Shown: in pieces, positions 1-30,635 of the stretch
Position numbering within the stretch: the stretch's first letter is position 1
Layout: each line of letters opens with the position of its first letter
From: a virus
DNA length: 30,635 bases
Virus record (IMG/VR): IMGVR_UViG_3300028161_000159
Span: 1-30,635 of that record
Reading direction: 5' to 3' (one strand)
Notes under the pieces: model-generated
What the model was told of the DNA's origin: nothing
The model's database searches: none
The model's input: the letters and a program-made list of their open reading frames with translations, nothing else
Program-made: the position numbers and the translations under genes

Positions 1-1014
1 TTGTATTCTCAGATTTTATTAAATTTGAAAAAGCAAAAAGAAGTTCAAAAATCAACTGGGGCAGAAAATTTGAACTTGTTAGTATTTGAACTAATAAGGA
101 AAGGATTTAGACCCTCACAGATATGCAAGATTTTAGGTATGAAGAAGACTGCTCTGCAATACTATTTATCGTTGCTGAAGAAAGCTAAACTGATTAAAAA
201 AGTTGGTTATGGAGTTTGGGAAATTACTGGAAAATTTGACAAAAAGAAGTTCAAAAAAACAACCCGTGTACCCCATAACAACTGGGGTAGTAAATTTGAA
301 CTTCTTAAGCAGGATCAAGTTAGAGCTCATGCTTTTCAATTCAAGTTATTAATACCTGGATATCTAAGAAACTGGAATAAAAGAGAAGAAATCTTAATTA
401 AAAAAGGTATTAAATTTGAGAGGCTTGATCACTTATTCGGGGGCGGTCAGGGATTAGACTTCAAGGGGAAAAAAATACATCTGACTAATAGTTCTATAAT
501 AATTTATGAAAAAGAGAGCTATATTGCAAATTTGGCTAAGGATGCTAAAAGTGCGGCAATTTATCATTTCTTCAGGATTGTGAGGGCTTTAGAGAGGCAT
601 TTGAAAGCAGACTTCAGTGTTCAAGGTCAGTACAAATTCAGAGTAACAAGACAACATTATGCTTTAATCAAGAATGCACTGGCAAAACAATATGATGAAG
701 AAGGCAAGAAATTAGAGGTTTATTCTGCAAATGGCTTATGGTTTGTAATTGACAATTCTTATAATTTGAAAGAAGCTGAGACTGTTGATCCAAAAGAGGC
801 GGATATTGACAACGAAAAAGTGCAAAATTTCTTTAATTCTCTGAAAGTTCGCCCAATCACTTCTGGAGAGATTTCTGACAATTTTATAGAATTAAGACAG
901 ATGATGAAAACCAGCTCTGAAAATCAGATTATGCTGGGTCAGGTACTGCAGCAAATGGAGAAGAATCTGATAAAAATCACTAAAAGAGTAGGAGAAGATA
1001 AAAATGGCTATTGA
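1..1014 (+). CDS. Helix-turn-helix DNA-binding protein, replication initiator or regulator (start uncertain)
   Basis: The reading frame is open from the first base of the window (TTG), so the true start may lie upstream. Residues about 30-75 read as a helix-turn-helix/winged-helix: an 'IRKGFRPSQICKILGM' segment followed by a second helix and a wing ending in 'GVWEITG'. The rest is a basic 260-residue domain with 'QVRAHAFQFKLLIP', which I recall only vaguely from archaeal virus or plasmid proteins. The C-terminus (about 285-330) is helical. It is the first gene of a run of small control genes and overlaps the next ORF by 11 bp. It could be a replication initiator or a transcription regulator. 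No catalytic motif is visible, and the function is inferred only from the HTH. Confidence 0.6.
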   Translation: MYSQILLNLKKQKEVQKSTGAENLNLLVFELIRKGFRPSQICKILGMKKTALQYYLSLLKKAKLIKKVGYGVWEITGKFDKKKFKKTTRVPHNNWGSKFELLKQDQVRAHAFQFKLLIPGYLRNWNKREEILIKKGIKFERLDHLFGGGQGLDFKGKKIHLTNSSIIIYEKESYIANLAKDAKSAAIYHFFRIVRALERHLKADFSVQGQYKFRVTRQHYALIKNALAKQYDEEGKKLEVYSANGLWFVIDNSYNLKEAETVDPKEADIDNEKVQNFFNSLKVRPITSGEISDNFIELRQMMKTSSENQIMLGQVLQQMEKNLIKITKRVGEDKNGY

Positions 1015-1141
1015 GCAGATTCGCGAGCAATATGTAGCTTATTGTGAGAGAATGAGAGAAAAAGATGCAAAAATACAAATCATATCCTTTGAAGAATTTA
1101 AAGAAGCAATGCAAAAAGCAGAGAGGAAGGAAAATGTATAG
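1004..1141 (+). CDS. Small ORF of 45 aa
   Basis: ATG at 1004 follows a GGAG Shine-Dalgarno at 991-994. The frame runs 45 codons to TAG at 1139-1141. The product is charged and predicted helical (starts MAIEQIREQYVAY, contains IISFEEFKEAMQKAE). It overlaps the preceding stop by 11 bp and the next start (1134) by 8 bp, which is the usual packing of this region. No family is recognised. Support comes from the ribosome binding site and the two overlapping junctions. Confidence 0.55.
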   Translation: MAIEQIREQYVAYCERMREKDAKIQIISFEEFKEAMQKAERKENV

Positions 1142-1457
1142 ATTCATTATAAATAAGAGATATGTAAATTTGTTGAGGGCAATTGCAAGACCTGGAAAAC
1201 ATGATGTTCTTGGGATAAGCAGAGAAACAGGAATAACTTACAGCCGGATGTCTAACCTCATAATGCAATTTTCAAGAGAAGGGATAGTAGAAAAAAATCG
1301 GTTGAATGAGGGTCCAGGAATTAAATTAGATGTTTCAATAACAGACAAAGGTAAGATGATAATTGAGATGTTTAATAAAATTTCAGAAATAATGGAAGAT
1401 GGAATTTCTATTAATGGGATCAAAAATGAAAGGGGGTGGAAGAATGGAAAAAATTGA
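1134..1457 (+). CDS. Winged-helix (MarR-like) transcriptional regulator, 107 aa
   Basis: I chose ATG 1134 rather than the upstream in-frame ATG at 1065, because the longer form would run through the preceding small ORF and 1134 is preceded by GAGG/AAGG at 1123-1130. The protein has a typical winged-helix layout: an N-terminal helix (INKRYVNLLRAIARPG), 'GISRETGITYSRMSNLIMQF' as the HTH recognition region, then a wing (VEKNRLNEGPGIKLDVSITDKG) ending in a dimerisation helix. This matches small MarR/PadR-type or archaeal wHTH proteins. It probably regulates this virus's genes; the target is unknown. Confidence 0.7.
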   Translation: MYRFIINKRYVNLLRAIARPGKHDVLGISRETGITYSRMSNLIMQFSREGIVEKNRLNEGPGIKLDVSITDKGKMIIEMFNKISEIMEDGISINGIKNERGWKNGKN

Positions 1458-1881
1458 CAGCAAAATAAGTTATGATGATAGGAAAAAGGAATTGGCTCAT
1501 CAAATTAATGAAGAAAGAGAGCTTAAGAGTCGTGATGGAAAAACAGTGGTTGGAATTGAGACTGCTAAAAGAATTGGTGTCTACAAGGAGGAAGGAATCA
1601 AAAGAGTTATCAAGGACTTGGAAAATGAAGCATCTCAATTAAAAAAGAGTATTAGGGAGCACCAAAAAGACATTTCAGAACTTCAAGATGTAAAAGAGAC
1701 TAATGATTTAAAGAAATTTAAGGAGATTGTCGACAAAGGAGAAGTTCAAGAGCTGATCCCAAAATTGAGAAGAAAAGAGCAACTCCAGAATAATCTAATA
1801 CAACTTAATGAAAATTTGAAGAAAACAAAAAATGATTTGAATCAAATTAAGAGAACTATTGGAACTAGACTTAAACTTTGA
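1444..1881 (+). CDS. Coiled-coil protein of unknown function, 145 aa
   Basis: ATG 1444 is favoured over the upstream in-frame ATG at 1399, because a G-rich Shine-Dalgarno-like GGGGGTGG lies just upstream and the overlap with the preceding gene is then only 14 bp. Residues about 60-140 are heptad-like, rich in K, E and L (e.g. 'LENEASQLKKSIREHQKD', 'LIQLNENLKKTKNDLNQIK'), predicting a long coiled coil. The N-terminal part contains 'GKTVVGIETAKRIGVYKEEG', which may be a small DNA-binding or interaction module. No enzyme motif is seen. It sits in the early/control cluster. Confidence 0.6.
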   Translation: MEKIDSKISYDDRKKELAHQINEERELKSRDGKTVVGIETAKRIGVYKEEGIKRVIKDLENEASQLKKSIREHQKDISELQDVKETNDLKKFKEIVDKGEVQELIPKLRRKEQLQNNLIQLNENLKKTKNDLNQIKRTIGTRLKL

Positions 1882-1888
1882 GGAAAAA

Positions 1889-2065
1889 ATGACGTGTTAT
1901 ATTGTTTTAGCTGAATGGATGCATGACCAGTATGAAGAGATTTCCAAAGAAAAAGGTTGGGATACTCAAGAAAAATGTAAAGTGAAATTTGAAGATTTGC
2001 CTATAGAAAATAGAGAAGTGATGTTCGAGCTTGCAAAAAGAATAATCAAAAAATTTAATATTTAA
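1889..2065 (+). CDS. Small acidic protein of 58 aa, unknown function
   Basis: The frame is open from a TTG at 1859, but ATG 1889 preceded by GAGG (1880-1883) gives a clean start 7 bp after the previous stop. The product is helical, with 'VLAEWMHDQYEEISKEKGW' and 'FEDLPIENREVMFELAKRII'. This resembles small virus proteins that are bundled helices, but no family is recognised. It ends TAA followed by a single A and the ATG of the methyltransferase fusion. Confidence 0.55.
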   Translation: MTCYIVLAEWMHDQYEEISKEKGWDTQEKCKVKFEDLPIENREVMFELAKRIIKKFNI

Positions 2066-2066
2066 A

Positions 2067-3401
2067 ATGGAAAACATAAAACAAATCAAAATAGAAGAAT
2101 TGAAAGATTCAGAATATAATCCTCGACAAATAACAAAGGATGAATTAAAGAAATTAAAGAATTCAATAGAAAAATTTGGATTAGTCCAGCCGATTGTAGT
2201 TAATATTAATCCTGAAAGAATGAATATTGTGATAAGCGGGCATCAGAGATTGAGGGCTGCAAAAAGTTTAGGGATAAAAGAAGTCTCTTGCATGTTAGTT
2301 GATTTAAGCCCTACAAAAGAAAAAGCCCTTAACTTGGCTATGAATAAAATTGGAGGCAGATTTGAAGAGGATAAGCTTATTGATGTTTTATCTTTAATTG
2401 AGCAGGAAAATGAAGATATACTTAGTTTAACAGGATTTGACAATGCTGAAGTTAATTATCTTTTAGGATTAAGAGATAAGGAAAAAGAAGGGATATATGC
2501 AGAGACAGCAGAAGATTATTTTGATTTAACAAATAAACATGGCATACAAGAAAGAGACGTTGTGATTTTAGATGGTAAACACAAGATAATCTGCGGAGAT
2601 TCAACCGATCCAAATGTTTTAAGGAAATTATTAGGCGAGAATAAAGTAGATCTAATTGTAACTAGTCCTCCTTATAATCTTGATATTAAATATGGGAAAT
2701 ACAGCGATAATAAAGATTACAAAGATTACAAAGATATGATTCACAAAGTTTTTGATAATATTAAGCCTTTTTTGAATAAGGGGAGATTTTTATGCATCAA
2801 CATCGGAAGAGAATGGGGTCCAATTAATATGCCTGCTAAGTACGATGAATTACTTGAAAATCTTGGATATATTTTCTTTAGAAATATCTATTGGAGCAAA
2901 CCATTGGGAAGTGCTAGAGGAACAATGACGAGTAGAAATCCATTTCCTAGATATTATATACCCAAAGTGCAGACAGAAATAATTCAGATTTATTCAAATG
3001 AAGAAAAGCCAGAGATTTATGATATGTTAATTACCTACAAGTTTGGCGAAGATAAGAGAGAAAAGAAAGAACAGATTCCTAATATCTTGCTAAATAAGTA
3101 TTCAGGAAATGTGTGGAATATGATGACAGAAACAAAACTTGGAGGAGAACACCCAGCACCTTTTCCAACACAACTCCCGTTTAATTGTATAAGATTTTTT
3201 ACTTTTGAAAATGAGATAATTTTAGATCCTTTTGTAGGGAGTGGAACTTCAATAATTGCAGCAGATCAATTAAGCAGAAAGGGTTATGGGATTGAAATAG
3301 ATCCGGGATATGTTAGCACTATGATTGATAGATATTTGATGTACAAACCAACTGCTAAATTCGAGGTGATTAAAAATGAAATACAAAACAGTAGTAATTG
3401 A
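2067..3401 (+). CDS. ParB-domain / N4-N6 DNA methyltransferase fusion, 444 aa
   Basis: Residues 1-80 are a ParB/Srx-type nuclease-like N-domain: 'EYNPRQ' near 16-21 and 'SGHQRLRAAKSLG' at 57-69. Residues about 160-430 are a class-beta amino-methyltransferase: 'CGDS' at 176-179, catalytic TSPPY at 199-203, 'HPAPFP' at 362-367, and the SAM-binding motif LDPFVGSGTS at 386-395. The family transfers methyl from S-adenosylmethionine to an exocyclic amine of adenine (N6) or cytosine (N4). The S-P-P-Y form is often seen in N4-cytosine enzymes, so the base is unresolved. ParB-methylase fusions are known from phages. No restriction partner is adjacent, so self-protection of viral DNA is the likely role. 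It overlaps the next gene by 26 bp. Confidence 0.9.
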   Translation: MENIKQIKIEELKDSEYNPRQITKDELKKLKNSIEKFGLVQPIVVNINPERMNIVISGHQRLRAAKSLGIKEVSCMLVDLSPTKEKALNLAMNKIGGRFEEDKLIDVLSLIEQENEDILSLTGFDNAEVNYLLGLRDKEKEGIYAETAEDYFDLTNKHGIQERDVVILDGKHKIICGDSTDPNVLRKLLGENKVDLIVTSPPYNLDIKYGKYSDNKDYKDYKDMIHKVFDNIKPFLNKGRFLCINIGREWGPINMPAKYDELLENLGYIFFRNIYWSKPLGSARGTMTSRNPFPRYYIPKVQTEIIQIYSNEEKPEIYDMLITYKFGEDKREKKEQIPNILLNKYSGNVWNMMTETKLGGEHPAPFPTQLPFNCIRFFTFENEIILDPFVGSGTSIIAADQLSRKGYGIEIDPGYVSTMIDRYLMYKPTAKFEVIKNEIQNSSN

Positions 3402-3924
3402 TCCACCATGGGAAATACAAATGCAGGGAAAATATAAACATAGGCCTAATCGGGCTCAAAAACTTCCTTATAAGACTATGAGTATAAAAGAAATTAAGAA
3501 ATTTCCCATAAGTGATTTTGCAGAAAAAGGAGCGCATATTTATCTATGGACTACAAACAAACTCCTTCCAAAAGCTTTTGACATTTTGGAATCATGGAGT
3601 GTAAACTATCATATGACTCTTACTTTCATAAAGCCAAATGGGATGGTTGTAGCTAATGGTTATAAGTCAGCTATTGAATTTTGTTTGCTAGGTTTTTATG
3701 GAAAACCAATGCAAAAATGGATAGGAATTGCTAAACTAAATTGGATTAAAGGTTTTAATAAATCTGGAGAACATAGTTCAAAACCAACTGAATTTTATAA
3801 TTTAATTAAAAAGATGTCTCCAGAACCAAGAATAGATATTTTTGCGAGAAGAGTTATAGCAAGTTTTGATGCTTGGGGAGATGAAGCACCTAGAGAAAGG
3901 CAAGAAGAACTAAAATACAAATAA
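3376..3924 (+). CDS. MT-A70 family N6-adenine methyltransferase, 182 aa
   Basis: The protein begins MKYKTVVIDPPWE. The DPPW at 9-12 is the catalytic tetrad of MT-A70 (IME4/METTL3-like) adenine methyltransferases. Further family features are 'LPYKTMS' near 36, 'GAHIYLWTTNKLLPKA' and 'KPTEFYNLIKKMSPEPRIDIFARR' near 137-160. Its length suits the compact phage/bacterial members of the family. The DNA substrate is inferred from the neighbouring methylases; a few family members act on RNA. It starts inside the end of the preceding gene and is followed by TAA-AAA-ATG of the cytosine enzyme. Confidence 0.9.
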   Translation: MKYKTVVIDPPWEIQMQGKYKHRPNRAQKLPYKTMSIKEIKKFPISDFAEKGAHIYLWTTNKLLPKAFDILESWSVNYHMTLTFIKPNGMVVANGYKSAIEFCLLGFYGKPMQKWIGIAKLNWIKGFNKSGEHSSKPTEFYNLIKKMSPEPRIDIFARRVIASFDAWGDEAPRERQEELKYK

Positions 3925-3927
3925 AAA

Positions 3928-4626
3928 ATGATATATTTAGACCTTTTTGGAGGGGTTGGAGGATTCAGAATGGGAATGAAAAATCATAAATGCATTGGGT
4001 ACATAGATAATGATAAAAATGCCATTAAAACATACAATAAAAAATTTAAGGAGGATTACAAAATCCAAGACGTTAGAGATGTCAAACCAGAAGAAATTCC
4101 AGATTTTGATATTCTCTGTGCAGGATTTCCTTGCCAAGCATTCTCAATCGCTGGAAAAAGGAGAGGTTTCACGGATCCAAGAGGATCCTTGTTTTTTGAG
4201 ATTACAAGAATACTTGAATGCAAAAGACCTAAAATTATATTCCTTGAAAACGTCAAAGGCTTACTCAATCACAAAAAAGGGAAAACTTTTAAAGAAATTA
4301 TTAAAAAATTATGGGAATTGGGGTATAACTGTGAATGGATGGTTCTTAACAGCAAGGATTTTAAAATACCCCAAAACAGGGAGAGAGTGTTCATTGTTGG
4401 ATATCATAGAAAAAAAGCCGGACCAGAAATATTACCTTTCGGAAAAAACATTGAAAGGTTTAATAAAGAGAATCAGAAAAGGCTGGAACTTAGATATGAT
4501 GGAGATTATCAAAGCAAAAGAATCTATTCAGATAAAGGAATTGCACCAACAATACCCGTCGGCAAAACAGGAGGAAATCATATTCCGTTTATTATCGAAG
4601 AAGATAAGGAGATTAACACCTCTTGA
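3928..4626 (+). CDS. C5-cytosine DNA methyltransferase, N-terminal part (frameshifted before the last motifs)
   Basis: The catalytic part of an M.HhaI/Dcm-type enzyme is clear: motif I DLFGGVGGF at 5-13, motif IV 'GFPCQAFS' with the catalytic Cys at 69, motif VI ENVKG at 107-111 and motif VIII 'QNRERVFIVGY' at 149-159. A short target-recognition region follows. The frame stops with TGA at 4624-4626 after 'IPFIIEEDKEINTS'. The expected final motifs (RRLTPLECERLQGFP, then QMGRAVNP) are present immediately downstream in the +1 frame (4604-4753). An intact product of about 274 aa would need a +1 shift near 4597-4606. This may be a real mutation, a one-base sequence error or a recoding site. Confidence 0.85.
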   Translation: MIYLDLFGGVGGFRMGMKNHKCIGYIDNDKNAIKTYNKKFKEDYKIQDVRDVKPEEIPDFDILCAGFPCQAFSIAGKRRGFTDPRGSLFFEITRILECKRPKIIFLENVKGLLNHKKGKTFKEIIKKLWELGYNCEWMVLNSKDFKIPQNRERVFIVGYHRKKAGPEILPFGKNIERFNKENQKRLELRYDGDYQSKRIYSDKGIAPTIPVGKTGGNHIPFIIEEDKEINTS

Positions 4627-4753
4627 ATGTGAAAGATTGCAAGGATTTCCAGATAATTGGACAAAAGGAGTGAGCATGACAGAAAGATATTCACAAATGG
4701 GAAGAGCTGTTAATCCAAAAATAATAAAAGAGATTGTTAAAACATGGAAATAA
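4604..4753 (+). pseudogene. C-terminal motifs IX-X of the C5-cytosine methyltransferase, in the +1 frame
   Basis: Reading from 4604 gives 'IRRLTPLECERLQGFPDNWT', then 'YSQMGRAVNPKIIKEIVKTW' and TAA at 4751-4753. These are the conserved closing motifs of C5-cytosine methyltransferases and belong to the gene starting at 3928. The frame has no convincing start of its own at this point. It is open much further upstream (from ATG 4010), but that upstream translation resembles nothing and lies over the real catalytic domain. The last 10 bp overlap the start of the next methylase. Confidence 0.75.
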
Positions 4754-5487
4754 GAAAAGGAGATGTATATCTGCTTGACAAAAATCGATTAATGTGCGGA
4801 GATAGCTTGAGCTTGATAGACGTGCAGAAATTAATGGATAAAAAAACTGCAAATATGATGTTCACAGATCCACCATATAATATAGACTATGATAGAGAAA
4901 ATCATGCATGGAAGCATGACTACAAAAGCAATCTTCCAACTAAAAAAATAATTGGAGACACAAATTTTGAGGTTATAAAATTACTTGATTTAATGAATAT
5001 AGGAATTATTAAAGGAGCCTTCTATTTATGTTGCGGGACTAATCAAATTGGAGATATTTGGAATTGGTGTGTAAAAAAATTAAAACAAAATCCAAGAATG
5101 TTGATTTGGTACAAATCAAACATGAGTATAAGCAGAAGTGATTATCATAGAAGATATGAAACAATAATGTATTGCTGGTTTCCAGGTAAGAAATTTAGGG
5201 GACCAAAGGATGGAACAAATACCGATGTTTGGCCTATTCAGAATAGAATTGTAAGCAAATATGTTCATCCAACGCAGAAACCAGTTAGATTAATTATGAA
5301 AGCTATACAAAATAGCTCAGATGAGGGAGATATAGTTTTAGATTTATTTGGAGGCAGTGGAAGCACTTTAGTTGCGTGTGAAAAAACTGATAGGATTTGT
5401 TATATGATGGAACTAGATCCAAAATACATTGAAGTCATCATAAATAGGTGGCAAACACTAACTGGTAAGGAGGCCAAAAAACTGTAA
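4744..5487 (+). CDS. DPPY-type N6-adenine (or N4-cytosine) DNA methyltransferase, 247 aa
   Basis: An amino-methyltransferase of the N6_N4_Mtase family: 'CGDS' at 18-21, catalytic DPPYN at 42-46, 'HPTQKP' at 175-180, SAM-binding LDLFGGSGST at 199-208 and 'MELDPKYIEVIINRW' near the C-terminus. The order (DPPY before the FxGxG loop) is that of class beta. D-P-P-Y favours adenine N6. It is the fourth methyltransferase in a row and overlaps the C5-enzyme remnant by 10 bp. It is probably a solitary modification enzyme protecting viral DNA, since no endonuclease is nearby. Confidence 0.9.
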   Translation: MEIRKGDVYLLDKNRLMCGDSLSLIDVQKLMDKKTANMMFTDPPYNIDYDRENHAWKHDYKSNLPTKKIIGDTNFEVIKLLDLMNIGIIKGAFYLCCGTNQIGDIWNWCVKKLKQNPRMLIWYKSNMSISRSDYHRRYETIMYCWFPGKKFRGPKDGTNTDVWPIQNRIVSKYVHPTQKPVRLIMKAIQNSSDEGDIVLDLFGGSGSTLVACEKTDRICYMMELDPKYIEVIINRWQTLTGKEAKKL

Positions 5488-5488
5488 A

Positions 5489-5971
5489 ATGGATGAAGTT
5501 CCACAGGAAGAGGCGGTTGTAAAACAGTTGTCATTTCGGGATAGAAGAGAGGATATTTTAAAGATAATTAGAGAACTTGGAATGTGGAGATTACCGTCTC
5601 AGCGTCGATTATCAGAACGTTATAATGTTTCACAGCAGCAGATATCTAAAGATATTAAGAAAATTTTGACAACCCTTAATCCGAAAGAGTTAGATGAGGG
5701 ATTTACAGAATTTTTACATGCAGATAAAAAGGCTCAGAATGAGATAAGGAAAATACTAACAGATGGCAGTATGGACCAAAAAATCAAAGCTATAAACGCA
5801 ATGATTCAATTACAAAATGCTTATGCAGATTTATTAGAAAGATATGGAAAAAAGCCAAAAGTGGCAACACCAATTGAAGTAAGAAGAAATCTTTATGATG
5901 ATAGGTTAGAAAAAATTTATGAAAAATATCATGGAAAAGGAGAATCTACTAGAGAAAGCAATCAAGAATAA
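5489..5971 (+). CDS. terS: Terminase small subunit (TerS), 160 aa
   Basis: It lies immediately upstream of the large terminase with a 53-bp overlap. Residues about 18-60 form a helix-turn-helix ('RREDILKIIRELGMW', 'RRLSERYNVSQQQISKDIKKI'), the DNA-recognition part expected in a small terminase. Residues 60-140 are helical and probably the oligomerisation region ('QKIKAINAMIQLQNAYADLLERYG'). The C-terminal tail is charged. TerS recognises the packaging site and loads TerL. The assignment rests on the HTH plus position. It follows the last methylase by TAA-A-ATG. Confidence 0.75.
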   Translation: MDEVPQEEAVVKQLSFRDRREDILKIIRELGMWRLPSQRRLSERYNVSQQQISKDIKKILTTLNPKELDEGFTEFLHADKKAQNEIRKILTDGSMDQKIKAINAMIQLQNAYADLLERYGKKPKVATPIEVRRNLYDDRLEKIYEKYHGKGESTRESNQE

Positions 5972-7406
5972 AGATGTCAAGGTGTTATGCGAATACTTTT
6001 TTGGTGATGTCTTGACAGATTTACAAGCAGATGTAGTTAGAAAAATTGCATTTAAAGAACATAATCGGCTTTTAGTATGCGCAATGACTAGGTGGGGCAA
6101 GACTTTCTGTGTTTCTAGAGGTATAGGGCTTTATATTTTATTTAATCCAAATAAAACAATAATATTCATAGGACCTCAAAAAGAACAAGCATCAATTCTT
6201 AGAAATTACATGAGTGATTTAATTTTAAGATGTCCAGAATTATTAGAACTAGCAGACTTTGGAGTGACAGGGCATGAAAGAATCAAAAAAGAAGTTTCTA
6301 AAAGCAGATTGACTTTTAAAAATGGATGTGAATATAGAATACTTTCTGCTCATGGAAGTGCAGAAGGTTTAATGGGTTTTGGAGTTGGAGGGGGTGGAGG
6401 TATTATAGTAAAAGATGAAGCTTGTCTTATTAACAATAATGCAAACACTAAGATTATGAGAATGTTGGGAGATAATCCAGAAGAAGCAATATTAATTGAA
6501 TTATTTAATCCATGGGACAGAGATAATAGAGCCTTTGAGCATTGGAATGATCCAATTTTTAAGAGGATTCATATTGGATGGAAAGATGCTGTAAAAGATA
6601 ATAGAACCACAGAAGAATTTATCACACAACAAAAAAAAGAAATGACTCCAATGGAATTTACAGTTCTTTATGAAAGTGAGTTTCCAGAAGAATCAGAAGA
6701 TAGTCTTTTTAATTTAGCTAAGATAGAAAAAGCCAGAAAACAAAATTTTAGTTTTGATAAAGAACTTGAAGAAATTGAGGCAAAGTTATCAAAGCCATAC
6801 AAATACACTGAATTTGAAATAAGACAAGTTAAAGAAGAAGCATCAAAATTTAAGAAGATAATTTCTTGTGATCCTGCTGATAAAGGAAGAGACCATACTG
6901 TAATTTTATGGGGAATTAAAAAAGAGAATAAATATCAATTAATTGGAAGTTATTCAGAACCAAAAAGTGAAAGTATGGCAGTAGTTGGAAAAATAATGAA
7001 TAAAATTAGAAAATTTATTGGAAACAAAATAAAAGGAGAAGTTTATATAGACCGGATTGGAGTTGGTGTGGGACCTTTGGGAAGATTAAAAGAATTAATA
7101 CAAGAAAAGGATTTAAGAAATATTAAAGTAATCGGCTGTCATTTTGGAGAACAGGCAATTAAAAAAGATATTTTTATGAATAAAAAAGCAGAGAATTATT
7201 TTAGGGCTCAGGCATTGTTTAATGAAGAAATGATACAAATCATAAATGAAAAGGAATTAGTGAAGCATCTTTTAGTTATGAAATGGGAATTATCAAGCAG
7301 TGAGAAAAAGAAAATAATTGATCCTAAAGATTACTCTCCGGATTGGGCAGATGCCTTAGTTTATTTTATCTGGAAAGATCAAACAGGTTTGGCATTTGCA
7401 TTTTAA
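5919..7406 (+). CDS. terL: Terminase large subunit (TerL), 495 aa
   Basis: An ATPase-nuclease DNA packaging motor. The N-terminal ATPase has a Walker-A-like P-loop CAMTRWGKTF at 54-63, an adenine-binding region before it ('LTDLQADVVRKIA'), and Walker B 'GIIVKDEA' at 161-168 with the catalytic Asp-Glu. The RNase-H-fold nuclease has acidic residues in 'SCDPADKGRD' (318-325), 'VYIDRIG' (375-381) and 'YSPDWADALVYF' (472-483). The length is typical. A run of five glycines precedes Walker B. Start ATG 5919 is used; ATG 5931 is a close alternative. A shared promoter element lies just past the stop. Confidence 0.93.
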   Translation: MKNIMEKENLLEKAIKNKDVKVLCEYFFGDVLTDLQADVVRKIAFKEHNRLLVCAMTRWGKTFCVSRGIGLYILFNPNKTIIFIGPQKEQASILRNYMSDLILRCPELLELADFGVTGHERIKKEVSKSRLTFKNGCEYRILSAHGSAEGLMGFGVGGGGGIIVKDEACLINNNANTKIMRMLGDNPEEAILIELFNPWDRDNRAFEHWNDPIFKRIHIGWKDAVKDNRTTEEFITQQKKEMTPMEFTVLYESEFPEESEDSLFNLAKIEKARKQNFSFDKELEEIEAKLSKPYKYTEFEIRQVKEEASKFKKIISCDPADKGRDHTVILWGIKKENKYQLIGSYSEPKSESMAVVGKIMNKIRKFIGNKIKGEVYIDRIGVGVGPLGRLKELIQEKDLRNIKVIGCHFGEQAIKKDIFMNKKAENYFRAQALFNEEMIQIINEKELVKHLLVMKWELSSSEKKKIIDPKDYSPDWADALVYFIWKDQTGLAFAF

Positions 7407-7415
7407 TCTTCTCAA

Positions 7416-7437
7416 TTTGAGCAATATTGTTTATAAG
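7416..7437 (+). promoter_or_regulatory. Shared late promoter element, copy A (portal operon)
   Basis: TTTGAG, then the 8-bp palindrome CAATATTG (7422-7429), then the TATA box TTTATAAG (7430-7437). The element matches 22 of 22 bases at 22659 and 21 of 22 at 16848. Archaeal transcription usually starts about 25 bases after the TATA centre, near 7459, giving a leader of about 15 nt before ATG 7475. The palindrome sits where the TFB recognition element normally lies. Confidence 0.8.
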
Positions 7438-7474
7438 AATTTTGAGGCTTTTAGGAATATATTAAATCATATTC

Positions 7475-9673
7475 ATGGCAGAAGAAAATATTGCAAAAAA
7501 GAGCTATTGGAATAAATTTAAAGATTTGTTTATCAGGGAAAAAGAAACTAAGACCGTCATTCCAGTTGGAAGTATAACTGAAGCTTCGAGATCAGAATTA
7601 AACAAGGCCCTTGAAACAAGATTTTTCTTTAAACCGCCTTTTGGATATCCTAGAAATGTTGACCTGCTTGAAATAAGAAGATTAGCAGCCACTCCTTATG
7701 TTGAAATGTGTTTAAGTGCAATTATAGACGGAATAAGTGCAATTCCTTGGGGAATTGTTCCTAAAAACGAAACAAAAAGTATATCTCCGGAAATGGAAAA
7801 AAATATTGAACATATAAAAACTTTTTTTGAAAATCCAAATACTAATAAAGAAAGTTTTGGATATATACTTAGAAAAGTAGTAAGAGATATTTTAGAAATT
7901 GATTCTGGAGTGATTGTTAAACAATTTAACTTAAAAGAAGAATTGGTCGGCATTGTCGCGAAAGATGGTGCAACTTTTGCTAAGAATCCAGATGTTTTTG
8001 GAATGTTTACAGATAGAGAAGACATAATTCTGGATACACAGATTGTGGGAGACAATAAACAAGATGAAAATATGGGGCAGGGAATGATTAAATCTGCTAA
8101 TGCAAGAGAACAAGCTGCTTATTTCCAGTTTGGGTGGGTTGCTGGAATCAGGCCAATACCTTTTGGAAAAAGAGAAGTTGTTTGGTTCGAAAGAAATCCA
8201 AGAACAGATATTTTTTATGGAAGAAGCCCAATTGAGATTCTTGCTAATGTCATCCAGATGTTGATTTATGCAATTGAACATAATCTTCAGTATTATAATG
8301 ATAATAATATGCCCAAAGGAGTTTTAGGATTAGAAGATAGTGAAGCAGAAACAGTTAAAGCATTTGAAGAAATGTGGAATGAAAGTTTAAGGGAAGTAGA
8401 TCTTGCAGGAAATTGGAAAAGAAGATTTCATCATGTTCCAATTATTAACAAAAAACCAACATTCACAAGAATACAATTCTCAAACGCTGAACTAGAATTA
8501 CTTGAGCAACAAAGATGGTTTAGCAAAATGGTGTGGGCTTGTTTTGGAGTAACACCAACTGAACTGGGATATACAGAAGATGCAAAAGGAATGGCTAATC
8601 AAATTGTTCAAAGCCAAATATTTAGAAAAAGAGCAATCAATCCAATTTTAAAATTAATTGAATATAATATTAACAAAGAAATAATAAGTGAGTTTGGATA
8701 TGAAGGGATTAAATTCAAATTCTTAATCTTTGACATTGAAGAAGAGATGAAGAAGATTAATCTCTATGAAAAACAAATCGATTCTGGAATAAGAACTGTT
8801 AATGAAATAAGAAAATCTGAAGGACTTGATGAAGTAGAATGGGGTGATAAACCTCCAAAAGAATTTAGACCCAATACTGGAACTACTTTTAATATGAATG
8901 AGATGGTTCAAAGAGAATCTAATAAAATAAATCAAGACATGCAGGAGAACAAAGCACTATCAACATCATCTCCCTTATTTCCAAAAGAAGGCGAGCAATT
9001 ACAAAAACATATTAAAAAATTAATGAGAGATAATGAAAAGAAGATTATTGAACTTTTAGAAAAAGAAGGAAAGCAGAAAAAAATCATTAAATTGAGTGTC
9101 AAAGAAGTTATTGATTCCTTGAACTCCTTGGTTATCTTTGAAGGAATTAAGGAAATTAGTGATAATGCGGTTAAAGAAGTTTTTGAAAAAGGTTGGGAAA
9201 AATCAGAAAAGCAATTGAATAGAAATCTTGAAATTAATAAAGATGCTATTGAATTTTTGAGAAATCATACTTTCAGCAATATTAAAGGAATGACTGAAGA
9301 GATTGCTAATGATTTAAAGCAAGAATTAGAAAGAGGTTTCATCAATACAGAATCAATCTCTAAATTAAAAGATAGAGTAAAGAAAGTTTTTGATGTTGGG
9401 GAAAATAGAGCAGAGATGATTGCGAGAACAGAAACTAATAGGGCGGAAAATCAAGGACAATTACAAGCTATGAAAAAAAGTGGTGTTGAGATGACTAAGA
9501 CATGGCTTGCAACTCTTGATAATCGGACTTCTCTAATTTGTAAAAGATTAGACGGTCAGACAGTTGGATTAAATGATAAATTTAAAGATTCACTTACAAA
9601 GGAGGAATTTGATGCACCACCATCTCATGTTGACTGCAGAAGCACAGTGGTGTTCAATATTGAAAATGACTGA
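7475..9673 (+). CDS. Portal protein fused to MuF-like minor head protein, 732 aa
   Basis: Residues about 40-470 look like a phage portal, the dodecameric DNA gate: 'RRLAATPYVEMCLSAIIDGI', 'WFERNPRTDIFYGRSPIEIL', 'YNDNNMPKGVLGLEDSEAE', 'LLEQQRWFSKMVWACFGVTP', and a helical region ending 'RTVNEIRKSEGLDEVEWGD'. A charged linker (about 490-560) leads to a C-terminal SPP1 gp7/Mu F-like domain: 'AEMIARTETNRAENQGQL', 'TWLATLDNRTSLICKRLDGQ' and 'APPSHVDCRSTVVF'. These are usually separate adjacent genes, so this is a fusion. It is the first gene after promoter copy A and follows terminase, as expected. Residue limits are approximate. Confidence 0.9.
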   Translation: MAEENIAKKSYWNKFKDLFIREKETKTVIPVGSITEASRSELNKALETRFFFKPPFGYPRNVDLLEIRRLAATPYVEMCLSAIIDGISAIPWGIVPKNETKSISPEMEKNIEHIKTFFENPNTNKESFGYILRKVVRDILEIDSGVIVKQFNLKEELVGIVAKDGATFAKNPDVFGMFTDREDIILDTQIVGDNKQDENMGQGMIKSANAREQAAYFQFGWVAGIRPIPFGKREVVWFERNPRTDIFYGRSPIEILANVIQMLIYAIEHNLQYYNDNNMPKGVLGLEDSEAETVKAFEEMWNESLREVDLAGNWKRRFHHVPIINKKPTFTRIQFSNAELELLEQQRWFSKMVWACFGVTPTELGYTEDAKGMANQIVQSQIFRKRAINPILKLIEYNINKEIISEFGYEGIKFKFLIFDIEEEMKKINLYEKQIDSGIRTVNEIRKSEGLDEVEWGDKPPKEFRPNTGTTFNMNEMVQRESNKINQDMQENKALSTSSPLFPKEGEQLQKHIKKLMRDNEKKIIELLEKEGKQKKIIKLSVKEVIDSLNSLVIFEGIKEISDNAVKEVFEKGWEKSEKQLNRNLEINKDAIEFLRNHTFSNIKGMTEEIANDLKQELERGFINTESISKLKDRVKKVFDVGENRAEMIARTETNRAENQGQLQAMKKSGVEMTKTWLATLDNRTSLICKRLDGQTVGLNDKFKDSLTKEEFDAPPSHVDCRSTVVFNIEND

Positions 9674-10007
9674 ACTAAGTGTATATAGGGGTGATGATAA
9701 AACTTGGAATTTGAATTTTACAGATGCAAATGGAGATCCAATAGATCTAACAGGAGCAACAGTATTTTTCACAATCAAGGTCAATAAAACAGACAAGGAT
9801 TCAGATGCAATAATATCAAAGGACCAATCATCACATGTAGATGCGGTAAACGGCCAGACAACTATTTCTCTAACAGATTCTGATACAGATGTGAGGGTTG
9901 GGAATTATCATTATGATATTCAATTAGTGGATTCTTTAGGGATTGTCACGACTATTGTTGTGGGGGCTTTCAAAGTCAAACAAGAGGTAACAACGAGGAT
10001 ATCCTAA
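9666..10007 (+). CDS. BppU-N-like structural protein (baseplate or fibre anchoring domain), 113 aa
   Basis: ATG 9666 lies in the last codons of the portal fusion. A longer in-frame form from 9573 would only translate the MuF domain out of frame. The sequence has the pattern 'VYRGDDKTWNLNFTDANGDP', 'DLTGATVFFTIKV' and 'GNYHYDIQLVDSLGIVTTIVVGAFKV'. This resembles the beta-sandwich domain at the N-terminus of phage upper baseplate proteins (BppU/DUF2479-like) and many stand-alone phage proteins. It probably attaches fibres to the virion. Its placement right after portal rather than in the tail module is unusual. Confidence 0.6.
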   Translation: MTELSVYRGDDKTWNLNFTDANGDPIDLTGATVFFTIKVNKTDKDSDAIISKDQSSHVDAVNGQTTISLTDSDTDVRVGNYHYDIQLVDSLGIVTTIVVGAFKVKQEVTTRIS

Positions 10008-10009
10008 AA

Positions 10010-10261
10010 ATGAGTGAAACTATAAATATTCAGATTGGGACAGAAACTATAAATATTCAAGCAGGAAATGATACACTAGACTTGACTGTGCCCGATAATA
10101 CAATAACAGTGCAGAGTTCTATTGAACCATCATCATTTGTAAATGAGGGTGTAAAATTTAGATTTAGTGGAATCGGAGGAAATACTTATCTTGTTTTTAA
10201 TTCTTCTACAAATAAATTGGAGCTCTGGGTTAATGGAGCAAAAAAGGCACAATGGAGTTAA
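10010..10261 (+). CDS. Small fibre-like structural protein, 83 aa
   Basis: The N-terminus carries two near-identical beta segments ('ETINIQIG', 'ETINIQAG'). The C-terminal half ('KFRFSGIGGNTYLVFNSSTN', then 'KLELWVNGAKKAQW') has the beta-hairpin style seen at the ends of phage fibre proteins. Start by TAA-AA-ATG after the preceding gene. The stop overlaps the next start by one base (TAATG). No named family is recognised; a virion surface role is inferred from style and neighbours. Confidence 0.55.
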   Translation: MSETINIQIGTETINIQAGNDTLDLTVPDNTITVQSSIEPSSFVNEGVKFRFSGIGGNTYLVFNSSTNKLELWVNGAKKAQWS

Positions 10262-13245
10262 TGAAAATTTTCATTTTGATTTGTAGTATCTTATTGTTGA
10301 TAACCCCAGTTAGTGCAGATATGGATATTTTTGATAATTTAAATGGAACCGGATATAATGCAACTTTTAAGAATTTCTTTGGAGATTTTATTGGTAATGG
10401 AAGTCAGTTAAATGGATTAACAGAAAGTCAGATTATTGATCTGCAACATACGGCAGATACAAACAGAAGTGATGCTGAAATAAACACTTTAATAGATAAT
10501 CGTGTCATTCAATCTTTTATTGAAGCTTTAGGATTTTTCACAGGAGCCCATACCATAGATACAAACAGAAGTGATGCAGATATTCTTTCTGTGGCCAGTG
10601 TTTATAACGATACTGATTGGGTTTTAAATCAAAGTTATTTAACATCCGAAACTGATCCTATTTTTACTTCGGAAAATTCTTCAATATGGAGTGCTATTAA
10701 TAATAAACTCGAATCAACTGATCAGAAATATAATGATACTAATTTTATTGAAGCTGTAAATACAACATCAAATATTGAAGGTTTGGGTTTTGTTACAGGA
10801 TCACATACAACAGACACTAATCGAACTGATACAGAAATAAATACTCTTATTGATAATAGAGTTGTTCAAGCATTTATAGAAGCTTTAGGATTTTTCACAG
10901 GAGCCCATACCGTAGATACAAACAGGTCAAATGAGGATATTTTGAATGTGACTAGTGTTTATAATGATACTGTAGCAATTAACACCAAACTCGATGCGAC
11001 TGATCAACGTTACAATGAGACTGACATTCTTAATTCTGTGAACACAACTGCAAATATAGAAAGTTTAGGATTTGTTCAGGGGGTACATACAACTGATACA
11101 AACAGATCAGATTCAGATATTCTTTCAATTGCTTCTGTTTATAATGAAACTAATTTAATTAATTCTGTAAATACTACATCAAACATCGAAGGGTTAGGGT
11201 TTACACAAGGAGCTCATACAACAGACACGAACAGATCTGATTCTGAAATTAATACTTTGATAGACAATAGAGTTATTCAATCATTTATAGAAACTCTTGG
11301 TTTTGTAATTGGTGCCCACACCATTGACACTAATCGAAGTGATGCTGATATTCTTTCTGTTGCAAATGTTTATAATGATACCTCAAGAATCGATGCTATT
11401 AATACAACTTCCAATATCGAGGGCTTAGGGTTTGTTCAAGGACAGCATACAACGGACACGAATAGATCTGATTCAGATATTCTTTCTGTAGCATCAGTTT
11501 ATAATAATACTAATTTTATTCTTAATCAAAATTACCAAAATGCAACACAGGTAAACAATTCTATCATAGCCAAAATTACACAGGCATTTGTGGAATCTCT
11601 TGGGTTTGTTATAGGTGAGCACACTGTTGATACAAACCGAAGCGACGCGGATATATTAAATGTAGCCTCTGTTTTTAATGAAACTGATTTAATAAATAGT
11701 GTTAATACTACTTCTAATATTGAATCTCTTGGTTTTACTCAAGGACAGCATACTGTTGATACAAATCGAAGTGATGCTGATATTATTTCGGTTGCGAGTA
11801 TTTATAATGAAACTGACTGGGTCATTGCACAAAACTATCTGATTTCTGAAACTGATCCTAATCTATGGACTTCTGGATTTAATTCAACAGGAGATAGTAG
11901 ATGGCTAGATGACACGACAATAGGCAACTGTTCTGAGGAGGGAAGTTGTAGTTTAATAACTTATGATTCAGAGTTAAATTATACTGTTGACACAAATGAG
12001 ACTACTAGGTTCGGAAATTTAGTTGATGTAGATTGTTCTGGAACTGATAAAGTTATTGGTGTTCAAACCAATGGAACTGTTTTATGTGGAACAGATCAAA
12101 CTGGCGGAGGAGGTACAGGAAAAGCTGGAGTAGGGCCTTATTTATATAACGATACTGATGAGATGTTTTTCAATGAAACTTTCTTGAATGGAACGATTGA
12201 TAACCGAGATCAATTTCAGACAGATGCAGAAGTGAATACTTTAATTGATAACAAAGTTATCCAGTCTTATATTGAAGATCTTGGATTTGCCACAGGGGCT
12301 CACACAATTGACACAAACAGAAGTGATACTGATATTCTTAGTGTCTCCTCGGTTTATAATGAAACTAATTGGGTTGTTGCTCAGAATTATTTAACTTCTG
12401 AATCAGATCCTAGCCTATGGACTTCTATTTTTAATTCAACAGGAGATAATAGATGGTTAGATGATACTACAATTGGAAACTGCTCAGGTGATGGTTCATG
12501 CTCTTTAATAACTTATGATTCTGAAACTTCTAGTTGGGATAAAAATGAGGGAGATGATTTTGATGGTGTTTGGAGTAGTTTAACAAGTGTGCCTTCAGGA
12601 TTCAGTGATGATGTTGACAACGACACAACTTATACACATCTTTCTAATTTTACAGATAATATTGGAGTAAGCTCTGACTGGGATGAAATAGGTGATGTTC
12701 CAACAGCAACACCAAGTAATGGAGACACAGCAAATTTATCAACTGCTGATCAAATTTATGACTGGGTTATAGGTCTTGGATATATTACAGATGGAAATAC
12801 TAACTGGGATAATTCTTATGGATTTATTACAAACAGCGTCAGCGATTTAGTCAATTATTATCTTAAATCAGAAGTTTACAATAAAACTGAAATAGACACT
12901 CAGGGAGAAATGGAAACTATTTGGGGTGTAACATTATCTACTGATTCTGAAAGAACATCAGGTCTTGCAGCACAAGATGCATGTTCTGAAATAAGTGGAT
13001 GTGTTGTTGGGGCAATAACAGATGGAAATACAAATTGGGATAATAGTTATGGATTTATAACATCAACAAATGTTGCTTATACAAATAAATCAAATACTTT
13101 TTCAGGAGAGCAATTTTTTAATGCAGGTATAAATATTACCCAAGACCAAAACATATCGATAGGTGCTTGTCAAGAAACTTGGAATGGCACTTGTTTGAAT
13201 ACCTATTGTCAAGGAACTTTAATTCAATCAATAGGATGTGCTTAA
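10261..13245 (+). CDS. Giant exported repeat protein with signal peptide, sequon-rich adhesin/fibre-like, 994 aa
   Basis: ATG 10261 overlaps the previous stop (TAATG). An in-frame ATG at 10252 would add only three residues. It begins with a Sec signal peptide (MKIFILICSILLLITPVSA before DMD). Eleven copies of a module with core HTxDTNRSDxDI fill about residues 60-700. There is also a duplicated 'WLDDTTIGNCS' block and a Gly-rich hinge. The C-terminal third contains tail-fibre-like 'YLKSEVYNKTEIDTQ' and 'FSGEQFFNAGINI', and ends in a Cys-rich tail. About 50 N-x-S/T sequons suggest dense N-glycosylation outside the cell. No membrane anchor is visible. It may be a secreted adhesin, surface-exclusion protein or virion fibre. 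A cleavable signal is unusual for a cytoplasmically assembled fibre. Confidence 0.75.
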   Translation: MKIFILICSILLLITPVSADMDIFDNLNGTGYNATFKNFFGDFIGNGSQLNGLTESQIIDLQHTADTNRSDAEINTLIDNRVIQSFIEALGFFTGAHTIDTNRSDADILSVASVYNDTDWVLNQSYLTSETDPIFTSENSSIWSAINNKLESTDQKYNDTNFIEAVNTTSNIEGLGFVTGSHTTDTNRTDTEINTLIDNRVVQAFIEALGFFTGAHTVDTNRSNEDILNVTSVYNDTVAINTKLDATDQRYNETDILNSVNTTANIESLGFVQGVHTTDTNRSDSDILSIASVYNETNLINSVNTTSNIEGLGFTQGAHTTDTNRSDSEINTLIDNRVIQSFIETLGFVIGAHTIDTNRSDADILSVANVYNDTSRIDAINTTSNIEGLGFVQGQHTTDTNRSDSDILSVASVYNNTNFILNQNYQNATQVNNSIIAKITQAFVESLGFVIGEHTVDTNRSDADILNVASVFNETDLINSVNTTSNIESLGFTQGQHTVDTNRSDADIISVASIYNETDWVIAQNYLISETDPNLWTSGFNSTGDSRWLDDTTIGNCSEEGSCSLITYDSELNYTVDTNETTRFGNLVDVDCSGTDKVIGVQTNGTVLCGTDQTGGGGTGKAGVGPYLYNDTDEMFFNETFLNGTIDNRDQFQTDAEVNTLIDNKVIQSYIEDLGFATGAHTIDTNRSDTDILSVSSVYNETNWVVAQNYLTSESDPSLWTSIFNSTGDNRWLDDTTIGNCSGDGSCSLITYDSETSSWDKNEGDDFDGVWSSLTSVPSGFSDDVDNDTTYTHLSNFTDNIGVSSDWDEIGDVPTATPSNGDTANLSTADQIYDWVIGLGYITDGNTNWDNSYGFITNSVSDLVNYYLKSEVYNKTEIDTQGEMETIWGVTLSTDSERTSGLAAQDACSEISGCVVGAITDGNTNWDNSYGFITSTNVAYTNKSNTFSGEQFFNAGINITQDQNISIGACQETWNGTCLNTYCQGTLIQSIGCA
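10447..12339 (+). repeat. Eleven tandem-dispersed coding repeats (HTxDTNRSD module)
   Basis: The core codes for His-Thr-x-Asp-Thr-Asn-Arg-Ser/Thr-Asp/Asn. It recurs eleven times, usually preceded by '(I/V)E(A/S/T/G)LGF' and followed by 'ILSVASVYN(D/E)T'. The DNA copies differ at many third codon positions, so the repetition has been kept at protein level and is not a recent slippage product. A second duplication ('DDTTIGNCS...GSCSLITYDSE') occurs near 11906-11970 and 12460-12525. Confidence 0.85.
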
Positions 13246-13246
13246 A

Positions 13247-16200
13247 ATGGCAACGAGAAGATGGTTAAAAATAGGTGGTGGCGTAGCTGCAACAATCACA
13301 ACAATTCTTGGATTGTTTGGTTTGCTTAGTGTGCTCTATGGATTTGAGATTGTTGATCTAACAGGAGATTTTATTTGTGAAGGAACTTATGAAAATCCTT
13401 GCATATCAGAGTTTGAAATCAGAAATCCTAATTCTTATAATGTTGATATTTATTCTAAGGACCAAGTCAAATTAGATTTTAGCCCAGATATAAAAGATTG
13501 GGCATTGTTTGTTCCGGACGGACGGTGCTCAGCTACAGGAACGTGCGCCTGTGACTTAGAGAATGGAGAAAAGATCGGATTTGAAGATTGGAGATGTGTT
13601 GATTTTACAAATAAAACAAAGTCTAGAAAAGATAAGGTTTATAATTTTAGATTTGAGCGGTATTCTACAACTAAGTTTAGGTTAGTTGGTTTCAAAAAGA
13701 ACCAAGAAGATACAATTAAATGGGGATTTGAAACTAATAATAAAACTTTAGATCCTACTTGGATTGGAATTGAAAAAGAAAAAGAAGGTGGTGGAATTAT
13801 TGTCCCTCAATTTAATCAATATAGGGTAGGCAAAGAATTAGAGTCAAATATCTATGATATTGATGTTGAAGGATTAAAAGTTATCTTATCTCCAAAAGAA
13901 GGAGTTATTGTCGATAAAAACATTGAAACAATAAGGAAAGGTGCAACAAAAAGTAAAATAGATTCAAGAAATTCTGAGAATGTGACTAAAAAAGATGGCC
14001 TATTTGAAATTACTCTTGATAACACAAAGAAATATTATGAGATTGGAGAGGAGAATATAACAATAGAAGGAATTGCTGACTCGTGGTGTGAATATAATTG
14101 TGTTGCTTATTTTAACATAACTCCTGCTTCATCAAATCTTGCTCCTGGAATAGAAATTTATACAAAGCCAGATAATAAAAAATATAGGCTTTATGTTTTT
14201 AAGACACATCCAAAAAGAAACAGGGGAGAATGGAAAATAGTAAATGATGAAGATAATTTTGAATTTGAAGAAGGAAAAACTTATGCCTTCAAATTATTAT
14301 TGTTTAAAGGAGAAAAAGAAAGTGTTAAATGGGGAGTGAAAGCAGTTGGTGAAGAGTTAGATCCAACTTTTTATGGTGATGATGATATGCTTTTAGTTTG
14401 GGGGCAGAGTACAAATAATTATCCAAATTATAATGACGGGAGCACTTCAAATTCCTGGGGATCAACAAGAGATGTACACACAGATGTTGTAGCAGACACT
14501 TCACAATTACATATAGTTCAGCATCCTAATAAAGAGGAGAAATTATTGGTTTGGATTGATACATCCGAAGATATCCATGCTAAATTTTGGAGTGGAAGCG
14601 TATGGTCTGATTATTCTGAACTTGAAATTGATGGGTATATTTCAGATAGATTTACAATCGCAGTAGCTACAGAAACAAATACAGGAGATTATCTTGTGGC
14701 TTATTCAAGAGCAGATTCATCAGTTGATGATTATGTAGCCTATCAAACTTATATAGATGGGATTGGATGGAGTGGAGTGCAAACAATTAATTTAGATCTA
14801 GGAGCACAGACAGAAAACATGGTTTTAGTTTCAGATCCAACATCTGATAATATTATGCTTTTAGCATCAGAATCAGGAGATAGCCTTGATGCATGGATAT
14901 GGGACGGTGATAGCTTTGAAAATCACGTACAATTAACAATAGATCTTGAAGATGGAAGTTCTGGAGATCCAACAACTTATGTGCCTGAGGTGCCATTTGC
15001 AACTGCATGGATAAACAGTACAGGGGAAGCAATAGTTATATGGGGGGAAGAAGGTGATGAAATTTATAGCAGAAGATGGAATGGTGCATCTTGGGATTCA
15101 GCAAAATTACAAAAAAGTGGAGTTTTAACAACAGATCTTCAATATATAGTTTTAAGATCAAGTATGTGGGAAGATAAAATCCGAGGGGGATTTTTTGATA
15201 ATGACAATGATATCTGGGGATTTGAGTTAAACAGCACATTAGATATAGTTAATTTAACAGAGTTTTCAATAACAGGTTATACAAATTATCCTTACAAAGC
15301 TATTGATGTAGTAATGCCTGAAGAGGGAAAATTTGTTTATGCATGGTCAGACACTGCATATGGTTATTACATGGTTGACAGTTATAATTATGCCTCTGAT
15401 GCTCAGACTTTTACAACAAATGATATCCGAACAGTCCACGGAGATTTTACTGGAGACATGGCAATGTTTTCATGCGAAGATGATACCGGAGATTTAAGTG
15501 TTTTCATGTATAATATTTCAGCATCATCAGAATCCTATACAGACAATCTTGAAACAAGCATGGAAGAAACATTTTCACATCAAATTCAGGTCAATGTTTA
15601 TTTTGGTGAAGCTCCTGCATTTACTCCAAATATAACAGAATGCGGAAATTTAACACAAGCAGATACAACTTATTATATTCAAAATAATCTTCAATCAAGT
15701 GCAGGATGTTTAAGAGTAATGGCAAATAACATTACAGTCGAAGGACAAGGGTATAATATAGATTTTGGAAGTGGAGAGGAATATTATGTATCTGCAATTA
15801 GAATGATGAGTAATTATTCAACCATAAGAAATTTCACAGTTAATACAACAGATCCTTATTGTGCTGGATGCCAAATGGGGCTTTATATTGATGGAACAAG
15901 TAATGGAAAAGTTTACAATAATACAATAGAGTATGTCCGTTTAAATGCTGTTGATGCATGGGCAGTAGGAATTGATGTTGAAGGAGATAATCATAGAATT
16001 AGCAATGCTTATGTTACAAATGTAGATCAATATGATTTAATAACTGCATGGTCAAATAATGTTGAATTTGTCAATATAACAATTAATAATTCTGGAGCTT
16101 TTGAAGTGCTAAGTCCTTATGCATCAACAAATATTATTTTTAGAAATATTATAGAATATAATAACACTGGCGGTCATGATATATTTTTTTGGGATGATCA

Positions 16201-16831
16201 AAATGCAACAAATATCTCAATAATTGATTCTGTTTTGGATGCAGAAATTTATATTGATGATGCAACATCTAATCTTACAGTTATCAATACAACATATCCA
16301 AGTGAACAAATTGATTGGGGATATTTAGAAAGACAATGGTATGCAACTCCAAAGGTCACTGAATCAGATAGTTCTCCTATAGAAAGTGCGACAGTTAAAA
16401 TAAATGATACTTCAAGCCAAGTTTATTCTGATACTACAAATGCTCAAGGTTTTGCTCCTCAAACAATTTTAACTCAATACATAAATTCAAGTGCGGTTAC
16501 AATTCATAAAACCCCTCATATTTTTAGTGCTAATAAAACAGGTTATAATCAAAATATAACAAATGTTACAATGGATCAATCAAAAACAGTAACTTTAATT
16601 CTTGAAAGTGCTGATACTTGCATATATGCCTCAGAAAATTGGAATATAGACTGTTCTAATAATTGTGTAATCAGTTCAAATGTGAATATCGATTTAGGAT
16701 CTAATATTTCAATGACTGGAACAGGAACATTTACAATTAACAATGGAATTAAAATTTCTGGATGGACTTATAGATATGCAGATAGAACTTGTTATGTAAA
16801 AGCTTTCGGCTCTGGTGGATTTTTTCAATAA
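13247..16831 (+). CDS. Giant membrane-anchored surface protein with beta-propeller-like and beta-helix regions, 1194 aa
   Basis: ATG 13247 (TAA-A-ATG) is preferred to the in-frame GTG at 13238. Residues about 9-34 (after 'MATRRWLKIGGG') form one hydrophobic segment with positive residues before it, so the bulk should face outside. Two related beta domains follow, each ending in a 'KWG...LDPT(W/F)' motif (about 25-180 and 265-380). Residues about 390-780 contain WSGS/WDGDS-type blades suggesting a beta-propeller. Residues about 810-1030 are a right-handed beta-helix ('NNITVEGQGYNIDFGSG', 'YSTIRNFTVNTT', 'NGKVYNNTIEYV'). A carboxypeptidase-regulatory-like domain follows ('SPIESATVKINDTSSQVYSD'). 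It is rich in N-glycosylation sequons. It may bind or degrade glycans; no catalytic residues are assignable. Confidence 0.75.
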   Translation: MATRRWLKIGGGVAATITTILGLFGLLSVLYGFEIVDLTGDFICEGTYENPCISEFEIRNPNSYNVDIYSKDQVKLDFSPDIKDWALFVPDGRCSATGTCACDLENGEKIGFEDWRCVDFTNKTKSRKDKVYNFRFERYSTTKFRLVGFKKNQEDTIKWGFETNNKTLDPTWIGIEKEKEGGGIIVPQFNQYRVGKELESNIYDIDVEGLKVILSPKEGVIVDKNIETIRKGATKSKIDSRNSENVTKKDGLFEITLDNTKKYYEIGEENITIEGIADSWCEYNCVAYFNITPASSNLAPGIEIYTKPDNKKYRLYVFKTHPKRNRGEWKIVNDEDNFEFEEGKTYAFKLLLFKGEKESVKWGVKAVGEELDPTFYGDDDMLLVWGQSTNNYPNYNDGSTSNSWGSTRDVHTDVVADTSQLHIVQHPNKEEKLLVWIDTSEDIHAKFWSGSVWSDYSELEIDGYISDRFTIAVATETNTGDYLVAYSRADSSVDDYVAYQTYIDGIGWSGVQTINLDLGAQTENMVLVSDPTSDNIMLLASESGDSLDAWIWDGDSFENHVQLTIDLEDGSSGDPTTYVPEVPFATAWINSTGEAIVIWGEEGDEIYSRRWNGASWDSAKLQKSGVLTTDLQYIVLRSSMWEDKIRGGFFDNDNDIWGFELNSTLDIVNLTEFSITGYTNYPYKAIDVVMPEEGKFVYAWSDTAYGYYMVDSYNYASDAQTFTTNDIRTVHGDFTGDMAMFSCEDDTGDLSVFMYNISASSESYTDNLETSMEETFSHQIQVNVYFGEAPAFTPNITECGNLTQADTTYYIQNNLQSSAGCLRVMANNITVEGQGYNIDFGSGEEYYVSAIRMMSNYSTIRNFTVNTTDPYCAGCQMGLYIDGTSNGKVYNNTIEYVRLNAVDAWAVGIDVEGDNHRISNAYVTNVDQYDLITAWSNNVEFVNITINNSGAFEVLSPYASTNIIFRNIIEYNNTGGHDIFFWDDQNATNISIIDSVLDAEIYIDDATSNLTVINTTYPSEQIDWGYLERQWYATPKVTESDSSPIESATVKINDTSSQVYSDTTNAQGFAPQTILTQYINSSAVTIHKTPHIFSANKTGYNQNITNVTMDQSKTVTLILESADTCIYASENWNIDCSNNCVISSNVNIDLGSNISMTGTGTFTINNGIKISGWTYRYADRTCYVKAFGSGGFFQ

Positions 16832-16847
16832 AAAAGAATATTCTTAA

Positions 16848-16869
16848 TTTAAGCAATATTGTTTATAAG
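16848..16869 (+). promoter_or_regulatory. Shared late promoter element, copy B (protease/capsid operon)
   Basis: TTTAAG, then palindrome CAATATTG (16854-16861) and TATA box TTTATAAG (16862-16869). It differs from copies A and C at one base of 22. The TATA centre is 25-26 bases from ATG 16891, so the transcript should start at or next to the start codon, making a leaderless mRNA. Upstream AATATTCT (16839-16846) is shared with copy C, as is downstream TTAGAGTT. Confidence 0.8.
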
Positions 16870-16890
16870 TTTCTTAGAGTTTTTGATTTT

Positions 16891-17889
16891 ATGAAACAAG
16901 AAATATTTATGTTAAATTCTCATCCAATTTCTTTTGGAGAGATTGAAAAAAAAGGTGAAAAGAATTTTTTTATTGAGGGATTTATCTCTACTTCTGATAA
17001 AGATTTGGTTGATGATGTTGTAACTGAAAGAGCTCTAAACAGTATGATTGAACAATTAAAGAGCAGAGTTATAAAATTAGATTTTGAACATGAAGCCTTC
17101 AGGGGGGAGAGTGAAATAGAAATGGAAATCAACAAAACCAGAATTCCATTAGGAAAAGCATCTGATTTTACAAGAGTTAAAGAGACAGAGAAAAATGGAA
17201 TATTAGTTAGATGGGATGTAAATCCAACTTGGAAAAAATTTGATGAAAAAGGGAATGTTGTTATGGATTTTAATGAGATTAGATTTAATGTTGAAAATGG
17301 TTATTATGATGCTTTTTCAATTGCATTTATTCCAACAAAAGATACAACTATGGTTAAAGATGGAAATAAGATAAGATTGCTTGATGATTTGAATTTATTA
17401 AATGTTGCATTAACTGGAAATCCAATAAATCCTAAAGCTTCTGTTACTGAAGTTTTTATGAAATCTTTAGATTATTTAGAGAAAAATAATTTTTCACAAA
17501 ATAAAATTAAAAAGGAGGTAAAAATGTCAGAGGAAGAGAAGAAAGACAAAGCTAGTGAAGAGTCTAACATTGAATCAACTGAAGAACCTGCTAAAGAAGA
17601 ATCAACTGATGAATCTAGTGAATCTGCTGATGAATCAAAAGAGGAACCAGATAGTGAAGCTAAAGAAGACTCAGATAAAGAATCTTCAGAAGCTCAACAA
17701 AAAGTTGAAAAAGCAAGAGTTGAAGTGAAAAGCAGACTTGAGAAAATTGAAAATAGACTTGAGTCAATTGAAAAAGCAATTAGTAAGCCCATTCAAAAAT
17801 CTAAGTCTGAGCAAGCACCAACTCAAAGAGAAGGTCTTGAAACTCAACAAAAGGCCATAGATGAAGCTAAACCTCTTGATCAAATCTAA
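16891..17889 (+). CDS. Prohead protease with C-terminal scaffold domain, 332 aa
   Basis: An HK97 gp4/U35-S78-type capsid maturation protease. 'FFIEGFIST' is the first strand, 'KLDFEHEA' carries the likely catalytic His67, 'YDAFSIAFIP' the likely Ser143, and 'LNVALTGNPINPKA' (170-183) is the typical closing motif. Residues about 210-332 are an acidic low-complexity region (E/S/D/K-rich) followed by a coiled coil ('VKSRLEKIENRLESIEKAIS'), as expected for a scaffold. ATG 16891 is chosen because promoter copy B predicts transcription starting there; an upstream open frame from 16789 lies before the TATA box. An in-frame internal start at 17524 can make the scaffold alone. Confidence 0.88.
   Translation: MKQEIFMLNSHPISFGEIEKKGEKNFFIEGFISTSDKDLVDDVVTERALNSMIEQLKSRVIKLDFEHEAFRGESEIEMEINKTRIPLGKASDFTRVKETEKNGILVRWDVNPTWKKFDEKGNVVMDFNEIRFNVENGYYDAFSIAFIPTKDTTMVKDGNKIRLLDDLNLLNVALTGNPINPKASVTEVFMKSLDYLEKNNFSQNKIKKEVKMSEEEKKDKASEESNIESTEEPAKEESTDESSESADESKEEPDSEAKEDSDKESSEAQQKVEKARVEVKSRLEKIENRLESIEKAISKPIQKSKSEQAPTQREGLETQQKAIDEAKPLDQI
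17514..17519 (+). promoter_or_regulatory. Strong internal ribosome binding site for the scaffold
   Basis: A perfect GGAGGT Shine-Dalgarno lies inside the protease gene, four bases before an in-frame ATG at 17524. It falls exactly at the boundary between the protease domain and the acidic scaffold region. Most starts in the window lack such a strong site, so it is unlikely to be there by chance. Confidence 0.8.
17524..17889 (+). CDS. Nested in-frame capsid scaffold protein, 121 aa
   Basis: Translation from ATG 17524 in the protease frame gives an acidic N-terminal stretch (MSEEEKKDKASEESNIEST...) rich in Glu, Ser, Asp and Lys. A coiled coil ('VEVKSRLEKIENRLESIEKA') and a short polar tail follow. 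The arrangement copies lambda gpC/Nu3, in which the scaffold is made from an internal start of the protease gene in excess over the protease. The very strong ribosome binding site compared with the leaderless protease start would supply that excess. Expression is inferred, not shown. Confidence 0.7.
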   Translation: MSEEEKKDKASEESNIESTEEPAKEESTDESSESADESKEEPDSEAKEDSDKESSEAQQKVEKARVEVKSRLEKIENRLESIEKAISKPIQKSKSEQAPTQREGLETQQKAIDEAKPLDQI

Positions 17890-17890
17890 G

Positions 17891-19045
17891 ATGGAAGAAT
17901 ACAAAAATATCCCAACATCAGGACAAGGATCAGTTGGAACTTTAACTATTGAACCAGACCAGAAGAATGTTTATTCACATTCATTTGGAATGTTGAAAGA
18001 TAAGACTCCCTATATTGATCATTGGATAGGCACTGATTTGAGACCAAATCTTAAAGCACTTTACAATCGTGGAGTACATAAAGCTTTGACAACTCAGACT
18101 GGTGGAGCAGGAACTGCTGGGACAGCTATGATTCAGGTTTACTTGGATCCTAGAATTGTTGACATAACAAGGAAAGAAACACCACTTGTGGAATTAATTC
18201 CAAGAGTTTCTAACCAGGGTATGACAGCGGATTTCAATAGATTGACAAACAAAGGTTCAGCATTCACTTCTGCAGAAGATGGATCACTTAATGAAGCTAA
18301 TGATACTTATGAAAGAGTAAGTAAGCAGATAAAGTTCCTATATGCAGTTGGAAGAGTGACAGGACCAGCTCAAGCAGCTCAATCTTCTTTTATATTGCAG
18401 GGTGCGTTAGCGACTGGATCAGGATTGAATGAAAATCCTTTTTCATCAGCAGTTGCACCAAATGCAAGACAACTTGAAGTTTTAACAAAAGCAAGAGCTT
18501 TAAGGGAAAAAGAAGAAGATTTGATTGTTAATGGAGACTCATCTACAGATTCAACAGAATTTGATGGGATTGTCAAACAACAAGGTACAACTAATGTAGT
18601 TGATTTGAGCAGTGCATCATTAACTTGGGATGATATTGAAACAGCGGCAAGAACTGCATTTGATGCTGGTGGAAGGCCACAAATCGCAGTTGCATCAAGC
18701 TCTGTTATTCAAGATATCAGAACAATAATGATTGAGACTTTCAAATTCGGCCCAGCTGATATGAAAGTAGGTGCTGAACTACCGTTTGGAGTTAGTACAA
18801 ATCTTGCATTGCAGACTTTAGTAGGATCAATACCAGTGATACCTAGTAGATTCTTATCTAATGTATCTGGTTCTAAACAAATTTATTTTTTGGACATGAA
18901 TCAAATTGAGATGAGGGTTTTATTAGACATGACTTTTCAAGAGTTAGCAATAACTAATGATAGTCAGAAGTTTATGCTGAAGGTCTACGAATGTCTCGCT
19001 TTGAGAGCACCTGAGTTCAATAGCTTTATCGACAATATTGCATAA
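17891..19045 (+). CDS. Major capsid protein, HK97 fold, 384 aa
   Basis: It comes directly after protease/scaffold (TAA, one G, ATG 17891; the earlier in-frame ATG at 17861 lies inside the protease gene). The N-terminal 70-80 residues ('GQGSVGTLTIEPDQKNVYSH...') may be a delta-like segment. The P- and A-domain style matches HK97-type capsids: 'TPLVELIPRVSNQGMTADFN', 'TYERVSKQIKFLYAVGRVTG', 'ALREKEEDLIVNGDSSTDST', 'VASSSVIQDIRTIM' and 'IPVIPSRFL'. Position, length and domain style agree. The final codons contain a degenerate copy of the late promoter motif, and a U-rich hairpin follows the stop. Confidence 0.88.
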   Translation: MEEYKNIPTSGQGSVGTLTIEPDQKNVYSHSFGMLKDKTPYIDHWIGTDLRPNLKALYNRGVHKALTTQTGGAGTAGTAMIQVYLDPRIVDITRKETPLVELIPRVSNQGMTADFNRLTNKGSAFTSAEDGSLNEANDTYERVSKQIKFLYAVGRVTGPAQAAQSSFILQGALATGSGLNENPFSSAVAPNARQLEVLTKARALREKEEDLIVNGDSSTDSTEFDGIVKQQGTTNVVDLSSASLTWDDIETAARTAFDAGGRPQIAVASSSVIQDIRTIMIETFKFGPADMKVGAELPFGVSTNLALQTLVGSIPVIPSRFLSNVSGSKQIYFLDMNQIEMRVLLDMTFQELAITNDSQKFMLKVYECLALRAPEFNSFIDNIA

Positions 19046-19046
19046 G
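19033..19046 (+). promoter_or_regulatory. Degenerate fourth copy of the late promoter element (uncertain)
   Basis: CAATATTG (19033-19040) is followed by CATAAG, compared with TTTATAAG in the three good copies. It overlaps the last capsid codons and stop. If active, a start near 19068-19072 would serve the gene at 19130. One CAATATTG is expected by chance in AT-rich DNA of this length, so this is a weak call. Confidence 0.25.
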
Positions 19047-19053
19047 TCTTTTT

Positions 19054-19101
19054 GTTATTTTTTAGCTTTAAAATAATTTTTTTTATTTAAGAAAAAATAA
19101 C
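19054..19101 (+). terminator. U-rich hairpin/terminator after the capsid gene
   Basis: A perfect 10-bp inverted repeat, GTTATTTTTT (19054-19063) and AAAAAATAAC (19092-19101), encloses an AT-only-like arm with a further imperfect match (CTTTAAAATAA with TTTATTTAAG) and an 8-base T run. Archaeal intrinsic termination relies on T runs, and three lie here (19049-19053, 19058-19063, 19077-19084). It may terminate, attenuate or stabilise the capsid mRNA. Confidence 0.55.
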
Positions 19102-19129
19102 ACCAACTAAATAAAATGGAGGTTAAAAT

Positions 19130-19417
19130 ATGGCGGCTATATCAAGCGTAACAACAAAAGGTATTTCACCAAATCTTGGGAAAAAGATGTTGTATCTAGA
19201 AACACCATCAACTGCTGATAGTGCTGACACTGTTGATGTCACAGATAGTGATATTACTGGTGGAGAAACATTATCAAGTATTGATTGGGTTGTAGCGTGG
19301 GATCAAACAAGCGGAGATGTTGTAACTGCAACTGAAAGTTCAGGGGTTATAACAATAGATGCAGCTGGTGGAACCACTGATCATGTTTATGCATTGTTAG
19401 TAATTGGAGATGCGTAG
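19130..19417 (+). CDS. Putative small head decoration/structural protein, 95 aa
   Basis: ATG 19130 follows GGAGGT at 19118-19123, a strong site typical of abundant virion proteins. The protein is small, rich in Thr, Ser, Asp, Gly and Val, and predicted all-beta ('TPSTADSADTVDVTDSDITG', 'SSIDWVVAWDQTSGDVVTA', 'DHVYALLVIGDA'). Its place just after the major capsid gene is where decoration or stabilisation proteins are encoded. No family is recognised by sequence. Confidence 0.6.
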   Translation: MAAISSVTTKGISPNLGKKMLYLETPSTADSADTVDVTDSDITGGETLSSIDWVVAWDQTSGDVVTATESSGVITIDAAGGTTDHVYALLVIGDA

Positions 19418-19432
19418 AGCCATTAATTGAAA

Positions 19433-19945
19433 ATGGGAAATCCACCAACATTTGCAGGAGTAAGCAAGAAAATCAATGGACCTATTACTGTAGTCGGAGG
19501 TTTCAGGACTGGTCAAGTTTATCATTATTCTAATGGTACTCCTGGAGCAACATCTGGATGGGCAACAGATAATGATACTGGGACTATGAAACTACCAGCA
19601 TCTCAAACAGCAGCTACTTTAGTAATTCCACTTACTGGTCTGAAGCAAGGAGATATAATCACTGCTTTTAAAGTAAGTGGACAGATTGAAAGTGCTGCAA
19701 ATACTGTAACCCTTGATGCTGATTTAAGAGCAACAACTGCAGTTGCAGCAGACTTGACAGATGCATCTATTGGTGCAATTACTCAGATAAGCAAAACTGC
19801 AGATTATAAAATTGCAGATTCTAAGACAGGATTGAGTCATACGGTTATATCTGGTAATGCTTACTATGTATTGCTAACTGGAACAACAGGAGCATCAACA
19901 GACATTGATTTGCAAGATATTGAAGTTACAGTAACAGAGTCTTAA
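19433..19945 (+). CDS. Putative beta-rich structural/decoration protein, 170 aa
   Basis: ATG 19433 is used instead of a TTG two codons earlier. The sequence is beta-rich and Thr/Ala/Gly-rich ('TLVIPLTGLKQGDIITAFKV', 'GQIESAANTVTLDADLRA', 'LSHTVISGNAYYVLLTGTTG'). This suggests a jelly-roll or Ig-like virion protein such as a head decoration or stabilising protein. It sits between two other small beta-rich proteins after the capsid gene. A T-rich stretch follows the stop. The function is inferred from position and composition. Confidence 0.55.
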   Translation: MGNPPTFAGVSKKINGPITVVGGFRTGQVYHYSNGTPGATSGWATDNDTGTMKLPASQTAATLVIPLTGLKQGDIITAFKVSGQIESAANTVTLDADLRATTAVAADLTDASIGAITQISKTADYKIADSKTGLSHTVISGNAYYVLLTGTTGASTDIDLQDIEVTVTES

Positions 19946-19948
19946 TTA

Positions 19949-19966
19949 ATTATTTTTTTATTTTTA
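19949..19966 (+). terminator. T-rich putative terminator
   Basis: After the stop at 19945, a stretch with T runs (TTTTTTT, then TTTTT) precedes the structured leader of the gene at 20019. Archaeal RNA polymerase can stop at such oligo-T tracts without a hairpin. It could equally be leader sequence. Confidence 0.35.
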
Positions 19967-19970
19967 AACA

Positions 19971-19997
19971 AGGGTCTGACTAAACCCTAATTAGTCA
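19971..19997 (+). promoter_or_regulatory. Possible H-type RNA pseudoknot or switch in the leader of gene 20019
   Basis: AGGGT (19971-19975) can pair with ACCCT (19984-19988), and TGACTAA (19977-19983) can pair with TTAGTCA (19991-19997). The pairings interleave, so together they would form an H-type pseudoknot (loops 1, 0 and 2 bases). Alternatively they are two mutually exclusive hairpins. The structure ends 13 bases before GGAG (20011-20014) and 21 before ATG 20019, so it could control that start. Confidence 0.4.
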
Positions 19998-20018
19998 CAA
20001 TTAAATGAAAGGAGTAAA

Positions 20019-20396
20019 ATGGGAATACAGCAATTTAGAATAAATTCAGGACCTATTGCAGCAGATGGGACAGCAACAGCTACAGGTCGTTTAATAAAAG
20101 GTGAAATTTTATCTGTAGAGATTAATTATCCAACAAACACTTGCACAGTGGATTTAGATAGTCAAGAAGCAATAACTCAAAAGATAGTTGATTTAGCAGC
20201 TGATAATACTGACAAAGTTGTTTATCCAAGAGTTGCTTTAGAAGATAATACTGGAACTGCTTTGGATTTGAGCGATACTGAAGGTGGAGATACTGCAGTC
20301 TATGGACATTTTGTTGTGCATGGAAGAGTTAAGCTTTCAATAGCATCTGGAACTGAAACTGAAGAAGTAACTGTATTTATCAATGTTCGTACTTAA
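20019..20396 (+). CDS. Putative beta-rich head decoration protein, 125 aa
   Basis: ATG 20019 follows GGAG at 20011-20014. The protein is beta-rich ('QQFRINSGPIAADGTATATG', 'ILSVEINYPTNTCTVDLDSQ', 'AVYGHFVVHGRVKLSIASG') and resembles the all-beta accessory proteins encoded after capsid genes. Its own ribosome binding site and a structured leader suggest separate control. No catalytic motif or named family. It is followed by TAA-A-ATG of the next gene. Confidence 0.55.
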   Translation: MGIQQFRINSGPIAADGTATATGRLIKGEILSVEINYPTNTCTVDLDSQEAITQKIVDLAADNTDKVVYPRVALEDNTGTALDLSDTEGGDTAVYGHFVVHGRVKLSIASGTETEEVTVFINVRT

Positions 20397-20397
20397 A

Positions 20398-20805
20398 ATG
20401 GAATTTGTAAACAAAGGACCTAACCAGAAAGTAAGACAAAGAAACCCTAAAGGTTATAGATGGGAGACTGTAAAAACAGGCGAAACTATTGACTTGCCAA
20501 AAGAAGTTGGACAAGCTTATGGATTCGAGCCTGCAAGAAATAAGAAGAAAGTGACTGAAGGAAAAGTCTCAGACAAAAAAGTTGAGACAAAGCAGTTCGA
20601 GGGATCTGGAGAATCTAAAAAAAAAGAAAGTCTGGTTGAAAGTCTTCAAAAACTCAAGAGAATTGGCAGGAAAACTGCTGAAGACATTGCAGATGTCTAT
20701 TCCAGTGAAGAAGAGTTAGTTGACGCTATTTCTAATAATAAAAAACTTCCATTTAGGGATGATGTAGCTGATTTACTCAAAAAAGAATATGACAACAAAA
20801 AATAA
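20398..20805 (+). CDS. Helix-hairpin-helix protein of the head module, 135 aa
   Basis: ATG 20398 (TAA-A-ATG) is preferred to the in-frame ATG at 20383, which lies in the previous gene. The N-terminal half is basic, with 'RQRNPKGYRWETVKTGETID' that could form a small beta domain, then a Lys/Glu-rich linker. The C-terminal third, 'ESLQKLKRIGRKTAEDIADV' and 'SSEEELVDAISNN', has the pattern of a helix-hairpin-helix DNA-binding repeat. Similar short HhH proteins occur beside head-tail connector genes of phages. Role unknown; DNA contact at the head vertex is one possibility. Confidence 0.55.
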   Translation: MEFVNKGPNQKVRQRNPKGYRWETVKTGETIDLPKEVGQAYGFEPARNKKKVTEGKVSDKKVETKQFEGSGESKKKESLVESLQKLKRIGRKTAEDIADVYSSEEELVDAISNNKKLPFRDDVADLLKKEYDNKK

Positions 20806-20989
20806 TGTTTTAGCGAGAGAAAATCGGATTATGATTAATGAAATAAAAGAGGATGTTAAATCAATTAAATTAGATTTGGCAAAATTAACAAATCATTATT
20901 CTAAAAGACTGCCTGTCTGGGCAACTGCTTTAATTACAATTTTGGGAAGTCTGAGTACAGGATTAATCGTGGCTTTTGTAGGAGGTTAA
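20789..20989 (+). CDS. Small membrane protein, XhlA/holin-like, 66 aa
   Basis: It overlaps the preceding gene by 17 bp and ends one base before the next ATG. The layout is a polar helix with heptad pattern ('RENRIMINEIKEDVKSIKLD') followed by one hydrophobic segment (about 43-63, 'VWATALITILGSLSTGLIVA'). That is the architecture of XhlA-type phage haemolysin/holin accessory proteins. If it acts in lysis or membrane permeabilisation, it is the only lysis candidate here. It could also be a membrane protein of the virion or a superinfection factor. No endolysin is visible in the window. Confidence 0.55.
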   Translation: MTTKNNVLARENRIMINEIKEDVKSIKLDLAKLTNHYSKRLPVWATALITILGSLSTGLIVAFVGG

Positions 20990-20990
20990 G

Positions 20991-21818
20991 ATGACTCACA
21001 CAACAGTTGCTGAGGTTCGGAGAATAAGCGGTGTAACATCAACTACTAAAGCATCAGACGATGATGTAAGGGATGCAATTATAGAAGCAGAGCAACAACT
21101 TGAAAAATATCTTAATGCTTCTTTTACTCCTATAGAGCTTATTGAGAATTTAGATGGAAATGGAACCTATAGAATCTTTGTTTCCAGGAATCCTTTATTA
21201 GCAGTTAAGGCATTAAAAATTGATGGTACAGATATCACTTTGGATGGGAATATTTTCTTTAAAAAACCATCTGGAAAAATTGAATTAAATTTAAACGGTA
21301 CTCCTGAAACATCTAGATTCAAAAAAGGAACTCAAAAAATTATAATTAAATATATTCATGGCTGGTTAGAACATGGAAATAAATCAACAGAATTAACAAG
21401 TGCTTCAAGTCCTGGAACAAGTGTTGTTTTATCTGTTTCTTCTGAATCTGGATTTTCAAAAAATGACTGGGTAGAAATCTATGGCATGGATGGAAACCAT
21501 GAAGTTGTAAAAATAACCGCAGTTTCGACAAGTCAAATTATTGTTGACAGTTTAAGTTTTTCTCATGAAGACGAAAGCAAAATTATTAAATTAGAAGTAA
21601 GCGAAGTGATTAAAAAACTTATGAGAATTTTTGCTGGAATTGCCCTTGTTGCGAGGGTTGTTGGAGAATCTTCTGAAGATATTGTTGGATATTCAATAGG
21701 AGAATTTCAAGTTCAAAAGGGGGAGCCATACACTCAATGGAGAGAGACTGTTACACAATTGATAAAAGAAAGAGATGAGATTCTTAAAAGAGTGGCAAAA
21801 AGGCCTGTGGTATTATAA
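20991..21818 (+). CDS. Head-tail connector (gp6/gp15-like adaptor) with inserted beta domain, 275 aa
   Basis: The N-terminal helices ('TVAEVRRISGVTSTTKASDD', 'DAIIEAEQQLEKYLNASF') match the start of HK97 gp6/SPP1 gp15-type adaptors. The C-terminus returns to helices ('SEVIKKLMRIFAGIALVARV', 'QWRETVTQLIKERDEILKR'). Between them, residues about 50-200 form beta-rich inserted modules, including 'SVVLSVSSESGFSKNDWVEI', making it over twice the usual ~100 aa. Adaptors bind under the portal. Position before gp16-like and gp10-like genes agrees. It ends TAATG with the next gene. Confidence 0.7.
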   Translation: MTHTTVAEVRRISGVTSTTKASDDDVRDAIIEAEQQLEKYLNASFTPIELIENLDGNGTYRIFVSRNPLLAVKALKIDGTDITLDGNIFFKKPSGKIELNLNGTPETSRFKKGTQKIIIKYIHGWLEHGNKSTELTSASSPGTSVVLSVSSESGFSKNDWVEIYGMDGNHEVVKITAVSTSQIIVDSLSFSHEDESKIIKLEVSEVIKKLMRIFAGIALVARVVGESSEDIVGYSIGEFQVQKGEPYTQWRETVTQLIKERDEILKRVAKRPVVL

Positions 21819-22195
21819 TGGCAGAGATAACAAATTCTGATTTTGTGAACGGGCCTTTAGCAGATCTTGGAGTAAATTATAATTTAATCAAAATAAGCAA
21901 TACTCTTGATGCTATGGGTGCAAAAACAGCAGTAAGTGAATCGTCTACAGTAATTCAGGGGATAATGCAAAAGATAACTGAGAAAGATAGAGATATAAGT
22001 AGTATGGGTTTAGCGGTTTCAGGAAATGTTAAATTTTATGTTAGTGGAGATGTTGATTTAGATATTGGAGATATAATTGAAGAAATTAGTAACTCTAAAA
22101 GATGGAGGGTTGAAGCGATTATTGGAAATAAACAAATAGGCAGTAATGCAATTTTCATATCCTCTGTTTTAAAAAATATAGGGTTGGGTTCTTAA
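21818..22195 (+). CDS. Head closure / head-tail joining protein, 125 aa
   Basis: It lies between the adaptor and the HK97 gp10-like gene, the standard slot of a head completion protein (SPP1 gp16-like). The C-terminal part has the fold-typical run 'VKFYVSGDVDLDIGDIIEEI' then 'KRWRVEAI', as in stopper proteins where a beta-barrel strand precedes '(D)xI...g.r(Y/W)rV'. The N-terminal 'VIQGIMQKITEKDRDISSMG' would form the beginning of the barrel. The start overlaps the previous stop by one base. Confidence 0.65.
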   Translation: MAEITNSDFVNGPLADLGVNYNLIKISNTLDAMGAKTAVSESSTVIQGIMQKITEKDRDISSMGLAVSGNVKFYVSGDVDLDIGDIIEEISNSKRWRVEAIIGNKQIGSNAIFISSVLKNIGLGS

Positions 22196-22196
22196 A

Positions 22197-22616
22197 ATGA
22201 TAAGTGTATCTATTGAATTTGATGTAAAAAATAAAGAAGTTAAGGAAAAATTAAAAAAAGTTTTATTTAGAGCTATGATTGATATACAAAAGATTGCAAA
22301 ACAAAAATCCCCTGTTGATACAGGAAGATTAAGAAATTCAATAAAATTATTTCCATCTTCTCCAGGGGCTATAAAATATATTCTTGCTGCAACAGTAGAT
22401 TATGCAGGAGATGTTGAGTATGGAACTGCTCCGCATTTTGTGAGTGCTAAAGAATTAAAAGATTGGGCTAGAAGAAAATTAGGCGATGAGAATGTAGCTG
22501 GAGCAGTGGCTGAAAAAATAAGAAGAGTAGGAACAAATGCCCAGCCATTTATGAGACCTGCTTTATTGCAGGTTAAAGAGAGTAAGTTGAAACAAAGTTT
22601 TGAAAGGATATTTTGA
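22197..22616 (+). CDS. HK97 gp10-like tail completion/neck protein, 139 aa
   Basis: Family hallmarks are clear: 'KQKSPVDTGRLRNSIK' (about 37-52), 'VDYAGDVEYGTAPHFV' (about 65-80), 'ELKDWARRKLG' and 'NAQPFMRPALLQVKE' near the C-terminus. The protein joins the tail to the completed head. Start by TAA-A-ATG. It is the last gene before the spacer with promoter copy C. Confidence 0.88.
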   Translation: MISVSIEFDVKNKEVKEKLKKVLFRAMIDIQKIAKQKSPVDTGRLRNSIKLFPSSPGAIKYILAATVDYAGDVEYGTAPHFVSAKELKDWARRKLGDENVAGAVAEKIRRVGTNAQPFMRPALLQVKESKLKQSFERIF

Positions 22617-22658
22617 TTAAAAATTTAAAATTCTTTTTGCCAAAAACAATATTCTCTT

Positions 22659-22680
22659 TTTGAGCAATATTGTTTATAAG
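22659..22680 (+). promoter_or_regulatory. Shared late promoter element, copy C (tail operon)
   Basis: TTTGAG, palindrome CAATATTG (22665-22672) and TATA box TTTATAAG (22673-22680), identical to copy A over 22 bases. A second CAATATT (22647-22653) lies 18 bases upstream. Predicted transcription start is near 22702, giving a leader of about 65 nt that holds two hairpins. It opens the 150-bp spacer before the tail genes. Confidence 0.8.
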
Positions 22681-22705
22681 TTTTTTAGAGTTGATAATTT
22701 TAGAG

Positions 22706-22747
22706 ATGCCCTAATAATCTTAGGGCAATAATAGTTCAAGAGAACTA
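22706..22747 (+). promoter_or_regulatory. Two tandem leader hairpins and a two-codon mini-ORF before the tail operon
   Basis: GCCCTAA (22708-22714) pairs with TTAGGGC (22720-22726) around a 5-base loop, and TAGTTC (22732-22737) pairs with GAACTA (22742-22747) around AAGA. Both stems are perfect. ATG-CCC-TAA at 22706-22714 lies just after the predicted transcription start and its stop is inside the first stem. GAGGT (22759-22763) then serves ATG 22767. A role in translation control or mRNA stability is inferred. Confidence 0.5.
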
Positions 22748-22766
22748 ATAAAATCCAAGAGGTAAA

Positions 22767-23450
22767 ATGGCAACTATCAGCCCTAAAAATATAATTGTAG
22801 ATTTTTTAAGAAAGAATTTGACAGATCCACGTTCACGAGCAGAAAGTTCAAATACAGAAGAATTTGATGGTGGAGGAACTGAATTTTCATTAACACCTCC
22901 TTCTGGAAAAGTATCTGGAATAGTTGAAATAACTGTTGATGGAACAGACCAAATTAAATGGAAAGATTATTATATTGATTTTCAAAATGAAAAAGTCATC
23001 TTTTTTTCTGCAACAGCAGACGGAACAGATAATGTGGATATTACTTATAAGCACGGAACATCAAATTGGATTTATCCTGATAAGCCACTAACAACTTTAA
23101 GCAAAACTTCTTTTCCAAGAATAAATATCTTAATTGTAGATGGAACAGGGGCAAGAATAGGCCAATATAATTCTGATGTTCAAACCATAATTTCTTTTCA
23201 GATAGATATCTGGGCAACAGAAGATTATGTTGCAACAATAGACAATGTGAAATATGCAGGGGACAAATTAGCAGAATATATCGGATTGAAAGTCATAGAA
23301 TCGTTTAGATCAAGCATTGATGAGTTGCATCCTGTTTTGTATAACTACAAGCCAGGACATCTTCAAGACTTGCCATTCAATGAAGAACTGCAAGTTCATC
23401 ATAAAGTTTTCCAGATGGAAATGAATACAATCAATGTAGGTGAGATATAA
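22767..23450 (+). CDS. Tail terminator-like protein with inserted beta domain, 227 aa
   Basis: First gene after promoter copy C and directly upstream of the tail tube gene, where tail terminators (lambda gpU/SPP1 gp17-like) lie. 'KNIIVDFLRKNLTDP' is the opening helix, 'SFPRINILIVDG' and 'SFQIDIWATEDY' the conserved strands, and 'GDKLAEYIGLKVIESFRSSI' the later helix. Residues about 30-90 are an added beta module ('GKVSGIVEITVDGTDQIKWK'), which explains the length above the usual ~130. A GAGGT ribosome binding site supports the start. Confidence 0.7.
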   Translation: MATISPKNIIVDFLRKNLTDPRSRAESSNTEEFDGGGTEFSLTPPSGKVSGIVEITVDGTDQIKWKDYYIDFQNEKVIFFSATADGTDNVDITYKHGTSNWIYPDKPLTTLSKTSFPRINILIVDGTGARIGQYNSDVQTIISFQIDIWATEDYVATIDNVKYAGDKLAEYIGLKVIESFRSSIDELHPVLYNYKPGHLQDLPFNEELQVHHKVFQMEMNTINVGEI

Positions 23451-24412
23451 TGGTAGAAATGTATTTAGGAAAAAGAGAACAAATTGCAATGTGTGAAGAA
23501 GATAGCTGGGCTAGTTTAGGAGCAAAAACAATGGCGGACGATGGTTTTATCGTGGGAAAAAATGTGGTGTTTACTCCTGACTTTAATCCTAATTGGCAAG
23601 AAGTTTTAACTGCTGGTGCAGATTCAAGGGATGTTGATTCATTGGAGAAGGGCCCATTAAGTTACAAATTTACTCTTACTTTTAATCCTGCAAATTGGAA
23701 GTTTTTGAGATATTGCAAGCATGGTTCTGTTACAAACACAAATCAGACTACTTATTATCAACACACTTTTACAGCAACAGATGCAGTAAAATCTTTTACA
23801 CTTGAACGAGCTCAAAGAGGAACTGTAAATGAGGTTCTCACACTGACTGGTTGTATCATAACAAATCTCGTAATTAATTTTGCAAATGGAACAGGTGCAA
23901 CAGATGGATTTATTACAGTTACTGCAGAGTGTTTGGCAAAATCTTTGTCAAAAGGAACAAGCATCACATCTGTGTCAGCTGAAACAGATCAAGCTTTCCA
24001 GTTTCGTATGGCTAAGTGGACACATAACGGTGATGAAATTGTGGAGTTGAATAATGGTGAATTAACTATTGATAATGGTGTTGATGAAAATGATTCGAGA
24101 TATTGTAATGCTACACTTGATCAAGAAATTGGCGAACCAGTTCCAAAAACAAGCAGGTATACTTGTCGATTTAATGTTAATCTTAAAGACAGCACTTTTA
24201 CAGATGACTGGATTGCCCAAGTTGCTGTTCCCGGAACAAACAAACTAGAATTTATAAGAGGAACAAATGATAGTGTGGTTTTCACATTTACAGACGAATA
24301 TCTCAATTCAGCTATAAGTTCAACAAATATCGAGGGAATTAATGTAGCAGATGTGGCTGGAACAATTAAATCATTATCAATCGTTGCAAAGGATCAACAT
24401 GATGATTATTAA
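23450..24412 (+). CDS. Major tail tube protein, 320 aa
   Basis: Position between terminator and chaperone genes defines it as the tube protein. The sequence is beta-rich with segments typical of tail tubes: 'VVFTPDFNPNWQEVLTAGAD', 'GPLSYKFTLTFNPANWKFLR', 'TVNEVLTLTGCIITNLVINF', 'GFITVTAECLAKSL' and a similar second half ('ELNNGELTIDNGVDENDSRY', 'TSRYTCRFNVNLKDSTF'). It may therefore be a duplicated tube fold. A tube protein plus tape measure implies a long tail rather than a podovirus. It overlaps the previous stop by one base (TAATG). Confidence 0.8.
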   Translation: MVEMYLGKREQIAMCEEDSWASLGAKTMADDGFIVGKNVVFTPDFNPNWQEVLTAGADSRDVDSLEKGPLSYKFTLTFNPANWKFLRYCKHGSVTNTNQTTYYQHTFTATDAVKSFTLERAQRGTVNEVLTLTGCIITNLVINFANGTGATDGFITVTAECLAKSLSKGTSITSVSAETDQAFQFRMAKWTHNGDEIVELNNGELTIDNGVDENDSRYCNATLDQEIGEPVPKTSRYTCRFNVNLKDSTFTDDWIAQVAVPGTNKLEFIRGTNDSVVFTFTDEYLNSAISSTNIEGINVADVAGTIKSLSIVAKDQHDDY

Positions 24413-24414
24413 AA

Positions 24415-24783
24415 ATGGAATTTGAAGAAGACTTTGTGAAAGAAGAACTTATTGAGTTTGAAATAGAAGGAAAGAAATTCAAATACAAACCTACAACTGC
24501 AAATGATGAACTTGAATGGGCTGATGATTATTTGGAAATTGTTGACGGCAAACCTAAACAGAATCTCAAAAAAGTTACGCAATGCAAAATAAGAAACTTG
24601 ATTGAAGTTCCTTACAACAAGGAACTTATCAAGAAAATAACAGGACTTGACAAAGAATGGAAAGACCTAACAAGAGAAGAAAGATGGGATGTTTTTGGTA
24701 AATTGAAACCAGGAACTTTTGATGAAATCCTGAAGAAAATAAATGATATCGATTCTCCAGACTCAGAATTAAAAAAAAACTAA
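24415..24783 (+). CDS. Tail assembly chaperone, short form (lambda gpG-like), 122 aa
   Basis: It lies between tube and tape measure genes, the fixed place of tail chaperones that coat the tape measure during assembly. The protein is acidic and helical ('IEFEIEGKKFKYKPTTANDE', 'ITGLDKEWKDLTREERWDVF'). The frame ends in nine A residues, a C and TAA (24771-24783). That sequence includes a classic A-AAA-AAC slip heptamer in the right phase, so a share of ribosomes should continue in the -1 frame to 25013. Confidence 0.8.
   Translation: MEFEEDFVKEELIEFEIEGKKFKYKPTTANDELEWADDYLEIVDGKPKQNLKKVTQCKIRNLIEVPYNKELIKKITGLDKEWKDLTREERWDVFGKLKPGTFDEILKKINDIDSPDSELKKN
24774..24780 (+). promoter_or_regulatory. 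Programmed -1 ribosomal frameshift site (A-AAA-AAC)
   Basis: The X-XXY-YYZ heptamer A AAA AAC is aligned with the codons of the chaperone gene (AAA at 24775-24777, AAC at 24778-24780) and is followed immediately by the zero-frame stop TAA. After a one-base backward slip the frame is open for 78 further codons to 25013, and the next gene starts at 25015. That is the expected layout of a G/GT recoding site. Confidence 0.8.
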
Positions 24784-25013
24784 AACTGAAAATACAGACA
24801 GCTAATTCTAAGATAGGTTTCATAATTGAAAATAGCGCAGAGGGAATGTTATGGCTCAAATATAAGTTTTTTGAGCAGGGGATAAGTCCGCGTGAATTCA
24901 GGAAATGTCAAATGAGAGACATAAAAGATATCATGGACATCAAAGACACCATAGACTCAAAAGCGATGAGAGAAGTGGAAGTTAGAGATATGATGGCGAG
25001 GATGAGGTATTAA
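24777..25013 (+). CDS. Tail chaperone frameshift extension (gpT-like part of the G-T fusion)
   Basis: This frame has no start of its own at the 5' end. Joined by the -1 slip it extends the chaperone by about 78 residues ('KLKLKIQTANSKIGFIIENS', 'GMLWLKYKFFEQGISPREFR' and 'DIMDIKDTIDSKAMREVEVR' among them), giving a fusion of about 200 aa. It stops TAA at 25011-25013 and the tape measure ATG follows after one A, the same junction as real genes here. Phage gpGT proteins bind the tape measure and recruit tube subunits. The 231 bases would otherwise be an unexplained gap in a tightly packed operon. Confidence 0.8.
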   Translation, partial: KLKLKIQTANSKIGFIIENSAEGMLWLKYKFFEQGISPREFRKCQMRDIKDIMDIKDTIDSKAMREVEVRDMMARMRY

Positions 25014-25014
25014 A

Positions 25015-25872
25015 ATGGTTGAAGTAGGAAGCATTCAAATTGGAGGAAGCATTCAGACAGCTGAAATAGAAAGAGGTCTTATTAGAATAGAAAAAGGCTT
25101 CAAATATGTAGAGAGAACTAGCAAGGGAGTAAGTTCTGATTTTGAAAGAATGACTTCAAGGGGAAAGAGGCTAGTTACGATATTTGGAGGTTTAGCAATT
25201 GCGGGAACAGGAGCATTGGTTGCACTGGCAAAAGGAGCTCCGGCAGTTGCTGGTGCAATGGCAAAAATCAAAATTTCTATGATGAACTTGAAATTTGCAG
25301 CAGGAGAAGCAATGAAACCAACTTTTGAAGCAGCTTCAAAAGGATTGGAGAGATTAGCGAACTGGGTTGATGGACATCCTGATTTATTTAGAGGGATTAT
25401 TAATTCTATTACTGGATTAGCAATTGCAACAGCAGTAGTCAAAGTAGGAGGATGGGTTTTCAAGGCCTGGGCCGGATTTTTTGGATTAATGAAAGGAATA
25501 GTAGCTTGGACTGGATGGGCTTCATTAGGAAATATATTTAGAGGTGTATGGACCAAACTTGGAAGTTTAGCAACAAAAATAGGTGGAGCAGTATCTTCAA
25601 TTATTTCATGGATAGCAAGATTAGGAAGCAAGATGGGGGGAGCTTTAACAGGCGGAGGATTAAGTTCAGGAGTTGCTGGTGGATTAGCGGTTGGTGGAAC
25701 TGCGGCAGGATTGATGATTGGACCATTGATTAATACTTATCAAAGAGAAATTACTGGGAAACCCGGATTCTTAGATAAGCAATTACAAGAATATAACGAA
25801 TGGAAATTTCATCAAAATCTAAAAAAATGGTCTAGGAATAAATCGGAGCTAGACATGATGTACACAATATAA
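25015..25872 (+). CDS. Short tail tape measure protein, 285 aa
   Basis: It follows the chaperone pair, as tape measures do. The N-terminus is helical ('AEIERGLIRIEKGFKYVERT'). Hydrophobic segments typical of tape measures lie at about 58-90 ('TIFGGLAIAGTGALVALAKG'), 125-165 and 220-245 ('VAGGLAVGGTAAGLMIGPLI'). No lysozyme or peptidase domain is seen. At roughly 0.15 nm per residue, the family's usual scaling, 285 aa implies a tail near 40 nm, short for a siphovirus. It may alternatively be only part of the tape measure function. It ends TAATG with the next gene. Confidence 0.72.
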   Translation: MVEVGSIQIGGSIQTAEIERGLIRIEKGFKYVERTSKGVSSDFERMTSRGKRLVTIFGGLAIAGTGALVALAKGAPAVAGAMAKIKISMMNLKFAAGEAMKPTFEAASKGLERLANWVDGHPDLFRGIINSITGLAIATAVVKVGGWVFKAWAGFFGLMKGIVAWTGWASLGNIFRGVWTKLGSLATKIGGAVSSIISWIARLGSKMGGALTGGGLSSGVAGGLAVGGTAAGLMIGPLINTYQREITGKPGFLDKQLQEYNEWKFHQNLKKWSRNKSELDMMYTI

Positions 25873-26654
25873 TGGTAATAAAAATAGAAAATTATTCAGG
25901 AAGTGCAGACACATTCACATTTCCAAATAATCCAAACACTTTTGATGACGAGTTAGTGCCAAACTATACAGTTACAAATGTAGATTATCAGAGATATCAT
26001 TATTTTGTAAGTGGAGGGGGAATTGCACCTAAGATGATTATTCTCACAGGAAATTTTTTTGGAGTAAATAAAAACACAAACTATCAGAGTTTAAGCAAGC
26101 ATTTTTCTGAAACACAAAAATTAAAAAAATTGTATTGGGAATCAGATAAATTTTATTTAGGGGTGGGGAATAATGTTAAAAAAACTCACACCGGAGGCAG
26201 AACAAACTTTATTGATTATGTTGCTAATTTTCAAACAATTGTTGGGGTTTTATTTTCAAACAGTCAAACAACTTATACAAATGGGGGAAGTCATGAAACA
26301 AATGATGGTAATACAACCACATTTGTAGAGGAAATTCAAGGAGATGTGACAAATGGATCAACTCCTGTTGTTGTAAGTGATGGATTGGGAAATGAGATTA
26401 CAATTCCGGCGAGTGTTTTAACAACAGGCCAGACAGTTGTAATTAAATTTGTTGAGATGGTTGATTCTGGGAGTGGTATTTATGTGACAGAGTATAACTA
26501 TACAACTATTGCTGGAACACAAACAAGCGCAGTTTCTGTTACAGATGGACTTGGACTTTTGCAATTATCATCTGGGGCATCAACCTCAACACTTTCATTA
26601 AGCAATCTAAATGCAGGTTGGACTGCTAAGTTTAGAGATGCTTATACATCATAA
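25872..26654 (+). CDS. Distal tail protein (Dit-like), 260 aa
   Basis: It lies between tape measure and hub. The N-terminal half fits Dit-type proteins that cap the tube: 'FTFPNNPNTFDDELVPNYTV', 'YHYFVSGGGIAPKMIILTGN' and 'SETQKLKKLYWESDKFYLGV', with 'FIDYVANFQTIVGVLFSNSQ' closing the domain. The C-terminal half (about 145-260) is a Thr/Ser/Gly-rich beta module ('GDVTNGSTPVVVSDGLGNEI'), possibly a carbohydrate-binding or exposed galectin-like insertion. Identification is by position and pattern. Confidence 0.65.
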   Translation: MVIKIENYSGSADTFTFPNNPNTFDDELVPNYTVTNVDYQRYHYFVSGGGIAPKMIILTGNFFGVNKNTNYQSLSKHFSETQKLKKLYWESDKFYLGVGNNVKKTHTGGRTNFIDYVANFQTIVGVLFSNSQTTYTNGGSHETNDGNTTTFVEEIQGDVTNGSTPVVVSDGLGNEITIPASVLTTGQTVVIKFVEMVDSGSGIYVTEYNYTTIAGTQTSAVSVTDGLGLLQLSSGASTSTLSLSNLNAGWTAKFRDAYTS

Positions 26655-28408
26655 TGGGAACCTATATAATAAAAGTAAAAAACACATCAGGGACAGAAGG
26701 CACAGTAATAGCAAATGCAGGATTTTCTTATTCTGATAAATTAAACAGTCATAACGATGGACAATTAAAAATTTCTGGGACAGGAGAAGTTAAAAGAAGC
26801 CTTTTTGAAATTGGATCAGAGGTTTATATTTACAGGAATGGAACCTTAGAATTTCATGGAATAATTAATGCTATAAGTTTTTTAGATGCTGGTGGAATTG
26901 CGGCAGATCTTTTGGGTAATGAAGTTTGGTTAACAAAAGAAAACGGAGATTATGGAAGCTCCCCTTATGAAAATACAGCAAGCGCAACAATAGCAGGCCA
27001 TATTATTGGAGAAAGTACAAAATTTAGTCAGGGAACAATTGAGGCAGGAGAAAATCTTGATTTTAGAATAGAAAAAACTTCGAGCTTATGGAATGCATTA
27101 TCAAGTTTAATCAAGAGAACAGCCCAAGATATAGGAATTGATTATGCAAATGCAGAAGTTGATATTTTAGATCATAAAGGATCTTCAACAAGTGTAGCAA
27201 CATTAAATGATGGTGTTCAAATTCAAGACCTTACAGTTAGACAAAGTTATCCTATTGCAAATGATGTTAGAGTTTATGGACAGGGAGAAGGAAATACCAG
27301 AATTAAAAGTGATACAGGACAGGGTCAAGATGCAACAAGCAAATCAACTTATGGAACAATTAGAAAAGTTTACAATGATCCATCAGTCACAACAGTAAAT
27401 GAAGCAAACACTCTGGCTAACAAATTAGTTGCGAAGTGGAAAGACCCAGTAAAAATCTATGAGTTTGATGTGATTAATCCAACTAAAAATCTAGTTGCAG
27501 GAGATGTAGTGACTTTAAATTCTTCAACAAAAGGCCTAAGTGATGAAGAAGTAAGAATAGTCTCGATGGAAAGAGGAGTCAGAAATAGTCAAGAGTTTTT
27601 AACCCTTCAAGTTACAAACAAGGCCTATAGCACAATTGAAAGAGGAATAGATCAGATATTGGCAGAGTTAGAGAAAAAAGCAAATGATTTACAAACTTAT
27701 GATCAATATAATTCAGAGTATGCAAATCAAAATGAAATAACTTGTGTTGGAGGAATTGGTCAGATTGGGACGGGGGCATGTGGATGTTCAGGAGGGTGGA
27801 TGTATCTTGATGGAAGTTTATCTTTGCCTAGTGGAGTTATTCAAGCAGCTGTTTTAAACATTAATGCTTCAAGCATCTATAATTATATTGCCGGGAGTTT
27901 AATAGTCACAGGAAATATCGATGCTTCATCTGCTCCAACATTGGGATGTCATTTAACAAATAAAACTTATGTTGATAATTGTGTAGGAGCCGGAGGATCA
28001 AGTGTGTGGGCAGATGGAACTAACCCTTATATCTATCCTTGTAATTCTTGTGGATTGTGTATGTTTAATGATATTATCGACGGAACAAGTGGGAATTGTC
28101 TTGGAATACCACAAAGTCCAGGAGCATGGAAAGAAGTTCATGCTTTATGCATGGATTCTGTTTATTTTGTTTGCACTCCTGCGATTTGTAATTCAGGTGG
28201 CATAAGCATGTGTAATTCATCAGGAAAAGTTGCAGAATTTGGAACTTCATGCACTTGCTTAGCAACAATCAGAACAAAAGATATTCATGCTTTTTCAAAT
28301 GGAAGTTGCTCAGTAGGAATTAGTAGTTGCAGATTTGGAACTGGTTACATAAATTGTATGTACACTTGCAGGAGATTAAAACTTCCAGTAGGAACAAACT
28401 GTTATTAA
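26654..28408 (+). CDS. Tail hub/tail-associated protein with Cys-rich C-terminal domain, 584 aa
   Basis: The N-terminal 340 residues resemble siphoviral hub proteins (gp27/Tal-like): 'SLFEIGSEVYIYRNGTLEFH' followed by 'GIINAISF', 'NALSSLIKRTAQDIGIDYAN', 'IANDVRVYGQGEGNTRIKSD', 'NTLANKLVAKWKDPVKIYEF' and 'LVAGDVVTLNSSTKGLSDEE'. A helical linker (330-350) leads to a C-terminal 220 residues with about 20 cysteines ('CGCSGGWMYLDGS', 'PCNSCGLCMF', 'SCTCLATI'). These are absent from the N-terminal part, and the region contains a fibre-like 'HLTNKTYVDNCVGAGG'. Disulfide-stabilised or metal-binding fibre tip is likely. Starts by TAATG. Confidence 0.7.
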   Translation: MGTYIIKVKNTSGTEGTVIANAGFSYSDKLNSHNDGQLKISGTGEVKRSLFEIGSEVYIYRNGTLEFHGIINAISFLDAGGIAADLLGNEVWLTKENGDYGSSPYENTASATIAGHIIGESTKFSQGTIEAGENLDFRIEKTSSLWNALSSLIKRTAQDIGIDYANAEVDILDHKGSSTSVATLNDGVQIQDLTVRQSYPIANDVRVYGQGEGNTRIKSDTGQGQDATSKSTYGTIRKVYNDPSVTTVNEANTLANKLVAKWKDPVKIYEFDVINPTKNLVAGDVVTLNSSTKGLSDEEVRIVSMERGVRNSQEFLTLQVTNKAYSTIERGIDQILAELEKKANDLQTYDQYNSEYANQNEITCVGGIGQIGTGACGCSGGWMYLDGSLSLPSGVIQAAVLNINASSIYNYIAGSLIVTGNIDASSAPTLGCHLTNKTYVDNCVGAGGSSVWADGTNPYIYPCNSCGLCMFNDIIDGTSGNCLGIPQSPGAWKEVHALCMDSVYFVCTPAICNSGGISMCNSSGKVAEFGTSCTCLATIRTKDIHAFSNGSCSVGISSCRFGTGYINCMYTCRRLKLPVGTNCY

Positions 28409-28409
28409 A

Positions 28410-29297
28410 ATGGCTTACATGTATCATAATATCGCGCAAGGAGTGAAAGAAGATGGTGGCACCAATAATTATATGACTTGGTGGAAGACAAATTTTAATA
28501 TGCCTGTGCCTAATCTTTGGAGTGGGAGCTGGGTTGAAGGAAGAGGCCCTGTTATGTTTTATGGTGCAGGAACAAGCTTTAATTTATCAGGATTTTTGCC
28601 CGGATGGGAATTAGTTGCATTTTTTTGTGGATGGCATTGGGATGGACCAGTAAGTGGAACAACATATCTTTATTCACAATGGTTAGATAGTGTAGGCTCA
28701 GTTATGTGGTATTGTGCAAATGGGCTTTCAGTTAATTTGAATCTTGCAGCAGATTATTGGCAAGAACATATGTATGCTTGTAATCAAGGGGTTGCGGGAT
28801 GGGAAGTTGATGTAAGCGGAACTTACAAATGTAGAAGCTGGTCAACAGGTGTTCAGGCAATGGGAAACCAAGATACAAGCGTGACTTTTTCTAATGTGCC
28901 AAGCACAACTCAAATGTCTTCAACTTACACCGGGGGAGTTTGGGTTGAAGGAAATGATCTTTGTTATGTTTGTGGAAATCGATGGAAACACAACATGGAA
29001 GGAGATAGTCAAGGTTATGTTGGAACAACTTATTCAGGAGCAATTTGGATAGATACAAGTTATTATTTGCACTGGGTTGGGGCTGATGGAAATAATTATA
29101 GGGCAAAGTGGAGAATTAAACAATTTGCATCAACTTGGACTAATGGACCAACTGGAGAGACATATACAGGAGCAACTTATTCTGGAAGCATTTGGGTTGA
29201 CACAGAATTTGGATACACTCATCTTGCATATATTGCTGGTGATGGATATAAATATTTGGCAGGATCAGGACATTATCCTTATCAAACCCCTTATTAA
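28410..29297 (+). CDS. Aromatic-rich tail tip / receptor-binding protein with internal repeats, 295 aa
   Basis: It follows the hub gene by TAA-A-ATG. It is very rich in Trp, Tyr and Gly and predicted all-beta. Three repeats of the type 'Y(S/T)Gxx(W)(V/I)(D/E)' occur near residues 173, 208 and 257 ('TYTGGVWVEGNDLCYVCG', 'TYSGAIWIDTSYYLHWVGAD', 'TYSGSIWVDTEFGYTHLAYI'). Each repeat is followed by a strand ending in Gly. Clustered aromatics on beta repeats suggest a glycan-binding tip. The N-terminal 170 residues form a separate domain ('NLSGFLPGWELVAFFCGWHW'). No known lectin family is identified; function is inferred from position and composition. Confidence 0.6.
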   Translation: MAYMYHNIAQGVKEDGGTNNYMTWWKTNFNMPVPNLWSGSWVEGRGPVMFYGAGTSFNLSGFLPGWELVAFFCGWHWDGPVSGTTYLYSQWLDSVGSVMWYCANGLSVNLNLAADYWQEHMYACNQGVAGWEVDVSGTYKCRSWSTGVQAMGNQDTSVTFSNVPSTTQMSSTYTGGVWVEGNDLCYVCGNRWKHNMEGDSQGYVGTTYSGAIWIDTSYYLHWVGADGNNYRAKWRIKQFASTWTNGPTGETYTGATYSGSIWVDTEFGYTHLAYIAGDGYKYLAGSGHYPYQTPY

Positions 29298-29300
29298 AAA

Positions 29301-29528
29301 ATGAAAATAAATGGAATTCCAATAAAAATTAGAACCAAAGAAGAAATGGATAGAATCCTAAACAGAGATTCAAATCAAGGAAAAGGAGGGCCGATATTCT
29401 TCATAGGAGCAATAGGAAACAAAAAGACAGGAAAAATTGTGGAAGTTCATAAAATAGATCCTAAAACAAACAAGAAAACAATCCTATTCAGAGATAAAAA
29501 TGACAAGCTATTCAAAAAAGAAAAATGA
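29301..29528 (+). CDS. Small basic protein of 75 aa, unknown function
   Basis: TAA-AAA-ATG junction after the tip gene and ATGA overlap with the glycosyltransferase. The protein is Lys-rich with a hydrophobic centre ('KGGPIFFIGAIGNKKTGKIV') and predicted beta strands ('IVEVHKIDP', 'KTILFRD'). It may be a small tail accessory protein or chaperone for the tip; I recognise no family. Confidence 0.5.
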   Translation: MKINGIPIKIRTKEEMDRILNRDSNQGKGGPIFFIGAIGNKKTGKIVEVHKIDPKTNKKTILFRDKNDKLFKKEK

Positions 29529-30481
29529 ATTACGTGATTGAAATTACAGGCGGAATTGGAAAGCATATCATGGCTACTGCTTTCATTAGATGGATTAATG
29601 AAAAATATCCTAAGAAAAAAATAATGGTAGTTAGTTCATACCCTGAGATTTTTGAATACAATCCAAGAATTTGGAGAAATCTAAAATTAGATCAACCTTA
29701 TCTATTCGAGGACTACATTAAAGATAATGATTTTAGAAAAGGCAATCCTTATGAGATTCAAGAATTTTACAGAGCAGAAAATAAAATGCATTTAATGGAA
29801 ATCTTTCCAAAAGCATACCTTTTCAACACTTATGACAAAGATCCTCAAATGGAATTATTTTTAACAAAGGGAGAAGAAATAGAGGGAAAAGCATTTTGTG
29901 ATCAACACAAACCTTTAATCACTTTTCAGGCTTTTGGAGGATTAGCGCCCGGAATGGGAATTAATCGAATGAAAATAGATTCAGGTCAAAGAGATATCCC
30001 TTATCCAATGGCTGTGAAAATTTGTAACTTACTCAAAAAGAAGGGATTTAATGTTTTACAATTAAGAGGAAAAGTTGAACCAGGAATTCCAGGAACATTA
30101 CAAGTAGATTTGCCTTTTAGAAATATTTTGCCGATTATCAAAAATGCAGTAGCCCACATAGGAATTGATAGTTCATTTATGCATGCGGTGGCAGTTTTCA
30201 AAAAGCCACAGTTAATTTTTTGGGGAGGAACCCATGTTGATAGTTTTGGATATAAATATGATAGTGTAAATAATGTTTGCAACAAACATGGGATGCATGG
30301 AAGGCCTTATTTTGCAGTGCATGATAGATTAGCATTATACCCTTATAAAGACGGAAATGATGGATTTGAATTTGATTATACTGATAGAGAATTAGAAAAA
30401 CACATTACTCAATTTACAGATTCCATTAAAAATATTCAAGGAGGTAAAAATGTGGAAAACAATAAAGAAGATTTTGAGTAA
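29525..30481 (+). CDS. GT-B glycosyltransferase, GT9 (heptosyltransferase)-like, 318 aa
   Basis: The N-terminal loop 'EITGGIGKHIMATAFIRWIN' (6-25) and C-terminal 'AHIGIDSSFMHAVAVFKKPQ' (210-229) with 'LIFWGG' (230-235) are the two signature regions of GT9-type GT-B enzymes. These use nucleotide sugars, and the second region holds the donor site. 'RDIPYPMAVKICNLLKKKGF' marks the start of the second Rossmann domain. Viral copies next to tail genes may glycosylate virion proteins, host surface glycans or modified DNA bases; which one cannot be told from sequence. Its ATG overlaps the preceding stop (ATGA) and its end overlaps the next gene by 32 bp. Confidence 0.75.
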   Translation: MNYVIEITGGIGKHIMATAFIRWINEKYPKKKIMVVSSYPEIFEYNPRIWRNLKLDQPYLFEDYIKDNDFRKGNPYEIQEFYRAENKMHLMEIFPKAYLFNTYDKDPQMELFLTKGEEIEGKAFCDQHKPLITFQAFGGLAPGMGINRMKIDSGQRDIPYPMAVKICNLLKKKGFNVLQLRGKVEPGIPGTLQVDLPFRNILPIIKNAVAHIGIDSSFMHAVAVFKKPQLIFWGGTHVDSFGYKYDSVNNVCNKHGMHGRPYFAVHDRLALYPYKDGNDGFEFDYTDRELEKHITQFTDSIKNIQGGKNVENNKEDFE

Positions 30482-30635
30482 GATATTTTGTGAGGAGTTT
30501 CCCTTATGGACGTATGGATTAGAATGTCAAATATGTCAAATGACTTTGATTAGTCCAGAAGCACATTATAAGGAAGCTTTGAAAAATAGAACTCTTAAAC
30601 AACACGCAGGAAAAATCCCAATATTAAAAAAATAA
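30450..30635 (+). CDS. Small Cys/His protein of 61 aa (possible zinc-binding)
   Basis: ATG 30450 follows GGAGGT (30440-30445), one of the strongest ribosome binding sites in the window, inside the end of the glycosyltransferase gene. The frame ends TAA exactly at the last base of the window. The product is basic with 'CQIC' (about 27-30), then His near 40 and 53, compatible with a small zinc site. 'GLECQICQMTLISPEAHYKE' lies in the centre. No family is recognised. Strong ribosome loading suggests an abundant small protein. Confidence 0.6.
   Translation: MWKTIKKILSKIFCEEFPLWTYGLECQICQMTLISPEAHYKEALKNRTLKQHAGKIPILKK

Follow-up and report, generated by a model that had tools for sequence, protein, structure and literature searches.

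Two giant genes in the head operon of a probable DPANN virus encode predicted exported glycoproteins that likely decorate the infected cell

The window analyzed here, a linear IMG/VR virus record of 30,635 bases, carries two intact giant genes between its portal and protease/MCP genes. On balance we favor the reading that they form a late module of Sec-exported, N-glycosylated lectin- and fibre-type proteins that is displayed on the infected cell; their export and glycosylation as predicted from sequence are well supported, and their display is likely to be on the cell and not on the virion. The pair (994 aa, 10261-13245, and 1194 aa, 13247-16831) occupies 21% of the window, matching the "over a fifth" of a preliminary description made from the DNA letters, and shares the strand of the entire late operon, with which that description had grouped it. 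The head and tail genes all lie on this strand, with decoration, connector, tail tube and tail-tip genes following the MCP in that order. The relevant features are:

From 5919, + strand operon: TerL
7475-9673: portal (PF04860, E=1e-30)
9573..10007, +: BppU N-terminal-domain-like protein (PF10651, E=2.5e-8; phrog_1084, E=3e-20)
10010..10261, +: 83-aa fibre-like small protein (44% identity to L008:79-282)
10261..13245, +: 994-aa secreted fibre-like protein, with signal peptide, repeats, a phage-fibre-type C-terminal half and 52 sequons
10261..10317, +: MKIFILICSILLLITPVSA, predicted to be a cleavable signal peptide (12-residue hydropathy 3.5, site between V-S-A and D)
13247..16831, +: 1194-aa predicted type II membrane protein (signal anchor, C-terminus outside), with 29 sequons
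13262..13336, +: transmembrane helix, residues 6-30 (AF2 helix 6-30; 19-residue hydropathy 1.9; charge polarity positive-inside in 33 relatives)
13337..13777, +: conserved ectodomain next to the membrane (C-x-G-T-x3-P-C invariant in a 32-sequence alignment)
14504..15265, +: lectin-like beta-propeller, residues 420-673 (Foldseek PLL/AAL lectins; moderate pLDDT)
15629..16285, +: right-handed beta-helix, residues 795-1013 (PF13229, E=1.6e-5; AF2 strands, pLDDT about 50-85)
From 16789: protease
17861-19045: MCP

The stop of the 83-aa gene overlaps the start of the 994-aa gene (TAATG, 10259-10263), and the ATG of the 1194-aa gene at 13247 lies one base past the stop of the 994-aa gene (TAAAATG, 13243-13249), so that the 83-aa, fibre and anchor genes look translationally coupled. 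We place the start of the 994-aa gene at the ATG at 10261; an alternative in-frame ATG at 10252 would give 997 aa. The BppU-N-like gene upstream in the same operon has no signal peptide. Elsewhere in the window, a conserved 66-aa protein that carries a membrane segment at its C-terminus (20789-20989), found among the head genes of many relatives, is a candidate for a holin-like or anchor role. Ahead of the terminase, four different DNA methyltransferase genes follow one another (2067-5487; ParB-N6/N4, MT-A70, C5, N6/N4), and similar sets occur in some relatives. The C5 gene is divided over two frames (3928-4753), with the N-terminal part at 3928-4626 (PF00145 positions 3-182 of 324) and a C-terminal-like segment at the end of the overlapping ORF 4010-4753, reflecting either a frameshift or an assembly error.

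Both giants carry a predicted export signal, as the preliminary description had proposed. In the 994-aa protein, MKIFILICSILLLITPVSA is followed by DMD, with V-S-A as the -3/-1 motif; here and in all other proteins, signal peptides were called by hydropathy and the -3/-1 rule. The 1194-aa protein begins with a net positive tail, a 25-residue hydrophobic stretch and then an acidic segment. The fibre-like protein repeats the pattern LGF..G.HT.DTNRSD.DIL..ASVYN.T; its Pfam matches to galanin, herpes UL49 and others were set aside as chance matches of these repeats. The propeller and beta-helix suggested earlier for the 1194-aa protein were both recovered: since the full-length model is weak overall (pLDDT 49.9), only these two regions were used, and the propeller, itself a modest-confidence model, matches PLL/AAL-type lectins (Foldseek E=1.5e-7, prob 1.0), while the PF13229 match of the helix falls slightly under the curated cut-off.

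A new viral family of signal-anchor domains is defined by residues 1-177 of the 1194-aa protein. Used as a query, these residues led to 33 viral loci and, among 371 genomes of the phylum of the Woesearchaeota MAG, to one tailed-virus contig; a second match in those genomes, of 39 residues, was discarded as a fragment with a stop. All 33 members have a basic N-tail, a hydrophobic stretch and a beta-rich ectodomain whose start is mostly acidic (mean charge +3.9 before the membrane segment and -2.1 after it, the N-side being positive in 33/33). Residues C44, G46, T47, P51, C52 and K150 are invariant in the 32-sequence alignment, and AlphaFold predicts a compact beta domain (pTM 0.70, pLDDT about 90 over most of it). 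This ectodomain had no confident match in Pfam, PHROGs, PDB or BFVD, and the fold search returned nothing at E<=0.001 in PDB or BFVD; two weak PDB sequence matches, both to AI-designed proteins, were dismissed as chance. The C-termini of the family are unrelated to one another and reach about 2,400 aa, with an alignable counterpart of the window's propeller and beta-helix in L035. The anchor gene comes immediately after an exported-type gene in 15 of the 33 loci; in the other 18 no signal-peptide gene was detected directly before it, and it often lies within the tail module.

Signal-anchor proteins of other types come after signal-peptide fibres in L047, L048, L052 and L081. One such family (L047, L048, L052, L072) has the pattern VRI.V.K..T.F..W..AG.EY...FDG.S.M, with some members after signal-peptide fibres. 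Another type has the Cys-rich motif YYC..LC..S..TRCY..YDYC..GW (L005 4696-5049, L081 17713-18405, L042 2922-5468), and a 1600-aa signal-peptide protein of L005 ends with a similar motif.

Relatives of the virus were found by alignment-based scans; single-protein scans with the 1194-aa protein and the portal gave none because they required exact 8-residue patterns, and neither giant had a match in 50,697 phage records. A two-sequence connector alignment led to 17 viral loci, whose MCPs are 57-80% identical to that of the window and, as queries, returned 328 viral relatives; 80 of these were taken further. The MCP search also returned six genome-bin contigs (two Woesearchaeota, one Nanoarchaeota, one 'archaeon', one WOR-3 and one Bacteroidia). 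After duplicate removal, 81 loci were annotated with HMMs built from the window genes. Large exported-type proteins were confined to three slots, with none in the six other intervals counted:

Between portal and protease: large exported-type proteins in 7 of 64 loci
Between MCP and the 20383 homologue: in 6 of 51 loci
Between connector and the 21818 homologue: in 14 of 23 loci

At least one such protein is present in 11 of the 14 relatives that span the head region, the exceptions being L021, L028 and L030. The pair was only in part aptly described as "inserted": it is a module in one of three variable slots, and it is recurrent in the virus family rather than a one-off. In L008, the closest relative, the two giants sit in the slot they have in the window, after a homologue of the 83-aa gene. 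Its tail genes from the tail tube onward are mostly 96-99% identical to those of the window; its fibre and anchor show 60-72% identity in some stretches and are of other lengths (its 548-aa protein shows 63% identity to the 994-aa protein over aligned residues). The proteins of other relatives contain lectin/adhesin domains (BclA_C, Laminin_G_3 (LamG), MAM, YadA_head, CBM96), and some match phage families of tail fibres, tail spikes or BppL_N. A second and distant lineage of tailed viruses, from a DPANN bin (G242:C7; L111/L143), encodes a signal-peptide protein of 972 aa in its portal-protease interval, and an anchor homologue followed by a signal-peptide protein; several giant signal-peptide genes lie in its head and connector region. 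Among other features of the family, intein-like insertions occur in the HK97-gp10 homologue of L005 (11807-13074, followed by an HNH-like ORF) and near TerL/portal in L064 (2367-3407), and several portals are enlarged to 945-1181 aa.

Sequon counts, compared with composition-preserving shuffles, bore out the richness that had been noticed in both giants (52 vs 24 expected in the 994-aa protein, 29 vs 16 in the 1194-aa protein) and extended it to the family. A strongly hydrophobic N-terminus is present in only 8 of 597 conserved virion genes, and in 68 large proteins outside the assigned genes, most with V-x-A-type cleavage sites or signal anchors. In these 68, N-x-S/T occurs 1,702 times vs 830 expected (2.0x), 66 of them exceeding expectation; the 597 virion genes have 1,145 vs about 1,145 (1.00x). 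Control motifs in the exported-type proteins gave 0.98 (reversed S/T-x-N), 1.01 (D-x-S/T) and 0.74 (N-x-A), and N-x-S/T stood at 1.05x (60 vs 57) in signal-less cargo of the same slots, 1.02x in head-decoration proteins and 0.71x in signal-peptide fibres of unrelated phages. The shuffles, the reversed motif and the matched signal-less cargo rule out a by-product of repeats or composition; the controls are matched, and the z-score of 35 makes the exported-type proteins look more independent than they are, given their kinship and repeats. N-glycosylation sequons thus appear to be under selection in the exported-type proteins. In G242:C7, exported-type proteins show 1.86x vs 1.07x for the others. 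The exported proteins on most DPANN chromosomal contigs have about 2x, vs 0.7-1.1x for other proteins there, with the exception of one small contig (L142, 0.74x). An acidic residue at -2 separates the specificity of bacterial PglB from that of archaeal AglB; D/E occupies this position in 10.8% of sequons vs a background of 12.6%, which speaks against PglB-type glycosylation and points to an archaeal (AglB-like) pattern. Unrelated phages that have signal-peptide fibre-like genes with no sequon excess include L002, L003, L004 and L006. The MCP set (78 sequences, including the window's) has a modest N-x-S/T excess, 264 vs 183 shuffled, which is probably a shared inherited motif.

Similar domains are also found in DPANN chromosomes; host chromosomes, like other DPANN viruses, had been suggested as a place to look for the pair. 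Large ORFs matching the propeller/helix part of the 1194-aa protein occur in 37 of 343 Nanoarchaeota-phylum genomes, in several cases on long contigs; the 994-aa fibre has matches in 7 of the 343, and neither matched in 257 Bacteroidota genomes. Chromosomal relatives of the fibre occur in G104, G250 and G260. The one on G104:C10 is a 1659-aa signal-peptide protein adjoining a gene that resembles methionyl-tRNA synthetase, and the one in G250 is a fibre-like protein, 62% identical over 74 residues. A few matched ORFs may be viral, as G003 carries a virus of the family. These homologous domains, the sequon test with its controls and the signal-bearing relatives strongly support the earlier view of the giants as host-surface-like proteins that are exported rather than cytoplasmic. 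The host is probably a DPANN archaeon (Nanoarchaeota/Woesearchaeales-type), because four of the six bin assignments, the archaeal sequon type and similarity to DPANN and not Bacteroidota genomes all point that way. The DPANN host proposed in the preliminary description is supported to that extent; a provirus with host flanks, sought in the MAG contig G003:C163 (36 kb), was not found, and this contig resembles a circularly permuted free virus genome.

Based on this analysis we can propose how the module might work in a tailed virus infecting a DPANN archaeon. From the translationally coupled late genes, the 994-aa product would be exported by Sec and lose its signal peptide, and the 1194-aa product would enter the membrane as a type II protein with propeller and beta-helix outside. 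We infer that both are expressed late, secreted, N-glycosylated by the host (as the family statistics suggest), associated with each other and shown on the surface of the infected cell, the fibre-like partner probably being retained there by the anchored one, as their recurrent adjacency hints. The likeliest effect would be that cell contacts are remade, because the domains are adhesive/glycan-binding and resemble the host's own surface proteins; infected cells could be bridged to fresh cells, giving local spread, or host receptors could be covered, which would keep progeny from being lost to the cell that made them. Such display would presumably benefit the virus. Superinfection exclusion, spread and altered partner attachment, as offered earlier, are all plausible, and the predicted lectin-type domains would favor adhesion. 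Recurrence in most relatives checked suggests that late in infection the surface of the host cell is remodelled by these viruses. More tentatively, DPANN tailed viruses may routinely coat the infected cell, as part of the lytic programme, with virus-encoded glycoproteins built from domains shared with host adhesins, redirecting cell-cell contact including episymbiont-partner attachment.

The position of the giant genes in the structural operon and the tail-fibre/tail-spike matches of some relatives speak against display on the cell, as do the three spanning relatives without exported giants and the 18 anchor loci with no signal-peptide gene detected directly upstream. The first two would fit the main rival explanation, in which secretion or retention in the membrane and N-glycosylation are followed by attachment of the proteins to particles, at the membrane or after lysis, making them glycosylated receptor-binding fibres. 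This explanation also draws on the fibre-type repeats, on the BppL_N matches and above all on the slots of L021 (10146-14626), L091 (8435-10318) and L030 (5019-8951), which are filled by large signal-less, fibre-like or LamG genes without sequon excess; since the LamG proteins of L021 have exported homologues in other relatives yet lack signal peptides in the same slot, virion use of the cargo is possible. We nevertheless consider such fibres rather unlikely here. Assembly of tailed virions takes place in the cytoplasm, the 1194-aa protein is predicted to be membrane-anchored, and in L022 and L048 the proteins have a second, C-terminal hydrophobic segment followed by KRKRR. Moreover, the tail-tip candidates of the window (26654 and 28410) have neither signal peptides nor sequon excess, so the virion has its own receptor-binding candidates. 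Ordinary cytoplasmic virion fibres, with hydrophobic N-termini that are not export signals, would likewise suit the operon position and the repeats; they seem extremely improbable given the textbook signal peptides, the positive-inside polarity and a twofold sequon excess that follows the signal sequence and not the fibre fold.

Alternatively, the giants could be host-serving adhesins of the lysogenic-conversion type, improving attachment of the DPANN cell to its partner so that virus and host both benefit. Their domains are common to chromosomal DPANN surface-type proteins, and LamG and propeller proteins on DPANN surfaces have been proposed to serve in attachment to the partner (PMC10266531). 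Location within a late morphogenesis operon, a window in which no integrase was seen and the free-virus appearance of G003:C163 all weigh against this, and we regard it as very unlikely.

If display on the cell is correct, tailed viruses devote a fifth of a compact genome to proteins of the host surface and not of the particle, among archaea that in many cases rely on surface contact with a second cell. The new family (signal anchor plus invariant C-x-G-T-x3-P-C ectodomain) can be used as a marker. The sequon excess limited to exported proteins offers a simple test of exported vs cytoplasmic viral proteins, which also points to archaea as hosts of metagenomic viruses that show it.

Envelope proteins encoded by viruses and lectin-type surface proteins of DPANN archaea are each known on their own; neither recurrent giant exported glycoprotein modules in tailed-virus head operons nor the signal-anchor family was found in the libraries and literature searched, and a mostly open-access literature search gave no description of such proteins in DPANN viruses. 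Phage surface proteins of superinfection exclusion and lysogenic conversion include Llp of T5, Ltp of TP-J34 and Cor of phi80. These are likewise virus-encoded and exported to the envelope of the infected cell, the destination predicted for the window giants, but they are small, mostly lipoproteins and lie outside head operons, whereas the proteins described here are roughly 300-2400 aa, glycoprotein-like and lectin-bearing, and the two giants, at 994 and 1194 aa, do not fit the small-protein/lipoprotein type. With phage tail fibres and receptor-binding proteins (BppU/BppL, LamG, C1q/BclA_C-like tips) the module has fibre repeats and tip-type domains in common; unlike those cytoplasmic proteins, which have no export signal, it combines a signal peptide, sequon excess and a membrane-anchored partner. 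The head-tailed proviruses of Woesearchaeales (WATPVs) are also tailed viruses of the same host group, and their description does not mention signal peptides, adhesins, surface or transmembrane proteins in its main text (PMC11705971). A further parallel lies with the surface adhesins of DPANN archaea, extracytoplasmic proteins with a Sec signal and propeller/lectin-type domains (PMC10266531). The chromosomal adhesins (LamG, propeller, beta-helix and fibre-like giants, including nanohaloarchaeal 'SPEARE' and related giants) share the Sec signal and domain types with the window giants and, in Nanoarchaeota-phylum genomes, direct sequence similarity and a similar sequon excess. Unlike SPEARE-type proteins, the window giants showed no VirB4-like ATPase domain in a Pfam scan, and unlike the chromosomal adhesins in general they are viral, encoded in a late structural operon and paired with a virus-specific signal-anchor family.
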